A stretch of 64,000 nt of DNA from Acidobacteriota bacterium (lineage in GTDB: Bacteria > Acidobacteriota > Blastocatellia > Pyrinomonadales > Pyrinomonadaceae). Location of the stretch: NCBI GenBank assembly GCA_025463135.1, contig JAOAPY010000030.1:248001-312000 (forward strand), read 5' to 3'. The stretch's first letter is position 1, and each line of letters opens with the position of its first letter. This document shows, in pieces, positions 1-64,000 of the stretch. Made by a program: the position numbers and the translations under genes. Below the pieces are notes generated by a model. It was not told the DNA's origin, did no database searches, and was given only the letters and a program-made list of their open reading frames with translations.

Positions 1-2
1 CA

Positions 3-521
3 TCGGTTGATGCAACGACGGGCACGATCAAAATCAACGATTTGCAAACAAAACAACCGCTCACCATTGTAATCAAAACAGACTCCGTGTTGCGCAAATT
101 TCCCGCCGAGATGGCAGCGATGATGGGCGCGCGCGGCGCGGGTGGTCCAAGTGCTGCATCGGGCGGACCAGGACAAGGGGCGCCCAGCGGCGCCAGACCG
201 GCGCAGGGTTCCGGCGCTGGCACGGGTGGCCCCGGCCAGGGCCAGGGCGGCGGTATGCGAGCAGGTGGTGCGAACCTTCAAGAGATGCTTGATCGCTTAC
301 CGACGATTTCCGCGGCGGACCTGAAGACGGGTGACACGATTATCGTTTCCAGCACCAGGGGTGCGGATCCATCCCGCCTGACCGCGATCACACTGATCAG
401 TGGGGCAGACACGCTGCTGGCAATCATGGCTCCCAGACAGCAACCTGGAGCGGGACAGGGGTCTCCGAATCCTACCGCAGGTTTGGGTACAGGGGTCACA
501 TTTGGCATTGGCTTGCCATAG
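3..521 (+). CDS. C-terminal part of a Gly/Ala/Pro-rich protein, cut by the window edge
   Basis: The reading frame is open from the first bases, so the true start lies upstream of the window. About 172 residues are visible. They begin with a short beta-like stretch, pass through a low-complexity Gly/Ala/Pro/Gln segment (roughly window residues 50-95) and end in another folded-looking stretch with many Thr, Ile and Val residues. I do not recognise a family. The repeated 'intro, Gly-rich spacer, beta segment' make-up suggests an exported or envelope protein, but the N-terminus that would show a signal peptide is missing. The gene lies 115 bases upstream of a TonB-type receptor that has a similar Gly-rich insert, so a shared envelope role is possible. 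Function unknown. Confidence 0.7.
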   Translation, partial: SVDATTGTIKINDLQTKQPLTIVIKTDSVLRKFPAEMAAMMGARGAGGPSAASGGPGQGAPSGARPAQGSGAGTGGPGQGQGGGMRAGGANLQEMLDRLPTISAADLKTGDTIIVSSTRGADPSRLTAITLISGADTLLAIMAPRQQPGAGQGSPNPTAGLGTGVTFGIGLP

Positions 522-636
522 TCCGCGATTAATCGGTCGGGTTCAGTCGGGTCAGCAGGGAAATATTTTTTTCGCAGGGCGTTGAGCATTCGTGTTCTAC
601 GCAGGCCAGCAAACTATTTACTCCCGGGACTTGTTT

Positions 637-3600
637 ATGTTTACAACACTCCTCCAACGCTATCTCAGAACGACTTTGGTGCTCGCGATCGCGGTGTCCG
701 CAGCCTTTGGTCAGCAGAACCGAGCCTCCTTGCGCGGTCTAATCACCGATGAGTTGGGTGCGGCAATTGTGGGCGTATCCGTCACCCTTACTGACGCGAA
801 CGGTCAGGCCAAGACGACCATCAGTAATAGCGAAGGCGTCTATCTGTTCAGTGGACTGGCCCCTGGCAAATACATCGTTCGCGCCGGGGCAAAGGGCTTT
901 GCCCCTTCGAGTGATAACGAAGTGGAGTTGAAAGCGGGCGCACGCCAGTCATTGGATTTGACCCTGAAGGTAACAATTGACGAACAGAACGTGACCGTTG
1001 CGGGTGAGACGCCGGTGAGCACGGACGCTAACGCCAATGCGAACCAGACCGTCATCACCGGGAAAGATCTGGACGCCTTACCGGATGATCCTGATGAGTT
1101 GGCGGCGGCCTTGCAAGCGCTGGCCGGTCCATCAATGGGACCCAATGGCGGGCAGATCTTTATCGATGGCTTCTCCGGCGGCAGTATGCCGTCCAAGAAT
1201 TCAATTCGTGAAATTCGCATTAACCAAAATCCCTTCGCGGCTGAAAATGATCAGCCTTCGGGGCGCATTGACGTTTTCACCAAGCCGGGCACGGACAAGT
1301 TACGAGGCAGCGCGTTTCTCAACTTCACTGACGAGAGTCTCAATTCGCGCAACCCGTTTGCCAATACATCCCGCAAGCGCACGCCCTATCAATTTCGTCA
1401 ATTCGGCGGCAACCTCAGTGGTCCGCTGGTAGCCGGCAAGGCTTCATACTTTGTGGATTTTGAGCGGCGCGAAGTCAACGATAACGAGTTAGTTACGGCG
1501 ACGGTACTGGATTCCAGTCTCAATCGCCTGACGATTGGCAAGGGAGTGGTTACGCCCCGACGCTTTATGAATTTCAGTCCCCGAATTGACTATGCGCTGA
1601 ACACCAACAACACGCTGGTGATCCGATACAGCTACAATCATTCGAACCTGCAGAACAACGGCATAGGTAACTTCTCGCTGCCGGAACGCGGTTATACAGC
1701 ACTTTCGACGACCCACAATCTGCAGTTAACTGAGACCGCAGTCATCAATCCGAGCACAATAAACGAAACGCGTTTTCAATTTACGCGATCACGCAACGAG
1801 AGTTTGGGTGATAGTTCAAGAGGGACACTGATTGTGAGTGGGGCCTTCGTCAGTGGGGGCTCGCAAGTGGGCCACTTCATCAATACGGATCAACGCTGGG
1901 AGCTGAACAACTTCACCGCCATCCAGAAGGGACAACACGCTTATAAGATTGGCGGCCGCGTGCGCGGCTTGCACATCGACAATATCAATCCCTCGAACTT
2001 TGGCGGCCAGTATGTCTTCACCGGTGGTTTGGTCCCGCAACTGGATGCTAACGGCGACCCGATTCTGAGCGCGGCGCCAATCGCGGTCGACAGCCTCGAG
2101 CGATATCGCAGAAACCAGTTGCTGTCGCCCAGGACTCAGCTACCGACGACCGATCCGCGTTATTTATCATTACTGGATCTAAGGGCCCGCGGTGGCGGCG
2201 CTTCACAATTCAGTATCAACACCGGTAACGCGAAAGCGTCTGTTTCCCAAGTTGACTTCAGCGTCTACGGCCAGGACGATTGGCGAATCCGGCCGAACAT
2301 CACGCTGAGTTACGGTCTGCGCTATGAGAACCAGACCAACACGCATAGTCCTCTTAATTTTGCGCCCCGACTCGCGTTTGCCTGGTCACCCGGCGCCGCC
2401 AACAGTGCGCATCCACCCAAGATGGTCATTCGCGCGGGCTTCGGTATTTTCTACAATCGGTTTGGCGAGAACCAAACGCTCCAGGCGCGACGCTTTAATG
2501 GCTTCAATCAGCAACAGTTCCTTTTCAGAGAGAGCCCGCTGTACGTCGCGGACCCGAATGGCAACCTGGTTTTTGTGCCTCCCGCCAGCAGCAGTCCCCT
2601 GGATGCGTTTCCCGCTCTGCCGCAGTTGACCGGCACCGGCACCGGACGTCAGATCACCTATCGAGTCGCTTCGGATCTGAGAACTCCTACAGTTTATGGC
2701 GGAGGAATTCAGGTCGAGCGGCAACTGCCCTACAAGTTCACGATGTTCGCCGGAGTCTTTGTCATGCAGATACAGCATGTGATTCGACTCAGGGACATCA
2801 ATGCGCCGTTACCGGGTAGTATCACGCAGAGCAATGCAAACGGCGTCCGTCCCTACGGCAATGTGGGCGACATTTATCAGTTTGAATCCAGCGCCCGATT
2901 CAACCAGAACCAAATTTATATTGGCTTCAACAACCGGTTCAACCGCGCGATCAGCTTCTTTGGCAACTATAGTCTCAGCCATAGCAAGAATGATGCGGAT
3001 GGGCAGGGAAGCCGGAGCTTTCCCGCTAACAATTACGACTTGCGAGGGGAATACGGTCGTAGCGGATTCGATATTCGTCACCGGTTCGCCTTTGGTGGTA
3101 CATGGACTTTGCCCTGGTGGGGGTTGAGTTTGAATCCATTCATACTGGCCTCCTCTGGAGCAGCCTTCAATATCATCACCGGCGCCGACACAAACGGAGA
3201 CGGACAATTTTCAGAGCGACCATCTTTTGCTCCCGCCGGGGTCGCCTGCAGTGGCGCGGCCAAGCCAGCCAACGTCGTCTGCACGCAGTTCGGGAATTTC
3301 AATTTGCAGCCCGCACCCGGTGAGACGCTCATTCCGCGAAACTTTGGACAGTCGCCCGGCTATTTCATCGTGAACCTGACCGCGAGCAAGACCTGGGCCT
3401 TCGGCACGATTCATTCAGGGAAGTCCGCTGGCAACGCAGCTGCAAGAACGAAGTCGGCGGCAGCCGCTCCCGCCAAAGGACCCGGCACCGGCATTCCCGG
3501 AGTTGGACCAGGCGGATTAGGCGGAGGGGGAGGTAGCAAAGAGGCCAAGCGCTACACCATGCAGTTTTCGATCAGTATGCAGAACCTGCTCAATCGCGCA

Positions 3601-3744
3601 AACCTGCAACCGCTCGAGGGGAACCTCTCGTCGCCGGCATTTGGAGAGTCTTTGGGTTTGAATGGGTTTGGCGGCTTTGGTATTCCGGGTAGCGCCGGCG
3701 CCGGCAATCGGCGCGTGATTGGTCGCATCCGTTTTAGTTTCTAA
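637..3744 (+). CDS. TonB-dependent receptor with N-terminal carboxypeptidase-regulatory-like domain
   Basis: This is a large outer-membrane receptor of the acidobacterial 'Oar-like' type, probably taking up oligomeric nutrients with TonB energy. From the ATG at 637 it is 1035 residues; a GTG at 592 is possible but would put 15 residues before a clear signal peptide (MFTTLLQRYLRTTLVLAIAV). A carboxypeptidase-regulatory / CnaB-like beta-sandwich follows at about 30-105 (SLRGLITDELGAAIVGVSV), then a plug domain (about 120-220, with GGQIFIDGFSGG) and a beta-barrel. The last residue is Phe (RIRFSF), as usual for BamA-folded barrels. A Gly/Ala-rich low-complexity insert lies at about 930-985, just before the last strands. 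No TonB box was identified. The LolA-like gene starts 24 bases downstream, suggesting one transcript. The substrate cannot be told from sequence. Confidence 0.9.
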   Translation: MFTTLLQRYLRTTLVLAIAVSAAFGQQNRASLRGLITDELGAAIVGVSVTLTDANGQAKTTISNSEGVYLFSGLAPGKYIVRAGAKGFAPSSDNEVELKAGARQSLDLTLKVTIDEQNVTVAGETPVSTDANANANQTVITGKDLDALPDDPDELAAALQALAGPSMGPNGGQIFIDGFSGGSMPSKNSIREIRINQNPFAAENDQPSGRIDVFTKPGTDKLRGSAFLNFTDESLNSRNPFANTSRKRTPYQFRQFGGNLSGPLVAGKASYFVDFERREVNDNELVTATVLDSSLNRLTIGKGVVTPRRFMNFSPRIDYALNTNNTLVIRYSYNHSNLQNNGIGNFSLPERGYTALSTTHNLQLTETAVINPSTINETRFQFTRSRNESLGDSSRGTLIVSGAFVSGGSQVGHFINTDQRWELNNFTAIQKGQHAYKIGGRVRGLHIDNINPSNFGGQYVFTGGLVPQLDANGDPILSAAPIAVDSLERYRRNQLLSPRTQLPTTDPRYLSLLDLRARGGGASQFSINTGNAKASVSQVDFSVYGQDDWRIRPNITLSYGLRYENQTNTHSPLNFAPRLAFAWSPGAANSAHPPKMVIRAGFGIFYNRFGENQTLQARRFNGFNQQQFLFRESPLYVADPNGNLVFVPPASSSPLDAFPALPQLTGTGTGRQITYRVASDLRTPTVYGGGIQVERQLPYKFTMFAGVFVMQIQHVIRLRDINAPLPGSITQSNANGVRPYGNVGDIYQFESSARFNQNQIYIGFNNRFNRAISFFGNYSLSHSKNDADGQGSRSFPANNYDLRGEYGRSGFDIRHRFAFGGTWTLPWWGLSLNPFILASSGAAFNIITGADTNGDGQFSERPSFAPAGVACSGAAKPANVVCTQFGNFNLQPAPGETLIPRNFGQSPGYFIVNLTASKTWAFGTIHSGKSAGNAAARTKSAAAAPAKGPGTGIPGVGPGGLGGGGGSKEAKRYTMQFSISMQNLLNRANLQPLEGNLSSPAFGESLGLNGFGGFGIPGSAGAGNRRVIGRIRFSF

Positions 3745-3768
3745 TCTCGGCGTTTGAAAAGGATTCTT

Positions 3769-4539
3769 ATGCGCAAAAAAACTCTGTCATTAATGTCGCT
3801 CCTTAGTCTGCTTCTGCTCTTGTCGGTTGCTGCCTACGCCCAGAGTGGAGCGCCGGCAAAAACCCCCACCGAGACTGCGACCAGGGCATCGGCGCCGGGG
3901 CTAATAACGATAACGGCCACAACCACGCCTGAAGATCTTGCTCGCGCAGCGGTCGCTGCCCAGGGCGGCGACAAGTTCAAGAAACTCACGAGCCTGGTCT
4001 TGATCGGCACGGTGGAACTCTATGCCCCAAACTCGACGCAGTCACTTTCCGGGAAGTTTGCCATAGTCACTGCGGGTGATCGCATACGAATCGATGTCAC
4101 GGCTCCACTGCTCAGTTTTCAGCAGATCTTTGACGGCCAAAACTCCTATAACTCACTTCCCAATACACCACCCCTCCCTCCGCCCAGCACATTTGGCCTG
4201 CCGGTTCTGCTCAAGTTCGACCAGCCGGGTTATAAGGTTTCAGCCATACCTGACCTCAAGAAGAGGCGCGGCTTTAAGATCACCGATCCCGACGGCAACG
4301 CGACTGACTTCTATCTCGATCCGGCGACTGCTCGAGTGGTTAACTTTCTGACTCAGCGAAGCGGGTACACTTTCGCGGTTGAGAATACCAAGATGAAAGA
4401 GGTCGAAGGGGTGCTGGTGCCTTATAGTTTTTCCTGGCGACTCGAGATGAAGCAGGGAGCCGCCTTTGCTGAATACACCGTCAAAGATGCGAAGCTAAAT
4501 CAACCGATCGGCGATGACGTATTTGCTTTTCCTAATTAA
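3769..4539 (+). CDS. LolA-like exported protein
   Basis: 256 residues with a clear signal peptide (Leu-rich core, cleavage after AAYAQ). The ATG at 3769 is preceded by the purine-rich GAAAAGGA at a good distance, so it is preferred to an upstream TTG at 3754. The mature part has the layout of the LolA/outer-membrane lipoprotein-sorting superfamily: 'ARAAVAAQGGDKFKKLTSLV', then alternating strands asking for a one-sheet half-barrel, and a C-terminal strand ending DDVFAFP. Similar proteins often follow TonB receptors or regulators in acidobacteria. True LolA carries lipoproteins across the periplasm, but this divergent copy may bind another lipid or ligand. It is probably co-transcribed with the receptor. 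The family call is by fold pattern only. Confidence 0.7.
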   Translation: MRKKTLSLMSLLSLLLLLSVAAYAQSGAPAKTPTETATRASAPGLITITATTTPEDLARAAVAAQGGDKFKKLTSLVLIGTVELYAPNSTQSLSGKFAIVTAGDRIRIDVTAPLLSFQQIFDGQNSYNSLPNTPPLPPPSTFGLPVLLKFDQPGYKVSAIPDLKKRRGFKITDPDGNATDFYLDPATARVVNFLTQRSGYTFAVENTKMKEVEGVLVPYSFSWRLEMKQGAAFAEYTVKDAKLNQPIGDDVFAFPN

Positions 4540-4630
4540 GAGTAAGGTTCCGGTGATCGTGCACCTCGAAGCGGAAATCAGACGCGCAGCCGAAACTCAG
4601 AATAGTCAAAGTCAGAAGGTAGGGATGCGT

Positions 4631-4650
4631 GAAGGAGTTCTAACTCCTTC
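4631..4650. terminator. Perfect hairpin between convergent genes
   Basis: GAAGGAGTT-CT-AACTCCTTC is a perfect 9-base-pair palindrome located after the LolA-like stop and overlapping the last codons of the minus-strand M23 gene. There is no clear T run on either side, so it may be a dispersed palindromic repeat that also acts as a bidirectional terminator. Confidence 0.45.
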
Positions 4651-5341
4651 CATGAAGTCCGCGGCGCCTCTTGTTTTTTGTTTGCGCCTTCTTTTTTACC
4701 GGCTTAGTCTCGATCGGTTTCGGTTTCACTCGATCAGAGAGCAGGGGTAGGGGATTGATGGCGCCACCGCCTGGAGTGTAGACGCCGAAATGCAAGTGTG
4801 GTGGAGTACCGGCCGCATTCCCTGTAGTCCCGACATAGCCCAGAATTGTTCGCGTTGTAACGTAGTCGCCTTCGTGCAGATCGTGCGCGTAAGAATCGAG
4901 ATGCGCATAGTAATAGACTCGCCCGCCGGCCCCGGCTACGGAAACGGTCTGACCGCCCAGACGGTTCTCGCCCACATTCAAAACATAACCAGAGGTAGCG
5001 GAATAGATGGGTGTTCCCTGTGGAGCGAAGATGTCCTGTCCTTCATGAAGACGATTTCCATCGCGGGGCGCGTGCCATGTATTCGCAACCTGACTGGTTT
5101 GGACTTCCGCCAAAGGCATTGCCAGTTTGCGATCCGGATCCTTCGTATAGAGCTCCGCCACATGAACGTAAAGCAACAGGCGGTCGGCAACTCTTCCAGC
5201 CCCGTTGGCGACTTGCGGCCAGTTGAAGAGTACGACGATCGTCGTGACTGCGATCGCTAAAGGCAGAAACCACCTTTTGCCCGATACTCGAAGATTGCTC
5301 CAAGGCTGTGACATACTTGCCGTCCGCGCACGCAGGCTCAT
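4640..5341 (-). CDS. M23 family zinc metallopeptidase, membrane-anchored
   Basis: 233 residues: one N-terminal membrane segment (about 24-40), a linker, then an M23/LytM peptidase domain. The zinc-binding HxxxD is seen as H99-E-G-Q-D103, and the second motif as HLH at 182-184 followed by FG. A conserved His in YAHLD (147) is also present. M23 enzymes cut peptide cross-links in peptidoglycan, so this one should act at the outer face of the inner membrane. The C-terminus is a Lys/Arg-rich tail. A TATAAT box at 5345-5350 lies almost on the first ATG (5341), so the second ATG (Met10, 5314) may be the true start; no good -35 was found. It converges with the LolA-like gene. Confidence 0.88.
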   Translation of the reverse strand: MSLRARTASMSQPWSNLRVSGKRWFLPLAIAVTTIVVLFNWPQVANGAGRVADRLLLYVHVAELYTKDPDRKLAMPLAEVQTSQVANTWHAPRDGNRLHEGQDIFAPQGTPIYSATSGYVLNVGENRLGGQTVSVAGAGGRVYYYAHLDSYAHDLHEGDYVTTRTILGYVGTTGNAAGTPPHLHFGVYTPGGGAINPLPLLSDRVKPKPIETKPVKKKAQTKNKRRRGLHGRS

Positions 5342-5401
5342 GCTATTATAACGAATCGAAGGGCCGCATGGTTCCCCGTCCCGACCAGTCGAACCCGGGG
5401 C

Positions 5402-5821
5402 TTAATGTAACGGTAGTCGTTTGAGAAAGCCGCCTTCCGCGTCTGCCAACGGCTGAGTCACGATGAACGCCTCTCCATCAAATTCCCGCGCTTCCTTCTT
5501 AACTCTGCCTATCTCCAGCCGCGTGACTACACAAAACAGGATATCCTGCTCTGAACCCGAGAGCCCGCCGCGGCCTTTGTAGACCGTTACTCCTCGTCCG
5601 AGATTACGAATGATCGCCTGGCGAATTTCGTCGTTCCTGTCTGAGATGACAATAACTGCGGTGTATTAATCGAGACCAGGGAGCAGAAAGTCTACCGTCT
5701 TTGAAGCCGAAAAGTACGTCAACATTGAATAGAGTGTCGGTTCAATGCCGAGAAAAAAGGCTGCAGCTGAAAAGATAAGAATATTAAGCAGCAGGATGAC
5801 CACTGAGGCACAGCAGTCTTC
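5402..5821 (-). pseudogene. Remnant of a YitT/DUF2179 family membrane protein
   Basis: The minus frame ending with TAA at 5402-5404 reads as the C-terminal half of a YitT-type membrane protein. A hydrophobic helix (SVVILLLNILIFSAAAFFLG) is followed by a DUF2179-like soluble domain with the motifs YTAVIVISD, LGRGVTVYKGRGGLSG and ILFCVV. An in-frame TAA at 5666-5668 interrupts it exactly where the family normally reads 'LDYTK', and another stop at 5822-5824 closes the frame upstream. The N-terminal membrane helices are missing because frr begins there. The similarity is continuous across the internal stop, so this is a decayed gene rather than noise. It lies between the M23 gene and frr. Confidence 0.8.
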
Positions 5822-5852
5822 TTAGGTTTTGGCTCGCGGGCATTAAGATTTC

Positions 5853-6413
5853 TTAAACGCTGAGAATTTCCTGTTCTTTTGATGCCGTCAGTTCATCGAT
5901 GCGCGCGATATAGGTGTTGGTGAGTTTTTGTACTTCATCAAGTCCGTCGCGTTCATTATCTTCGGAAATTTGCTTGTCCTTGAGCATCTTTTTGAGGCGA
6001 TCATTTGCATCACGGCGGATATTGCGGACCGCGGTGCGGTGGTCCTCAGCGACTTCATGCACCTGTTTGGCGAGTTGCTTACGGCGTTCTTCCGTCAAGG
6101 GCGGCACGGGAATGCGAACCAGCTTGCCATCGTTCGAGGGGTTGAGTCCCAGGTCCGAAGCGCGAATTGCTTTTTCAATGACGGCTACCTGGGATTGGTC
6201 CCAGGGTTGCACCGTTAGCAGGTTCGGTTCAGGCGCGTGTACCGACGCCATCTGATTGAGCGCGGTGGGCGTGCCGTAATAGTCGACCGTAATGTTGTCC
6301 AACAAACTGACGGCCGCGCGTCCCGTGCGGATGGTCGCGAGTTTGCGACGAAAATCTTCAATGACCGTTTCCATACGCGGCTTGGTTTCTTTGATAACGT
6401 CTTTCTCGCTCAT
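5853..6413 (-). CDS. frr: Ribosome recycling factor
   Basis: 186 residues, the normal length. RRF, with EF-G, splits the post-termination ribosome. Family motifs are seen: the N-terminal helix with RTGRA, the beta-domain start with [10 protein letters not shown], and the C-terminal helix with RDANDRLKK and [14 protein letters not shown]. Last gene of the conserved rpsB-tsf-pyrH-frr block, all on the minus strand. A 133-base gap with palindromic repeats separates it from pyrH, so its coupling to pyrH may be weaker than usual. Confidence 0.98.
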
Positions 6414-6427
6414 AAGAAGACTCCAAG

Positions 6428-6545
6428 TGGTACGGGCGTCACGCCCGTGGAGGTATCAGTGGCACAGGCCTCCAGCCGTGGGAATTGCTTAAGTCAAAAC
6501 AGTGCCTGTCCCGCGCAATCACGGGCGAAACGCCCTTGCCACGAG
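6428..6545. repeat. Palindromic dispersed repeats between pyrH and frr
   Basis: The pyrH-frr gap holds ACGGGCGTCACGCCCGT near 6428 and CGGGCGAAACGCCC near 6523, both members of a 'GGCACGGGCGT..ACGCCCGTGCC' palindrome family. Related copies occur near 34788, 39585 and 44967, so this is a dispersed genomic repeat. Confidence 0.7.
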
Positions 6546-6546
6546 T

Positions 6547-7299
6547 TTATCTTTCCACGCAAACCCTGGTGCCGATGCCTTCTACGCCTTTGACGACGCG
6601 GCCAATATTACCGGCCACCCGCATATTGAAGACCACAATCGGCAGATTGTTATCCATGCACAGCGAGATAGCCGAGGCGTCCATCACCTTTAACTGGCGC
6701 TCGAGCACTTCCTGATACGTGATGCAATCAAAGCGTGTGGCAGTGGCGTCTTTCATCGGGTCGGCGGAATACACACCTTCGACCTTTGTCCCTTTCAGAA
6801 TTACATCGGCCTTAATTTCCAACGCGCGCAACGCCGCGGCAGAGTCGGTCGTAAAATATGGGTTGCCGGTGCCGGCGACAAAGATGACGATGCGCCCTTT
6901 CTCGAGATGGCGAATCGCGCGGCGGCGAATAAAAGGTTCAGCGAGTTGCGGCAGATCGATCGCTGTCACCACGCGCGTATGAACGTCAAGCTTTTCCAGC
7001 GCATCCTGTAACACTACGCCGTTCATGACCGTGGCCAGCATGCCGATATAGTCAGCGGACGAGCGATCCATGTTGCCCGCGCTTTTGGACACACCGCGAA
7101 AAATGTTCCCCCCGCCCACGACGACGGCAACCTCGACTCCCATATCCCGCACGCCCTTCAATTCTTCGGCGACAGTGCGCGCGACATCGACATCGATGCC
7201 GTAATTCTGTCCGCCCATCAGGGCTTCGCCGGAAATCTTCAAAAGGACGCGACGATAGGCCGCGCCTTCTGTGACAGTTTGGGAGTTCTGTTCGATCAT
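6547..7299 (-). CDS. pyrH: UMP kinase
   Basis: 250 residues of the amino-acid-kinase fold. It phosphorylates UMP to UDP with ATP in pyrimidine nucleotide synthesis. Motifs: [13 protein letters not shown] near the N-terminus, [29 protein letters not shown] (UMP binding) and [16 protein letters not shown]. It starts six bases after the tsf stop, so it is translated from the tsf message. The order rpsB-tsf-pyrH-frr is conserved in most bacteria. Confidence 0.98.
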
Positions 7300-7305
7300 T
7301 TTGAA

Positions 7306-7968
7306 CTAGCCCAACAAGGCAGCGACTTCACCACCGAAATCGTCACTGCGTTTGTCCAGTCCTTCGCCCATCTTATAACGGCTGAAGCGACGAATGGTGA
7401 TTTTTTCTCCCGTTTTGGCCACCTTCCCAGTTACCAGTTCGCCTACAGTGTGGGCCGGGTCTTTCACAAAGGGCTGGTCCAGCAGAACAAACTCTTCGTG
7501 AAATTTGTTCATGCGCCCTTCCACGATTTTCTCGATGACCTGATCCGGTTTGTTGGCATTTTTCGGATCGTTTTTGGCCTGGGCCAGAGAGATTTCCCGT
7601 TCCTTATCGAGGTCTCCCTTCGGAACATCTTCACGCGAAACGTAGCGTGGTTCGGCCGCCGCGATGTGCATGGCGATGTCTTTGACCAGCTGCTGGAATT
7701 CGGCGCTGCGGGCGACGAAATCAGTTTCGCAATTGAGTTCCACCAGCACGCCTACTTTGCCCCCCATATGAATGTAGGAACCGACAGCGCCTTCAGCGGC
7801 GATGCGACCTTCCTTCTTGCGCGCCGATGCCAAACCACGTTCGCGCAAAATTTCAACCGCCCGTTCCTCGCTGCCTTCAGCTTCGACGAGAGCGTTTTTG
7901 CACTCCATCATGGCTGCGCCTGTCTTCTCTCTCAGGGCCTTTACTGCACTTGCTTTTATGTCTGCCAT
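7306..7968 (-). CDS. tsf: Elongation factor Ts
   Basis: 220 residues. EF-Ts is the nucleotide exchange factor for EF-Tu. The N-terminal UBA-like part has [16 protein letters not shown], and the core has [11 protein letters not shown]. The protein is shorter than the E. coli form (283 residues), with one main core subdomain, as in many non-proteobacterial lineages. It lies between rpsB (169-base gap containing a strong hairpin) and pyrH (six-base gap). Confidence 0.97.
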
Positions 7969-8071
7969 CTTTCGAAATCTCCTGATCTTTCCAGAACAAA
8001 CTCGAGTTCATACTCACGTAAAATAAAATTCCGCAGGGCAACTTTCATTCGGCGACTTTCATTCACTGAAA

Positions 8072-8108
8072 AGCGCAGCCCGGCGGAACTCCGCTTGAAG
8101 GCTGCGCT
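8072..8108 (-). terminator. Nested hairpin between rpsB and tsf (attenuator-like)
   Basis: On the plus strand AGCGCAGCC (8072-8080) pairs perfectly with GGCTGCGCT (8100-8108), and an inner GCGG-AACT-CCGC stem lies within. Read on the minus strand the outer stem is followed by a short TTTTC run. This could be a partial terminator that lowers tsf relative to rpsB; a dispersed palindrome is the alternative. Confidence 0.55.
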
Positions 8109-8137
8109 CGCCGATTTAATGAAATATTTTTAGCTGC

Positions 8138-9097
8138 TTAGCTCGCTGCGACTACGGATTCGGCATCCAGCTCCTGCTCTTCTGCCGGTGCGGTGGCCGG
8201 CGCCGCGGGTTCAGTCGTCGCGTTCGGAACTTCCGCCGCAGGAGCTTCGCTTACAGCCGGCTCGCTGCGATCCACCTTCGCGTCCACTGAAGGCGCTCTG
8301 CCGCCGTTCTGCGCGGCTTCGCCGGCTGACGCTTCCGGTTCCCTGGTCGGCGGGATACTCGCCGGTTCTTCTTCATCGCCGGTTTGTACCGCCGTGGCTC
8401 CCTCAGTGGCAATCTGCTGACCTTCCAGAATAGCGTCCGAAATACGCGAAGTGAATAGTCGCACGGCGCGCAGCGCGTCGTCGTTGCCGGGAATTACATA
8501 ATCAATTCCTTCGGGTGAACAATTGGTGTCGACTACCGCGACGATCGGTATTCCAAGACGGTTCGCCTCGGCCACCGCGATTTCTTCTTTGCGCACATCG
8601 ATGATGAACACGGCGTCGGGCAGGCGATTCATGTTCTTGATGCCGGAAAGGTTTTTGTTCAAGCTTTCGCGTTCGCGATCGAGCTTGATGCGTTCTTTCT
8701 TGGTCAGCTTTTCATAGCGACCATCCGTCTGCATCGCTTCCAGATCTTTCAGCCGCTTAATCGATTTCTGAACGGTTTGAAAGTTCGTCAACAGGCCACC
8801 CAGCCAGCGCTGATTGACATAGTACATGCCGCAGCGTTCGGACTCTTCGCGAATTGCGTCCTGAGCCTGTCGCTTGGTACCAACAAAAAGAACAGTCTTC
8901 CCCCGATCCTCAGCAATGAGGTTCGAAACGAAACTGATCGCGTCGCGGAACATCCGCTGCGTCTTTTGGAGATCAATGATGTAAATGCCGTTGCGCTCGC
9001 CGAAAATGTACTCCTTCATTTTCGGGTTCCAGCGCCGCACCTGATGGCCGAAGTGGACGCCCGCCTCCAGCAATTCTTTCATCGTAACCGAAGCCAA
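8138..9097 (-). CDS. rpsB: 30S ribosomal protein S2 with long C-terminal extension
   Basis: 319 residues. The S2 core (about 1-240) is complete, with [20 protein letters not shown] at the N-terminus, [10 protein letters not shown] and [26 protein letters not shown]-type motifs in order. After about residue 240 a roughly 75-residue low-complexity tail rich in Ala, Glu and Pro follows, which is absent from E. coli S2 (241 residues). The tail stays in frame and is probably disordered. S2 binds the 30S platform and is needed for S1 recruitment. First gene of the rpsB-tsf-pyrH-frr block. Confidence 0.97.
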
Positions 9098-9195
9098 ACT
9101 AATTCTCCTTCTAGTGAACTGGTTTAATGTACTCGCCGCGGCCTTGTGCTCCCTTCACTGGAGGGGCAACCAATCCGGGTCGCGGCAATGGCGTT

Positions 9196-9300
9196 AGAAT
9201 TTCGGAATTCGAAATGCGGATTTCGAATTTCTATCAATCAACTCGCAACAACTGACCGGATTGCAATTCCGAAATCCGAAATGCGCAAACCGAAATTCCC
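9196..9300. repeat. Imperfect inverted repeat upstream of rpsB
   Basis: Two stretches rich in GAAATTCGAAAT / ATTTCGGATTTCGG-type words face each other between the rpsI stop (9302) and the rpsB start. A related 'fuzzy' GATTTC/CAATTGGCAAT repeat occurs at 29205-29295. I see no gene here. Confidence 0.5.
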
Positions 9301-9301
9301 T

Positions 9302-9694
9302 TTATCGTTTCGAGAACTGGAAGCGCTTGCGCGCGCCCTTCTGACCGTACTTCTTGCGTTCCTTAATGCGCGGATCGCGCGTGACCAGTCCGGCTTGCTT
9401 TAGTGCCGGTCTTAAATCCGCATTGAACTCGAGCAGGGCACGGGTAATGCCATGCCGAATTGCACCCGCCTGGCCCGCCGGACCACCGCCGGCAACATTG
9501 ACTACGATATCAAACTTGCTGGTGGTGTCGGTGAGTTGCAACGGCTGCCTGATGATCATTCGCAGGGTTTCGTTGGGAAAATATATGGCAAACGTCTTCT
9601 TGTTGACGGTGACGTCGCCACCACCGGGTCGCAAATAAACGCGGGCGGTCGAAGTTTTGCGCCGTCCGGTACCGTAATATTGAATCTCAGCCAC
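9302..9694 (-). CDS. rpsI: 30S ribosomal protein S9
   Basis: 130 residues, normal length. Motifs: [19 protein letters not shown] at the N-terminus, [19 protein letters not shown] in the middle and the basic C-terminal tail [18 protein letters not shown], whose end reaches the P site of the 30S subunit. It follows rplM by 33 bases, the standard rplM-rpsI pair. Confidence 0.98.
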
Positions 9695-9727
9695 TGCTTA
9701 TCTTTCCTCTTTGACGTTAAGTCCTGG

Positions 9728-10177
9728 TTAGTCTGAGTTGGGAGTTTGTTCGTAGGGTCGTGGGCGCTGTGCGAGGTGGGGGTGTTCGGCTTCAGCGTAG
9801 ACCTTCAATTTCTTGACCATCGCTTTGCCTAGCTTGTTCTTTGGAAGCATACCCTTCACGGCAAGTTCGATGATGCGCTCGGGATGCTTTTCAAACATCT
9901 CTTTGACGGAAACCTCTCGCAGACCACCAGGGTACAGCGTGTGACGCCGGTACACCTTCTGCTCATTTTTTGAGCCCTTGAACACCGCTTTGCGGGCGTT
10001 GACCACGATCACGTGATCACCCATATCAAGAAAAGGAGTCCAGCGTGGGTTCCGTTTGCCGCTTAGAATAGCGGCAATCTCACAGGCCAAGTGACCGACG
10101 GTACGCCCGTCGGCGTCCACCACAAACCAATTTCGATTTCCAGCGAGCTCCTTCCCACTGGGAAAGTATGTTGACAT
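9728..10177 (-). CDS. rplM: 50S ribosomal protein L13
   Basis: 149 residues, normal length. Motifs: [56 protein letters not shown] and [15 protein letters not shown]. An early-assembly protein of the large subunit. First gene of the rplM-rpsI operon, read from a strong sigma-70-type promoter at 10220-10248. Confidence 0.98.
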
Positions 10178-10219
10178 AGTGAATTATTCCTATTTTAAGC
10201 GTGCAGAACGCGAACGGCT

Positions 10220-10248
10220 AGAATACAAATCACCCAGAAAGTTGTCAA
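10220..10248 (-). promoter_or_regulatory. Promoter of rplM-rpsI
   Basis: On the minus strand a perfect -35 TTGACA (10248-10243) is followed after 17 bases by TATTCT (10225-10220), about 43 bases before the rplM start codon. Near-consensus housekeeping promoter in the right place. Confidence 0.8.
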
Positions 10249-10312
10249 GTTGAGGCCCGGGTGGGTAGTGCTCCATTAAGGTGTTGCTAAAAAAGGGAAC
10301 AGTTCGAAGGCA

Positions 10313-10446
10313 ATGAGGGTCAGTACCACCTGCGGTAGCGGGTGGGTCTGCTCCCGAACAAGATCGCTGGGCAAACCAGATCCTCTCGGAGTTATTGGTG
10401 CTCCAACGACAACCCACCCGCTACCGCAGGTGGTCCTGACCTCATG
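10313..10446. repeat. MITE-like element with perfect 22-bp inverted repeats
   Basis: ACCACCTGCGGTAGCGGGTGGG at 10325-10346 is the exact reverse complement of 10413-10434, and the similarity continues imperfectly outward (ATGAGGGTCAGT / CCTGACCTCAT). The element is about 130 bp, non-coding, and lies in the 389-base gap between the rplM promoter and the M48 gene. A shortened relative (CCACCTG-N6-CAGGTGG) lies near 33240. Confidence 0.7.
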
Positions 10447-10514
10447 CCTCGCAGTAACTTGCCGGGCAGTCCTTTCTTTCTCAGCAACACGCTAACGGAG
10501 CTTCTCGCTAAACT

Positions 10515-10554
10515 CATAAGAAAGAGGCCCTTCGATTTTCACTCGAAGGGCCTC
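10515..10554 (-). terminator. Rho-independent terminator of the M48 gene
   Basis: A perfect 12-bp stem GAGGCCCTTCGA / TCGAAGGGCCTC (10524-10554) with a 7-base loop, followed on the minus strand by TTTCTT. It lies 24 bases after the M48 stop codon. Confidence 0.8.
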
Positions 10555-10578
10555 AGGGTAAACGTTAATCCAAGGTTT

Positions 10579-11781
10579 TCAGGGCTGCGGGGTAGGAGTG
10601 GGTTGGGCTGGATCGTTATTGCGCTTAAGTTTTGGCGCGCCTGTATCCTGCTTTTCGGCCGGCTTCTGCTCGGTGCCTGCCGGCACAGTTGAGTCGTCCG
10701 GTGTCGGTTGGCGGCGTTTCAAAGTCGGCCGTCCGGTGGGGCCATTCTCGCCACCAGCCAAATCGCCTGCGCTCGAGGCCCGCGCATTCGACAGCCGCAG
10801 TAAGCGACCTTTTACCCGCTGAAATTCAGAACTGCTGATTACGTACTCCTCATGTTCAGGAAACCTCGCGGCCAGGGCCAGCGCCGCGGCCCGCCGTTCG
10901 GGAGGCGCCGGATGAGACGCAAATGCCCTCGAGATGAGTCCCGGCTTCTTCTTGTTCTTGGCCTCGAGTTTTTCAAACATGGTGGCCATCGCATTCGGAT
11001 CGTAGCCGGCCGCGTACATGTATTGCACCCCGAGCTTGTCGGCCTCCTCTTCAGCACTGCGACTGAATTTCATGAACATCCCCATCAAACCCAGACCGGC
11101 CGTGTTCTGGTAAATCATTCCGGGAATTCCACCGATGAAAATCGATGCGCCCATGGCAAGGTATTCTGCCAGGGTGGCCTTGGTCTGGTTTTCCACCGCG
11201 TGGCGCGCCGCCACATGACCAATCTCATGGGCCATTACACCGGCCAGTTCCGCTTCATTGTCAGCCGCGAGTATCAGACCCTTGTTAACGTAGAAAAACC
11301 CGCCCGGAAGTGCGAACGCATTAACTTCGTCCGAATCAATTACCTTAATAGTGAATGCGACCTTCGCGTCTGAATGCAGCACGATGTTCTGGCCAACCCG
11401 GTTGATGTATTCAGTGACAAGCGGATCGTCGATGAACTTGGCCTGGCGATCAACCTCGGCCGCCAGTTCGCGCCCGAGCCTTACTTCCTTCTCGGTCGAG
11501 CCGCTCATCTTGGCTATCATACCTTTGTTAAGGTTGCGCTTGCCGATCATGTCCGGGTCTTCGTTAGTGGAGAGTGGTTTGCCGGTGCCTGGTTTGGTTT
11601 GCGCCGCGGGCTGAGCTTTTTTGTCGTCCTGGGCTGGAGTGGCCTGGCCCTGGCTTTTCGCCGGTGGCGTCTGACCGGGATCCTGGCGTGTTAGCGTTCC
11701 CGCGAAAGTCGAAAGCGAACTCGCAAGCAGGGAAGACGTCAACACCAACGCAGTTAGCGGGCGGGAGAAGCGACGATTCAT
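10579..11781 (-). CDS. M48 family metalloprotease, exported
   Basis: 400 residues from the ATG at 11781, which has a good ribosome-binding site (GGAGG); a longer frame up to 11877 lacks one. A signal peptide (RPLTALVLTSSLLASSLS) leads to a Gln/Ala/Pro/Lys-rich linker and then an M48 peptidase domain with the zinc motif in MAHEIGHVAARHA and the third ligand region in RSAEEEADKLG. The last about 80 residues are low-complexity, rich in Pro, Thr and Lys. The domain resembles BepA/YfgC-type periplasmic proteases that act in outer-membrane protein quality control; no TPR part is evident, so the BepA name is not used. Ends at a strong terminator. Confidence 0.9.
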   Translation of the reverse strand: MNRRFSRPLTALVLTSSLLASSLSTFAGTLTRQDPGQTPPAKSQGQATPAQDDKKAQPAAQTKPGTGKPLSTNEDPDMIGKRNLNKGMIAKMSGSTEKEVRLGRELAAEVDRQAKFIDDPLVTEYINRVGQNIVLHSDAKVAFTIKVIDSDEVNAFALPGGFFYVNKGLILAADNEAELAGVMAHEIGHVAARHAVENQTKATLAEYLAMGASIFIGGIPGMIYQNTAGLGLMGMFMKFSRSAEEEADKLGVQYMYAAGYDPNAMATMFEKLEAKNKKKPGLISRAFASHPAPPERRAAALALAARFPEHEEYVISSSEFQRVKGRLLRLSNARASSAGDLAGGENGPTGRPTLKRRQPTPDDSTVPAGTEQKPAEKQDTGAPKLKRNNDPAQPTPTPQP

Positions 11782-12291
11782 GTTCGAAACCTCCAAATCC
11801 GATAGCGTGGCCCGAAGGAAGGAGGCACTCCCTCCGCAAAGCCGCGAGTTGTTTTTCAAGGCGCAGGGCGAAAACATCCAAATGGGGGTATGTTCGTGCG
11901 AGAAACTCAGGGACCGTTTAGTTATTTTCAGGCGCGCACCCTATGATGCATCATTTTGGCTGGATGGTTGCGCGACCTGGGAACTCCCTTTCAAACCAAA
12001 CCACGGCGACAGTCTAGTAAATCGAACCTGTTATCTTTGACGGTGGCGGCTTGGTCGCCATTATAATGCAGCGGCATTGAAAAGCCTATGAAGTGGCTAC
12101 GAATTTTGAGTGCGGTGATCTGCCACCGCTTTAGTCCGCAGCGGATCGCCGCCGCGTTTCGTCAACGAGGGCTCTCTTACTAAAGCTTGCTGCGACATGT
12201 TGCAGCGGCCAAAGCGACGACAAGCGGGGTCCCCTGCGCGGCAGGCGCGCTGGGCTGCTCACGTCGTCGCACTCCAAACCGGCGGTATCAG
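11782..12291. other. 510-base gap between divergent genes
   Basis: Between the M48 start (minus) and the DUF2520 start (plus). I found no convincing gene, RNA or strong promoter. The plus-strand frame is open from 12187 into the DUF2520 gene, but those 35 codons look unlike protein and precede the conserved N-terminus. Confidence 0.5.
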
Positions 12292-13209
12292 ATGCCCAGG
12301 ACGACACCAAAAATCAAACCTACAGTCTCGATCATCGGTGCCGGGCGCCTTGGGACCGCTCTGGCTTTGGCACTTACTTCATGCGGTTACTCAATCCAGG
12401 CCGTGGTGGCGCGGAACCTTGGTCACGCCCAAAAGGCCCGGCGGGCGCTCGGCAAGCGAGCTTTGTCCTTATCTGCGACCCAACTGGACGAATTGCCACC
12501 CAGTCAAATCTTCCTGATAACCACACCCGACGATGTGATTGCATCGGTGGCACGACAACTGGCGAAATCGCAAAAGGCGCAGCCCGCCGGCCGCATCGTG
12601 CTTCATACCAGCGGAGCGTTATCGTCGGAAGTGCTGCGGCCGCTCGTGGTCTCTGGTTTCCATACTGGTTCGCTCCATCCGTTGGTTTCCGTAAGCGATC
12701 CAACGTCCACGAATTTCCGCGAAGCTTTCATCTGTCTTGAAGGCGATGCTGAGGCGGTCAAGGTAGGGCGCCGCCTGGTGCGCGATCTTGGCGGACATAG
12801 TTTTTCGGTCGAGCCCCGGAACAAAGCTCTCTATCACGCCGCTGCGGTCATGGCTTCGGGGCACATGACCGCGCTTTTCGATATCGCCATCGAAATGCTC
12901 GGGCGCTGTGGCTTGTCCGGTGCACGCGCTCGCCGGATCCTGTTGCCCCTGATTGAGAGCGCAGCGAAGAATCTGTCCGAGATGGGGCCGGCGAAGGCGT
13001 TGACGGGAACATTCGCGCGTGGTGATGTCGAAACAGTCCGCAGACACCTGGCCGCGATCGAGGCCCAATCGATACCCGAAGCGCTGGCCGTTTATGTATT
13101 ACTCGGCCGACGGTCCCTGTCATTGGCCTCACGAAGAAAACCGCGGGCTCCGGCTTCGGCCCGGATTTCCAAATTGCTCAAACTGTCAAGTAAAAGGAAC
13201 CGCAAGTGA
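12292..13209 (+). CDS. Rossmann-like and DUF2520 domain protein
   Basis: 305 residues from ATG 12292, chosen because the nucleotide-binding strand follows at once (TVSIIGAGRLGTALALAL, a GxGxxG fold). The N-terminal part (about 8-150) is a Rossmann/F420-NADP oxidoreductase-like domain, and the second half is the all-helical DUF2520 domain with a conserved YHAAAVMASGHMTALFD motif. The family resembles 6-phosphogluconate and ketopantoate reductases in layout, but its substrate is not known to me. The C-terminus is very basic. It stands alone, followed by a MITE-like element. Confidence 0.85.
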   Translation: MPRTTPKIKPTVSIIGAGRLGTALALALTSCGYSIQAVVARNLGHAQKARRALGKRALSLSATQLDELPPSQIFLITTPDDVIASVARQLAKSQKAQPAGRIVLHTSGALSSEVLRPLVVSGFHTGSLHPLVSVSDPTSTNFREAFICLEGDAEAVKVGRRLVRDLGGHSFSVEPRNKALYHAAAVMASGHMTALFDIAIEMLGRCGLSGARARRILLPLIESAAKNLSEMGPAKALTGTFARGDVETVRRHLAAIEAQSIPEALAVYVLLGRRSLSLASRRKPRAPASARISKLLKLSSKRNRK

Positions 13210-13234
13210 TCAGCGCGTTAGTCGCGATTTGATG

Positions 13235-13370
13235 TTTAGCAAGCGCACTTGTGGCCTTGCCGTTGTAACGCAAACTACTAGTCTGCGTAGCCGCTCGCTT
13301 TCTTTTGAACGCCACCGCAGGGTAAGACCTGCGTTACATCCAGGGCCGGCGGACAAGTGCGCTGTCTAAA
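13235..13370. repeat. 136-bp MITE-like element
   Basis: Terminal inverted repeats: TTTAGCAAGCGCACTTGT at 13235-13252 and ACAAGTGCGCTGTCTAAA at 13353-13370 match at 16 of 18 positions. Within them a second pair, GTAACGCA / TGCGTTAC, lies near 13264 and 13330. No open frame of note. Looks like a non-autonomous mobile element. Confidence 0.7.
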
Positions 13371-13490
13371 CGGGAGGATTGCGCCCGGAAAGTTGCACCC
13401 CGAAGGGTTGCAGACGCTTCATCGCGGCGCTACAGTTCTTGAACCGACAGAATTTTATCTTGATACGAAAAGGATCCATTTCAATTACCA

Positions 13491-14936
13491 ATGGCTAGCA
13501 CACCCAGCGCCAGTTACAGTCTGACTCTGCGCGTTAAGTTATCCAGCCGGGCGGGAACACTGGGAGAGTTGACGACGGGTATTGGACGCGCCGGCGGAGA
13601 CATCGGAGCCATCGATATCGTCTCGGCCGCTCGCGACTTCGTCATTCGCGATATCACCGTCAATGCTGCTTCGAGCAAGCACGGCGAAGAAATTATCAAG
13701 GCTGTACGCGACATCGATGGTATCGAAGTCATCAACATTTCCGACCGCACCTTCCTCATGCACATCGGCGGCAAGATCGAAGTTGTTTCGAAGATGCCTT
13801 TGAAAACGCGCGACGATCTTTCGATGGCCTATACACCCGGGGTGGCGCGCGTCTGCGAAGCCATTCGCGACGATCCGGAAAAGGCCTTTACCTTGACAAT
13901 CAAAAAGAACATGGTCGCGATTGTTTCCGATGGCACCGCAGTGCTCGGGCTGGGCGATATTGGTCCGGCGGCAGCCATGCCCGTGATGGAAGGGAAGGCG
14001 ATGCTTTTCAAGGAATTCGCGGGTGTCGACGCCTTTCCGATATGCCTGAACACGAAAGATCCGGACGAGATCGTGCAAACGGTAAAGGCGATCGCCGTCG
14101 CTTTCGGTGGCATTAATCTCGAGGACATTTCGGCGCCCCGCTGTTTTCAGATCGAAGATCGTTTGAAGGAAGAGCTCAACATTCCCGTTTTCCATGACGA
14201 TCAGCACGGCACCGCCGTGGTGGTGCTGGCGGCTCTGATCAACGCTCTTAAGATTGTCGGAAAGAAAATGGCCGACCTCAAAGTTGTTGTCAGTGGGGTG
14301 GGCGCGGCCGGTGTAGCTTGTTCGAAGATTATCCTGGCAGCGGGTGTAAAGAACGTGATTGGCTGCGATCAGCTCGGTACGATCTATGAAGGCCGGCGCG
14401 AGCACATGAACTGGGTAAAGGATTGGTACGCGCGAAATACGAACCCGAATAAAGAGCAGGGAACCATTCACGATGTTATCCAAGGAGCGGATGTATTTCT
14501 TGGATTATCAGTGCCGGGAGTGATTGGCATCGCAGATCTTCAGCGCATGGCTGTTAAGCCCATCGTCTTTGCCATGGCTAATCCCACGCCGGAGATCATG
14601 CCGGAAGAAGCCGAAGCCTATGTCGCGGTTATGGCCACGGGACGCTCCGACTATCCCAACCAAATCAACAACGTGCTTTGCTTTCCCGGAATCTTCAAAG
14701 GAGCGCTGGCCTGCCGCGCTTCGCGGATCAATGAAGAGATGAAGCTGGCCGCCGCGCACGCCATTGCCGAAATAATCACTGAAGACGAGCTCAATCCCGA
14801 GTACATCGTTCCGTCAGTGTTTGACAAGCGAGTTGCCGAAGCCGTGGCTCGGCGTGTTGAGGAAGCGGCCTACAAGACAGGAGTTGCGCGACGCGAGCGC
14901 AGCGCAAGCAGCATCGGCGATTTGCCGGAGATATAA
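13491..14936 (+). CDS. NAD(P)-dependent malic enzyme with N-terminal ACT domain
   Basis: 481 residues. Malic enzymes convert malate to pyruvate and CO2 with reduction of NAD(P). Residues 1-90 form an ACT-type ligand-binding domain (VKLSSRAGTLGELTTGIGRA), then the malic N-domain (AYTPGVARVCEAI, GDIGPAAAMPVMEGK, CLNTKDPDEIV, NLEDISAPRCFQIE, FHDDQHGTAVV with metal ligands) and the NAD-binding domain (VVSGVGAAGVACSKIIL). The extra ACT domain suggests allosteric control by a small molecule, perhaps an amino acid; this is inference. Single-gene unit. Confidence 0.95.
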   Translation: MASTPSASYSLTLRVKLSSRAGTLGELTTGIGRAGGDIGAIDIVSAARDFVIRDITVNAASSKHGEEIIKAVRDIDGIEVINISDRTFLMHIGGKIEVVSKMPLKTRDDLSMAYTPGVARVCEAIRDDPEKAFTLTIKKNMVAIVSDGTAVLGLGDIGPAAAMPVMEGKAMLFKEFAGVDAFPICLNTKDPDEIVQTVKAIAVAFGGINLEDISAPRCFQIEDRLKEELNIPVFHDDQHGTAVVVLAALINALKIVGKKMADLKVVVSGVGAAGVACSKIILAAGVKNVIGCDQLGTIYEGRREHMNWVKDWYARNTNPNKEQGTIHDVIQGADVFLGLSVPGVIGIADLQRMAVKPIVFAMANPTPEIMPEEAEAYVAVMATGRSDYPNQINNVLCFPGIFKGALACRASRINEEMKLAAAHAIAEIITEDELNPEYIVPSVFDKRVAEAVARRVEEAAYKTGVARRERSASSIGDLPEI

Positions 14937-15008
14937 CTCAACTTGCCCTCTCATCGTCCGTCTAGAAAGCATACCTGTCCGCCACCGCCGATAGGATTCG
15001 ACCTCTAC

Positions 15009-15150
15009 TGTCCGACAAACTTCAGTTTGTCGTCGACTTGTATTACAAACTGCAGCCTGTATTACGTAGCTACAAACTGGAGAAAGCTTGGATCAAGTGA
15101 AATGCGAACATCGGTTTGGCTTCATCTCATTCTCACCCGGTTTCAACGGT
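15009..15150. repeat. Palindromic repeats after the malic enzyme gene
   Basis: GTCCGACAAACTTCAGTTTGTCG near 15009 (split as GTCCGACAAACT and TCAGTTTGTCG) matches the ends of elements at 26408 and 40576. A second type, CTCATTCTCACCCGGTTT, near 15125 matches repeats at 51707. The 283-base gap between the malic enzyme and the unknown minus-strand gene holds no gene I can see. Confidence 0.6.
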
Positions 15151-15219
15151 GATGACAACTTGATTCATTTGACATGTGCTTTGCCCCAAGGGGCTACAGC
15201 CAAAGCCCGGAGTGGGCGC

Positions 15220-17031
15220 CTAAGGCTTTTTCTTTGGCTTAGTCTTGACGGGCCGTTCGGGCGGACCATTCAGGCAATCTTCGACCAGGGCCAGCGTGGT
15301 GAGCGCGCGCAGAGGTTTGTTCGCAAAGGTGCCCGCCAGGTACGTTGTGCCGTCGAAGTCGAATTTGGCGATCTCACGAAATCCATTTTCAGGATTGAAA
15401 CCCGGCGTTTGCATCATGGCGTAGGCGCCGAAAGCCTTGCCTTCGATTCTCCTACCTGCGTCATCGGATGAGAAGTCAGGCGAGTCGATGTGGTTGATTG
15501 ATTTGACCGCGTCGCTCAGCACTCCCAACGACCGACTGGGCTCGATTTTTGTATAAAGGTAAGCGATACCCAGCAGGGCCCGGGCTTTGACGACAGTGTC
15601 GGGAGCTTTGGCTGCCGCCACCACGACCTCCTCCAGCAGTTCGCGCGCCTGTGTATCGTCGGTGGTGCTTTTTAATGATTCTTCGGCGATCTTCAAATAC
15701 AAATAGGCTCGCTGGTCCAGTTCGCTAACTTTCGCTGCGAAGCGTCTGGCCTCTCCGAGATTTTTTTGCTCCGTAGCTTTCTGTGCTTGTTCAAAGTATG
15801 CCCAATTCAGCAGCTTGTCGCGCAGATCCTGATCCCTAATCTTTTCAATCGCACTGATGATCTGATCAAACGGCGGATCCGAAGGACGGTTGGAATGGGC
15901 GCTGGAAAAAACTGCCATGGCCAGTCTTGCGTCACGGAAATCGGGATCTTTCTCCTGTTCAGCAGAGGCCACCAAATGATCAAAGGAAAAGGCGTCGGGC
16001 TCTCTGTCAGCAGTACGATCGACTCTCTGTTGTTCTGACTGATTCAGTACCGCAAAGATGCTGCCCTTCGCTTGCCGCAGCGGTGCAATCAAGTCCGGCA
16101 AACGCTGCTCAACCTGAGTTTCCAAACGCGTACAGGCCATCCAGATTTGTTGGTTGTCGGACAAGCGGCCCTGAACCGGTGTCGTCCCAGCGTTCTCCAG
16201 AGCCAACTGCGCGCGGCGCAAGAGTGCTTGCACGAAAAGGCGTTCCAGATTGGCATTGGGTACAAAGTCTTTCGGCACCGCATACGGAGCCATGAGCGGC
16301 GTCTGACCCGCATCCTCATCGTTCCCGAAAGGATAGGAAGACAGGTAAAGAAATCGTTCCATGATTGCGCCAGCGTAAGCACCCAGAGCTTCCTGGTAAA
16401 GCCCGTCCGCTGCCGGCCGGTTAATTTCTGACAGCTTATAAAGGAACATGGGCAGCCAAAAAGTAGGCGGATAACGCAGGCTGCTCCGGGCAAAATTAAG
16501 TGCGGCGCCTTGATCCGTCGCCAACAAAGAAGTTGCGGTGCTCAGGAGCTTTTCAGCGGTTCGGGCGTCCTGCTCCTCATCCTTCGTGGACTTTTCTTCT
16601 GCTTCCCTGGTTTCATCCTTCAGCATCTGGTCCGCAAGTTTGCGCGCCCATACAGCATCACGTTTCGCAATTGTGGCGATGACCGCATAGCGCTGATCCG
16701 GTACCGAGTCAATCAGATGCCCTACCTGTATTGGTTTGTCGCCCTTGTCTTTGAAATTCTGTTTTGCTAGATCAAAGGCTTCCGAAAATCCCGCGCGCGC
16801 GTGGTCCTGTTGATAAGGCCAGAGCATGTCGGCCGCGCGCAGCAAGACGGTGATGCGCCGGACTTGATCGTCAAAGGTCCTGGTGAAGTCAATCTGCTGC
16901 CGAATAGTCTGCAACGCGTTATCACGGCTGCAAAGGCCGGAGGTTCCCAGGGACTGTTTCTGTTGGGCAAACGCAAACAAGGGCGCCGCGACTAGCGTCA
17001 AAATAATGAAGAAGTGCGGCTTCATTTTCAT
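15220..17031 (-). CDS. Exported helical-repeat protein, function unknown
   Basis: 603 residues with a signal peptide (FFIILTLVAAPLFAFAQQ). The mature protein is almost wholly alpha-helical with TPR-like rhythm, for example 'ARALLGIAYLYTKIEPSRSL' and 'ARRFAAKVSELDQRAYLYLK', but no textbook TPR motif. The C-terminus is Lys/Pro-rich (KTKPKKKP). Long exported helical proteins of this kind are common in acidobacteria and have no assigned role. It lies 15 bases downstream of the YpdA-like gene on the same strand, so the two are probably co-transcribed. Confidence 0.8.
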   Translation of the reverse strand: MKMKPHFFIILTLVAAPLFAFAQQKQSLGTSGLCSRDNALQTIRQQIDFTRTFDDQVRRITVLLRAADMLWPYQQDHARAGFSEAFDLAKQNFKDKGDKPIQVGHLIDSVPDQRYAVIATIAKRDAVWARKLADQMLKDETREAEEKSTKDEEQDARTAEKLLSTATSLLATDQGAALNFARSSLRYPPTFWLPMFLYKLSEINRPAADGLYQEALGAYAGAIMERFLYLSSYPFGNDEDAGQTPLMAPYAVPKDFVPNANLERLFVQALLRRAQLALENAGTTPVQGRLSDNQQIWMACTRLETQVEQRLPDLIAPLRQAKGSIFAVLNQSEQQRVDRTADREPDAFSFDHLVASAEQEKDPDFRDARLAMAVFSSAHSNRPSDPPFDQIISAIEKIRDQDLRDKLLNWAYFEQAQKATEQKNLGEARRFAAKVSELDQRAYLYLKIAEESLKSTTDDTQARELLEEVVVAAAKAPDTVVKARALLGIAYLYTKIEPSRSLGVLSDAVKSINHIDSPDFSSDDAGRRIEGKAFGAYAMMQTPGFNPENGFREIAKFDFDGTTYLAGTFANKPLRALTTLALVEDCLNGPPERPVKTKPKKKP

Positions 17032-17046
17032 AACGGAACGACAAAG

Positions 17047-18042
17047 TCAGGAACTGACGATTGCTTTCAGGTCCTTAGCGATTAATGGCACCACATAACG
17101 CGGCACATCGATCGCCGCTTTTATGTGACGAGCGTTGGTGAAGTGTCCAGCCACATAAACTCCGCGCACGTTGGTTTCAAAAGTTTCCTGGTTGTAAACC
17201 GGCAGCTGGGTAAGTTTTCCTGAAGTGATCTCCACTCCCAACTTCCTCAACAAGGTCAGGTCCGCATCGCTGCCCACGAGCACGAACACAACATCGTTGG
17301 GGAGCGTAAGCGATTCATCCTCATCGGACGTCAAAGTAACCTCTGACCTCGTAATCTCGTCGATCCGTTTGTAGAGAATGACGCGTAAGCGGCCTTCCCG
17401 AATCTCGCGTTCGAGCGGGGAACGCACCCAGTGCTTCATCGCTCCCGCTTTGGGATCGCGGTTTTCCCAGTCTTCGCGCCAGATCGCCATCGTAATGCGG
17501 GCGCCTTCTTCAGAAAGAAACAACGCGGCTTCGGCGGCGCTGTTCCCTCCGCCGACTACCAGGACGTTTTTCCGGACATAGGGATAGGGCTCAACAAAAC
17601 GGTGGTGCACCTTGGGCAGGTCTTCACCCGGAATGTTCAGATGGCGCGGATGGGCCATGGCCCCGATGGCGAACAGCAGCCGCGCTGCCTGATATTCATG
17701 GCAGTTCGTGCGCACCAGAAAGCCATCGACCTGACGTTGGGCATCCACGACTTCTTCACCGGTGTTGATCTTCAGATCGTGGTCCAATACGAAGTGCACG
17801 TAGTGGGACAGGAGCTCTTCGCGCGTCGGCTTTTCGCGCACAGGCTTCAGACTGCCTTCGATCATTTCCAATTCGTTTGGCGTCGAGAAGAGGGCCCGGC
17901 CCACCGGGTAATGACGAATCGTATCGGCAATCGTGCCTTTCTCAATCACTAAATAATTGAGGCCCTCGCGGGCCGCGGCATAGGCCGCGGAGAGTCCCGC
18001 CGGACCGGCGCCGATGATTAGAAGATCGAGTTGGTTATTCAT
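17047..18042 (-). CDS. YpdA-like FAD/NAD(P)-dependent oxidoreductase
   Basis: 331 residues from ATG 18042, directly before the FAD-binding strand (LDLLIIGAGPAGLSAAYAA). A second Rossmann motif (NVLVVGGGNSAAEAALFL) binds NAD(P)H, and there is no CxxC redox pair. This is the plan of the YpdA family, whose known members reduce bacillithiol disulfide in Firmicutes. Whether this organism makes bacillithiol cannot be told from the window. Upstream codons to 18120 are open but precede the conserved start. It begins 79 bases after PhzF and is followed by the unknown helical protein: a three-gene minus-strand run. Confidence 0.85.
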   Translation of the reverse strand: MNNQLDLLIIGAGPAGLSAAYAAAREGLNYLVIEKGTIADTIRHYPVGRALFSTPNELEMIEGSLKPVREKPTREELLSHYVHFVLDHDLKINTGEEVVDAQRQVDGFLVRTNCHEYQAARLLFAIGAMAHPRHLNIPGEDLPKVHHRFVEPYPYVRKNVLVVGGGNSAAEAALFLSEEGARITMAIWREDWENRDPKAGAMKHWVRSPLEREIREGRLRVILYKRIDEITRSEVTLTSDEDESLTLPNDVVFVLVGSDADLTLLRKLGVEITSGKLTQLPVYNQETFETNVRGVYVAGHFTNARHIKAAIDVPRYVVPLIAKDLKAIVSS

Positions 18043-18121
18043 AGCCGACAAATGTTGGGTCACTCGTGGACAATTGGGCGGCGGCAGAGCCGCAGAGTTT
18101 CCGGACTGGACCAGATTCAAA

Positions 18122-19060
18122 TTAGTAAATCACTTCGCCATTAGCCACGACGATTGATGGTCCGCCCACTCGCACCTGCTCAACCACGCCGGGCTTACCC
18201 GTGATTTCAATATTGATGCGGCTGGGCCGCTGGATAAAATCGCCTTGTTCGATCACGAAGTTGAACTTGCCGGCAATCGGCTCGACGGCAATGGCGTTGT
18301 GATGGATCAGATAAGCTCCCAGCGCGCCTGAGGCACTACCGGTAGCCGGATCTTCAGCGATGTTATCGGCGGGAGCGAAAAATCGCGCGTGCGCTCGCGC
18401 GGCGCCGACTTCCATGGTCTCGCGAGTAAACGCATGGCAACCAGTCGCGCCGGCCCGGGTGTAGATTTGCCCCAGGAGTGCCGCATTCACTCGGCACTGG
18501 CGGAGGTCGGAAAGAGATCGGATAGGCACAGCCAAAGAAGGCAAACCGGTTGACACAATCTGAATCGGAAGACTCTCGTCCAAATCTTCGCGGTTGAGTC
18601 CCAGGGCGCGTGCTATCTCAGCTTGTCCTTCTGAGTCATCAATCTCACCGATAACCTCGAAGGCGCCCTGAGTCATCACGACTTGAACGGGCTGGCCGTC
18701 CATGAATTCTATATCGACAGGCAGCACGCCGATGCCCACTTCATGGAATATTCGCGACCAGCCCTGACCCCCTTCGGGAAGCGGAACAATCCCTTCTCTT
18801 GAAAGCGCATTCCAGGTGCCGACTATCGGGTGACCAGCAAAAGGGAGCTCACGCGTGGGAGTAAAGATGCGTAGCCGCCGCAAAGTCTTTTCATCACGCG
18901 GCGGCAAAACAAAAACCGTTTCCGATAGATTCATCTCGCGCGCGATCTTCAGCATGTCCTCATCGGTGATGGTGGCGCTGTCGGGAAAGACTGCGAGCGG
19001 ATTGCCGGTAAAGGGCTGGTCGGTGAAGACGTCAAGTTGTATGAATCGATGTTTCGCCAT
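18122..19060 (-). CDS. PhzF family isomerase-like protein
   Basis: 312 residues from ATG 19060 (FIQLDVFTDQPFTGNPLAVF is the usual N-terminus). Conserved family signatures: the catalytic Glu in NLSETVF, FTPTRELPFAGHPIVGT, and AEDPATGSASGALGAYL in the second domain. PhzF acts in phenazine synthesis in pseudomonads, but most members are uncharacterised isomerases or epimerases of small amino-acid-derived compounds. No other phenazine genes are nearby, so a phenazine role is unlikely. First gene of a minus-strand run with the YpdA-like gene. Confidence 0.92.
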   Translation of the reverse strand: MAKHRFIQLDVFTDQPFTGNPLAVFPDSATITDEDMLKIAREMNLSETVFVLPPRDEKTLRRLRIFTPTRELPFAGHPIVGTWNALSREGIVPLPEGGQGWSRIFHEVGIGVLPVDIEFMDGQPVQVVMTQGAFEVIGEIDDSEGQAEIARALGLNREDLDESLPIQIVSTGLPSLAVPIRSLSDLRQCRVNAALLGQIYTRAGATGCHAFTRETMEVGAARAHARFFAPADNIAEDPATGSASGALGAYLIHHNAIAVEPIAGKFNFVIEQGDFIQRPSRINIEITGKPGVVEQVRVGGPSIVVANGEVIY

Positions 19061-19293
19061 GGTTCGAAAAGGCCCAGTCATTCTGATTATTAGCGAGTTG
19101 TTTGCTGCTGAATCATCAGGCGAGATACGAGTCTTCGTCAAGGCCGATGATTCGCCGATGATTATCTCTGAAACGTTTTCGCACTTTGCGGCATAACGAG
19201 TGAAAGAACAAAGTTCCTCGCCCCATCGAGCGCGCTCGTTAGACGGAACCGGTTCCGCGTCACCTGGGATGAAAGAACTACGAAACTTGCGGA

Positions 19294-19344
19294 ACAATTG
19301 CGTATCACAATTGTCTTGACAGCTTTATTGCCGGGGAGTATAAG
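19294..19344 (+). promoter_or_regulatory. Strong promoter with an operator-like dyad, upstream of the envelope cassette
   Basis: Perfect -35 TTGACA (19316-19321), 17-base spacer, -10 TATAAG (19339-19344). Directly upstream is an inverted repeat ACAATTG-N7-CAATTGT (19294-19314), ending one base before the -35. The position suits an activator or repressor. The 418-base gap 19061-19478 is otherwise empty. Confidence 0.75.
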
Positions 19345-19478
19345 GCGCGTGTCCTCGTCATCTCTTAAGAGGTACACCATCAAACGTACTCTTTCCTTGA
19401 CCACTAGACGCTTTCGCCAACCGTTTTATTCCACCGACTGCGATTGCCGCTTCTACGCTTACCTGGAGGTCCCAACGG

Positions 19479-20408
19479 ATGCCTGGCGATGAAAATGCTC
19501 CGGTCCTGATCGAGACGGATCCAAAAAGTGAATCGCAGAACCAGATTGGCGTTTTTTGGGCTTCGCTGCTGGGACTCTACCTGGTGGTGATGTCAATCAC
19601 CCTTTCATACATGCTCTACAACTTGTGGCCGCCACAGGTACGCAAGGTTCCCCCGGCAGCGCAGACCAATACACGGGCCGCCGCAGATACGGACAGCGCC
19701 AGCTCGCAGCAAAACGATACAAAGACTGCCGCCGAAGAGGTGCTGCCGCCGGTGATCCTTTTCAGAGGCGCTTTGTATTTGCACCATTCAGTTGAAGTCA
19801 GACTTCTATTGCTGGCGATGCTTGCAGGAGCCTTGGGAAGCTTTATTCATGCGGGAACCTCATTTGCCGATTATGTGGGCAACAGGAAGTTGGGTGGCAA
19901 CTGGATCTGGTGGTATCTCCTGAGACCTTTCATTGGAATGACTCTGGCGCTGATCTTTTATTTTGTCGTGCGCGGCGGCTTTATCTCGCCCAGTGCGGGC
20001 GGCGGCGATATGAACCCCTTCGGCATCGCCGCGATGGCCGGACTGGTAGGCATGTTTTCAAAGCAGGCAATCGACAAACTCAATGAGGTGTTCAACTCGC
20101 TGTTTGGTTCGAAAGGTGACGAGAAGAGAGGCGATAAGCTGGTGGCGCCCAAGATAACCGCTATTAAGCCCAACTCGGGTCCAACCGCGGGCGGAACGAC
20201 GGTGGTGCTGAGTGGGTCAGGTTTTGCTAGCGGTGCGAAAGTAATGTTTGGCGGGGTACCAGGTACTTCGGTAGCGGTCGACGCTAGTGGCAACTCTATC
20301 TCAGCGATCACGCCGAAGCATAATGCCGGTGCGGTTGATGTTGACGTGATCAATCTCAACAATCAGAAGGTCACGTTGCCAAGCGGATTTACTTACCAGG
20401 ACCAATGA
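19479..20408 (+). CDS. Multi-pass membrane protein with C-terminal IPT/TIG domain
   Basis: 309 residues, ATG preceded by GGAGG nine bases away. A membrane helix at about 24-47 is followed by a Pro/Ala/Ser/Gln-rich loop, then two or three further helices (VEVRLLLLAMLAGALGSFIH; WIWWYLLRPFIGMTLALIFY; NPFGIAAMAGLVGMFS). A basic segment leads to an IPT/TIG immunoglobulin-like domain at about 228-306 (ITAIKPNSGPTAGGTTVVLS). IPT domains bind partners at surfaces or within regulators. The 'RPF(I/V)G' and 'GLVGMFS' helices look like a conserved membrane core of unknown role. First gene of a plus-strand set with the next two genes. Confidence 0.85.
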   Translation: MPGDENAPVLIETDPKSESQNQIGVFWASLLGLYLVVMSITLSYMLYNLWPPQVRKVPPAAQTNTRAAADTDSASSQQNDTKTAAEEVLPPVILFRGALYLHHSVEVRLLLLAMLAGALGSFIHAGTSFADYVGNRKLGGNWIWWYLLRPFIGMTLALIFYFVVRGGFISPSAGGGDMNPFGIAAMAGLVGMFSKQAIDKLNEVFNSLFGSKGDEKRGDKLVAPKITAIKPNSGPTAGGTTVVLSGSGFASGAKVMFGGVPGTSVAVDASGNSISAITPKHNAGAVDVDVINLNNQKVTLPSGFTYQDQ

Positions 20409-20580
20409 GAAATGACTACCGACAGCTGTTTGCAAATATAACCCTCGCCCGCAAACGCCGCTGTCACCTCAAGGGCCGATTCCGATTTCTCGGTTAGGGT
20501 TCACAACTACTCGAAAGATGTTCTCGGGAGCCTAAGCCTCATAGTCGCTTCATTTTCCGATCACGAAAGGAGCACCAGTC

Positions 20581-20922
20581 ATGAACCAAATAAATCGAAA
20601 CTTGTACAGGGTTGCCAATGGTGAAGTGGTCAACGTGAAGTTGGTCCCGACAAACATTGGTGACAGAGCTGTATTTACAACAGCGCCGGTCGATTCTCAA
20701 CAGATATCGCCAAGTCCCCGCGAGTATCAATTTACGGCGCAGGGAAATCCCAAAGACACCATTTTTGGCGCAGTCACCTGTGATTTTACCGGCGCTGACA
20801 ACGGCGCAAGTTTTTTCGTAATAGTTTCGAGTCCCGGGTCTGGACCCTTTGATGGTCCTACCATAAGTAAGGATGACCCAGACTCAGAGGAGCCGGTTTC
20901 TGTGGATTTTAAGCTTCCGTGA
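20581..20922 (+). CDS. Small beta-rich protein, unknown
   Basis: 113 residues with an excellent ribosome-binding site (AAGGAG). There is no signal peptide or membrane segment. The sequence alternates in a beta pattern (VVNVKLVPTNIGDRAVF; DTIFGAVTCDFTG; ASFFVIVSS) and ends in an acidic stretch plus a last strand (VSVDFKLP), suggesting a small Ig-like or jelly-roll fold. It shares no obvious family. It lies between the IPT membrane protein and a barrel-like exported protein, all on one strand. Confidence 0.7.
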   Translation: MNQINRNLYRVANGEVVNVKLVPTNIGDRAVFTTAPVDSQQISPSPREYQFTAQGNPKDTIFGAVTCDFTGADNGASFFVIVSSPGSGPFDGPTISKDDPDSEEPVSVDFKLP

Positions 20923-21038
20923 TTGTCGGTAACTACGGCGCGATCACTGATGATTTCCCCGCGCGGACGTCTTACCGTTGCCAGGAATGTGCGACGAAGG
21001 CAGGGAAGATGATCTACTTAAAGATGGAGGTACGCACG

Positions 21039-23090
21039 ATGTCTAGATTAGGTGTTTTGTTTTTCATTTGCGCGCTCGCATTCATGCCAACTTACCCGGC
21101 TTGGGCCCAGCAGCCGGATTCAATTAACCAGCTGAAAGAACAAATCAAACAAATGGAAGCCATAGACCGTGATCCGGCCATACCCGCCGACACAAAAAGT
21201 CTGAACCGTGACTTTTTGAAAGCTCGTCGCAGCCAGCTTCATGATCTATTGGTGAAGAACCTCGAGGCTTTACGAAGGTACCAGTCGAACCTTAGTTCGT
21301 CGCTTACGGTGGAAGAGAGCAGAGTGGTTGAAGACTCAATTCACGATTTTGAACAGGCCTTGCAGGAAGAGAAAGAAGCGTTAGCTTCATCGGCTAATCC
21401 ATCTGAACGTCCGGTAGGCGACCCGTCAAGAGTGTCCCAGTCCGCCCGGCCTGCTAGAGCCACCAATAACGTAGTCGATGTCGGTCCGCCTCGGACTGAA
21501 ACCAGGATGCCGCGAGCGGCCATGAGTTCTGTAGCGGCTCGTTTAGATGGAGCGCCTGCTGTACCGCCATCTCTGTGCACTGTCGGCTATCCCGATGTGC
21601 CCCCGCGACTCGATCAAATGGCGGAGGCAACTGCCATTCTCGTGGTTAGAGAGGCTGTAAAAGATCGGGCAAAAGGTCTTCCAATTGAAAAGGATACGTT
21701 GGACATACCTGGCGCGTTCCAAAGACACTATGACGAAATGGTCTACCTAACAGTCGCTAACGCCCTTTTTACGGACGCTGAGCAGGCCGGCCTGAGCGAA
21801 TTGAGGTGGCAGGAGTTTACCGCCGAAAGCCGGCGCACAGACAAACAGAACGGAGCCTCGTCCAGAGCCGGTGGTTCAACGAGTGCTGCTGAGAAGCCCG
21901 GGTTCTCGGATCTTCTGGCATTTGCCGTTGAACATGGAGCAATTCAGAAGGAAGTCAACCAGACAAGTTTGACGCTCAGTTCATCACCTTACGCTCTAAT
22001 TGCGGCAACTCAGGGCGATACATCGGAACTCTACCGCAAATATGATTTCTTTAATCGCATTGGTGTGTCGGCGAACTTCAATCTCGCTAATCAGAATAAT
22101 GCGCTGGCGAATGCCACTCGCAAGCAACTCAATGAATGGTCAGTGAAAGTAAGGCTCAACCCTGACCGTACGGCGCGGGGAAAAGATTTCCAGGCCTTTT
22201 GGGACAAAAATATCCTGCCGAAAATCGCACAGCGGGCCATTATCCTGACTAAAGGCTTCGATGCGGCGTTCAATAAAGAGGACGACTTAAAAGCCTTGCA
22301 TGAGAATGTATTTCTCAGGTTTGACGGTCCAAGCGGCTTCGTCGTGAGCAACCTGGCAGGCACTTCCTCCTCCGCCGAGGCTGATCAAGTCGCCGCTCTG
22401 AAAAAGGAAATTCTTTGTCGCTTAAGATCGGAAGTCTACGATCCGGTTAAAGCGGGAACAACGATCAAGGTCAGTTCAGGGTTCAAGGAGTTCCTCAACA
22501 ACTCAATAGTCGAGTTTGCCAGGGCACAAAAACTGGCCGAGGAAGGACGGGATGCCATGAGGAAGGAAATCAAGGAACTGAATGACAAGCCGACCTCATC
22601 CGTCTCATATACCAACTTGCGCCCAGCCACGGGTTCCTATTACTCGGTCTTCAAGGGTATGTATCTCCAGAAGACTTTTGATCCCATGAAGCTGCTCGCA
22701 AATGCGGAAATCGCCTTCTATCACAAACCGGATCCAAAGATGAATCAACAAAGGATACGGGACATCATCATCGCGCTCTCTTTTGAAGGAAGCGCCGGCC
22801 CAAGCCCGTTCATCACAACCGAAAGGGACGAAAGTCAGGTCACCTACTCATTCACGGGGAGTTATCAAAGAATGATGGAGAACCGGCATGTGGCAAACAA
22901 GAAGGCTGATATTGGGGCAGCTCAATTCAAGTTGGAGATTCCAATCTCTACCGGTTTCAAACTACCTCTGTCTATTACCTATGCCAACGGAAGCGAAGAG
23001 AAGAATAAGAGCCATTTTCGATTCAACTTTGGCTTTGGTCTTGATACCGATAAGTTGGCTGCACTCTTACGAGCAAAAAAACAGAACTAG
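21039..23090 (+). CDS. Exported protein with coiled-coil start and barrel-like C-terminus, unknown
   Basis: 683 residues from ATG 21039, which follows GGAGG by eight bases; the frame is open upstream to 20919 but without coding signs. A signal peptide (GVLFFICALAFMPTYPAWAQ) is followed by a helical, coiled-coil-prone part (about 25-115), a Pro/Arg/Ser linker, a middle region, another helical stretch (about 490-530) and a final 140 residues of alternating amphipathic strands (FKGMYLQKTFDPMKLLANAE; AQFKLEIPISTGFKLPLSIT; HFRFNFGFGLD). This could be a partial outer-membrane barrel. I do not recognise the family. Third gene of the 19.5-23.1 kb set. Confidence 0.8.
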   Translation: MSRLGVLFFICALAFMPTYPAWAQQPDSINQLKEQIKQMEAIDRDPAIPADTKSLNRDFLKARRSQLHDLLVKNLEALRRYQSNLSSSLTVEESRVVEDSIHDFEQALQEEKEALASSANPSERPVGDPSRVSQSARPARATNNVVDVGPPRTETRMPRAAMSSVAARLDGAPAVPPSLCTVGYPDVPPRLDQMAEATAILVVREAVKDRAKGLPIEKDTLDIPGAFQRHYDEMVYLTVANALFTDAEQAGLSELRWQEFTAESRRTDKQNGASSRAGGSTSAAEKPGFSDLLAFAVEHGAIQKEVNQTSLTLSSSPYALIAATQGDTSELYRKYDFFNRIGVSANFNLANQNNALANATRKQLNEWSVKVRLNPDRTARGKDFQAFWDKNILPKIAQRAIILTKGFDAAFNKEDDLKALHENVFLRFDGPSGFVVSNLAGTSSSAEADQVAALKKEILCRLRSEVYDPVKAGTTIKVSSGFKEFLNNSIVEFARAQKLAEEGRDAMRKEIKELNDKPTSSVSYTNLRPATGSYYSVFKGMYLQKTFDPMKLLANAEIAFYHKPDPKMNQQRIRDIIIALSFEGSAGPSPFITTERDESQVTYSFTGSYQRMMENRHVANKKADIGAAQFKLEIPISTGFKLPLSITYANGSEEKNKSHFRFNFGFGLDTDKLAALLRAKKQN

Positions 23091-23159
23091 TAGGCGACCG
23101 GTAACCGTCATATCTTCAGGAGTCACTCTTTGTCCAAATGAGGAGTGTCCGTACCTGCT

Positions 23160-23188
23160 TTGTTACCGTCTGCGCTCCCGGATATAAT
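23160..23188 (+). promoter_or_regulatory. Promoter next to the DapA-family start codon
   Basis: TTGTTA (23160-23165), 17-base spacer and a perfect TATAAT (23183-23188). Transcription would begin near 23195, almost on the TTG start codon at 23197, so the message may be leaderless. Confidence 0.65.
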
Positions 23189-23196
23189 GCCGCCTC

Positions 23197-24204
23197 TTGA
23201 GTAATAGGCATAATCATCAAACCAACAATTACTTTTCAGCCGCGCTTTCTCCGTCAGGTTTGCGCGGCATCCTTTTGCCGTTTCCGACTCCGTTCGATTT
23301 CGCGGACGAGGTCGATCCAGGCGCCCTGCGTTCCAACCTCGAAAGATGGAACGGCACCGGCATTGCCGGTTACGCCTGCCTTGGTTCCACGGGCGAGCGT
23401 GTGCATTTGCATGAGCGAGAGTATTTAGAAGTTATTGAAGCCGCTCGTGAATCAGTGCCGGCCGATCTCGCATTCATCGTCGGCGCAGGTCAGCAAAGCA
23501 CGCGCGGCTCGATTGATGAAATAAAAAACGCAGTCACTGCCGGCGCCGATGCGGTGCTGGTAATCACTCCTTCTTTCTACCGCTCGGCCATTACCCAGGC
23601 TGCCCTCATCGAACACTACACGGCAATTGCGGAGGCTTCACCCGTGCCGATTATTCTTTACAGCATGCCGGCGCTCACCGGGATTAAGATTGAGCCGCCG
23701 ACCATAGCGCAGTTGGGCCGGCATCCCAACATCATCGGCGTCAAAGATAGTTCGGCCGATATCGAAGCGCTTGCGGAGACGGTGAGACTGGTGCGCGGTA
23801 ACTCCGAGCAAAGCTCAGACCCTCACGCAAGTGAAGAGGTGATGGATTCGCGACGGGACGATTTCGCCGTCTTAACTGGAAACGGAACCGTGCTGTACCA
23901 GGCGCTTCGCGCTGGAGCCGACGGGGGAATTCTCGCTGTAGGATGCGTGGCCCCGCAACTTTGTCTCGATGTGTTTCGGGCCGTGAAAGCTGGCGAAAAC
24001 GAGACTGCGCAGTTGCTCCAGGAAAAGTTAACGCCACTCGCGCAGGCCGTCACCACTAAGTACGGTATCGGTGGTTTGAAAGCCGGCTTGGATCTCATCG
24101 GCTACTTTGGCGGACCAGTGCGGGCGCCCTTGCCAGCGCCGGATGAAGCAGCACGAAGTGAAATTGGGCAACTCTTGGAAGGAATAAGCAATAATGGAGA
24201 ATGA
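23197..24204 (+). CDS. DapA (dihydrodipicolinate synthase) family aldolase
   Basis: 335 residues, TIM-barrel aldolase/lyase. Family marks: RGILLPFPTPF, LGSTGERVHL (the GTTGE loop in altered form), the catalytic Tyr in YSMPALTG and the Schiff-base Lys in IIGVKDSSAD. It is longer than E. coli DapA (292) because of an insert at about 200-225 (SEQSSDPHASEEVMDSRR). True DapA is one option, but 4-hydroxy-2-oxoglutarate aldolase and related enzymes share these marks, and no lysine genes are near. The start is taken as TTG 23197, the only start codon before the conserved N-terminus; it has no ribosome-binding site. Confidence 0.85.
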   Translation: MSNRHNHQTNNYFSAALSPSGLRGILLPFPTPFDFADEVDPGALRSNLERWNGTGIAGYACLGSTGERVHLHEREYLEVIEAARESVPADLAFIVGAGQQSTRGSIDEIKNAVTAGADAVLVITPSFYRSAITQAALIEHYTAIAEASPVPIILYSMPALTGIKIEPPTIAQLGRHPNIIGVKDSSADIEALAETVRLVRGNSEQSSDPHASEEVMDSRRDDFAVLTGNGTVLYQALRAGADGGILAVGCVAPQLCLDVFRAVKAGENETAQLLQEKLTPLAQAVTTKYGIGGLKAGLDLIGYFGGPVRAPLPAPDEAARSEIGQLLEGISNNGE

Positions 24205-24239
24205 AAATTTTCTTCAGTCCGGGTTCGCCTGTATATCTT

Positions 24240-24266
24240 AATCACAGACTGAAGTCTGTGCCACTC
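24240..24266. repeat. Short palindromic repeat
   Basis: CACAGACTGAAGTCTGTG in the 88-base gap between the DapA-family and CDF genes. The same word in the other orientation occurs at 41960. Confidence 0.6.
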
Positions 24267-24292
24267 ACTATTCATTTGCTATCGTGTAATGC

Positions 24293-25210
24293 ATGACCAC
24301 CGATTCGAAGACCGCAATTATCGCGGCCATCGCCGGCAACCTGGCTATCGCCGCGACTAAATTAGTGGCCGCATATCTTACGGGCAGCTCGGCAATGCTC
24401 TCTGAGGGTATTCATTCCATTGTGGACACCGGAAACGGCGGACTGTTGTTATTCGGCTCGCGCAAAGCAAGGAAACCGGCGGACGTAAACCACCCGTTCG
24501 GTCATGGCATGGAGCTCTATTTCTGGTCGCTGGTAGTGGCGATTTTGATTTTTGCTCTGGGCGGCGGCATGTCAGTCTACGAAGGCGTCACGCACTTGAC
24601 GCATCCGCATCAGTCCGATCCCACTTGGAATTATGTGGTGCTTGGCTTTGCAATTGTTTTTGAGGGCATCTCGTTCTTTTTTGCGTACAAGGCATTTCGC
24701 ACAGAGATGGGTAGTCAGGGAATTTTCCAGACTATACGAACCAGCAAGGATCCGACGACATTCACGGTTCTGTTCGAAGACACCGCCGCTTTGCTCGGCC
24801 TGCTGGTCGCGTTCGCCGGCATCTTTCTCGGCCACTTGTTGCACAATCCTTACCTGGATGGCGCGGCCTCGATTGTTATTGGTCTAATCCTGGGGGTGGT
24901 GGCAGCGTTTCTGGCTTTTGAAAGCAAGGGCCTGTTAATTGGCGAAGGCGTGAATCCGGAGGTGCTCGCGAGTATTCGCTCGCTCGTGCGGGGCGATGTC
25001 GCGATTGAGGAGGTCAGAAAATCGCTCACCATGCACTTTGGGCCCAGCGAAGTGTTGTTAACTTTGGACGTGCGTTTCAAAAAGCATCTGAAGTCGAATC
25101 AAATCGCCGCGGCCATCGACCGGATTGAGAAGCAAATTCGCGAGAAGCATCCCGAGATCAGACACATCTTCATCGAAGCCAAGTCGCTGAGGGAGCCGCA
25201 CGCTGAGTAG
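24293..25210 (+). CDS. Cation diffusion facilitator (CDF) transporter
   Basis: 305 residues. CDF proteins export divalent metals such as Zn, Co, Fe or Mn against protons. Six membrane helices and a cytoplasmic C-terminal domain (about 215-300) can be placed. Metal-site residues lie in SEGIHSIVDTGNG (H-x3-D) and in the fifth helix FEDTAALLGLLVAF (D with E). The loop HPFGHGMELYFWSLV is typical of the YdfM/YdbO-like branch. Converges with rodA; the 68-base gap holds a weak CCCC/GGGG hairpin. Metal specificity cannot be read from sequence. Confidence 0.92.
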   Translation: MTTDSKTAIIAAIAGNLAIAATKLVAAYLTGSSAMLSEGIHSIVDTGNGGLLLFGSRKARKPADVNHPFGHGMELYFWSLVVAILIFALGGGMSVYEGVTHLTHPHQSDPTWNYVVLGFAIVFEGISFFFAYKAFRTEMGSQGIFQTIRTSKDPTTFTVLFEDTAALLGLLVAFAGIFLGHLLHNPYLDGAASIVIGLILGVVAAFLAFESKGLLIGEGVNPEVLASIRSLVRGDVAIEEVRKSLTMHFGPSEVLLTLDVRFKKHLKSNQIAAAIDRIEKQIREKHPEIRHIFIEAKSLREPHAE

Positions 25211-25278
25211 GTGAATGAGGAACCCTTTTGTAGGTCGGACTTGAACGATCCCCAGTTCCCGGTGGGGGCATTCGGCAA

Positions 25279-26400
25279 TCAGTTCACAAAGCGTCTTAGC
25301 TGCACGCTGATCGCGAACCCAATCGCGATGAAGGTGGCGATCAATGACGCGAGCCCGGCGCTCATAAGCGGCAAAGGTACTCCGATCACCGGCAGTATGC
25401 CGAGGGTCATCCCTATATTCACGAAGACTTGAAAAGCGAGACCGCCCACCACCGCCATAATCACCAGCATCCCCATGCGGTCGGAAGCGCGGCGCGCGCC
25501 ACTAATCAAACGTGATAGTAAGATCACGTAAGCAATCAAAACCATAATGCAACCAACAAAGCCTGTATGCTCCGCCGTGACCGCAAAGATGAAATCGGTG
25601 TGCGGTTCGGGCAGGTACTTCAAACTGCTCTGCGATTGATCGGACGAGCCATGGGCGCCCAACAACCCGCCTTCACCCACGGTAAGAATTGATTGCCAGG
25701 TGTGGTAACCGAATTTACGCTTGTCGGCATTCTCCGGATCCAGAATGACGTTAATGCGTTCCTGCTGATAGTTCTTCACCAGATGGGTCTTTACTCCTAC
25801 CCAATATGCCGCCGGAATAGCAATCACGCTCAAGGCAACCGCGGCGACCACCAGACGCATGCGAATGGCTGACAGGAACAGGACCACCAGCAGGATCGGC
25901 ATGTAAGTGATAACCGAGCCGACATCAGGCTCGAGAAGTATGAGGGCTATGGGCAAACCCAGAATCAGGCCTCCGATGGCGGCTTCCTTTACGGACAAGA
26001 CACTCTGACGATGTTTTCCGAAGTAACGGGCCAGCATCATCGCCGTTGTTACTTTGACGAATTCGGATGGTTGAAACTGGCCTAAGCCGGGGACCTTAAT
26101 CCAGCCCCGATTGCCATTAATCTTGAGCCCAATTCCGGGTATCAAAACAATTATCAGAAGCAGCAACCCGAAAATGTAAAAGGCCGGCGCGGCGTTGAGC
26201 AGCTTGCGATAATCCGTAAACGCAACCGCGAGCATCGCCACCAGACCTATACCGAGACCAATTAATTGTTTGATCCAGAAACCCTGAGTTGGCTGGGCGT
26301 TGCGAATTTGAAAAGTGCCGAAGGCAACGATGCCAATGGCCAACAGGGCCAGTAGCCAATCAAAATCCCGCAGGTTACGTCGTTGAATTGCTACTACCAT
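25279..26400 (-). CDS. rodA: Rod-shape peptidoglycan glycosyltransferase RodA
   Basis: 373 residues, SEDS family with about ten membrane helices. RodA polymerises lipid II glycan strands for side-wall growth together with PBP2. Family motifs: GNRGWIKVPGLGQFQPSEFVK (split GNRGWIK and FQPSEFVK), LLEPDVGSV with the essential Asp, and AHGSSDQSQSSLKYLPEPHTDFIF in its parts. Last gene of mreB-mreC-mreD-mrdA-rodA. A 100-bp palindromic element separates it from mrdA. Confidence 0.96.
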   Translation of the reverse strand: MVVAIQRRNLRDFDWLLALLAIGIVAFGTFQIRNAQPTQGFWIKQLIGLGIGLVAMLAVAFTDYRKLLNAAPAFYIFGLLLLIIVLIPGIGLKINGNRGWIKVPGLGQFQPSEFVKVTTAMMLARYFGKHRQSVLSVKEAAIGGLILGLPIALILLEPDVGSVITYMPILLVVLFLSAIRMRLVVAAVALSVIAIPAAYWVGVKTHLVKNYQQERINVILDPENADKRKFGYHTWQSILTVGEGGLLGAHGSSDQSQSSLKYLPEPHTDFIFAVTAEHTGFVGCIMVLIAYVILLSRLISGARRASDRMGMLVIMAVVGGLAFQVFVNIGMTLGILPVIGVPLPLMSAGLASLIATFIAIGFAISVQLRRFVN

Positions 26401-26407
26401 GTCTTAG

Positions 26408-26507
26408 GTCCGGCGAGCTTTAGCTTGTCGTTGAGTTTGCTCAGAAAGAGTTTGATCAGAAAAAAGTCCAGGTATCATTACTAACGACAAACTGAAGTTT
26501 GTCGGAC
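26408..26507. repeat. 100-bp palindromic element between mrdA and rodA
   Basis: Ends GTCCGGCGAGCTTTAGCTTG... (26408) and ...CAAACTGAAGTTTGTCGGAC (to 26507) are imperfect inverted repeats of about 23 bp. The right end stops one base before the mrdA stop codon. Same family as 40576-40654 and the half-copy at 15009. Confidence 0.75.
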
Positions 26508-26508
26508 A

Positions 26509-28470
26509 TTAACGTGTGGCGGCTATCTGTGGCGGCTTCTTGTCGGGTGGTTTCGTCGCTACGGGTTTCGCAGATTTTTCCCTGGCTATCTGCGCACCGG
26601 GTGGATCTTCATGCCGCGTCTTGCGATAGTAAACATCATAGACAGCGCGTACGGCCGGAGCCCCAAAGCGCGAGCCCAGCCCTGCATTTTCGATCAGCGC
26701 CAGCACGGCAATCTCAGGCTTGAACGCCGGCGCATACGAAACAAACCAGGAGTGGTCTTTATTCACGCCTGTGTCTTTGCCCAGGCTGACCACCTGTGCC
26801 GTACCGGTCTTTCCGGCGATATCAAACCCGGCCATGCGAATCCCTGCTCCCGTACCGGCCTCGTTGACCACCGACCACATGCCTTTTATCACCACCGCAC
26901 TTTGATCGGCGGGAATACCAAGGTTCCTGGGCTCGGGATGATCAAAGACTCGCGCCGGACGTCCGGGGCTGTAGTCGGGATTGCCGGGTTCGCCAACCGC
27001 GGACGTAGCATGCAGCTCCTTCATCAGGTGCGGCACATACATTCTGCCGTTCATGGCGATCGCTGCATGGGCGCGGATTAACGCGATGGGCGTGAGCACG
27101 TCCTGTCCCTGGCCGAAAGAGGAATAGACCGTGTCAATATCCTTCCATTCGGGATCGCTCGGAATATATTTGGCTTTCTGCTCGCGCGACGGTGTCAGAC
27201 TGACGATCTCGTGCGGCAGGTCGATGCCGGTGCGCTTGTTCAGCTCGAACTCATTGACCATCTCCTGAATGCCTTCGAGCTTCATCTTCAAGCCGAGACG
27301 ATAGAAATAACCATCGCAGGATTTCATGATCGCCATATGCACATCAGGTGAGCCGTGATTGCCCCCCATGCAACGTGTGAATTTGTTGCCAATCGTAATG
27401 CCACCGCCGCAAACCAAATTCGAATGAGCGATGGTGATCGCACCTTGCTGCAGTCCCGCCGTAGCCATTAACGGTTTCCAGGTTGAGCCCGGAGGAAATC
27501 GTCCCTGGATGGCGCGATTGAGCAGCGGCTTTTTCGGATCGGCAAGCATCGCCGCGTACTCGGCGCGACCTGCCTTGCTGGCAATACGTTGCGAGAACAG
27601 GTTGGGATCGAAAGTCGGCAGTGAAGCCAGGGCCAGCACCTCGCCGTTGTTGGGATCCATTGCGATGATCACACCGCGTCCCTGTGGCGACTTGCGAAGT
27701 TGATCTTCGGCGACCTGCTGCAGATCGAGATCGATGGTGGTCACCATGTCCTGACCAGGCTGCGGTTCGATGCGCTCTACCTCACTCTGGATGTGTCCGC
27801 GACTGTCCACGATAACTTTGCGATAGCCATCCTTGCCGCGCAGGTAATCGTCGTAGACTTTTTCGATGCCCTCCTGGCCAATGATATCGCCCGGCTTCAG
27901 GCCTTTGTCTTTATAGCTCTGCTGGTTGAGTTGGTCCGGGCTGACTTCGCCGACATAGCCGAGTACGTGCGCGAGCATACCGTTGTTGGGATAGATACGT
28001 TGCGGCTGTTGCTCCACACGCAATTCAGGAAATTCAAGTTTATGAGCTTCGACCCAGGCAATGTCGCCGGGGTTCGCATCCTGTTTCACAGGGATCGATT
28101 CAAAGGCGGGCTGCAAGCGGACCTGTTCAAAGCGATCGCGCATGATCTCAGGTTCTATGCTGAGGCCTTCGGAAAGGGGCTGCACCAGGGTGCTGAGGTC
28201 CCCCTTAAAATCCTGGCGAGACAAAATCACTTCATAGATGGGACGCGAATCGACCAACCTGTTTCCGTTGCGGTCAAAAATCGCTCCCCGGGGTGCGGTA
28301 ATCGGTAAGAGTCGAATGCGCTGATTCTCAGCGGCTTCGGCGTAATATTTGCCGCGCACGACCTGGAGGACATACAGGCGGACGGCGAGGACGCTGAGCA
28401 ACAGCACGACCAGCACATTAACAATGCTCAATCGTCCACGGAGATTTTGCGCGGTATCCTCGAATTTCAT
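26509..28470 (-). CDS. mrdA: Penicillin-binding protein 2 (elongation transpeptidase)
   Basis: 653 residues. A short cytoplasmic part and one membrane helix (about 17-33), a pedestal/dimerisation domain (about 50-220) and a transpeptidase domain (about 255-620). The catalytic motif is STWK (in FPPGSTWKP), the second motif SCD (in MKSCDGYFY) and the third KTG (in AGKTGTAQV). PBP2 cross-links new peptidoglycan in the elongasome with RodA and MreBCD. The C-terminus is a Lys/Pro-rich tail. It is separated from mreD by 185 bases full of tandem repeats, and no ribosome-binding site is visible before its ATG. Confidence 0.96.
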   Translation of the reverse strand: MKFEDTAQNLRGRLSIVNVLVVLLLSVLAVRLYVLQVVRGKYYAEAAENQRIRLLPITAPRGAIFDRNGNRLVDSRPIYEVILSRQDFKGDLSTLVQPLSEGLSIEPEIMRDRFEQVRLQPAFESIPVKQDANPGDIAWVEAHKLEFPELRVEQQPQRIYPNNGMLAHVLGYVGEVSPDQLNQQSYKDKGLKPGDIIGQEGIEKVYDDYLRGKDGYRKVIVDSRGHIQSEVERIEPQPGQDMVTTIDLDLQQVAEDQLRKSPQGRGVIIAMDPNNGEVLALASLPTFDPNLFSQRIASKAGRAEYAAMLADPKKPLLNRAIQGRFPPGSTWKPLMATAGLQQGAITIAHSNLVCGGGITIGNKFTRCMGGNHGSPDVHMAIMKSCDGYFYRLGLKMKLEGIQEMVNEFELNKRTGIDLPHEIVSLTPSREQKAKYIPSDPEWKDIDTVYSSFGQGQDVLTPIALIRAHAAIAMNGRMYVPHLMKELHATSAVGEPGNPDYSPGRPARVFDHPEPRNLGIPADQSAVVIKGMWSVVNEAGTGAGIRMAGFDIAGKTGTAQVVSLGKDTGVNKDHSWFVSYAPAFKPEIAVLALIENAGLGSRFGAPAVRAVYDVYYRKTRHEDPPGAQIAREKSAKPVATKPPDKKPPQIAATR

Positions 28471-28478
28471 AAAAGGTG

Positions 28479-28643
28479 TCAGTAGTTAGTTGTCAGTAGT
28501 CAGTTGTCAGTTGTCAGTTGTTCGTCGTTAGTTGCTCGTTGTTTGTTGTCTGGTGTGTCAGTTGTTCAATTGTAATTTCTCAACGCGGGATGTCTCAACA
28601 AAGTCCAAAGTCCAAAGACCAAAGACCAAAGACCAGAGACCAA
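28479..28643. repeat. Short tandem repeats between mreD and mrdA
   Basis: Two repeat types: degenerate copies of GTCAGTTGTCAGTTGTT (28479-28566) and heptamer copies of CCAAAGA/CCAAAGT (28600-28643). Heptamer copies also occur at 30253 and around 36199-36303. Non-coding, inside the cell-shape operon. Confidence 0.75.
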
Positions 28644-28655
28644 CAACCGACAATT

Positions 28656-29198
28656 CTATCTTCTTTTGGGTATCCCGGAACTTCTTCTGGCGACGCGGCG
28701 GCGGTCGGCGAACTGCCGGCGCTGGCGGGCCTTGTCGCTCAATAGATTATCTAACATTAAAATCGTCAGCGTGCCAATAATTGTTGTGCCGATTATTCGG
28801 TAAGCAATTGTTTGTACCACCGGCATCGTTAGCGGCTGGCCCAACAACCGGTGCAGGCCGACATAAACGCCGGCGTCTAACGCGGCCGCTGCTGCCAGGA
28901 TCGGAATCCGCAGTAACGGGTTCTCAAGGTTAACCCTGGTCGCGGCAAAGAAAATAACGTAAGCAGTCAGCGTCTTTGAAAAGCCGCCCGATCCAATGAC
29001 GCCCCCGCTGGCAGCATCGACAACCAGACCCGCGAGTGTGCCCGTGATTAGTGCTTGCCATGCTTCGCGCTGTAAGGCCACATAGACAACGACCACCAGC
29101 GGAAAATCGATGAATACGAGTGGGGGCCACACTTTTCGCAGCGAAAGCTGCAGCAGGATGGCCAGGGCGAGTACTGCCGCGATTCTAAGCTGTGGCAT
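28656..29198 (-). CDS. mreD: Rod shape-determining protein MreD
   Basis: 180 residues with about five membrane helices, the usual size. MreD is the least conserved member of the MreBCD complex. The N-terminal LRIAAVLALAILLQLSL and the loop before FPLVVVVYVALQREAW fit the family. Identification rests on position between mreC and mrdA as well as the hydrophobic pattern. A 103-base gap with AT-rich repeats precedes it. Confidence 0.9.
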   Translation of the reverse strand: MPQLRIAAVLALAILLQLSLRKVWPPLVFIDFPLVVVVYVALQREAWQALITGTLAGLVVDAASGGVIGSGGFSKTLTAYVIFFAATRVNLENPLLRIPILAAAAALDAGVYVGLHRLLGQPLTMPVVQTIAYRIIGTTIIGTLTILMLDNLLSDKARQRRQFADRRRVARRSSGIPKRR

Positions 29199-29204
29199 GC
29201 AGGG

Positions 29205-29295
29205 ATTTCCAATTTCCGATTTCAGATTGCCAATTAGTATCTGCCGTGAATTGTGCGATAAAGCGAATAATCAATCGGCAATCCGGCAATTGGCA
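29205..29295. repeat. Imperfect inverted repeat between mreC and mreD
   Basis: GATTTCCAATTTCCGATTTC-type words on the left face CAATCGGCAATCCGGCAATTG on the right. Related to the repeat upstream of rpsB (9196-9300). Confidence 0.5.
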
Positions 29296-29301
29296 ATGAT
29301 C

Positions 29302-30201
29302 TTACTTTTTCCCTTTGTCGAGATTTGGTAGCGACTGGTCGGGGGCGGGCCGCTGAGGCGGATGGTAACGCAGTACGGCGACGTGTTCTAACTGGTCCAG
29401 ACGAGCGGTGGGGCGAATGTAGATCACATGCGGTTGCGTGGCCGTGCCATGTCTTACTTCGATAACCTCGCCGACACTCAAGCCCGCGGGATAAATACCA
29501 TCCTGTCCGGTCGTCAGGACATAGTCTCCCACTTCGACTTTTTCAAGACCGGAAACAAAGCGCATTTCGGCCAAACCGCGCTGGCCCAATCCTTTCACCG
29601 GACCCAGGGCGTTTGATTGACCAAGTTGACCCACAACCGCACCAGCTGCGGCCTGTTCATCGGTAATCAACATGACCTGAGCAGTCCAGGGACTCAGCGC
29701 TACGATTCTGCCGACGATCCCGCTGCCCGTGACGACGGGCATGTTGAGTTCGATCCCTGAGGAACTGCCTACGCCGATAGTGACGGTGTTGAACCAAACG
29801 GAAGGATCGCGAGCGATGACCCGAGCAGGGACCACGTCGTAGCCGGATTTCTCCTTGAGATCCAGCAAGCCCTTGAGTCGCTCGTTTTCATTCGCCGCAT
29901 CCCGCGACTTGCTGAGTTCCAGTTCGAGTTTGCTGACGCGGTCTTTTAGCTGTTCGTTCTCGGCGGCAGCGCCCCGAAAATTCAGAATCTTTGTCACCAG
30001 ACCCATGCTGGCGCCGCCGGCCGAAGACGTAACTCGTTCAAAGGGCGAAGCCAGAGTTTGCACCCAGACGCGGATAGCGCGCTGTTTGCTGGAAGTATCG
30101 CGAGCATCCACGGCCATGAATGCGAAGTTAATCAACAACAGCATCAACAGCCAGAACGGCGCCCGTTGCCTGATCTCTTTTTGTGTTCGTGTGGCCGCCA
30201 T
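29302..30201 (-). CDS. mreC: Rod shape-determining protein MreC
   Basis: 299 residues: one membrane helix (about 16-33), a coiled coil (about 75-115, LKDRVSKLELELSKS) and a C-terminal double beta-barrel with the family motifs GIVGRIVALSPWTAQVMLIT and GDYVLTTGQDGIYPAGLSVG. MreC links cytoplasmic MreB to the periplasmic PBPs. It lies 101 bases after mreB, with repeat DNA in between. Confidence 0.96.
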   Translation of the reverse strand: MAATRTQKEIRQRAPFWLLMLLLINFAFMAVDARDTSSKQRAIRVWVQTLASPFERVTSSAGGASMGLVTKILNFRGAAAENEQLKDRVSKLELELSKSRDAANENERLKGLLDLKEKSGYDVVPARVIARDPSVWFNTVTIGVGSSSGIELNMPVVTGSGIVGRIVALSPWTAQVMLITDEQAAAGAVVGQLGQSNALGPVKGLGQRGLAEMRFVSGLEKVEVGDYVLTTGQDGIYPAGLSVGEVIEVRHGTATQPHVIYIRPTARLDQLEHVAVLRYHPPQRPAPDQSLPNLDKGKK

Positions 30202-30302
30202 TGATTAGTTTCGAGTTCCAGGCTTCGAGTTCCAGTTCGGAGCTAATCCAACACCAAAGACCAAAGACCATGAATCACTGTCGCCGATCTCAGCTCTGAA
30301 AT

Positions 30303-31349
30303 CTACATCCCACTGGTCATCGTATTGTCCCACTTGACCCGCTTCAACAGGTCAAAGTCGGACAGCATTTTTCCGGTGCCCAGTACGACCGAGGCCAGCG
30401 GGTCGTCTGCCAATGATACCGGCAGTCCGGTTTCAATTGTCAGCCGCTTGTCCAGATTCTTCAATAGCGCGCCGCCGCCTGTCAGCACGATGCCGCGCTC
30501 GACAATGTCAGCCGAAAGTTCGGGTGGCGTACGTTCGAGTGCTACCCGGACGGCATTAATGATCGTCGATATCGAGTCGGCGAGTGCCTCGCGGATCTCG
30601 TCATCCGAAATCGTGATCGTCTTCGGAATACCTTCGATGAGGTTGCGGCCACGGACTTCATAAGAGAGCGGCTCTTCGAGGGGGAACGCCGAGCCGAGTT
30701 CGATCTTAATCGCTTCCGCGGTCCGCTCACCGATCAACAGGTTGTATTTTCGTTTGATGAACTGAATGATTGCTTCGTCCATCTCGTTGCCGGCCACGCG
30801 TACGGATCGCGAATATACGATGCCGCTCAAACTGATGACCGCAATATCAGTTGTGCCGCCGCCAATGTCGACAACCATGTTGCCGTGCGGTTCGGTGATC
30901 GGCAATCCAGCGCCAATTGCCGCGGCCATCGCCTCTTCGACCAGGTACACCTCTGAGGCCTTGGCGCGATAGGCAGAGTCTTCGACTGCGCGTCGTTCGA
31001 CCTGTGTGATCTCTGACGGGATGCCGATCACGACTCGGGGACTGACCCAGGTCTTTCCGTTGTGGGCTTTGCGAATAAAGTGCTGGAGCATTTTCTCAGT
31101 CACCTCAAAATTCGCGATCACGCCGTCTTTCATCGGCCGGATGGCGACGATGTTGCCAGGCGTTCGGCCAAGCATGTCTTTGGCCTCGCGGCCGACGGCT
31201 TCGACCTGGTTAGTGACTTTGTTGATTGCCACGATCGACGGTTCAGACACGACAATGCCGCGCCCTTTTGCGTAAACCAGAGTGTTTGCAGTGCCCAGGT
31301 CAATCGCCAGGTCACTGGAGAACAGACTAAAAATGGATTTAAAAGCCAT
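30303..31349 (-). CDS. mreB: Rod shape-determining actin MreB
   Basis: 348 residues, normal length. Actin-fold ATPase whose membrane-bound filaments guide side-wall synthesis. Motifs: [20 protein letters not shown] (phosphate 1), [17 protein letters not shown] (phosphate 2), [15 protein letters not shown] (adenosine). The N-terminal [11 protein letters not shown] can form an amphipathic membrane helix. First gene of the cell-shape operon. I saw no clear promoter in the 251-base upstream gap. Confidence 0.98.
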
Positions 31350-31600
31350 CTAAATCATCACTTCCCATGGATGTCGGAATGAATGTTTCGAACGAAGGTG
31401 GGCGGTTATTCAGCATTCGCAATCCCGTAATGGCGACTACACCGGTCGGAAACAGCTCACCGCAAAGGACCAACTTATTAAGATACACGAACGATCGGTT
31501 GCACGCTATCAGGAAATAGAGGATTTGGTCGGAAAAGCCGCGAGCGGGGAAACATTTCAAAGCCGCAGAGCGGCTTGATGTTTCGTAAAGGCCTTACCCA

Positions 31601-33220
31601 TCAAGAGATCATTTTCTCGGATTGGGCATCATTCACTTCGGGTTCGTCGGGAAGTTTGATCTCATCGCGCGTGCTCTGAACCAACCCGGGGGCGAAGCGC
31701 ACGCAGTTTTTCTGCGCGGCTTTGGCCTCGTACATAGCGCTGTCGGCTGAAGCGATTAGCTGTTGCGGAGAAGAGGCGTGCTCCGGAAAGGCGGCCACGC
31801 CAAAGCTGGCCGTCAGGGAAAGTTTGAGCCGGCGACCGCCATTAAACTCGTGACGAGCAATCTTGCCGCGAATGCGTTCGGCCACCGCACCCGCCAGCTC
31901 TGTGGCCGTATCGGGCAGCACGATGACAAACTCATCGCCGCCATAGCGCGCTACCGCGTCGGTATCGCGAATAGAGGACAAGATCACGCCGGCCATCTCC
32001 ATCAAAACATGCGAGCCCACCAGGTGCCCGTGCACGTCATTAACGCGCTTAAAATCATCAAGATCCAGAAACAGCGCGGCCACGCTCGATCCATAACGCC
32101 GGGCGCGGCGGATTTCGTTGAGTAGAAACTGTCTGAGATAACGTGCGTTATGAAGTTTGGTGAGATCGTCCGTTTGCGACAGGCGTTCCGCCTCGGCGAT
32201 GCGTACTGAGTTGGCAAGTGCCGATGCGATTGGCCTGGCCAGAGCATCCAGCAGCGCAACCTCGGCCTTGCGAAATGAACGCGCATACTTACCAGTGCGC
32301 TTTCCCTCGAGCACACCCAGAATTCTTTCGCCGCAAATCAGCGGCACGGCGACAACATAGTCACCCTGCTCCTTCTTTTTGATGGTCCCCATTCCCGCGG
32401 CGGCCCGCTCGGCCGCTTTTGATTCCGATCTCGGGGGCAAGGTGCCGTCGTTCAGTAGCAGCCGTCGCCAGTCCTGGTCCATTGGATCACTCTTGTCGCC
32501 ATGCTTGCGGGTGGCGATGGCTTCAAGTCCGGAAGCAGCCGTTTTCGAGTCTGAGATCAGGTAGATGGTCCAACGATCTGTCGCTACCAGCGGCGCCAGT
32601 CCGGCCAGCGCAGCAGCAGCGGCGCTGGTTTGATCGCCGATGAAGTGAAGCGAAGAAACCAAATCAAACGCGGACCGCAGATTTTTGGCATTGAGTTTAG
32701 CGGGGAGCGAAAAGGAACCAGAATCGAAGGGACTCTGCAGTTTCTCCGGCAACTTCAACTCTGCCGTTACGCCCGGGCCCTCGACTTCGCGTAGCAGTGC
32801 CGGCAATTGAGCGGCTTTGTCGGCTATGGCGCGAAAGCCGAGGCGCTTTAGAGTTGCGCCGTCGAGGTTACGAAGGTTCAGACTCTGATAACCGTTGGAT
32901 TGGCGACGACAAGCTACCAGGGGCGCGCCCGGCCAAAACGCTTTCGCGTGCTCAACCGCCGCTCGCAATTCGACTAAATCCGCGCCCGGAACTACCTCGT
33001 AAAGCACTGCCAGCGGTGGCGGCCCGACCATTTCGGATAGCTCACTGGTTCCAGGGCGTTCCTGTTCTTTGCCGCGACGCGCACGCGCGAGGGCAGCCTC
33101 GATCTCGACATCACGTAGCCCTTCGATAAGTGTTTTTACTCCCGCAACGCGCAACGCCTCGATTAGTTCGTAGGCCGGCGCTTCGTGAGCATCAGTTAGA
33201 AGTATTACGTATTTAGACAT
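31601..33220 (-). CDS. Diguanylate cyclase with receiver-like and GAF-like N-terminal parts
   Basis: 539 residues. The C-terminal GGDEF domain (about 350-510) has the active-site motif ARYGGDEFVIVLPD, and the inhibitory RxxD site is present (RDTD, five residues before GGDEF), so c-di-GMP synthesis with product inhibition is expected. The middle (about 185-345) looks like a GAF sensor (VVAVPLICGERILGVLEGKR). The first 150 residues resemble a degenerate response-regulator fold (KYVILLTDAHEAPAYELIEA). Cytoplasmic, no membrane segment. Lies 54 bases after the FecR-domain gene on the same strand, suggesting one operon. Confidence 0.9.
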   Translation of the reverse strand: MSKYVILLTDAHEAPAYELIEALRVAGVKTLIEGLRDVEIEAALARARRGKEQERPGTSELSEMVGPPPLAVLYEVVPGADLVELRAAVEHAKAFWPGAPLVACRRQSNGYQSLNLRNLDGATLKRLGFRAIADKAAQLPALLREVEGPGVTAELKLPEKLQSPFDSGSFSLPAKLNAKNLRSAFDLVSSLHFIGDQTSAAAAALAGLAPLVATDRWTIYLISDSKTAASGLEAIATRKHGDKSDPMDQDWRRLLLNDGTLPPRSESKAAERAAAGMGTIKKKEQGDYVVAVPLICGERILGVLEGKRTGKYARSFRKAEVALLDALARPIASALANSVRIAEAERLSQTDDLTKLHNARYLRQFLLNEIRRARRYGSSVAALFLDLDDFKRVNDVHGHLVGSHVLMEMAGVILSSIRDTDAVARYGGDEFVIVLPDTATELAGAVAERIRGKIARHEFNGGRRLKLSLTASFGVAAFPEHASSPQQLIASADSAMYEAKAAQKNCVRFAPGLVQSTRDEIKLPDEPEVNDAQSEKMIS

Positions 33221-33274
33221 ACTCTAAGATTTCTTTACCCACCTGCTGACACAGGTGGTACTGACAAGAGTGGC

Positions 33275-34525
33275 TTATCCACTTTTGCCGCGGCCACCAC
33301 GCAGCGAAACCTTGTACTGACTGCTGTTGCCCTGGGGATCCTCAGCCTCCAGAATGACCTCACCGGCGCCCTCGCTGACAGTAATTTGCAGTTGGAAAGA
33401 CTTATCAGTGGCCACGAGCATTTCTCGATCGGCGATCCGCACGGTGGTTCCCGGTTCGGCGCGGCCCCGTACGAGATAGATGTTGCCGCCCAACAGTTCG
33501 GCGGCGAGGTTTGAGACCGGCACTGTAGCCGTGCCTTTAACCGCCACTACAAATTTCTGCGCGTCACACCAATCGCTGGTTTGTCCCGATTGTTCCGTTG
33601 CGCGCACGCGCCAAAAGTAAACTCCTGGGCGCAAATCGCTGGCGGCAAATTCGGTGGCCACCAACTGGTCGCGTTCGACTACTTTCCCGTTGGCCACAAA
33701 GAATGGCGAGGTTGCCACTTCCACGCGATAGTAGGCCGGGTTTCCCGATTGCGGCCGCTGCCATTTCAAGTTGACATTGGCGGAGCCGTTGCCGCCGGCG
33801 AAGATCTTTTGTAAGTCTTTGGGTCCGGATGGCGCGGGTACATCCAAGAGCTTTTGTGGTCGCGACAGCGTGCCGGCAGGATTGACCGAAACGTATTGAC
33901 CACCACTCAGCGTCGTTTGTTGGCCGGCGCGATCGGTAGTTTGGACTGCTCCGGTGTTGACCCGAATCTCTTCTGTGCCTTCCGGGGTCACGCCGAAACT
34001 GGCTCCGGTTTGGCCTCCAAGTTTGTTCTTTGTCTTGGGCGTCTCGACGACATTGTTCGTGCCCGCGGGTTGTTGTTCGGTGCGTACGTACATCTGGCCG
34101 CTGTCGACGACGACGTGAACATTGGTTTTCTTACCATCATCGGTGCTGGCATTGTCGCGAACGATAATAGTGCTGTCGGGACGCACGACCAGGGTTGATC
34201 CGTCCGCCATACCCAGGCGCGCCCGGCCGCTGGCGCCTGTCTGCACCGTGTCCCCCGGATAAAGCTCAGTATCGCTGCCCGCTCTGATGTTCTCTCTGGT
34301 TGCGGAGCGAATGATGTGCACATCGCCTTCAAAGGAGATGAAGCGAGCACCGGCGCGAGGCTTGAGGTTGGTGCCGATGTCCTTCAGCGGATTGCCGTAC
34401 TTCCAGACATAGAGCGCTGAGGCGCCCGCCAGCCCGCACACGAGGAGGATGGCGACGAGGAGATAGATCATGCGCTTTTGAATGACCCACCACTCGAAAT
34501 CGAACCGGCTGTTTTTAGTAGGCAT
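33275..34525 (-). CDS. Membrane-anchored FecR-domain protein
   Basis: 416 residues. An N-terminal signal anchor (MIYLLVAILLVCGLAGASAL) leads to a FecR-type domain (about 55-200: ARFISFEGDVHIIRS, GDTVQTGASGRARLGMADGS). Next are a fibronectin-like part with YYRVEVATSPF and VYFWRVRATEQSGQTSDW (about 240-330) and a C-terminal Ig-like strand set. It faces the periplasm. FecR domains sense signals or bind surface glycans, and no sigma factor gene is adjacent. Pairing with the downstream diguanylate cyclase suggests an envelope-to-c-di-GMP link, but this is inference. Confidence 0.85.
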   Translation of the reverse strand: MPTKNSRFDFEWWVIQKRMIYLLVAILLVCGLAGASALYVWKYGNPLKDIGTNLKPRAGARFISFEGDVHIIRSATRENIRAGSDTELYPGDTVQTGASGRARLGMADGSTLVVRPDSTIIVRDNASTDDGKKTNVHVVVDSGQMYVRTEQQPAGTNNVVETPKTKNKLGGQTGASFGVTPEGTEEIRVNTGAVQTTDRAGQQTTLSGGQYVSVNPAGTLSRPQKLLDVPAPSGPKDLQKIFAGGNGSANVNLKWQRPQSGNPAYYRVEVATSPFFVANGKVVERDQLVATEFAASDLRPGVYFWRVRATEQSGQTSDWCDAQKFVVAVKGTATVPVSNLAAELLGGNIYLVRGRAEPGTTVRIADREMLVATDKSFQLQITVSEGAGEVILEAEDPQGNSSQYKVSLRGGRGKSG

Positions 34526-34831
34526 CTTTACGGTAGTACTGTGAACTATGGACCGCGGCCGTTTTATCAGGCGGTGTCGACGGTTCCGGCCGGGCCAGGA
34601 GAAGAATGATTGGGGCTACTGTAACTTGCGCTTCAAGGTGGGAAAGCCAATCCCAGCGCGTCATTGCGTTCGCTCGCGTCGGGCAACAGCACGGATTGGC
34701 TGCCAACTCGAAATCTAACACACGCGTGGATCAGCGTTCAAGCACTTGCTGTCGGGTCAATATTAGTAGCAGCGCATCTTGCGCGTGTTCACGGGCGAGA
34801 CGCCCGTGCCACACAGTTTGAGGGTCAACAA
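34526..34831. other. 306-base gap with one palindromic repeat
   Basis: Between TerC and the FecR gene. It contains CACGGGCGAGACGCCCGTGCC (split CACGGGCGAGA / CGCCCGTGCC) at about 34788-34810, a member of the repeat family also at 6428, 39585 and 44967. No gene or clear promoter seen. Confidence 0.6.
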
Positions 34832-36133
34832 TTAATCGAAGACTTCAACAGCGCGCTGGCCGCGGATAACAAAGTAGTTTCGGGCGTGAGGTGCGTCCGC
34901 TGTGTCGAACCAGTATTCATATTTGTGGCCCTTTTCGAGGGGGCGGGGCAAGCCGTTTCGTGGGTGGATCTGCTTGTAACCGGCCGGGACGATACCGTAT
35001 TGAACGGCGCCTATCTCTTCAACTCTGCGGCCGCCGGCGTACCCGGCCGTCGGCTCAATCTCCCATAACGCTTCGCAGATCACTTCCTGACCGTTCTCCG
35101 TGTCCGTGTCTTTAGCGGCATAGATCACCAGGTGTGCCAGCATCCCCGTACCTGAGAGATTGAAAACTGGAGGATTAACCCCTTCGAGCTTTACCTTCGT
35201 CGCCACTACGATGACTTTGGGCCAGATAATAGAAGCCAGGACGGAAGCAGAGAGCACCGCCAACACTACCAGCAGCGAAATCCAAATGGGAATATGAATA
35301 CCACCGATGACGATCAACATTTTCACGCCGATGAAGGTAAGCACCGTCGCCAATCCCATCCTGAGGTAGTGGAATTTGTTGAGGACGCCGGCCAGCAGAA
35401 AGTACATCGAGCGCAATCCCAGGATCGCAAAAACATTTGAGGTGTAGACGATAAAGGCGTTGGTAGTGACGGCAAAGATGGCGGGTATCGAGTCAACCGC
35501 AAAAACCACGTCGGTCACTTCGACTATCACCAGTACGAGCAGCAGCAACGTACCCACCTTGCGTCCATCGATGCGCGTAAAGAACCGGTCCTCATCATAA
35601 TTGCGGGTGATGCGGACATAGCGCGTTACCAGCCTCACGATTGGATTTTTTTCCGGTTGGATGTCTTTGTCGTCTTCCCGAAACATGCTGAGGCCGGTGT
35701 AGACGAGGAACGCGCCGAACACATAAAGAATCCATTGGAAGTGCGTTATCAGGGTCGCGCCCAAAAAGATCATGGTCAGGCGGAAAACCAGTGCGCCCAG
35801 CAATCCCCAAAAAAGTACGCGGTGCTGGTAACGGGCCGGGACTTTGAAGTAGGAAAAAATAAGGATAAAGACAAAGAGGTTGTCAACCGACAGTGAAAGT
35901 TCGATTAGATAGCCCGTAACAAATTCGAGACCGCGCTGTTGGCCCTGACTCCAAAACACAATGCCGGCAAAAACCGCGGCCAGAGTCACCCAGACGGCAC
36001 TCCAAACGGCGGCTTCGCGATGATGAATTGTGTGGGCTTTGCGATTGAAAAGGCCGAGATCCAGACTCAGCATGAAAAGAATGAGGGCTGAGAAACCAAT
36101 CCACAACCATGTCGAGCTTGAAAAGATGTCCAT
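34832..36133 (-). CDS. TerC family membrane protein with an added C-terminal soluble domain
   Basis: 433 residues from ATG 36133 (ATGs at 36154 and 36238 would only add basic, uncharacteristic residues). Residues 1-320 are a standard TerC/Alx exporter with eight or nine helices, including ELSLSVDNLFVFILIFSYF, FTRIDGRK and TDVVFAVDSIPAIFAVTTNAFIVYTSN in parts; these Asp-rich helices bind metal. Such proteins export manganese or support tellurite resistance. Usual length is about 320-350. Here an extra about 110 residues follow (from about 325) as a soluble beta-rich domain (GTGMLAHLVIYAAKD; YEYWFDTADAPHARNYFVIR) that I do not recognise. Confidence 0.92.
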   Translation of the reverse strand: MDIFSSSTWLWIGFSALILFMLSLDLGLFNRKAHTIHHREAAVWSAVWVTLAAVFAGIVFWSQGQQRGLEFVTGYLIELSLSVDNLFVFILIFSYFKVPARYQHRVLFWGLLGALVFRLTMIFLGATLITHFQWILYVFGAFLVYTGLSMFREDDKDIQPEKNPIVRLVTRYVRITRNYDEDRFFTRIDGRKVGTLLLLVLVIVEVTDVVFAVDSIPAIFAVTTNAFIVYTSNVFAILGLRSMYFLLAGVLNKFHYLRMGLATVLTFIGVKMLIVIGGIHIPIWISLLVVLAVLSASVLASIIWPKVIVVATKVKLEGVNPPVFNLSGTGMLAHLVIYAAKDTDTENGQEVICEALWEIEPTAGYAGGRRVEEIGAVQYGIVPAGYKQIHPRNGLPRPLEKGHKYEYWFDTADAPHARNYFVIRGQRAVEVFD

Positions 36134-36198
36134 CGGAGGGAAATAAAATAGCATTCGCCGTCTGGAGCGAGCAAACGGGCGATTGGTCTTGCGTATCG

Positions 36199-36303
36199 GT
36201 CTTTGGTTTTTGGTCTTTGGTCTTGGATTGGTTGCCACTCTTGAGGGTTCTCATGAAGACTGACTGGTCTGCTATGAGCAAAGACCAAAAGCCAAAGACC
36301 GAA
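36199..36303. repeat. Facing heptamer repeats between terC and the foldase gene
   Basis: GGTCTTTGGTTTTTGGTCTT at about 36199 and CAAAGACCAAAAGCCAAAGA at about 36280 are inverted copies of the CCAAAGA heptamer repeat seen at 28600. They lie in the divergent promoter gap. Confidence 0.7.
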
Positions 36304-36376
36304 GTCCCCTCTGCTGCTCGGTTGCGTGTCCACTGTCTCTCACTTACAATCAGCCGCTTCGGAGAAAGGCAAATTA

Positions 36377-38419
36377 ATGCTCAAACAATTAAGCCGGCTT
36401 AAACATACACGCAACATCCTTATTCTGGGATTTGTCTTCTTCATGGCAATCTCCCTGGTAATTTTTTATCGACCGGGAAGCTCGGGAACTCTCGTCGAGC
36501 CCAATAAGAACACCGCGGTGGTGGCCAAAGTCAGCGGCGAAGAAATTACCGTGGCCGACATCGCGCAGCTTAAAGAGAATTACATGCAGATGTTGGGCGG
36601 CCAAATTAGTTTGGCCCAGCTCGGCGGGAACAAGCGTTTTCTTGACGGCTTGATTCGCGATCGGGTCGTTTCGCAAGAGGCCGCGCGCCTCAATCTCTCA
36701 GCCTCAAAGGCGGAGCTAAAGGACCGACTGGTCAAGCAGTTCACTGATCCGACTGGAAAGTTTGTCTTCACCGATGCCTCTTCCGGCAAAGTCGACCTCA
36801 AGAAATACGAGGATGCGGTCAATAACCGCTATGGCGGCGTGGAACGATTTGAACGCAGCGTTCGTGATGCTATCGCGCAGGAAAAACTGCGCGCGTTTAT
36901 CACAGCCAGTGTGACGATCTCGCCCGAAGAAGTGCAGGAAGAATACAAAAAGAAGAACACCAGCTTCGACCTTAGTTATGTGATCGTGAGCGCCGACAAG
37001 CTGGCTGAGAAGATCCAACCCACGGATCAGGATCTGCGCGCGTTCTACGAGCAACACAAGACGGACTATCGCATCCTCGAGCCGCAGAAGAAGATTCGTT
37101 ATCTATTCATCGATCAGGAAAAGGCAGGGCTTAAGCTGCAAATCTCAGACAAGGAACTGCATGACGAATACGACCGGCTCACGCCAGAGAACAAGCAGGC
37201 CGGCGTCAAGGTGCAGCAGATCCTTTTGAAAGTTGCGCGCAAGGATCTGGACACACAGGTCGAAGAGAAAGCCAAGGAGTTGATAAAAAAGGCTCGCGGC
37301 GCCACCGGACAGGCTACCGAAGAAGCGTACGCACAATTGGCCCGTGGCAACTCTGAAGACCCGGCGACCGCGAAGAACGGTGGCTTCCTTTCGCGGCTCA
37401 TAAAAAAGAACCCAAACAAACCTGACGCGCTTTATGAACGGGCGGTCGATATGCAGCCGGGCGATGTTTCGGATGTGCCGATCAAATACGCCGGGAACTA
37501 TTACATCCTTCGTCGTGGTGATGCGGTCCCCAAAACTTTCGAAGAAGCAAAACCGGAGTTACTGGTGTCGCTGCGCAACCGGCGCGGCTATACGGCCGCC
37601 GCGGGAATAGCACAGAAGGCCAGGGAGTCTCTCAAAAAATCCCACGACGCGCAGAAGGTCGCGCAGGAGTTGGCCGCTGAAGCCAACATGAATCCGGCTG
37701 ACATGGTGCGCGAGACGCCTTATATCAAGCAGGGAGACGATGTGCCGGGCATCGGCAGCAACCAACAATTCGAAGCCGCGATTGCCCCTTTGAATAATCC
37801 TAATGATGTCGGCGAGCCGGCTGGAGTAAAAGGTGGCTTTGCGGTTCCCATGTTCGTTGACAAGAAAGAACCGCGTATTCCGGAATTTGACGAAGTCAAA
37901 GACAAGGTTGCCAAGGCTTTCAAACTGCAGAAGGCGAAGGAACTGTTGGACCAGAAAGCGCGCGAGATTGCTACCTCCGTGAACAGCGCCGCTGATTTAA
38001 AGGCCGCGGCTGAAAAAGGCGGATTGGAAGTTGCGACCGAAGAGGCTTTCAAGACCGGCAAAGGGCTCGGCAAACTCAGCCCCAGTTCAGCTTTGGACGA
38101 AGCTGTTTACTCGTTGAAGCAGGGGGAAGTTTCCAAGTCACCGATCAAAGTAGGCGATAGCTGGGTAATTGTCGGCGCGACCGTGCGTAAAGAAGCAGAC
38201 CTTGCGGAATTTGCGAAACAGCGCGAGCAGTTGACTGAGACCGCGTTGAGAAGTCGTCAGGATCAAGTCTATGAAGATTACGTGGCGTCGGCGATTGCGC
38301 GGATGAAGAGTGAAGGGAAGGTCAAGGTCTACAAGGACGTACTCGATAGTATTGAAGAGGACGAGCCGCAGGTCGCGCCCGTGCCTCAGCGCCGTTCATT
38401 CCCGGTCCCAACCAGATAA
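36377..38419 (+). CDS. SurA/PpiD-like periplasmic foldase (peptidyl-prolyl isomerase)
   Basis: 680 residues from ATG 36377, which follows GGAGAAAGG; the in-frame start at 36326 lacks a site. One membrane helix (about 13-31) anchors the protein with its bulk in the periplasm. A SurA-N-like chaperone domain (about 45-230) precedes a PpiC/parvulin domain (about 280-400: VQQILLKVARKD; SEDPATAKNGGFLS; KYAGNYYILRR). The rest is helical with a second degenerate parvulin-like part. The plan fits PpiD. It helps fold exported and outer-membrane proteins such as the TonB receptor type in this window. Divergent from terC. Confidence 0.9.
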   Translation: MLKQLSRLKHTRNILILGFVFFMAISLVIFYRPGSSGTLVEPNKNTAVVAKVSGEEITVADIAQLKENYMQMLGGQISLAQLGGNKRFLDGLIRDRVVSQEAARLNLSASKAELKDRLVKQFTDPTGKFVFTDASSGKVDLKKYEDAVNNRYGGVERFERSVRDAIAQEKLRAFITASVTISPEEVQEEYKKKNTSFDLSYVIVSADKLAEKIQPTDQDLRAFYEQHKTDYRILEPQKKIRYLFIDQEKAGLKLQISDKELHDEYDRLTPENKQAGVKVQQILLKVARKDLDTQVEEKAKELIKKARGATGQATEEAYAQLARGNSEDPATAKNGGFLSRLIKKNPNKPDALYERAVDMQPGDVSDVPIKYAGNYYILRRGDAVPKTFEEAKPELLVSLRNRRGYTAAAGIAQKARESLKKSHDAQKVAQELAAEANMNPADMVRETPYIKQGDDVPGIGSNQQFEAAIAPLNNPNDVGEPAGVKGGFAVPMFVDKKEPRIPEFDEVKDKVAKAFKLQKAKELLDQKAREIATSVNSAADLKAAAEKGGLEVATEEAFKTGKGLGKLSPSSALDEAVYSLKQGEVSKSPIKVGDSWVIVGATVRKEADLAEFAKQREQLTETALRSRQDQVYEDYVASAIARMKSEGKVKVYKDVLDSIEEDEPQVAPVPQRRSFPVPTR

Positions 38420-38543
38420 GGAAATTCTGGGACCGGACGCATCCTGCATGCTTACGGTGGAGCAACAGCTTTTTGCATCGCAGTAGACAGGTCCCGCAAC
38501 CTCAGCACGCAAGATGCGTGCGGTCCCAGGAATAATGCGAATC

Positions 38544-39563
38544 TCACTTCATCAGGGTCGCAAGTTGCGCCTGGGCCACCGCCGTCCTTAGCTGTAATTC
38601 ATTCCCAATTGTCGTGATCTTCAGGTTACCCAGCGCTGCGCGGGCCAATGCTCCTTTCGCCGGCGACAGCATGCCCGCGTAAATCGCGCCTAACTGCTTA
38701 AGCGTTTCCAGGGTTTGGCTAAGGCTTTTGGCCGACTCAACATTCAATGCCCGCGCCGCCAAAAACATCTCAACATCTTTTTCGGTGACGCCCACAGTGC
38801 CGTAGACCTGCCGGATTTTCGAAACGTCTTCCAGCACTGCGTCGTTGCTTACCTTGATACTTTGTATTAACCGTGGGGTGACGTTGCCGCTAAAGCCGAT
38901 GGCAGCGTTGGGATCTCGCGTCGCCAGGGCAATCAACTCCTGGTTCAGGCCGCGCGGTCCTTTGCTCGCATCGATCGCGGTCCGAACCGTAGCCGGTGTG
39001 CCCAGCGCCAACATCGTGCCGTTCAAAGCCGTCACCGCCAGGTCATTTATTTTGAGATTGAGCAAGCCTAGCACTTTCACTTGCTGGTCCAAAGTAAAGA
39101 CGTAGATCGTACGTCCCTGATACTTCTCTTCACGATACTTTCCCTTGTCAGCTGTGCGGCCAGCTGCCACCAGTGACGCGGTATTGAAAGTCCCACTGGC
39201 GAGCACGACCGATTCGACTTTCGCAATACCAGGCGCCGGATAGGTGTAGTGCATACCTAAAGCGACCTGATCAAACGAACGCGGATCAATGCCCGTCTTC
39301 GTTTTGAATTTATCGATCTCAGCATTTATTTCAGCGAGCTTCGCCGGGTTCTCAGCAAATATCCTGGGCACCGCCTGGTCCAGGAGTTGCCGCAAGTTAA
39401 CGATCCCCAGCGCGTCAGATTGAGGCAGCGCAACGAGCAAGTTCGGAGTCGGTTTTGGTTTCGCTTCAGACGTCGCGCGGTTCCTTTGCGCGACCCCAGT
39501 AGTTGCGATTCCCGACAGCGTCAATAACAAACTAACAGTAGTAACTAACCATTTTATTTTCAC
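38544..39563 (-). CDS. Exported protein, function unknown
   Basis: 339 residues with a signal peptide (WLVTTVSLLLTLSGIATTGV). Mature part: 'LVALPQSDALGIVNLRQLLD', a helix with many Glu and Ile, then mixed alpha/beta regions (FDQVALGMHYTYP; GRTIYVFTLDQQVK). The opening 'LPQSD..G.VN...L' resembles DUF3352-like exported proteins of Planctomycetes and Acidobacteria, whose role is unknown. Near its start codon lies a GTGGCACGGGCGTCCCGCCC repeat (39585). Single gene. Confidence 0.75.
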   Translation of the reverse strand: MKIKWLVTTVSLLLTLSGIATTGVAQRNRATSEAKPKPTPNLLVALPQSDALGIVNLRQLLDQAVPRIFAENPAKLAEINAEIDKFKTKTGIDPRSFDQVALGMHYTYPAPGIAKVESVVLASGTFNTASLVAAGRTADKGKYREEKYQGRTIYVFTLDQQVKVLGLLNLKINDLAVTALNGTMLALGTPATVRTAIDASKGPRGLNQELIALATRDPNAAIGFSGNVTPRLIQSIKVSNDAVLEDVSKIRQVYGTVGVTEKDVEMFLAARALNVESAKSLSQTLETLKQLGAIYAGMLSPAKGALARAALGNLKITTIGNELQLRTAVAQAQLATLMK

Positions 39564-39706
39564 GTTTCAAACCTTTTCCTTGAAATGTGGCACGGGCGTC
39601 CCGCCCGTGATCGTTGCCAATTATCAATTCTGCAAATCATAAAAACCCTTACATGTGACTCTCAAACCAACAAGCTCCGATGCCCTGATTGACCCTCACA
39701 GTTGTT

Positions 39707-40540
39707 TCAAAGTTTTAACGACGCGGTCCCTTCATTGCCCGCAAGTCCCAAAGTAATTCCTGATTCGACAAAAAAGCGGCGCTGATCAACCTTCCGGTAG
39801 TCCTTTGGCAACTCAAATATTCCTGAATCGACAGTCTCCTTCAAGTCTCGTAGTTCCATGGTAAGTGTCGCAGGATGCTCGCCTGCTGTCGAACTAGTCT
39901 CCGAGCGGACGGGCATACCAAGCGCATCATCAATCCAGATCAGGGACACGGTGGCCGTGCCGGCGCCGTTGTTTGTTTCTCTCGCAGTGACGCGATACTT
40001 CGTCGTGTTTCGTTCATTGATCCTTTCACCACCGAGATTCTCATATCGCGCAAGCGTCGGCGTTTCATTCAAAAGCCGTTCAGGAGAATAGTCAGGAACT
40101 CCCGTTGGGCCATCACCGGCGCCGTCGATGCCGCTCTCGGCCTCGGCAGCATTCAGATCGGCATACAACTTACGACCAGGAGAGAGTATGAAATGCCCGG
40201 CGGGAGTTTCCAGGTAAACCAAAGCGTCCCCCGACGCGCTTTGATAGTCTTCGCGTCGCTTGTCGCCATCGCGAGCGATTAGAGTCGTGTTGGTGGTCGT
40301 TGTTGGTTGGGCATCCTGATACTCGACGCTGGTAATGATGCGCTTGCATTGATAGCGGTCCGGCTCTTTGGTTGAAAAAGGAGGGACGGAAAGGAAGTCG
40401 GCGGTATTGGTGGAAGCGGGAACGATCTTACTTTGCGATGTAATCGTACGCCGGCGCGCCCATCTGAAGGCGCCGATTGCACTGGCGATAATTACACTGC
40501 CAAGAATGATTGCCAGGAATGCTCGCCGCGGTGAAGTCAT
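39707..40540 (-). CDS. Signal-anchored LolA/LolB-like protein, unknown
   Basis: 277 residues. An N-terminal membrane helix (AFLAIILGSVIIASAIGAF) is followed by Arg residues and then a periplasmic domain of alternating strands (DRYQCKRIITSVEYQ; TTLIARDGDKRREDY; ALVYLETPAGHFILSPG; SLIWIDDALGMPVRSE; LTMELRDLKETVDSGIFELP). The strand order and the 'V...FELP..Y' ending recall LolA/LolB-type half-barrels. It may bind a lipid or report on envelope state, but this is uncertain. Lies between the unknown exported gene and the thiolase. Confidence 0.7.
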   Translation of the reverse strand: MTSPRRAFLAIILGSVIIASAIGAFRWARRRTITSQSKIVPASTNTADFLSVPPFSTKEPDRYQCKRIITSVEYQDAQPTTTTNTTLIARDGDKRREDYQSASGDALVYLETPAGHFILSPGRKLYADLNAAEAESGIDGAGDGPTGVPDYSPERLLNETPTLARYENLGGERINERNTTKYRVTARETNNGAGTATVSLIWIDDALGMPVRSETSSTAGEHPATLTMELRDLKETVDSGIFELPKDYRKVDQRRFFVESGITLGLAGNEGTASLKL

Positions 40541-40575
40541 TTGAGAACACAGGCGTTACGCAGCGGCCGCTGAGT

Positions 40576-40654
40576 GTCCGGCAAGCTTCAGCTTGTCGTC
40601 GCGCTGCTGAAGTACCTTCTAACCAGGCTAACAACAAACTGAAGTTTGTCGGAC
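40576..40654. repeat. 79-bp palindromic element beside the thiolase stop codon
   Basis: Left end GTCCGGCAAGCTTCAGCTTG, right end CAAACTGAAGTTTGTCGGAC. The right end stops one base before the thiolase stop codon (40656-40658), exactly as the 26408 element does at mrdA. Confidence 0.75.
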
Positions 40655-40655
40655 A

Positions 40656-41837
40656 TCATACTCGCTCAACCAGCAAGGCGATGCCCATGCCGCCGCTAAT
40701 GCAAAGCGTTGCCAGGCCGCGCCGCGCACCTCTTTTTTTCATCTCGTGCACGAGTGTCGTGGTAATGCGTACTCCAGTACAGCCGATCGGGTGGCCCAGG
40801 GCAATCGCACCACCATTGACATTGAGCTTGTCCGCATCGAAATGAAGTTCGCGATCGCAAGCAATGACCTGCGCTGCGAAGGCTTCGTTCAGTTCGATGA
40901 GATCGATGTCGGACAACGACATTTTTTGTCGCCCGAGCAGTGCCCGTATAGCCGGCACTGGACCAATGCCCATAATATCGGGCACAACTCCGGCGATTTC
41001 ATAGTCGACGATTCGCGCTTCCGGCTCGGTGTTCAGTTCCTTCAGCATTTCCTCGTCCATCACGACAAGGGCCGCTGCGCCATCGGTGATCCCTGACGAG
41101 TTACCGGCGGTCACGCTTCCGTCTGTAGCAAAGACCGGAAGCAGCTTTTTCAGGCTTTCAATGGTCGTCTCCGGTCGTGCATGTTCGTCGCGGGCAAAGT
41201 TGGTTGTCTCTCCTTTGCGTCCTTTGAGTTCCAGCGGCAAGACTTCTTCGGCAAAGCGGTTTGCTTCAATTGCCGCCTGCGCCCGTTGTTGCGAACGTAA
41301 AGCGTATTGGTCCTGCTCGTCGCGGGAGATTTCGTAACGGCGCGCAAGGTTCTCAGCGGTTTCTCCCATCACCAGGCCCGACAAGGGATCATTAAACCCA
41401 TCCCGATACATACCGTCCACGAGTTCCATGTTACCCATGCGCATTCCCCAGCGGGCGCCTTCGGCAAAGTAAGGCACACGTGACATGTTTTCAGTGCCAC
41501 CAGCAAGAACCGCCCGCGCGCGTCCCAGCATTATCTGTTCAGCTGCCAGAATGATCGCACGCAGGCCAGACCCGCAGGCTTGATTGACTGTGAAAGCGGG
41601 AACCGTTTCAGGAACGCCCGCGCGATACGTAATTTGGCGAGCAACGTTTGGACCACCACCAGCCTGTCGCGCGCAGCCCCAGATAGAATCCTGTATCTGA
41701 TTTGCCTGCAGGCCCGCGCGGCGCAGAGTCTCCTGTGCCACCGTCACACCCAAATCGGCAGCCGTCCACGATGCAAGCGAGCCGCCAAAACGTCCAATTG
41801 GCGTGCGCACGGAACCAACGAGATAAACGCTTTTCAT
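40656..41837 (-). CDS. Thiolase (acetyl-CoA C-acyltransferase family)
   Basis: 393 residues from ATG 41837; a TTG at 41846 with a closer GGGAGA site is possible. Thiolases condense two acyl-CoAs or cleave 3-ketoacyl-CoA. Catalytic residues: Cys in [10 protein letters not shown] (about 87), His in [14 protein letters not shown] and Cys in [11 protein letters not shown]. Typical length of AtoB/PhaA/FadA. No other beta-oxidation or PHB genes lie nearby, so the direction of the reaction is open. Confidence 0.95.
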
Positions 41838-41955
41838 CTGAATCAAAATCTCTCCCGACCGAAATCAAGCCGTAGAATCATTGACTTGAAATGGTAGCAC
41901 ACGGTAGAAATAAAGTCCGAAACCACCCACCTTGATTGTTCGGCGCACGTAGTGA

Positions 41956-42016
41956 GTAGCACAGACTTCAGTCTGTGTTCTGTGCGTCTCGAAACAACAG
42001 ACCGAAAGTCTGCTAC
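41956..42016. repeat. 61-bp palindromic repeat
   Basis: GTAGCACAGACTTCAGTCTG at the left and CAGACCGAAAGTCTGCTAC at the right end form an imperfect hairpin with GTAGCA/TGCTAC ends. Related to the repeat at 24240. Confidence 0.6.
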
Positions 42017-42027
42017 TTAACTGCGCA

Positions 42028-43563
42028 ATGTTTCAACGCCTTGCTCACGCCAACGAAGTAGAAAGTGCCGCGCGGACTATGGCGGAAATAGTTGCCGCGC
42101 ATGCCGAATGGTTTCTCACTCAAGGTGACGGCAGCACCGCCGCCATTCGCCGCACCGAATTGGACCTTACCATCTCGCACGGCCGTCTAATCCTTTCGTC
42201 ATGGACTGAAAAGGGAACGCGCTCATGGAAGATCGCCGCCTGGGAACTCATCGGCGACAAACTATTGCTGCAAACATCCCGGCGCATGGGAGCTGAGAGG
42301 CCGCTGCTGGAGTTGATCCCGCGCGCCTCAGCGAGTGCTATTACGGCTACAGTCAAAGCCGCGCGACAACTGCGTTGCGAACAACTGGCGCGCCTGGCCG
42401 TCGCGCTTCAGGCGGGAACAAAGCTTGAACGTGCCGCACTCAGTCCGGGAATGCGGCGCGGCCAACCGGGAAGATATGCGCGGATCATCCTGCGCAGTAA
42501 GCAGGAACGCATCGCGGTGACGGCCACCGTCGCTTCGACTCAGAAGAGCGATGTTGATAGTCAGCTCTCGGCCGCGCTGCTCTGGTTCATCAACACCAGT
42601 GCGCGCGCCCGGCCGCCTTACATTCAAAAGCTTTGGCTGATCCTGGAGAACAGCGTGATCCAGGCGGCGATGGATAGAATCGCACTGCTGCGTGAAAGCG
42701 TGAGAAGGGTGATCAGCGTTTTCGAGATCGACGACGATTGGCAGCAACTCAGTGAGGTACCCGTTGCTGATCGCCGCGAGGCATTCAAGAAACGTCTGGC
42801 GCGGTTTCCACGCGCGGCTGCGCAGCCGACAAGCGATTGCGCCAAAGGCTTAATGTCGGAGGCCCCCGAAGCAATCGATTTGGTGCACGCACGGCACGGC
42901 GAAACGCTGCGCTTTTACGGACTGCCGTTCGCGCGCGTGCGACATTTGATGGGCGTCGATCGAGTTTGGTTCGGAACCGATGGCACGCGGCGGCGCCTGC
43001 TGGACAAGGGCGCCCAACATGATTGGCAGAAGCTCTTGCGGGACTTGCGCGAACATCGGGCAGCGAACGCCTCGGATCATCATCATGCGCTGTATCGCAC
43101 GGCGTCGGAAAGCTGGCTCGAATCATTACTTCGTCGCGACATCACGAAACTGGATCCGGGTCTTGTCATCGCACCGTTGCATGCACAATTCCGCACCGCG
43201 CGCGGTGGTCCATTCGGTGTGCGACCGATTGATCTACTGGCCCTGCGGCGTGACGGACGTTTGGTGGTGATTGAATTGAAAGTCTCCGAAGACCGCGAAC
43301 ATGTATTGCAGGGCGCCGACTATTGGCGACGCGTCGAAGCGCACCGCCGCCGTGGACACATCACGCGCGCCAGGTTGTTTGGTGAAATGAAGATCAGCGA
43401 CGAGTCGCCATTGGTCTACCTGGTAGCGCCCACCCTTCGCTTTCATCCATCATTCCCAACGATGGCGCGCACCATCGCTTCCGATATCGAGATCTATCGC
43501 TTTGACATCAATGAAGACTGGCGCTCCGGCGTCCGCGTCATGCGGCGGACCCGAGTGAACTAG
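42028..43563 (+). CDS. Uncharacterised protein with a PD-(D/E)XK nuclease-like domain
   Basis: 511 residues. The first 260 residues are Arg-rich, mixed alpha/beta and unknown. Residues about 355-470 match the pattern of a PD-(D/E)XK nuclease fold: a helix with Glu (ESWLESLLRRD, 361-371), RPIDLLAL with Asp402, the strand LVVIELKV with Glu416 and Lys418, and a following helix with QGADYWRRV (Gln428, Tyr432). This is the E-D-ExK-Q..Y order of NucS/DUF91-like enzymes. Cleavage of DNA or RNA is possible. It stands alone between a thiolase and pilT with no restriction or toxin partner. Confidence 0.75.
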   Translation: MFQRLAHANEVESAARTMAEIVAAHAEWFLTQGDGSTAAIRRTELDLTISHGRLILSSWTEKGTRSWKIAAWELIGDKLLLQTSRRMGAERPLLELIPRASASAITATVKAARQLRCEQLARLAVALQAGTKLERAALSPGMRRGQPGRYARIILRSKQERIAVTATVASTQKSDVDSQLSAALLWFINTSARARPPYIQKLWLILENSVIQAAMDRIALLRESVRRVISVFEIDDDWQQLSEVPVADRREAFKKRLARFPRAAAQPTSDCAKGLMSEAPEAIDLVHARHGETLRFYGLPFARVRHLMGVDRVWFGTDGTRRRLLDKGAQHDWQKLLRDLREHRAANASDHHHALYRTASESWLESLLRRDITKLDPGLVIAPLHAQFRTARGGPFGVRPIDLLALRRDGRLVVIELKVSEDREHVLQGADYWRRVEAHRRRGHITRARLFGEMKISDESPLVYLVAPTLRFHPSFPTMARTIASDIEIYRFDINEDWRSGVRVMRRTRVN

Positions 43564-43621
43564 CTCGAAGAACCTACGATCATGCGGTAGCTGCTCCAAG
43601 TCTGTTCGGTCCTCTTAAGAT

Positions 43622-44794
43622 CTAGTGCTTCACGATCAGTGATCGTTCGTCGGCGGGTGTTGCGGTACTCGAACGTGTTGGCGGCATGCCTTGTGTTCCT
43701 TCCATCGCTTGTTCGGAAGAGAGAATGCCCGAGACGCGCATCCGGAATTCGTCGGCATTGCTGGCGTTTCGCAGGGCTTCGTCCATCGAGATCAGTCCTG
43801 ATTGGAAAAGATTGAAAAGCGATTGGTCGAACGTCTGCATGGCGTACTGCGAGGTTCCCGCCGCGATGGCTTCGCGAATCAAATTTGATTTCTCTTCATT
43901 GATAATGTAATCGCGAATCAGGCCGGTGGTGATCATCACTTCGACTGCCGGCACACGCCCTCCGCCGCGGGCCGCGCGCACCAGGCGCATCGAGATCACA
44001 GCTTTGAGTATTCCAGCCAACTGCAGACGCACGGACTTTTGCTGATGTGAAGGAAACGACGAGACAATGCGCGTAATGGTTTCCGTAGCGTCCAGTGTGT
44101 GCAGAGTCGAGAGCACCAGGTGCCCGGTCTCGGCAGCGGTCAAGGCCGTCTCGATAGTTTCGTGATCGCGCATTTCACCGACCAGAATTACATCGGGATC
44201 CTGTCGCAGAGCTCCGCGCAGTGCTTCGGAAAATGACCTCGTGTCTACGTCGACTTCTCGCTGGCTGACAAAGGCTTTCTTGTCCGGGTGAAGGAATTCA
44301 ATCGGGTCTTCGATGGTGACGATGTGCCCGCTGCGGGTGGCGTTGATGCGATCAAGCATTGCGGCCAGCGTGGTTGATTTGCCGGAGCCGGTCGCCCCGG
44401 TGACCAGGATCAGGCCGCGTTGTTCATCCGCGATTCGATCAATGACCGGGGGCATGCCCAGCTCGTTGGAGCTTTTTGGGTTATCGGGAATAACGCGGAG
44501 GACAAGACTTACTGAGCCCCGCTGCTGAAAGATGTTGGCGCGAAAGCGACCGAGGCCCGCCACGCCGTAGGCGATATCCACCTCAGAGATCTCTTTGAAC
44601 TTTTGCTTTTGCCGGTTAGACATGATGGAAAAAGCCATGTCCAGAGTGTCTTCGGGCCGCAGACGAGGGGCGTCGGCGATGGTATGCAGCTCGCCGCCAA
44701 TACGCATGACGGGAATGGCCGCCACTTTCAAATGCAGGTCTGAGGCGCCATGGCTGGTGGCGGCACGCAACAAATCGTCAATCTTTATGGGCAT
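43622..44794 (-). CDS. pilT: Type IV pilus retraction ATPase PilT
   Basis: 390 residues. Hexameric ATPase that pulls type IV pili back, driving twitching. N-terminal PAS-like part with ASDLHLKVAAIPVMRIGGEL, Walker A GATGSGKSTT, Asp box, Walker B region DPDVILVGEMRDHETIETAL, His box HLVLSTLHTLDA, and the retraction motif region FQSGLISMDEALRNASN (AIRNLI-like). Ends with a short low-complexity tail. No other pilus genes are in the window, which is common for pilT. Confidence 0.95.
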   Translation of the reverse strand: MPIKIDDLLRAATSHGASDLHLKVAAIPVMRIGGELHTIADAPRLRPEDTLDMAFSIMSNRQKQKFKEISEVDIAYGVAGLGRFRANIFQQRGSVSLVLRVIPDNPKSSNELGMPPVIDRIADEQRGLILVTGATGSGKSTTLAAMLDRINATRSGHIVTIEDPIEFLHPDKKAFVSQREVDVDTRSFSEALRGALRQDPDVILVGEMRDHETIETALTAAETGHLVLSTLHTLDATETITRIVSSFPSHQQKSVRLQLAGILKAVISMRLVRAARGGGRVPAVEVMITTGLIRDYIINEEKSNLIREAIAAGTSQYAMQTFDQSLFNLFQSGLISMDEALRNASNADEFRMRVSGILSSEQAMEGTQGMPPTRSSTATPADERSLIVKH

Positions 44795-45051
44795 TGGAAC
44801 ACACTCTCTGTGGGTAAGAAGCTCTTGCTTAGGTTGTCTGTGTAGCGCATGAAGGGAGGCGCTGGAGGGAAAACTCGCGCGGCTGGGTCACTTTAAAGGA
44901 GGTGCCGTGACCGGTTTCGATAATAGCCCGTCAAATCGGCAAACGTCAACGATTTGATTTTAAGAAGTAGCACGGGCGTCCCGCCCCTCTGCCTGCCCCG
45001 GATGCCGGTGGCGCGCAAATCATTCTGCTTGGGAGTTGGCAGCGTCGTAGG
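44795..45051. other. Gap between ilvE and pilT with a palindromic repeat
   Basis: Contains GTAGCACGGGCGTCCCGCCC near 44967 (repeat family of 6428 and 39585). No gene seen. A clear promoter for pilT was not found. Confidence 0.5.
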
Positions 45052-45081
45052 CAAACGAAAAGGGCACGGTAGCCGTGCCCT
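45052..45081 (-). terminator. Rho-independent terminator of ilvE
   Basis: Perfect 9-bp stem AGGGCACGG-TAG-CCGTGCCCT (45061-45081), followed on the minus strand by TTTCGTTT. It lies 30 bases after the ilvE stop. Confidence 0.8.
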
Positions 45082-45111
45082 ATTCTCAAAGCGAATTGTC
45101 TTTCGTTGGCT

Positions 45112-46197
45112 TCAGTCGCCGCTGGCTGTCTGATAGACCAGGATCGCCTGCGAATCATCACCGGATGGTTCGTTACCGGCATGGATGCTACCGCCTCGGG
45201 ATGTGCTGTTTGGTTGCGCTTCCTTCTTTTCGTTCACATACGTGAGCCATTTACCGGGGGCCGCGCGCTCGCCCTTGGTGATTTCAAAGAAGGCATTTTG
45301 AATTTTGGTAGTGATTTCGCCGCGGCCGCCGCTGCCCACCGTAATGCGATCAACGGAGCGAATCGGCGTGATTTCCGCGGCCGTGCCACTGAAAAAGAGT
45401 TCATCCGCGACGTACAGTGCCGCTCGCTGAATGCTGCGCTCTTTTACGTGGATTCCCAGCTCGTTGCAGATTTGAATCACGCTGTCGCGGGTAATTCCGG
45501 CCAGTATCGACGAGGAAAGCGGCGGTGTCAGGACGGTATCGCCGGTTACCATGAAAATATTCTCGCCTGAGCCTTCGGAAACGTAACCGCGATCATCCAG
45601 AGCTATGCCTTCCGCAAAGCCGTTAACCAGGGCTTCCATTTTGATCAGTTGCGAGTTCATGTAGTTGGCGCCACTCTTGGCCATCGCGGGCATCGAATTG
45701 GGCGTCAAGCGGTTCCAGGTTGAAACGCACACGTCTACGCCTTTTTCAATCGCTTCGTCGCCGAGATATTTCCCCCAGTCCCAGGCGCCGATATAACAGG
45801 CCAGCGGATTCGGAAAAGGATTGACACCAAACGCTGGATGCGCTTCATCAAGACTGCGGAAGAGGATTGGTCGGATATAGCATTGCTCCAGACCACTGCG
45901 CCGTACCAGTTCCACCGAAGCGTCAAACAACTGATCCAGCGACAGGCCATGGTCCATGCGGTAGATCTTTGCTGAATTCAAAAAACGCTGCATGTGTTCA
46001 CGAAGTCGAAAGACGGCCGGGCCACGTTTGGTGGCGTAACACCTGATACCTTCGAAGATGCTGGAACCATAATGAAGAACGTGGGACATCACGTGTACGC
46101 GCGCATCGTTCCACTTAATAAACTCTCCATCATGCCAGACGACGTCACAAATTCTTGGAGTGCTCACGTCTTTCGCTTTGCCATCTTTTGCAAACAT
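45112..46197 (-). CDS. ilvE: Branched-chain amino acid aminotransferase
   Basis: 361 residues, class IV PLP aminotransferase. It moves the amino group between glutamate and the 2-oxo acids of Leu, Ile and Val. Motifs: VHVMSHVLHYGSSIFEGIRC, the PLP-lysine segment ANYMNSQLIKMEA, GYVSEGSGENIF and FFSGTAAEITPI. About 50 residues longer than E. coli IlvE, with a polar Ser/Gly/Asn-rich tail (about 325-361). ATG 46197 has an AAGGAG site. Read from its own promoter and closed by a terminator. Confidence 0.95.
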   Translation of the reverse strand: MFAKDGKAKDVSTPRICDVVWHDGEFIKWNDARVHVMSHVLHYGSSIFEGIRCYATKRGPAVFRLREHMQRFLNSAKIYRMDHGLSLDQLFDASVELVRRSGLEQCYIRPILFRSLDEAHPAFGVNPFPNPLACYIGAWDWGKYLGDEAIEKGVDVCVSTWNRLTPNSMPAMAKSGANYMNSQLIKMEALVNGFAEGIALDDRGYVSEGSGENIFMVTGDTVLTPPLSSSILAGITRDSVIQICNELGIHVKERSIQRAALYVADELFFSGTAAEITPIRSVDRITVGSGGRGEITTKIQNAFFEITKGERAAPGKWLTYVNEKKEAQPNSTSRGGSIHAGNEPSGDDSQAILVYQTASGD

Positions 46198-46336
46198 ATT
46201 TTGACTCCTTCAGGGAAATCAGACCGGGCCAGACAGGGGCGAGGTTCCCAGATAAGATGCTGTGTGTGTTCTCCTATAAAAGCGGTTCACAACTTTTGAT
46301 GTTGGGCCTGTGCCGCGCTTGTTTTCGGGACAGGGC

Positions 46337-46366
46337 ACAATACCGTAAATGAGTTTCGATTGGCAA
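46337..46366 (-). promoter_or_regulatory. Candidate ilvE promoter
   Basis: Minus strand: TTGCCA (46366-46361), 18-base spacer, TATTGT (46342-46337). It leaves a leader of about 130 bases in which I found no leader peptide rich in Leu, Ile or Val. Confidence 0.45.
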
Positions 46367-46407
46367 GGCGTCCTTGATTTCAGGAAAGTCGGCGACGTAA
46401 CATCAAA

Positions 46408-47730
46408 ATGCTTTTCGATCTGGAGAAAATAATCAATCGTTGCGGCTTTCCTGTGAATCTTAGCCAAACTGCTTTCCGCTGGTTGTTGCCCGCGGCAGTG
46501 GCAATCCTTTCATTTTCGTCTTCTAACTGCAAAATGCTGGAAAAACCCTCGAACAGTTCTCCCAATTCTATTTCTGAGCCGGCCAAAACGGGTTCGCCGG
46601 CTCTGACTGACCCGGCAGCGATTCACCGGCAGGCGATAGTCATCGACCTCCACGCAGATACGACGCAACGGATGCTCGACGAGCGAATCGATCTAACCCA
46701 GCGCTTGTCTGACGGCCAGGTCGATACGGTCAGGGCCAAAGAAGGCGGACTTGATGCCCAGTTTTTTTCTATTTGGGTAGAGCCGCAGTTGTATGGCGCC
46801 GGCGGTTCAGGTGCGATGAAGCGCGCCGACGAGCAGATTGCCGCTGTTCGTCAGCTGTCGGAAAAGCACCCCGAGTTGTGGGCTATGGCCACTTCTGCAG
46901 CGGACATCCGGCGCATCGCGGGAGAAGGAAAGTTGGCGGCGCTGCTGGGTCTTGAAGGTGGCTATGCGATTGACGAACGGATTGAGAACGTTGAACGCTA
47001 TTACCATTTGGGCGTGCGGTACATGTCGCCGGCCTGGACGGTGAGCACAAGCTGGGCCGGTTCTTCCGGCGACGAGGCCGGAAAGACGCGCGGCCTGAAC
47101 GAATTCGGGAAGCAGGTAATTCGCGAGATGAACCGGCTGGGTATGATGGTCGATGTTTCACACGTTTCCGATAAGGCCTTTTGGGACATTGTTGCCACGT
47201 CTACCAAACCCGTGATCGCCACTCACTCCGCCTGTCGCGCTATCGCCAATGTGCCGCGCAACCTTGACGACAATATGATTAAAGCCCTGGCAAAGATGGG
47301 CGGCGTGGTTTGCATAATTTTCTATCCGCCGTTTCTCGAACCGGGCTGGAGCGCGAAAAAAGATCAGGTTGACACTGAAATCCAGGACCTCGTGAAGAAA
47401 GCGTCGGAGAGAGAGCCAGGTGACGTGGCCCATAAGAAGCTCGCGCGCGATCGAGCGCGCCGCGAAGAATTCCTCAAGCGACTGCCGCCGGTATCAGTAT
47501 CGCGCGTAGTGGACCACATCGATCACATTGTGAAACTGGTTGGGATAGATCATGTGGGTATCGGATCTGATTTCGATGGTGTCCAGGCCGCGGTGAGTGA
47601 CCTTTCCAGCGTTGCCGAGCTGCCGAACCTTACGCGCGAGTTGTTAAGACGCGGCTATTCCGCCGGCGACGTGGAAAAGATTCTGGGCGGCAATGTTTTG
47701 CGCCTGATGGAAGATGTGGCGAAGAAGTAG
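46408..47730 (+). CDS. M19 membrane dipeptidase family protein
   Basis: 440 residues. TIM-barrel zinc hydrolase of the renal dipeptidase family that cuts dipeptides, including D-amino-acid ones. Metal residues: HxD in IDLHADTTQR, Glu in LLGLEGGYAI, His in VIATHSACRA, and the signature HVGIGSDFDGV. The N-terminus has a hydrophobic segment (WLLPAAVAILSFSSSNC) where the Cys is not in a standard lipobox, so export by signal peptide or anchor is likely but the lipoprotein call is open. No ribosome-binding site before ATG 46408. Divergent from ilvE. Confidence 0.93.
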   Translation: MLFDLEKIINRCGFPVNLSQTAFRWLLPAAVAILSFSSSNCKMLEKPSNSSPNSISEPAKTGSPALTDPAAIHRQAIVIDLHADTTQRMLDERIDLTQRLSDGQVDTVRAKEGGLDAQFFSIWVEPQLYGAGGSGAMKRADEQIAAVRQLSEKHPELWAMATSAADIRRIAGEGKLAALLGLEGGYAIDERIENVERYYHLGVRYMSPAWTVSTSWAGSSGDEAGKTRGLNEFGKQVIREMNRLGMMVDVSHVSDKAFWDIVATSTKPVIATHSACRAIANVPRNLDDNMIKALAKMGGVVCIIFYPPFLEPGWSAKKDQVDTEIQDLVKKASEREPGDVAHKKLARDRARREEFLKRLPPVSVSRVVDHIDHIVKLVGIDHVGIGSDFDGVQAAVSDLSSVAELPNLTRELLRRGYSAGDVEKILGGNVLRLMEDVAKK

Positions 47731-47797
47731 GGGCGGGACCTGTGTGTCCGCCCGAGTCGCGCTAATCAAAGCGGGCGGACACACAGGTCCGCCCCTA
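47729..47797. repeat. Long near-perfect hairpin between dipeptidase and endonuclease IV genes
   Basis: Arms 47729-47754 and 47772-47797 (GGGGCGG-ACCTGTGTGTCC and reverse complement) pair over about 25 bp with one bulged G and a 17-base loop. The left arm begins within the dipeptidase stop codon TAG, and the right arm ends eight bases before the next ATG. No T run, so it is a dispersed palindrome that may also limit read-through. Confidence 0.75.
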
Positions 47798-47804
47798 TAT
47801 TCTC

Positions 47805-48680
47805 ATGAGCTCCTTAAAGACTTCGATAAAACGTCCACGCATTGGATTTCACGCGCCGATCAAAGGCGGTCTGCATGAAGCTTTGGTCATCGCCAAAGAG
47901 ACCGGTTGCCAGACTGTGCAAATCTTCTCTCGCAATCCGCGCGGGTGGATGGCCAAGCCGCTGACAAAAGAAAGCGTCGAACTGTTTCGCAAGACTCAAC
48001 GAGAGACGAAGATCTCACCGGTAGTAATCCACTGCAACTATCTTGTGAATCTCGCCGCGGCAGACGAAGCACTGCTGGCAAAATCGCGCGCGTCATTTCG
48101 CGAGGAGGTTGAGCGGGCGCTGCTGCTGGGTGTTGATTATCTCGTGGTCCACCCAGGCAGCGCGCGCGGCGCCTGCGAAGCCGAGGGGATCGCTATCTGC
48201 GCCAAAAGCCTGAAGCTTGCATGCAAAGGTTTAAAGCTTGGTGCCTTCCGCATCCTGCTTGAAAATACTGCCGGCCAGGGCGAATGTATCGGTCACCGCT
48301 TCGAACATCTTCGTGCCATCATGGATGCCTGTCCAAAACTTCCACTCGGCGTTTGTTTTGATACAGCGCATGCTTTCACTGCCGGTTACGACATCCGCGA
48401 AGAGGATGGCTTGGAAGTGACCATTCAGTGGCTGAACCGGACCGTGGGCACAAAGAACGTTCGTGCAATTCACTTCAACGATTCGCGCGCACCTTACAAC
48501 TCGCGCGTCGATCGTCATTGGCATATAGGCGAAGGACATATCGGACTCGACGCGCTGCGGCGTGTGGCGCAGCATCCAAAGCTGGCGCACGCGGCTTTCA
48601 TTCTCGAAACTCCTTACGACGATCCCCGCGCTGATCTGAAGAACCTGCAAACGCTACGGTCGTTTATCAACCGATCCTAG
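47805..48680 (+). CDS. nfo: Deoxyribonuclease IV (AP endonuclease)
   Basis: 291 residues. TIM-barrel three-zinc enzyme that cuts DNA at abasic sites in base excision repair. Metal ligands in order: VVIHCNYLVN, YLVVHPGSARG, ILLENTAGQG, VCFDTAHAFTAGYD, AIHFNDSR, DRHWHIGEGHIG and FILETPYDDP. Length normal. No ribosome-binding site is seen before ATG 47805, which follows a big hairpin closely. Confidence 0.96.
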   Translation: MSSLKTSIKRPRIGFHAPIKGGLHEALVIAKETGCQTVQIFSRNPRGWMAKPLTKESVELFRKTQRETKISPVVIHCNYLVNLAAADEALLAKSRASFREEVERALLLGVDYLVVHPGSARGACEAEGIAICAKSLKLACKGLKLGAFRILLENTAGQGECIGHRFEHLRAIMDACPKLPLGVCFDTAHAFTAGYDIREEDGLEVTIQWLNRTVGTKNVRAIHFNDSRAPYNSRVDRHWHIGEGHIGLDALRRVAQHPKLAHAAFILETPYDDPRADLKNLQTLRSFINRS

Positions 48681-48732
48681 AATCCTGATAGCGCAAAGTT
48701 GATGCAAATGAGTCAAGTTTTTCGCTCTTTCT

Positions 48733-48808
48733 TTGTGGCTTTGCGTCTTTGCGGAAAATACTTTGCCGCCATTAAAGAGCCTCCCGCAAAGACGCAAAGC
48801 TCGCAAAG
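48733..48808. repeat. Inverted repeat with perfect 16-bp arms
   Basis: CTTTGCGTCTTTGCGG (48739-48754) and CCGCAAAGACGCAAAG (48784-48799), loop 29 bases. It sits just before the leuS promoter, between nfo and leuS. Confidence 0.75.
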
Positions 48809-48834
48809 GAATCTTCTCGAGGTACCGCAGAAAG

Positions 48835-48864
48835 TTGGACAGTTTTCATCATCTTGGCTAGAAT
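48835..48864 (+). promoter_or_regulatory. Promoter of the leuS transcript
   Basis: TTGGAC (48835-48840), 18-base spacer, TAGAAT (48859-48864). The same -10 TAGAAT is used at lexA. The expected start point (about 48871) coincides with the ATG of the leucine-rich leader ORF at 48872, giving a leader of about 200 bases before leuS. Confidence 0.75.
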
Positions 48865-48871
48865 GCTTCGC

Positions 48872-48940
48872 ATGACGACCGCTGGACACAAGTTACTTGC
48901 CAAACTCCTCCTAACGGTGCCGCTGCTGCACCGCGCCTAA
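48872..48940 (+). CDS. Putative leucine-rich leader peptide of leuS
   Basis: A 22-codon ORF, MTTAGHKLLAKLLLTVPLLH plus two residues, ending TAA at 48938. Seven of 22 residues are Leu, in runs LL, LLL and LL, encoded by TTA, CTT, CTC, CTC, CTA, CTG and CTG. It begins at or within a base or two of the predicted transcription start, so it may be read as a leaderless ORF. It precedes leuS by 132 bases. Bases 48919-48929 (GCCGCT-g-CTGC), inside the Leu-rich part, can pair with GCAGAGCGGC (48955-48964), and the latter can instead pair with CCGCTGCG near 49024. This is the set-up of an attenuator; regulation is inferred. Confidence 0.5.
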   Translation: MTTAGHKLLAKLLLTVPLLHRA

Positions 48941-49072
48941 TAACCGCGCCAAACGCAGAGCGGCGAAAATAACAAATTCAGCAATTGGGATGCGCCCGCG
49001 GAAGTGCTTTAATTGAGCTTTGCCCGCTGCGCCCTTGATTTATCAAGTGCTCTAAGTGGAACAGGACGAACG

Positions 49073-51631
49073 ATGGACGAAAAATATTTTCCCGAAGCGA
49101 TAGAAAAGAAATGGCAACAGCGCTGGCAAGAGACGCGCGCTTTTGAGGTCAAGTCGGAAGATGCGCGGCCAAAATTTTATTGTCTCGAGATGTTGCCTTA
49201 CCCCTCGGGCTATCTGCACATGGGCCATGTGCGCAACTACGCCATCGGCGATGCGCTCTCCTGGTACAAACGCCTGCAGGGTTTCAATGTGCTGCACCCG
49301 ATCGGTTGGGACAGCTTTGGCCAGCCCGCGGAACAGGCCGCGATCAAGCGTGGTGTGAACCCACGCGACTGGACCGAAGAGAACATCAAGCACATGAGCG
49401 GGCAAATGCACCGGTTGGGCATCAGTTATGACTGGTCCCGCGAGATTGCCGCGCACCGGCCCGACTATTACAAATGGGACCAGTGGTTTTTTCTCAAGAT
49501 GCTGGAGCGCGGTTTGGCTTACAAGAAAACTTCCGCGGTCAACTGGTGTCCCAAAGAAAAGACCGTCCTGTCCAATGAACAGTCTTCGGGCGGCGTCTGC
49601 TGGCGTTGTGGCACGGCTGTCGAAAAAAGAGATTTGGAGCAGTGGTTCCTGCGCATCACCGACTACGCGGAGCAACTCGTGAATGACATGGCCGAGATCG
49701 AAGCCAACTGGCCCGAGAAGGTCCTGAAGCGGCAGCGCGATTGGGTTGGTCGTAGTGAAGGCGCCAACATCGACTTTGCCGTCAAAGACAGCGATAAGAA
49801 AATTCGTGTCTTCACCACGCGCATCGATACAATCTATGGCGCCACTGCAATCGTGTTGGCCGCGGAACATCCACTGGTGGCAGAACTTCTCGAAAGCTCG
49901 GCGCTGAAAGCGGACGTGCAGGCGTTTGCGGAGAAAGTGAAAGCCGCAAGGGCTGCCAGGCAAGACCTCACCGTGGTCGAGGAAAAGGAAGGTTTGAATA
50001 CGGGCGCTCTGGCCATCAATCCATTTAGCGGTGAAAGCGTTCCCATCTGGGTAGCGAATTATGTGCTGATGGACTATGGGGCCGGCGCCGTGATGAGTGT
50101 GCCCGCGCATGACGAGCGAGACTTTGAATTCGCGCAAAAATATACCTTGCCGATCAGACAAGTGATTGCACCGGCGTCACATTCGCAGGCCCAGATTGAA
50201 CCCGTTACCGGGGCAATGGACCAGTCCCGTGAAATGCATCAGGCCTTTACTGACTACGGCATATTGATTAACAGCGGTGAATGGGGCGGGAAACTTTCAG
50301 AAGTTGCCATTCGAGAGATGACTGCTTACGCCGCGGAGAAGGGATTCGGTGCGGCGGCGGTAACTTATCGAATTCGAGACTGGGGCATCTCGCGCCAGCG
50401 ATTCTGGGGCGCGCCTATCCCGGTGATCTACTGCGACGACTGTGGCATGGTGCCGGTGCCGATGGACCAGCTGCCGGTTGTCTTGCCTGAGACTGCCGAG
50501 TTTACAGGCACAGGTGAATCGCCGCTCGCCAGCGTGGCGGAGTTTGTTAACACTACTTGTCCCAAGTGCCGGCGGCCCGCGCGGCGCGAAACCGATACGA
50601 TGGACACCTTTGTTGATTCGTCCTGGTATTTCTTTCGCTATTGCGATCCGCGTAACGATAAGGCGGCATTCGATCCGCGGCTGGCTGCGCAATGGACGCC
50701 GGTGGATCAATACATCGGCGGCGACTCGCACGCTGTCATGCATTTAATTTACACACGGTTCTGGACCAAGGTCATGCGCGACCTGGGTTTGGTTTCTTTT
50801 AATGAGCCGGTTAAGAGACTGCTCACTCAGGGTATGGTCACCAATCGAGTCGAGGGCACTGACGAATGGAAGGCGATGTCCAAGAGTCTGGGCAATGGCG
50901 TCGATCCCGATGAGATGATTGCGGCGTATGGCGCCGACGCGGCGCGGCTGTTTGTCCTGTTCGCGGCTCCTATCGAAAATGAATTGCGGTGGTCCGAGGC
51001 GGGTGTCGAAGGCGCCATCAGGTTCCTGCGTAGAGCATACACCATGGTCTGGCGTTGGCATGAACGTCTCTCTGATCCGGCCCAGCATCGAGTTGGGTTG
51101 GCGAACGATGATTTCAGCGCGGGCGCGCGCCAGCTGCGACGTAAAACGCACCAGACAATCGCGCGCATCACAAAGGACTTCGATCAGCTGCATTTGAACA
51201 CCTCGGTGGCCCAGCTGATGGAGTTGTTCAATGCGCTGATGGATTTCAATGCTGAGCCGTCGACGGCTACTGATCCGGACGTTTTTGCGGTGCGCGAAGC
51301 GCTGAATGCACTGGTCCTAATGCTGACTCCCTTTGCTCCACACGCGGCCGAGGAGATGTGGGAAAGTCTGGGTCACCAGAGCGGCTTACTGGGCGGCGAG
51401 GCGCGCTGGCCGGTCGCCGATCCTGAACTCGCTTTGCAAGAGGAGTTGGAGATTCCCGTTCAAGTAAATGGCAAAGTTCGCTCGCGGGTCATGGCGGCGT
51501 TGGATGTGACTGATGATGAATTGAGGGCGGCTGCGCTGGCGGACGAAAAAGTGCTGGGCTCTATTGCGGGTCACGAGGTCATAAAGGTGATTGTGGTGCC
51601 GCAGCGACTTGTCAATGTAGTTGTACGGTAG
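49073..51631 (+). CDS. leuS: Leucyl-tRNA synthetase
   Basis: 852 residues from ATG 49073 (DEKYFPEAIEKKWQQRW is the usual N-terminus; a TTG at 49013 would add 20 odd residues). Class I synthetase charging tRNA-Leu. HIGH motif as HMGH in YPSGYLHMGHVRNY, KMSKS as AMSKS in KAMSKSLGNGVDP, CP1 editing domain (about 225-420) with the AVMSVPAHDERD site, and tRNA-binding helical domain plus C-terminal part (IPVQVNGKVRSR). Complete and typical. Expression probably depends on the leader at 48872. Confidence 0.98.
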   Translation: MDEKYFPEAIEKKWQQRWQETRAFEVKSEDARPKFYCLEMLPYPSGYLHMGHVRNYAIGDALSWYKRLQGFNVLHPIGWDSFGQPAEQAAIKRGVNPRDWTEENIKHMSGQMHRLGISYDWSREIAAHRPDYYKWDQWFFLKMLERGLAYKKTSAVNWCPKEKTVLSNEQSSGGVCWRCGTAVEKRDLEQWFLRITDYAEQLVNDMAEIEANWPEKVLKRQRDWVGRSEGANIDFAVKDSDKKIRVFTTRIDTIYGATAIVLAAEHPLVAELLESSALKADVQAFAEKVKAARAARQDLTVVEEKEGLNTGALAINPFSGESVPIWVANYVLMDYGAGAVMSVPAHDERDFEFAQKYTLPIRQVIAPASHSQAQIEPVTGAMDQSREMHQAFTDYGILINSGEWGGKLSEVAIREMTAYAAEKGFGAAAVTYRIRDWGISRQRFWGAPIPVIYCDDCGMVPVPMDQLPVVLPETAEFTGTGESPLASVAEFVNTTCPKCRRPARRETDTMDTFVDSSWYFFRYCDPRNDKAAFDPRLAAQWTPVDQYIGGDSHAVMHLIYTRFWTKVMRDLGLVSFNEPVKRLLTQGMVTNRVEGTDEWKAMSKSLGNGVDPDEMIAAYGADAARLFVLFAAPIENELRWSEAGVEGAIRFLRRAYTMVWRWHERLSDPAQHRVGLANDDFSAGARQLRRKTHQTIARITKDFDQLHLNTSVAQLMELFNALMDFNAEPSTATDPDVFAVREALNALVLMLTPFAPHAAEEMWESLGHQSGLLGGEARWPVADPELALQEELEIPVQVNGKVRSRVMAALDVTDDELRAAALADEKVLGSIAGHEVIKVIVVPQRLVNVVVR

Positions 51632-51706
51632 GCTGATACTCGTAATCTGAGGTAAGGTCAAGACGATCCACGGAACCGACAGATACTCCGATTTGGCTTG
51701 AATCTC

Positions 51707-51800
51707 ATTCTCACCCGGTTGAAACCGGGTGAGCCAAAGTCGCCTTTGATGTTTTGAAAATCACATCGGAACTTCGATCACCCGGTTGAAACCGGGTGTG
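51707..51800. repeat. Paired CACCCGGTT/AACCGGGTG hairpins
   Basis: CACCCGGTTGAAACCGGGTG occurs at about 51714-51733 and again at about 51780-51799; a further copy lies near 15133. They fall within the 440-base gap between leuS and the kinase gene, which otherwise holds only a weak CCCTACCAATCGCC/GGCGGTTGTAGGG hairpin (52010-52036). Confidence 0.7.
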
Positions 51801-52071
51801 ACTCAGAAGGTGGAAGTTCGGCAGAACCAGTACCAACCAAAGGAGTTACTTGCTAGAGAGCTTCTTAGTAGCTAAAATCAAATGCCAACGCGACCTTTCT
51901 CATGCGAGTAGCCTTCTCGTTTGGGAATATCAACCGCGGAGCTCGTGGTGACACGCAGCGCTAGCCGACTCATTTTGGTTATACCGTTGTGTGCTTCGGA
52001 ACCATTAAACCCTACCAATCGCCGGCGGTTGTAGGGCTAATAACAGAGCCGCGTATTGGTCGAGCCAATCA

Positions 52072-54447
52072 ATGAAAGAATGTCCAGCCTGTAGGCGCTG
52101 TTTCCCCGACGACATAATTCACTGTCCCCAGGACGGCGATGAAACTCTGCCGTCATTGCTCGGTGATCCGATTCTTGACGCGCGTTATCAGCTTGAGCGA
52201 CGTCTGGGACAGGGTGGCATGGGTGTAGTTTTCCATGCCCGTCACATCTTTCTCAAAACACAGCACGCCATCAAAATTATTCTGCCGGATCTGGTTGGCA
52301 ACGATCCGATGCTGGTAACGCGTTTCCGTCAGGAAGCGCTGGCCGCCGCCGCGATCAAACATCCGAACATTATTGCCGTAACCGATTTTGGTGTGGTGCG
52401 CGGGACCATGCCGTTTCTCGTCATGGAGTTTGTCAAAGGTCGCTCGTTGCAGGAAATCATGGCCGAAGAGGGAGCGATGCCCGCGGCACGGGCCTTTGAG
52501 CTGATTTGTCCGACGGCGGCAGGTGTGGCGGCAGCACACCGACAAAATATTGTGCATCGCGATCTGAAGCCGCTCAACATAATGATCTGCGAAGACATGC
52601 CTGTGGCTGAGGGTTTGAAGATACTTGATTTCGGACTAGCGAAAATCAAATCGGGTGAATTGCTCGGGTCATTCGTCCAGGCAAAAACCAGCGGCTTGAT
52701 GGGCTCGCCATTCTACATGGCGCCTGAGCAATGGTCAGACGAAGAACCCGACTCGCGTGCTGACATCTACAGCCTGGGGATCATTCTTTATCAAATGCTG
52801 GGCGGCGATGTGCCCTTCAAGGGTTCGTCGATTCCCTCGATCATGAAAAAGCATCTGACGGAATCTCCGCCACCCCTTAAGTCGATGGGTGCAAATGTTC
52901 CGCCGGAGATTGAAGCAGTCGTGCGACACGCCCTCGCGAAAGATCCCGGCGAACGCACACCTTCCGTTGAAGCCTTTCTTAAGGAACTGAAAGATGCAGT
53001 CAATAGTGCCAGTGCGTCGTTGAAGACCACGGGCGACACTCCTGAAGTTGCCTGCGTTGATCCCAACCAGACGATTGCCGTCACTCCGGCAATCTCGGCC
53101 ACGGGTTCGGCTACAACTCCGGGCTCGCGAACTCAAAGTTCCGGATTTGAGACAAAGTACGATCCGGTTCCGAGGCGCGGCGTTCCTGGTCTGGACGATC
53201 AATTCAAACAACAAGCGTCGATAATGGGCGAAGCGCTGGAGCGCGAGGAAAAAGCCAAGGAACGCTTTGCTCGCGAAGAACTGGCCCGCGACGCCGAAGC
53301 CCGCAAGCGCAGAGTTGGCGAAGACGACGAGCGCCAACGCAGTGAGCGCCTGGAGAGAGAGCAGCACCGGGAACAACTCGATCGGGTAGCCCGTGTGGCG
53401 GAAGAGTTGGAAGAAAAACTGGCTCGGTTGACCACCAGTATTCCCGGTCCGAGGACGGCGGTTCTTGATCCTGAAGCCACTCAGGTTCAGCAGCACACCA
53501 TGCCGATCCAGATGATTGGTGATAGCAGTTTGGCGGGTGCGTCAGGGACTGCCTGGCAACAGGCATCGATGCCGATTTCCGTAAACGGTCAGAAGAAATC
53601 CGCGGCCATGTTGATTGGCGTCGTCGTGTTGCTGGTTGTGCTCAGTGGCGCCGGCATCGGTGGTTATTTGATTTTCAAAGGCAAACAGACTGTCGTTACT
53701 GGGCCAAACGTAAATGGGTCAAATCCGGGCAACCCCGGAACGCCTCCAGTGGTCTTCAAGGCCGAGTTGATCCAGATTCCCGCCGGTCACTTTCAAATGG
53801 GAAGAGACAAGGGGCCGCCTCAGGAAACTCCGTCACACCCGGCGGACGTGGCCGCGTTTTCAATGGATAAACAAGAGATAACCAACGGAGAGTATGCGGA
53901 GTTTGTCCGCGAGAGTAATAGCGCCGCCCCCGGTCACTGGAATGGCACCAAGCCGCCCATTGGCCAGGAGCAGTGGCCGGTGGTAAACGTGTCGCTGGAC
54001 GACGCCAATGCATTTGCGAGTTGGCGCTCAAAACGCGACGGCGTTACCTATCGTCTCCCGACCGAGCCCGAATGGGAATATGCGGCACGGAATGGCGAAA
54101 GCGCTGACCTTTATCCCTGGGGCAAGCAATGGCAACCGAAACTGGCAGTGCTCGACGAAGGGACACCCGCGGAGGTCGGGTCGCATCCAGGGGGAAACAA
54201 CAAGTGGGGTGTGCAGGACTTGATCGGCAATGTTTGGGAGTGGACCTCCTCGAAGGTAACTTCATATCCCGGGAACCCGGTGACGGTACCCACGTCAACT
54301 CAGGATTGGATCGCGATTCGGGGCGGAGCCTTTATAAGCAAAACAGCTGACAAGGATAATCCGGTGTCTTCCTGCATGCGCACGTTTCTTCCCGCAAAAA
54401 CTCGGAATCCACTGCTGGGTTTTCGTCTTGTAGTTTCCGCGCCTTAG
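52072..54447 (+). CDS. Ser/Thr protein kinase with zinc ribbon and C-terminal SUMF1-like domain
   Basis: 791 residues. An N-terminal zinc-ribbon (CPACRRCFPDDIIHCPQDG, Cys4, 7, 18) is followed by a complete Hanks-type kinase domain (about 38-310): glycine loop LGQGGMG (45-51), Lys68 in AIK, HRDLKPLN with Asp164, DFG at 186-188, APE at 217-219. Next come a charged coiled coil (about 375-450), one membrane helix (about 515-535, MLIGVVVLLVVLSGAGIGGY) and an outside SUMF1/formylglycine-enzyme-like domain (about 560-790: QIPAGHFQMG, YRLPTEPEWEYAAR, IGNVWEWTSS, RGGAF, LGFRLV). The catalytic Cys of true FGE is not evident, so this is probably a binding or sensor domain. First gene of a four-gene set. 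Confidence 0.93.
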   Translation: MKECPACRRCFPDDIIHCPQDGDETLPSLLGDPILDARYQLERRLGQGGMGVVFHARHIFLKTQHAIKIILPDLVGNDPMLVTRFRQEALAAAAIKHPNIIAVTDFGVVRGTMPFLVMEFVKGRSLQEIMAEEGAMPAARAFELICPTAAGVAAAHRQNIVHRDLKPLNIMICEDMPVAEGLKILDFGLAKIKSGELLGSFVQAKTSGLMGSPFYMAPEQWSDEEPDSRADIYSLGIILYQMLGGDVPFKGSSIPSIMKKHLTESPPPLKSMGANVPPEIEAVVRHALAKDPGERTPSVEAFLKELKDAVNSASASLKTTGDTPEVACVDPNQTIAVTPAISATGSATTPGSRTQSSGFETKYDPVPRRGVPGLDDQFKQQASIMGEALEREEKAKERFAREELARDAEARKRRVGEDDERQRSERLEREQHREQLDRVARVAEELEEKLARLTTSIPGPRTAVLDPEATQVQQHTMPIQMIGDSSLAGASGTAWQQASMPISVNGQKKSAAMLIGVVVLLVVLSGAGIGGYLIFKGKQTVVTGPNVNGSNPGNPGTPPVVFKAELIQIPAGHFQMGRDKGPPQETPSHPADVAAFSMDKQEITNGEYAEFVRESNSAAPGHWNGTKPPIGQEQWPVVNVSLDDANAFASWRSKRDGVTYRLPTEPEWEYAARNGESADLYPWGKQWQPKLAVLDEGTPAEVGSHPGGNNKWGVQDLIGNVWEWTSSKVTSYPGNPVTVPTSTQDWIAIRGGAFISKTADKDNPVSSCMRTFLPAKTRNPLLGFRLVVSAP

Positions 54448-54516
54448 AGCTGGATGCTATCGCTCAGTAAGACGCAGTTATTTCTTCTGGTCCAGGCTCG
54501 TCAGTAGGAGAAGATT

Positions 54517-55749
54517 ATGAAATCTAACGCAATAGTTCGTCGAACTGTTTTGCTCTCGTCTATCACTTGTTTTATTGCGGTATCGTTTTGCTTTTCTGCG
54601 CTGGCCCAAAACGTGGGCGGCGACATTGGCGGCGGCATCTTTAGACCGAAGAATCCCGAAACCAAAAGAAGCACGAACAAGATTCCCCGCCCGGCAACCA
54701 AGCCATCGCGCACTGCGCCAAAGAGAAACGCTAATGCCGAGCTTGAAACTCGCATTGAAGACCTCCTGGACAAAGGCAATGACGCGCGAGACGCCAAGAA
54801 GTATGACGACGCCCGGGCCGCCTACGCGGAAGTGCTAAAGCTGAAAGCCGGCGATGCACGAGCAGCGTACGGTCTGGGAAATGTTTTTACGGATCAGAGA
54901 CTCTGGGAAGATGCAGAAAAGAACTATCGCGATGCCGCCAACTGGGGGCCGACCAACGTCGACGCGCTGGTCGCGCTCAGCGTTGTGCTGGTGCAACCGC
55001 TCGCGGGCGCAAACAACGCGAAACGTTTCGCGGACGCTGAAAGTTTTGCGCAACTCGCCGTCAAGATGGATCCCAAAAATGCGGTTGCCTGGGATCGGCT
55101 GGGAGTAGCCTTGCAGTCGCGCGGTCAATTCAACGCCGATACCGAACATGCCTATCGCCGCGCGGTTGAACTCGACCCGCAATTTGCCGCCGGCTACGCT
55201 CACCTGGCTCGGGTGCTTAGAAAAATGGGACGCGGAGAAGAGGCCGCACCGCTTTACGATCAGGCAATCACGCTGGCCAAAGATCCGGCCACGCTGGTAT
55301 TGATTGCCGATAGCCTGCAGTCCGAACAACAATGGGAGAAATCGGAAGTAGTGCTCCGTAAGGCTTTGGAACTTGATGCGCGGAGTCCGAGCATCCTTTA
55401 CTTGTTGGGTCGGGCGCTCAACGTGCTCAAGCGTTATCAGGAAGCGGAAGGTTATCTCAGGAGCGCCATCGAACTCAGTCCGCAAGCGTTTCAGCCGTAC
55501 ACGCTTTTGGGTCAGGCTTGTCTGGCTCAGGGACATTTCGAGGACGCTGAGAAGACCTACAATAGCGCAGTGGATGTGGCGTCTGCCGGCGAGCGTAAAC
55601 AACTAGTAGGCGCGTTTGGTTTCGAAGGGGTTGGTGATGGATATCTGAAAGCCAAGCGAAAAAGCGATGCGATGCGCGTTTATCAGCGAGCGCTGGAGCT
55701 GGATCCCGGCAATCCCCAACTGGTGAAGAAGATTTCGCAGACTCATTGA
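54517..55749 (+). CDS. Exported TPR protein
   Basis: 410 residues with a signal peptide (VLLSSITCFIAVSFCFSALA) and a Lys/Arg/Pro-rich linker. From about 75 to 405 there are eight or nine TPR units, for example GNDARDAKKYDDARAAYAEV, YRRAVELDPQFAAGYAHLAR, LGRALNVLKRYQEAEGYLRS and YQRALELDPGNPQLVKKIS. TPR arrays hold protein complexes together. ATG 54517 follows AGGAGAAG. It lies 69 bases after the kinase and 36 before the zinc-ribbon protein, so one operon is likely; a scaffold for the kinase's outer domain is a guess. Confidence 0.9.
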   Translation: MKSNAIVRRTVLLSSITCFIAVSFCFSALAQNVGGDIGGGIFRPKNPETKRSTNKIPRPATKPSRTAPKRNANAELETRIEDLLDKGNDARDAKKYDDARAAYAEVLKLKAGDARAAYGLGNVFTDQRLWEDAEKNYRDAANWGPTNVDALVALSVVLVQPLAGANNAKRFADAESFAQLAVKMDPKNAVAWDRLGVALQSRGQFNADTEHAYRRAVELDPQFAAGYAHLARVLRKMGRGEEAAPLYDQAITLAKDPATLVLIADSLQSEQQWEKSEVVLRKALELDARSPSILYLLGRALNVLKRYQEAEGYLRSAIELSPQAFQPYTLLGQACLAQGHFEDAEKTYNSAVDVASAGERKQLVGAFGFEGVGDGYLKAKRKSDAMRVYQRALELDPGNPQLVKKISQTH

Positions 55750-55785
55750 ATACGTCGTTAGACTTTTGAAGGAGAGACCCCGGGT

Positions 55786-57033
55786 ATGAAGCGTTGTCCC
55801 AAGTGTAGTCGCACGTTTCCCGATGAGAATCAGAAGTTTTGCACCATCGATGGTGGCTTGTTGCGCGCCGATCAACCGCCGACGGTACCGTTCGATCCAA
55901 ACCTGACGGTGCGCGCAACGTCAAAGGAACTTTTTCCACCGCCCGGAGTCGACGATCCGGGGGAAGCGCCTACGAGCATGCATCTGGGCCCATTGAACGA
56001 AACCATCACCTCCTTTGGCTCGTCCACTTTCAGGGAGACCTCGCCCACCGGTTCTCCGACCTCAGCCGATCTTTCACCTCCCGCAGAGTCAGCGCCGACT
56101 TCGCTGGATTTGGGCGCCTTCGCGCCGGCAGTTGAACGCGCCGCGCCGGTGACGGTTCATTCGTCGGCGAACCTGGCGCCGCCAGTTTCCGAAGCCCAAT
56201 CACCGGCGGTGAAAAAGAAGAAATCAATTCTGCCCTGGGTTCTGGTGGGATTGGTCGTGGTGCTTTTGCTGGGTGGTGGCGCCGCGGCGGCAGGGTACTT
56301 TTTGGTACTCAAACCCATGATGGATGCGAAGCGTGGGCCGGTTGTCGTCAATGAGAACACCAACAAAAATACAAGTACGGCGGCCACGCCGGAAAACACA
56401 ACGAATCCAGTCAATGCGAATACCGCGGTCGAAACAAAGAAGGGACCGGAGCCTTTCGTAGCGCCCGCGGACGCGGTTCAGTTTACTAATTCGGCTGCCA
56501 ACCTGGACGGCGATCTTGCCGCCCATTATGTCGGGTTCTCGTTCTATTATCCCCGGACCTGGACCAAGGATCCGAAGTCCGGCGTGAGCGGCGCCAGCAG
56601 CTTTGCCAAGATTGATAATCAGTCAAGCACGGACGAAGGACTCAAAGAGCGCGTCCTCTTCAATTGGTATCCAAGCAAGGGCACCTATGAAGCGGACACT
56701 TCAGTATTTCCCGTGAGCGCTAAGAAGGTTACGGACCAATTGTCGGGGGCGCTGCCCAACTTTGAAGAAGTTTCGCATGGGGAGACCACCGTCAATTCTT
56801 ACAAGGGATACGAAGTCCGATTTAAGGGAGCCTACAAGGACCCTGGTAAAGAAGATATTCCTTATTGGGGTCGTGTGATATTCCTGCCGCCGGGATCGGC
56901 AAGCGACAAAGGCGGGGTCGCCATCGTGATGCTGGCCACTTCGTTGGCTAAGGAGATTACGAGTGCGGCCGACATAGGAGTCAAGGGTGACATGGCTTTG
57001 ATTCTCGACTCGTTTAGATTTGCCAGCCGCTAA
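55786..57033 (+). CDS. Zinc-ribbon membrane protein, unknown
   Basis: 415 residues. The N-terminus is the same zinc ribbon as in the kinase (RCPKCSRTFPDENQKFCTID; Cys4, 7, 19). A Pro/Ser/Thr-rich segment (about 30-140) suits phosphorylation by the kinase. Then come a KKKK stop, one membrane helix (about 146-170, LPWVLVGLVVVLLLGGGAAA), an Asn/Thr-rich spacer and an outside domain (about 225-415: VGFSFYYPRTWTKDP; YKGYEVRFKGAYKDPGK) resembling PsbP/DUF-type 'FSFYYP..W' domains. ATG follows AAGGAGAG. It overlaps none of its neighbours, and the FHA gene starts 17 bases after its stop. Confidence 0.85.
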   Translation: MKRCPKCSRTFPDENQKFCTIDGGLLRADQPPTVPFDPNLTVRATSKELFPPPGVDDPGEAPTSMHLGPLNETITSFGSSTFRETSPTGSPTSADLSPPAESAPTSLDLGAFAPAVERAAPVTVHSSANLAPPVSEAQSPAVKKKKSILPWVLVGLVVVLLLGGGAAAAGYFLVLKPMMDAKRGPVVVNENTNKNTSTAATPENTTNPVNANTAVETKKGPEPFVAPADAVQFTNSAANLDGDLAAHYVGFSFYYPRTWTKDPKSGVSGASSFAKIDNQSSTDEGLKERVLFNWYPSKGTYEADTSVFPVSAKKVTDQLSGALPNFEEVSHGETTVNSYKGYEVRFKGAYKDPGKEDIPYWGRVIFLPPGSASDKGGVAIVMLATSLAKEITSAADIGVKGDMALILDSFRFASR

Positions 57034-57049
57034 GACGGAAACCAGGACG

Positions 57050-57475
57050 ATGAAGATCGTTTTTCTTGAAGAACGCGCCGGGCAGCCTTATCCCGAACGC
57101 GCGTTTTCCGCGGAGGTCGTCAAAGTCGGTCGCGATCCGCTCGCCTGTCATATCGTTTTCGATCAGGCTGAGTGGCCGATGGTTTCGCGCCGACATGCCG
57201 AGTTTCGTCAACGAGACGGTCGTTGTCTGCTGGCGGATACCGGGTCAAGGTTTGGAACCTTTATCGATGGCCGGCGCGTCACCGATCCCACTGAGATTCG
57301 TGTTGGCGATCGCGTTCAATTCGGTCCCGGCGGTCCCCTGATGCGCCTGACGGCGATCGAGCAAACAGCGTCAGCAAAAGCACCTCAGTCCGATGGCTCG
57401 TTTCGTGATCGAACCACGTTACGCGATGAGCCTGTTACCTCCGAGACACCTCGCGATCCAACCTCCCAAGAATAG
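57050..57475 (+). CDS. FHA-domain protein
   Basis: 141 residues from ATG 57050 with an AGGA site. A single FHA domain (about 1-100) binds phosphothreonine: VVKVGRDPLACHIVF, MVSRRHAEFRQRDG, LADTGSRFGTFIDGRRV (the SRRH core is present; the usual 'NGT' is FGTFIDG). A Ser/Thr/Asp-rich tail follows (TTLRDEPVTSETP), a plausible kinase target. Last gene of kinase-TPR-zinc ribbon-FHA, where it likely reads the kinase's phosphorylation. Confidence 0.9.
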   Translation: MKIVFLEERAGQPYPERAFSAEVVKVGRDPLACHIVFDQAEWPMVSRRHAEFRQRDGRCLLADTGSRFGTFIDGRRVTDPTEIRVGDRVQFGPGGPLMRLTAIEQTASAKAPQSDGSFRDRTTLRDEPVTSETPRDPTSQE

Positions 57476-57695
57476 TCATTCAATAGATGTGCTGTGATTC
57501 CATGAATGGGCTTTTCATGGTCCAGAAAATCGCTCTACAAATTCCAAGAAATCCATTAAGCCTGGCGTTCCAGCTCAGTAGTCCCCTACTAGATTATTTG
57601 CTGAAGGTAAGCCTTCTTTGGGTTGAGACATGGTTCGTTTATTGCTTACAAACATATAGGTTTCATGCTTGCAGCCATTACAACGTGTAATGTAC

Positions 57696-57710
57696 CATGT
57701 CACTGACATA
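57696..57710. promoter_or_regulatory. Palindromic operator candidate, copy 1
   Basis: CATGTCACTGACATA contains the perfect palindrome ATGTCA-C-TGACAT. It lies about 55 bases upstream of the small membrane-protein gene at 57764. The core TGTCACTGACATA recurs at 58492. Confidence 0.55.
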
Positions 57711-57763
57711 GTTCTAGAGAGTCAAGAGACTCGCTAGAGTTGGAAATAAGAGCGAACGATTTT

Positions 57764-57955
57764 ATGTTGAACTTTCTGACATTTATCCTGACAGCAATCT
57801 TAGCAACAGGCGCCGCAGCGGGAATCTTGACGCTCGTCATCGGATTGCTTCAGAGGGGCGATCTTAATGCCAAGTTAAAAAGCAATGTGCGGCACGATAG
57901 TCAGAGAGAAGGCGCTGCGAACCTGAGCGCTTCGGCCAGTCGAAATCCTTCCTAG
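57764..57955 (+). CDS. Small single-helix membrane protein
   Basis: 63 residues from ATG 57764: one membrane helix (LNFLTFILTAILATGAAAGI continuing to LGLL-type residues), then a short polar tail. No ribosome-binding site of note. Not recognised. Accepted because the helix is well formed and the gene shares an upstream palindrome with the convergent membrane-protein gene. The preceding 57476-57695 is AT-rich and holds no gene I can see. Confidence 0.45.
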   Translation: MLNFLTFILTAILATGAAAGILTLVIGLLQRGDLNAKLKSNVRHDSQREGAANLSASASRNPS

Positions 57956-57978
57956 GCAATGAAACACAAACCCTGCGG

Positions 57979-58485
57979 TTACCCTCGATACCCAACATAA
58001 TAAACTAGGGATATCAGTACTATTCCTGATATTCCAAGGCAGAGGTCTATGAAGCCAGCGCCCCCGCCGACCATCCCTTCGCGGTGCTTATTTCGATATA
58101 TCAACAAGCTGGCAAAGAGCAGATTTATTAGGACAATTAAGATCCCAAATACAGCTGTTCCCTCACCCCACTTAGCCGTCAACCTGGGATTTAAGAAAAG
58201 TGCTCCGGTCGCTCCGACGCTTATCAGGATTAAGTCCAGAGCCACTTCATTGCAACTATTCCAAGAAAGTCCCTCAGCATGAGTTGCCTGCACAAAGAAC
58301 ACCAAAGCAAGTCCGGCAACAACGGGTATAGCTATGTGGGCGAGCAAAGCAGTTAACAATGTTAACTCCCGGCATCTAAGCTTAAATTGCCAATACCAGC
58401 TCTTCCAGAAGGCGTTCACATTATCTATGCTCTCAGGCCAACACGCAAGCTCTGTCTTTGCTGTAACCCACTGATTCCGTTTCAC
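57979..58485 (-). CDS. Four-helix membrane protein, unknown
   Basis: 168 residues from GTG 58485, the only start codon before the helices. Four membrane segments: LLTALLAHIAIPVVAGLALV, EVALDLILISVGATGALFL, FGILIVLINLLFASLLIY and LCLGISGIVLISLVYYVGY. The first 40 residues are Trp/Arg-rich and cytoplasmic. Base composition is more AT-rich than the core genes by eye, and there is no ribosome-binding site. Converges with the small membrane gene at 57764, and both carry the same palindrome upstream. May be recently acquired; function unknown. Confidence 0.65.
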   Translation of the reverse strand: MKRNQWVTAKTELACWPESIDNVNAFWKSWYWQFKLRCRELTLLTALLAHIAIPVVAGLALVFFVQATHAEGLSWNSCNEVALDLILISVGATGALFLNPRLTAKWGEGTAVFGILIVLINLLFASLLIYRNKHREGMVGGGAGFIDLCLGISGIVLISLVYYVGYRG

Positions 58486-58491
58486 TTACTG

Positions 58492-58504
58492 TGTCACTGA
58501 CATA
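58492..58504. promoter_or_regulatory. Palindromic operator candidate, copy 2
   Basis: TGTCACTGACATA, identical over 13 bases to copy 1, lies 7 bases upstream of the minus-strand start codon at 58485. A further half-site TGACATA (AAGTGACATAG) follows at about 58508. Confidence 0.55.
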
Positions 58505-58580
58505 CCAAGTGACATAGAGGCTTAGTTGAGCGGCCCGGATGGCCATCGGTTCTTTCCTCAGCAACAATCTAGAAGAGCAC

Positions 58581-58638
58581 TACCTCCCGCTTACCTCCCG
58601 CTCTTCGCGCTTGACCAATCGGTATGAATTGTTATGTA
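58581..58638 (+). promoter_or_regulatory. Tandem repeat and candidate promoter of the TlpA-like gene
   Basis: TACCTCCCGCT is repeated twice in tandem (58581-58602). It is followed by TTGACC (58611-58616), a 16-base spacer and TATGTA (58633-58638). The -10 is weak. Confidence 0.4.
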
Positions 58639-58691
58639 CTGCAAGCGCAGGAATTTGGATAACTAGTTCAGATAGATGGTTTGAAAAATAA

Positions 58692-59351
58692 ATGAATTCT
58701 AATCACGCACTCCATAACCGAAGCGCGCATTTTTGGACTCCGAGGCGGATTGTTTTGACTGCCGTAGTCGTTTCATTGATTGCCATAGGTGGCCTCTCGA
58801 GCTGTACTTCGTCCGATGAAAAGACCGACCGTTCCGCGAAACAGGTAGCGAATCAACCAGCCAAGGCGCCGCGAACCACCGCCACCCCGACCCAGGAAAT
58901 CACTTCCTTGCCGGCCAACATCATGGGCGCCAGGTTAAAGACGGTGGATGGTGGAACGATTTCCCTCGGAGATTTTTCGGGCAAGGTAATGCTTGTAAAT
59001 TTATGGGCCACCTGGTGCGGTCCTTGCCGGAGCGAAATTCCGGAACTCGTCAAGATTCACAAGGAGTTTCAGGCGAAGGGTTTCGAGATCGTGGGCCTGT
59101 CGACTGAGAACCCAACAAGTTCCGCGGAGAGTGTGAAGAACTTTGTAAAAAGTTTTCAAATGGATTATCACGTTGGCTGGGCCTCTCCCGAAGTAGCTGT
59201 CTCGTTCATGCAGATGACCCAGAGGGACGCCATTCCCCAGAGCTTCATAATTTCTCGCGATGGCCGCGTGCTGAAACAGTTCGTCGGTTTCAATCCGATC
59301 GGTACTCCTCCCTTGATTAGACAAGCTATCGAGGAAGCGTTAAAGGGATAA
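58692..59351 (+). CDS. TlpA-like thioredoxin-fold lipoprotein
   Basis: 219 residues. A signal segment (IVLTAVVVSLIAIGGLSSC) with lipobox LSSC at about 35-38 marks a lipoprotein. After a Thr/Pro linker follows an AhpC/TSA-TlpA domain (about 75-215) with the redox pair in NLWATWCGPCRSEIPEL and the cis-Pro region DAIPQSFIISRDG. Such proteins reduce cysteines in cytochrome c or other exported proteins. No cytochrome genes are adjacent, so the partner is unknown. Confidence 0.92.
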   Translation: MNSNHALHNRSAHFWTPRRIVLTAVVVSLIAIGGLSSCTSSDEKTDRSAKQVANQPAKAPRTTATPTQEITSLPANIMGARLKTVDGGTISLGDFSGKVMLVNLWATWCGPCRSEIPELVKIHKEFQAKGFEIVGLSTENPTSSAESVKNFVKSFQMDYHVGWASPEVAVSFMQMTQRDAIPQSFIISRDGRVLKQFVGFNPIGTPPLIRQAIEEALKG

Positions 59352-59458
59352 CGGTGGATCTGCTCCCCCATAACGAAATCATCGGTTGCCATTTGTGGGT
59401 TCAGGCTGATCGTTGTGGACGCAGTGAGGACTGAAAGCTTTTCGCACTTATTTTTCTG

Positions 59459-61807
59459 GTGTACGGAACAGGTAAAAACTGGTTAACTCCTGAACGCTGC
59501 TCACACTCGCCTGTGGCTGGTATCAAAAGAAAAATAGTCAGGCAACTGTCAGGTTTCGCACTCGCCCTGTTCCTTTTTTCCCTGTACAGCGCCAACGGGG
59601 CAACCCTGCCCACTGGTTTCATAGAGACCCAGGTGGCCATCGGTCTTTCAAGTCCGACCGCGATGGCGTTCGCTCCCGACGGCCGGTTGTTTATTTGTGA
59701 AGAAGCCGGGACGGTGCGGATCATCAAGAACGGCGCACTATTGCCCGCACCGTTCGCCACTCTTAATGCTGATCCGTCGCACGAACGCGGTTTGCTGGGA
59801 ATCGCGATCGACCCGAATTTCTCTGCCAATCAATTTATCTACGTTTACTACACGGCGCCATCGCCCACGGTCCATAATCGCGTCAGCCGTTTGACCGCGA
59901 GTGGCGACGTGGCTGTAACCGGCAGCGAAGTAGTTCTTCTCGACCTGAACCCGCTGACTACCAATAGTAATCACGCCGGTGGCGGGCTTCACTTCGGCGC
60001 CGATGGAAAGCTTTACATTGCGACCGGTGACGACAATGTTGGCGCGAATTCTCAGACGCTCGCCAACTTATTCGGCAAACTTCTGCGCATCAACGCCGAC
60101 GGTTCAATTCCCAGCGACAATCCATTTTTTGGAACAGCCGCAGGCGCTAACCGAGCCATCTGGGCCCTGGGTCTTCGCAATCCATTTACGTTTGGATTCC
60201 AGCCCGGCACCGGCCGATTGTTCGTGAACGACGTCGGTGACAGCCTGGCGGAAGAAATAAACGATGGGATCGCCGGCGGGAATTACGGATGGCCGAATTG
60301 CGAAGGCCCTTGCTTACCAATGAATTCCAACTTTCGCGATCCGATTTTCGCTTACAGCCATGGCAGTTCCGGCACGACCGGCTGCGCGATCGTCGGTGCA
60401 GCGTTTTACAACCCTCCCACATCGCAGTTTCCCGCCGACTACACGGGAAAATATTTCTTTGCTGATTTTTGCTCCGGCTGGATACGTCGCTTCGATCCCA
60501 CCACTAATACCGCGACCGACTTTGCCGCGGGAGTCTTATCACCGGCGGACCTGGCCGTGGCAACGGACGGCAGTCTGTATTATCTGGCCCGCTCGGGCGG
60601 CACGGTCTATCGCATTCAGTACAATCAGCAGACGGGAGGTGTGTTCCAATTCAGCGCTCCCGGTTACAGCGTGAACGAGTCGCAAACAAGCTCTCTGATT
60701 ACCGTAATGCGAACGGGCGACACGTCCACGGCCGCGTCCGTGAATTATTCAACAAGCGACGGGACGGCTTCGGACCGGAGTGATTACACTGCCGCACTCG
60801 GCAGGTTGAATTTTGCCGCGGGCGAGACTAGCCACACTTTCAAAATACTGATCAGCGATGATGTTTACCTGGAAGGCGACGAAACTGTAAACCTGGCTCT
60901 CACGAACGTAATAACGGGCGCCACGGTTGCCAACAGTGTGCTTACCATTCAGGACAACGACACCTCCACGCCCACCACCAATCCCGCGGATGAGGCGCCG
61001 TTCTTTGTACGTCAGCATTACTATGATTTTCTGGGTCGCGAGCCGGATCCGGACGGCTTTAGCTACTGGACCGGTCAGATTTCGCAGTGTGGCGGTGACA
61101 TGGGCTGTCTCCTTACGAAACGTATCACTGTCAGCGATGCTTTCGTCTTTGAGCCAGAGTATCAACAGACCGGCGCCTACGTCTTCCGACTTTACCGCGC
61201 CGCTTACGGCAATAGCCAACCATTCCCCAATCCAAATCCTGACTCCGCGCATCCGGGAGAGGAAAACAAAATCCCGAACTATGGCGTCTTTTTGGGTGAC
61301 CGCGAACGAGTCATTGGCGGCGCGAATCTGGCGCAAAAGTTGTTGGAGTTGGCCACCGCATTCGTGCAGCGTCCCGAATTCTTGTCCAGATATCCCAGCA
61401 CTCTGGATGGTCCTGGCTTTGTTGATGCCTTGCTGCTTACGATTAGAAACGATCTAGGCGTTGACCTGACCGCGCAACGCAACGCTCTCGTCACACTGTT
61501 CAATTCCGGTGGTCGCCAGGCGGTGCTTTATCGCCTGGCTGATGACAATCAGAGTAACCCCATCAATAACGGCGCCCTGATCGACGCCGAATACAACCGA
61601 GTGTTCGTCGCCACGGAATACTTTGGATACCTGCGACGCAATCCTGACATGCCCGGATTTCTATTCTGGCTGGACCAGGTGAATGGCGCGCCGCTGCGGG
61701 ATATTTCAAAACAACATGCAATGGTCTGTTCGTTTATTACCTCGAACGAATATCAAAAGCGTTTTAGTCCCATAACGACTCACTCAAATAACGATTGTCC
61801 GCATTGA
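59459..61807 (+). CDS. Secreted sugar dehydrogenase (GSDH/PQQ-type) with Calx-beta and DUF4214 domains
   Basis: 782 residues from GTG 59459; GTG 59513 is as likely and gives a standard signal peptide (FALALFLFSLYSANGA). Residues about 35-395 form a glucose/sorbosone dehydrogenase beta-propeller (SPTAMAFAPDGRLFICEEAG, HERGLLGIAIDPNF, HAGGGLHFGADGKLYIATGD, ALGLRNPFTFGF). Next is a Calx-beta domain (about 400-505, YSTSDGTASDRSDYTAALG, LEGDETVNLAL), then DUF4214 (about 515-765, FVRQHYYDFLGREPDPDGF, GYLRRNPDMPGFLFWLDQ). It probably oxidises an extracellular sugar with PQQ. DUF4214 and Calx-beta likely attach it to the surface or bind Ca. Confidence 0.9.
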   Translation: MYGTGKNWLTPERCSHSPVAGIKRKIVRQLSGFALALFLFSLYSANGATLPTGFIETQVAIGLSSPTAMAFAPDGRLFICEEAGTVRIIKNGALLPAPFATLNADPSHERGLLGIAIDPNFSANQFIYVYYTAPSPTVHNRVSRLTASGDVAVTGSEVVLLDLNPLTTNSNHAGGGLHFGADGKLYIATGDDNVGANSQTLANLFGKLLRINADGSIPSDNPFFGTAAGANRAIWALGLRNPFTFGFQPGTGRLFVNDVGDSLAEEINDGIAGGNYGWPNCEGPCLPMNSNFRDPIFAYSHGSSGTTGCAIVGAAFYNPPTSQFPADYTGKYFFADFCSGWIRRFDPTTNTATDFAAGVLSPADLAVATDGSLYYLARSGGTVYRIQYNQQTGGVFQFSAPGYSVNESQTSSLITVMRTGDTSTAASVNYSTSDGTASDRSDYTAALGRLNFAAGETSHTFKILISDDVYLEGDETVNLALTNVITGATVANSVLTIQDNDTSTPTTNPADEAPFFVRQHYYDFLGREPDPDGFSYWTGQISQCGGDMGCLLTKRITVSDAFVFEPEYQQTGAYVFRLYRAAYGNSQPFPNPNPDSAHPGEENKIPNYGVFLGDRERVIGGANLAQKLLELATAFVQRPEFLSRYPSTLDGPGFVDALLLTIRNDLGVDLTAQRNALVTLFNSGGRQAVLYRLADDNQSNPINNGALIDAEYNRVFVATEYFGYLRRNPDMPGFLFWLDQVNGAPLRDISKQHAMVCSFITSNEYQKRFSPITTHSNNDCPH

Positions 61808-62227
61808 TGTTGCAGGAACACGCGAAAACCATTCGGCCAAAGACGGCGGCGGCGGCGGCGATTTCGCGACATGAAGCGGAAGGAAAAGCAGGATAAGCAG
61901 AAGGGTAGTTAACCTGCCAGGTGCGGGCGCTTCATATTAAGGTGAGCCCCGCCGCCAAAATCTCTCCGCTGGCCGATCAGTTTCTTAACTTCATACATAC
62001 CTAAACCCATCAGCACTCATCATAGTGAGCACCCGATCCGGCGACGAGCAACAGCATTGCTTTTTAGCCGTCGGCCCTAATGCCGTCGTTCTCATTTCGA
62101 GGGAAATGAGTGTAGTATTTCAACACTTTGGCATAACAAACAGTTGGCTCGCGGACGAGGACTGCTTGCTATGACTTTTGATGTCCGACAATCTGCGTTA
62201 GAGAAGTAATTAGAAGGGGGAAGACTG
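61808..62227. other. 420-base gap upstream of the SYLF gene
   Basis: Holds a short (CGG)n run near 61850 and several short palindromes, for example CATTTCGAGGGAAATG at about 62093. No gene, RNA or clear promoter seen. Confidence 0.5.
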
Positions 62228-62944
62228 ATGAGATCTTTACTGCGAACTACTGGCTTGGTCACGGTGTGCGTGACCCTGGCGCTGGCAACATTTCCGCTGC
62301 AAACATCGGCGCAAAAAAAATCAAGGATGCAGGACGCTGCCCGACATTCGCGCGAAGCGGCTGAGGTCTTTACGGAAATCATGAATATCAAGGAGAAGGC
62401 AATTCCCAAAGAGCTGCTAGACAAGGCTGAAGCAATTGCCGTGTTTCCCGGTGTGATCAAAGCAGCGTTCGTATTTGGCGGCCGCGGCGGCCAGGGACTA
62501 ATCAGCCGGCGCGTTCGCGGGGGCTGGAGCGCGCCCGCTTTCTTCAACCTTACTGGCGGCAGTTTCGGCGCCCAGATTGGCGCGCAGAAGAGCGACTATG
62601 TTTTGCTGATCATGAATGACGCCGGTCTCAACGGTCTGCTCAAGGACAAATTCGAGATTGGCGGCGAGGTCGGTGTTGCCGCTGGACCGGTCGGACGCGA
62701 AGCGGCGGCATCAACCAATGCGACTCTTGATGCTGGTATCCTCTCCTATTCGCGATCCAAAGGCGCGTTCGTCGGCGCCGCCTTGAAGGGTGCGGCGATA
62801 ACTCCGGACAACGATCTCAATGAGGCGGTCTATGGTAAGAAAGCCAGAGAGGTTTTGACCGGGAGGAATCCAATCAAGCTGGGCGCAATGCCGGCGGAGG
62901 TGCGTATCTTTCCGCGAACCCTGGCGCGCTATTCAATTCGTTAA
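62228..62944 (+). CDS. SYLF-domain lipid-binding protein, exported
   Basis: 238 residues with a signal peptide (LVTVCVTLALATFPLQTSAQ). The remainder is a SYLF/YSC84 (DUF500) domain: ELLDKAEAIAVFPGVIKAAF, GGRGGQGLISRR, SDYVLLIMNDAGLNGLL, AAGPVGREAAASTNA, ILSYSRSKGAFVGAALKGA. SYLF domains bind phosphoinositides in eukaryotes; bacterial ones are common in the periplasm and their role is unclear. ATG follows AGAAGGGGGAAG. Complete. Confidence 0.93.
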   Translation: MRSLLRTTGLVTVCVTLALATFPLQTSAQKKSRMQDAARHSREAAEVFTEIMNIKEKAIPKELLDKAEAIAVFPGVIKAAFVFGGRGGQGLISRRVRGGWSAPAFFNLTGGSFGAQIGAQKSDYVLLIMNDAGLNGLLKDKFEIGGEVGVAAGPVGREAAASTNATLDAGILSYSRSKGAFVGAALKGAAITPDNDLNEAVYGKKAREVLTGRNPIKLGAMPAEVRIFPRTLARYSIR

Positions 62945-62981
62945 GTGATCTTAAAACGCAGTTCTCACCCCGGGCGCGCAA

Positions 62982-63018
62982 GTGAAAGCTTGACGCTTTC
63001 ACATGCGCGCCATAGAAT
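62982..63018 (+). promoter_or_regulatory. lexA promoter with an overlapping palindrome
   Basis: TTGACG (62990-62995), 17-base spacer, TAGAAT (63013-63018). The palindrome GTGAAAGC-TTGAC-GCTTTCAC (62982-63002) has perfect 8-base arms and covers the -35 box. This is the place for LexA autoregulation. It does not match CTGT-N8-ACAG or GAAC-N4-GTTC. Confidence 0.7.
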
Positions 63019-63074
63019 GCGTCGTCACTTGTCACTCGTTGTTCTCTTCATTAATCGAGGATTGCGCAAAGGTT

Positions 63075-63698
63075 ATGCTCCCACGCACGCAACGACAGAA
63101 AGATATTCTCGATTACATCATTCGTTATTCTGGACAACGCGGACACGTACCCTCATACGCACAGATCGCCAGATACTTTGGAGTTAAATCCAGGGCTACA
63201 ATCGCCAAGCACATCGCCGCGCTCGAACGGCGCGGCTTGCTCGAACGGCGTCAGGAAGATGGATCGTTTGATCTTGCCGTAAGAGTTGATGATCTTCCCT
63301 CAGATGCACTTTGCGAGGTACCGCTGCACGGGCACATTGCCGCGGGTGTTCCGCTGGAGGTGGTCCACAATTCTGAGATGATAGCGGTGCCGCGCTTTCT
63401 TTTGGGCAGAGTGCGGCCGGAAAAGATTTACGCGGTGCGTGTGAAGGGCGATTCAATGATCGACGAACATATCTGTGACGGGGACATCGCCCTCATTGAG
63501 AATCGCACCGACGCGCGCGACGGAGAGATTGCGGTGGTCTTTATCGATAATGCCTATGCGACTTTGAAACGCATCTATCGACGCGGCGCTGAAATTGAAC
63601 TCCGTCCGGCTAACTCACAAATGGAGCCCTTCAGGGTTCCGGCTTATCAGGTGGAAATCCAGGGGATTTTCCGCGGGCTGCTGCGACCCACAGCATAG
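63075..63698 (+). CDS. lexA: LexA repressor
   Basis: 207 residues from ATG 63075; the frame upstream to 63003 would include the promoter's transcript start and is rejected. N-terminal winged helix (RQKDILDYIIRYSGQRGHVP; SRATIAKHIAALERRGLLER). C-terminal S24 peptidase: self-cleavage site Ala90-Gly91 in HIAAGVPLE, nucleophile Ser127 in VKGDSMID, Lys165 in YATLKRIY. It represses SOS genes and cuts itself when RecA is active. The palindrome at 62982 is its likely own operator. A ribosome-binding site is weak (AAAGG very near the ATG). Confidence 0.96.
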   Translation: MLPRTQRQKDILDYIIRYSGQRGHVPSYAQIARYFGVKSRATIAKHIAALERRGLLERRQEDGSFDLAVRVDDLPSDALCEVPLHGHIAAGVPLEVVHNSEMIAVPRFLLGRVRPEKIYAVRVKGDSMIDEHICDGDIALIENRTDARDGEIAVVFIDNAYATLKRIYRRGAEIELRPANSQMEPFRVPAYQVEIQGIFRGLLRPTA

Positions 63699-63710
63699 CG
63701 GCCCACGCTG

Positions 63711-63956
63711 TTACTTTGCGACGAAGAACGCCCGGCATTCGCGCCCCAGCAGAGCTGCTTCGTAAAGACTGCCGTTGCAACAATCAGTGCCATCGCGTCC
63801 CACAAAAGTTCCCGCGCGACAGGCCCCGGATAGCAACTTGGTCCAGGTTTCACCCTGGGAGTTTCTGCCGGTGCCGACTTTTTCATAAGCACACTCGTTG
63901 CTGCGTTGCCGTGCTGGTTGATCGCGGAAGTTTCTGTTAAAGGCCGTCTCCCCCAT
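63711..63956 (-). CDS. Possible small Cys-containing protein
   Basis: 81 residues, MGETAFNRNFRDQPARQRSN and on, with five Cys (NECAYEK, SGACRAG, TDCCNGS, GRECRAF). The start ATG directly abuts AAGGAG, too close for a normal site. It converges with lexA, 12 bases apart. No signal peptide. The composition looks protein-like, but there is no family match I know; another minus frame in the same place is also open. Confidence 0.3.
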   Translation of the reverse strand: MGETAFNRNFRDQPARQRSNECAYEKVGTGRNSQGETWTKLLSGACRAGTFVGRDGTDCCNGSLYEAALLGRECRAFFVAK

Positions 63957-64000
63957 CTCCTTGCATTGATTGTATAAGACGTCATCCGCTGTTTGTTGTT

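Follow-up and report, generated by a model that had tools for sequence, protein, structure and literature searches.

Attenuators upstream of leuS, the gene for leucyl-tRNA synthetase, were predicted in Streptomyces avermitilis and S. coelicolor in 2005 (PMC1262725). There, as in the Blastocatellia element described here, a leader ORF with Leu codons lies upstream of leuS; however, the Streptomyces leaders have antiterminator and poly-U terminator hairpins, whereas the Blastocatellia element, from another phylum, combines one conserved hairpin with a mostly leaderless ORF and lacks a U tract (PMC1262725). The actinobacterial LEU element, in which a run of Leu codons pairs with the Shine-Dalgarno box of leuA (PMC1262725), is similar in that a leader Leu run is able to pair with a downstream Shine-Dalgarno sequence, although in Blastocatellia this may apply to long forms of the leader only; it differs in lying upstream of leuA rather than leuS, and no pseudoknot was found in the Blastocatellia element. 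In mycobacteria, leaderless polycysteine ORFs serve as attenuators (Canestrari et al., 2020, as cited in PMC13236596 and PMC9031893). As those citing papers present them, they resemble the predicted leader of the Blastocatellia element in being short leaderless ORFs with many cognate codons, located upstream of related genes, whereas the Blastocatellia element involves leucine, leuS, a conserved hairpin at a fixed distance, and the Acidobacteriota.

Likenesses are also found in the ribosome-mediated attenuators of the enteric trp, his, and leu operons, with their control codons for a chosen tRNA isoacceptor and a hairpin beside those codons, but the Blastocatellia element is without conserved mutually exclusive helices or an intrinsic terminator. 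The choice of control codons in attenuators is biased according to isoacceptor charging (PMC1183508). T-box leaders of aminoacyl-tRNA synthetase genes concern the same gene class and the same signal; in contrast, an Rfam scan of 17 Blastocatellia loci returned weak chance matches alone and no relevant family, T-box included, and sensing is proposed to proceed through a translated ORF.

The initial annotation of this locus had considered leader-peptide control of leuS to be new for an acidobacterium. The literature searched contained no leuS leader peptide in Acidobacteriota, but as a type of regulation leuS leader attenuators were anticipated by the two Streptomyces predictions. The element, absent from Rfam, is a candidate amino-acid sensor for a dominant soil phylum in which little RNA regulation is known. 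It points to a use of leaderless leader peptides beyond mycobacteria, and its fixed codon-to-hairpin geometry would make a simple system for relating ribosome position to gene expression without a terminator/antiterminator pair.

The leader region in the window

The locus lies within what we call the window, the whole 64,000-nucleotide stretch of DNA analyzed; the nearest named relatives of its genome are Pyrinomonadaceae, in the class Blastocatellia. The features are as follows.

48835..48864, + strand: promoter P1, TTGGAC (48835-48840), 18 nt, TAGAAT (48859-48864); from sequence, with relatives' promoters alike
48872..48940, + strand: leader ORF MTTAGHKLLAKLLLTVPLLHRA followed by a stop codon, predicted leaderless; from sequence, with the frame conserved among relatives
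48905..48914, + strand: Leu box CTC CTC CTA A, counterpart of the conserved CTC NNY CTT A; from comparison with relatives
48919..48964, + strand: conserved hairpin at a fixed distance from the Leu box; from covariation and a hairpin probability of 0.92-0.99 in full-leader folds
48966..48995, + strand: linker 3' of the hairpin, A/C-rich, G-poor, without a U tract; from class-wide composition
49050..49072, + strand: leuS initiation region, with AGGA at 49063-49066; predicted to pair with the Leu box in long-form relatives
49073..51631, + strand: leuS, leucyl-tRNA synthetase, the proposed regulated gene, with its ATG at 49073

The promoter TTGGAC-18-TAGAAT named in the initial annotation is present at these positions, and the same promoter precedes most relatives' leaders, with a -35 that is usually TTGGAC or CTAGAC, an 18-nt spacer, and then TANNNT. 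The claimed ORF of 22 codons was likewise found intact, with its ATG at 48872, 7 nt past the -10 box, and with seven Leu codons including TTA and CTA, each of which makes up about 2% of the Leu codons in the genes of the window. The functionally fixed Leu codons are the CTC CTC CTA of the Leu box (48905-48913), immediately 5' of the hairpin, and the CTG CTG pair of the same leader lies within the hairpin arm, outside the box. The hairpin stem is formed by GCCGCT (48919-48924) and AGCGGC (48959-48964), and a further segment, CTGC (48926-48929) against GCAG (48955-48958), lengthens it. The gene upstream of the leader, a 291-codon ORF (47805-48680), we take to be endonuclease IV-like. Just upstream of the element, at about 48700-48820, lies a dispersed repeat with CGCAAAGACGCAAAG-like arms and many genomic copies of 82-88% identity, which is separate from the leader element.

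Distribution of the leader module

A leuS match was found in every one of the 162 Blastocatellia genomes searched. From class genomes, named contigs, and fetched stretches, 194 distinct leuS upstream regions were oriented, 143 of which were counted as Blastocatellia, and the alignment of relatives that the initial annotation had proposed recovers the short ORF, the Leu box, and the hairpin together in about 100 of these 143 (92 loci used in the promoter and hairpin counts, and nine recognized later). The comparison thus lends strong support to the proposed leader peptide, to its putative leaderless start, and to its predicted control of leuS. In the short form the ORF stops just past the Leu box (for example MTFYRKNLALR, MKFYQKTLALI, and MHFCRQTLALT, each followed by a stop); in the long form, to which the window belongs, the stop lies further downstream inside the hairpin region (KLLLTVPLLRRA followed by a stop, and similar peptides). 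Three loci of family f2 (L022, L023, L213) carry divergent, leaderless, Leu-rich leaders.

A covariance model of the element gave one strong match per genome (E <= 2.7e-5) in 59 genomes, 58 of them directly upstream of leuS and the remaining one at a contig edge; recovery of leuS loci is here partly by construction, and the informative point is that no second strong copy occurs elsewhere. Outside the class, nothing convincing was found among 396 genomes across the phylum (best E 6e-4). The module is absent from several Blastocatellia genomes, including members of the same genera as carriers and a subgroup of genus g9. Two genomes (G022, locus L007; G131, locus L131) represent natural leader loss, with leuS following, after a short gap, the preceding gene, whose counterpart in the window is the 291-codon ORF. 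At one further locus (L014), a one-base shift in the Leu box (CTCTTGCCTTA) leaves just the second Leu codon in frame.

The Leu box and the conserved hairpin

Among 65 covariance-model matches, the first codon of the Leu box is CTC in 63 and CTT in two, and the third is CTT in all 65, such that the first and third codons are CTC or CTT in 130 of 130 cases; 49 of the 65 loci trained the model, and these counts therefore describe conservation rather than test it. The second codon is NNY, with a pyrimidine at its third position in 64/65. An A follows the third codon in 65/65, with TAG preferred (57/65). CTC and CTT are the codon pair decoded by tRNA-Leu(GAG), and together they account for 31% of the Leu codons in the window genes. 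The window and its sister genus have CTA as the third box codon.

The hairpin is conserved as a structure. Across 49 short-form sequences, 90.5% of the cells of the nine-pair structure are paired, and the covariation score is 0.327; shuffled alignments score 0.177 (none of 500 reached the observed value), and sliding the partners gives no more than 0.134. RNAalifold recovers 10 pairs, seven of which have compensatory changes. Arm variants include GCCAC/GUGGC, GCCGC/GCGGC, GCUAC/GUAGC, and GCAGC/GCUGC. Folding of full leaders gives a mean hairpin probability of 0.99 for short forms and 0.92 for long forms. The distance between the Leu box and the hairpin arm shows zero gaps in the 49 aligned sequences, and ORF length, loop length, and stop position all vary; four loci that have lost the TAG (L047, L161, L186, L219), as well as all long forms, retain both box and hairpin.

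The initial annotation had proposed two alternative helices. Of these, the pairing of 48919-48929 with 48955-48964 is the predicted and conserved hairpin. For the alternative, between 48955-48964 and about 49024-49031, the window sequence allows a helix of -14.1 kcal/mol, but this helix is not conserved: across relatives, pairing of the 3' hairpin arm with downstream sequence is no better than in permuted controls (permutation p = 0.15 for long and 0.76 for short forms), and a conserved, mutually exclusive antiterminator helix is not supported.

Predicted translation of the leader and predicted start of its RNA

As the covariance model was built on the box and hairpin alone, its 65 matches provide an ORF-blind test of the reading frame. 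An open in-frame ATG lies within 30 codons in 63 of the 65, against four and four in the two shifted frames, and in the remaining two an in-frame GTG occupies the position expected for the start. Because the loci used for training had originally been identified through their ORF, the fully independent matches are three that fall outside that set (L161, L186, L219); the ORF is present in all three. In pairs of leaders with similar prefixes (the pairs are not phylogenetically independent), first codon positions account for 134 of the differences between the start and the box, second positions for 192, and third positions for 266, a third-position bias as expected of translated sequence under weak constraint. 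We infer that the leader ORF is translated by the ribosome.

In the promoter predictions, the start codon lies 6-7 nt past the best -10 hexamer at 41 of 92 loci. As 6-7 nt is the usual distance between a -10 box and the start of transcription, the leader ORF at such loci is read as leaderless. Further loci, chiefly of the long form or of family f6, show a predicted 5' UTR of about 20-47 nt before the leader; leaderless initiation is therefore not universal.

Proposed mechanism and alternatives

The arrangement by which leader-peptide regulation is recognized, a short ORF with cognate control codons ahead of the cognate gene, is found here. We consider it likely, with a probability of roughly 0.78 on the sequence comparisons, that the element acts in cis, through its leader peptide, to regulate leuS, with ribosome stalling at the Leu codons reporting the charging of Leu-tRNA. 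The predicted ORF, its frame, codon choice, hairpin, fixed spacing, and tie to leuS are established by comparison; the stalling itself and the direction of its effect on leuS are what we infer. Transcription from P1 would begin on the start codon of the leader or shortly upstream of it, and the short ORF would then be translated. If the ribosome footprint extends about 12-13 nt downstream of the first base of the A-site codon, as assumed here, the leading edge of a ribosome whose A site holds the first CTC would lie roughly at the hairpin base, and a ribosome held up further on, at CTT or the stop codon, would melt that base; with this geometry, the hairpin would report ribosome position. Stalling would signal low Leu-tRNA charging and raise leuS expression, a sign of effect that is drawn from physiology.

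The output that we favor is premature termination of the P1 transcript when the ribosome does not stall, probably dependent on a factor (Rho); in long-form lineages such as that of the window, masking of the leuS Shine-Dalgarno region by the Leu box would be an added step. The 30-nt stretch after the hairpin is A/C-rich and G-poor throughout the class, a composition compatible with, though far from proof of, Rho loading. The element may be a minimal attenuator with one hairpin. A leaderless mini-ORF would carry two tRNA-Leu(GAG) codons so placed that the edge of a stalled ribosome meets the base of the conserved hairpin; whether that hairpin forms or melts would then determine Rho access or RNA stability, and through these the expression of leuS, with neither an antiterminator nor a U tract involved. 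This specific version is tentative, and we rate it somewhat below even chances.

The same architecture of leader ORF, Leu codons, hairpin, and cognate gene could also belong to a classical transcription attenuator, in which the conserved or an alternative hairpin would serve as intrinsic terminator and an antiterminator would form when the ribosome stalls. One locus of the divergent family f2 fits such a model, with a hairpin followed by AATAATTTTT (L023, the single exception to the missing U tract). However, in f1/f6 loci the T content of the 12 nt that follow the hairpin does not exceed background (3.06 T per 12 nt against 3.91 in short forms, 2.91 against 2.74 in long forms), in agreement with the initial annotation, which had noted the absence of a classic terminator with a T run, and a canonical intrinsic terminator is not supported. 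The same genomes do carry terminator-like hairpins with U tracts, near ileS and valS, and the antiterminator pairing, as described above, is not conserved. We regard classical attenuation as improbable for this element. The two-state switch of the initial annotation is not supported, as one of its two helices alone is conserved and no U-tract terminator comes after it; the term "attenuator" is thus unproven in its classical sense.

A purely translational attenuation, in which the Leu box, as an anti-Shine-Dalgarno sequence, masks the leuS start until ribosome stalling exposes it, draws its support from the long forms. In 34 of these, the Leu box pairs better with the -35..0 region of the cognate leuS than with those of other species (permutation p = 0.004, which is moderate after correction, as six target stretches were tested in two groups). 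The pairing also exceeds that with shuffled targets, peaks at -35..0, and is absent in stretches further upstream; strong cases are L002, L015, L027, L038, and L118. But the 54 short forms, several without an obvious Shine-Dalgarno sequence, show no such pairing with the leuS start region (p = 0.58), which rules out sequestration as a general mechanism for them; the long-range partners of their Leu box scatter, with none consistent. In the window, the Leu box and the leuS initiation region pair only weakly (-9.7 kcal/mol), and the hairpin would be left unexplained. As the whole mechanism this seems unlikely.

Some constraints on the element go beyond codons—the pyrimidine of the second box codon, the A after CTT, and the preference for TAG—and would suit an RNA structure recognized by a protein, for instance in feedback by LeuRS on the mRNA that encodes it, in which case the ORF would be incidental. 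Against this, every model match has an in-frame start, divergence is biased to third positions, and stop codons move while the frame and Leu codons stay. We think this reading very improbable.

A second promoter-like site and related leaders

In some short-form species, a second promoter-like site lies between the hairpin and leuS, and P1 may supply only part of the leuS mRNA where it exists. This site remains in leader-less genomes (L052, L056, L198); because it persists where the leader has been lost, the leader together with P1 resembles a module that was added. At six loci (L050, L055, L165, L181, L196, L200), a palindrome, GGATA-N10-TATCC, occupies the constant-length spacer of a promoter-like site between the leader hairpin and leuS. 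A pattern match was obtained in 20 of the 194 leuS upstream regions, and the palindrome is possibly an operator.

No equivalent architecture was found before ileS, valS, metG, leuA-family, or pheS genes in four genomes; the leuA-family upstream regions, found in three of the four, had no such leader. A candidate isoleucine leader, MRFDFNITGIITNGDFAP, lies upstream of ileS in one genome (G005, locus L277, reverse strand), with a hairpin and its T run between this leader and ileS.
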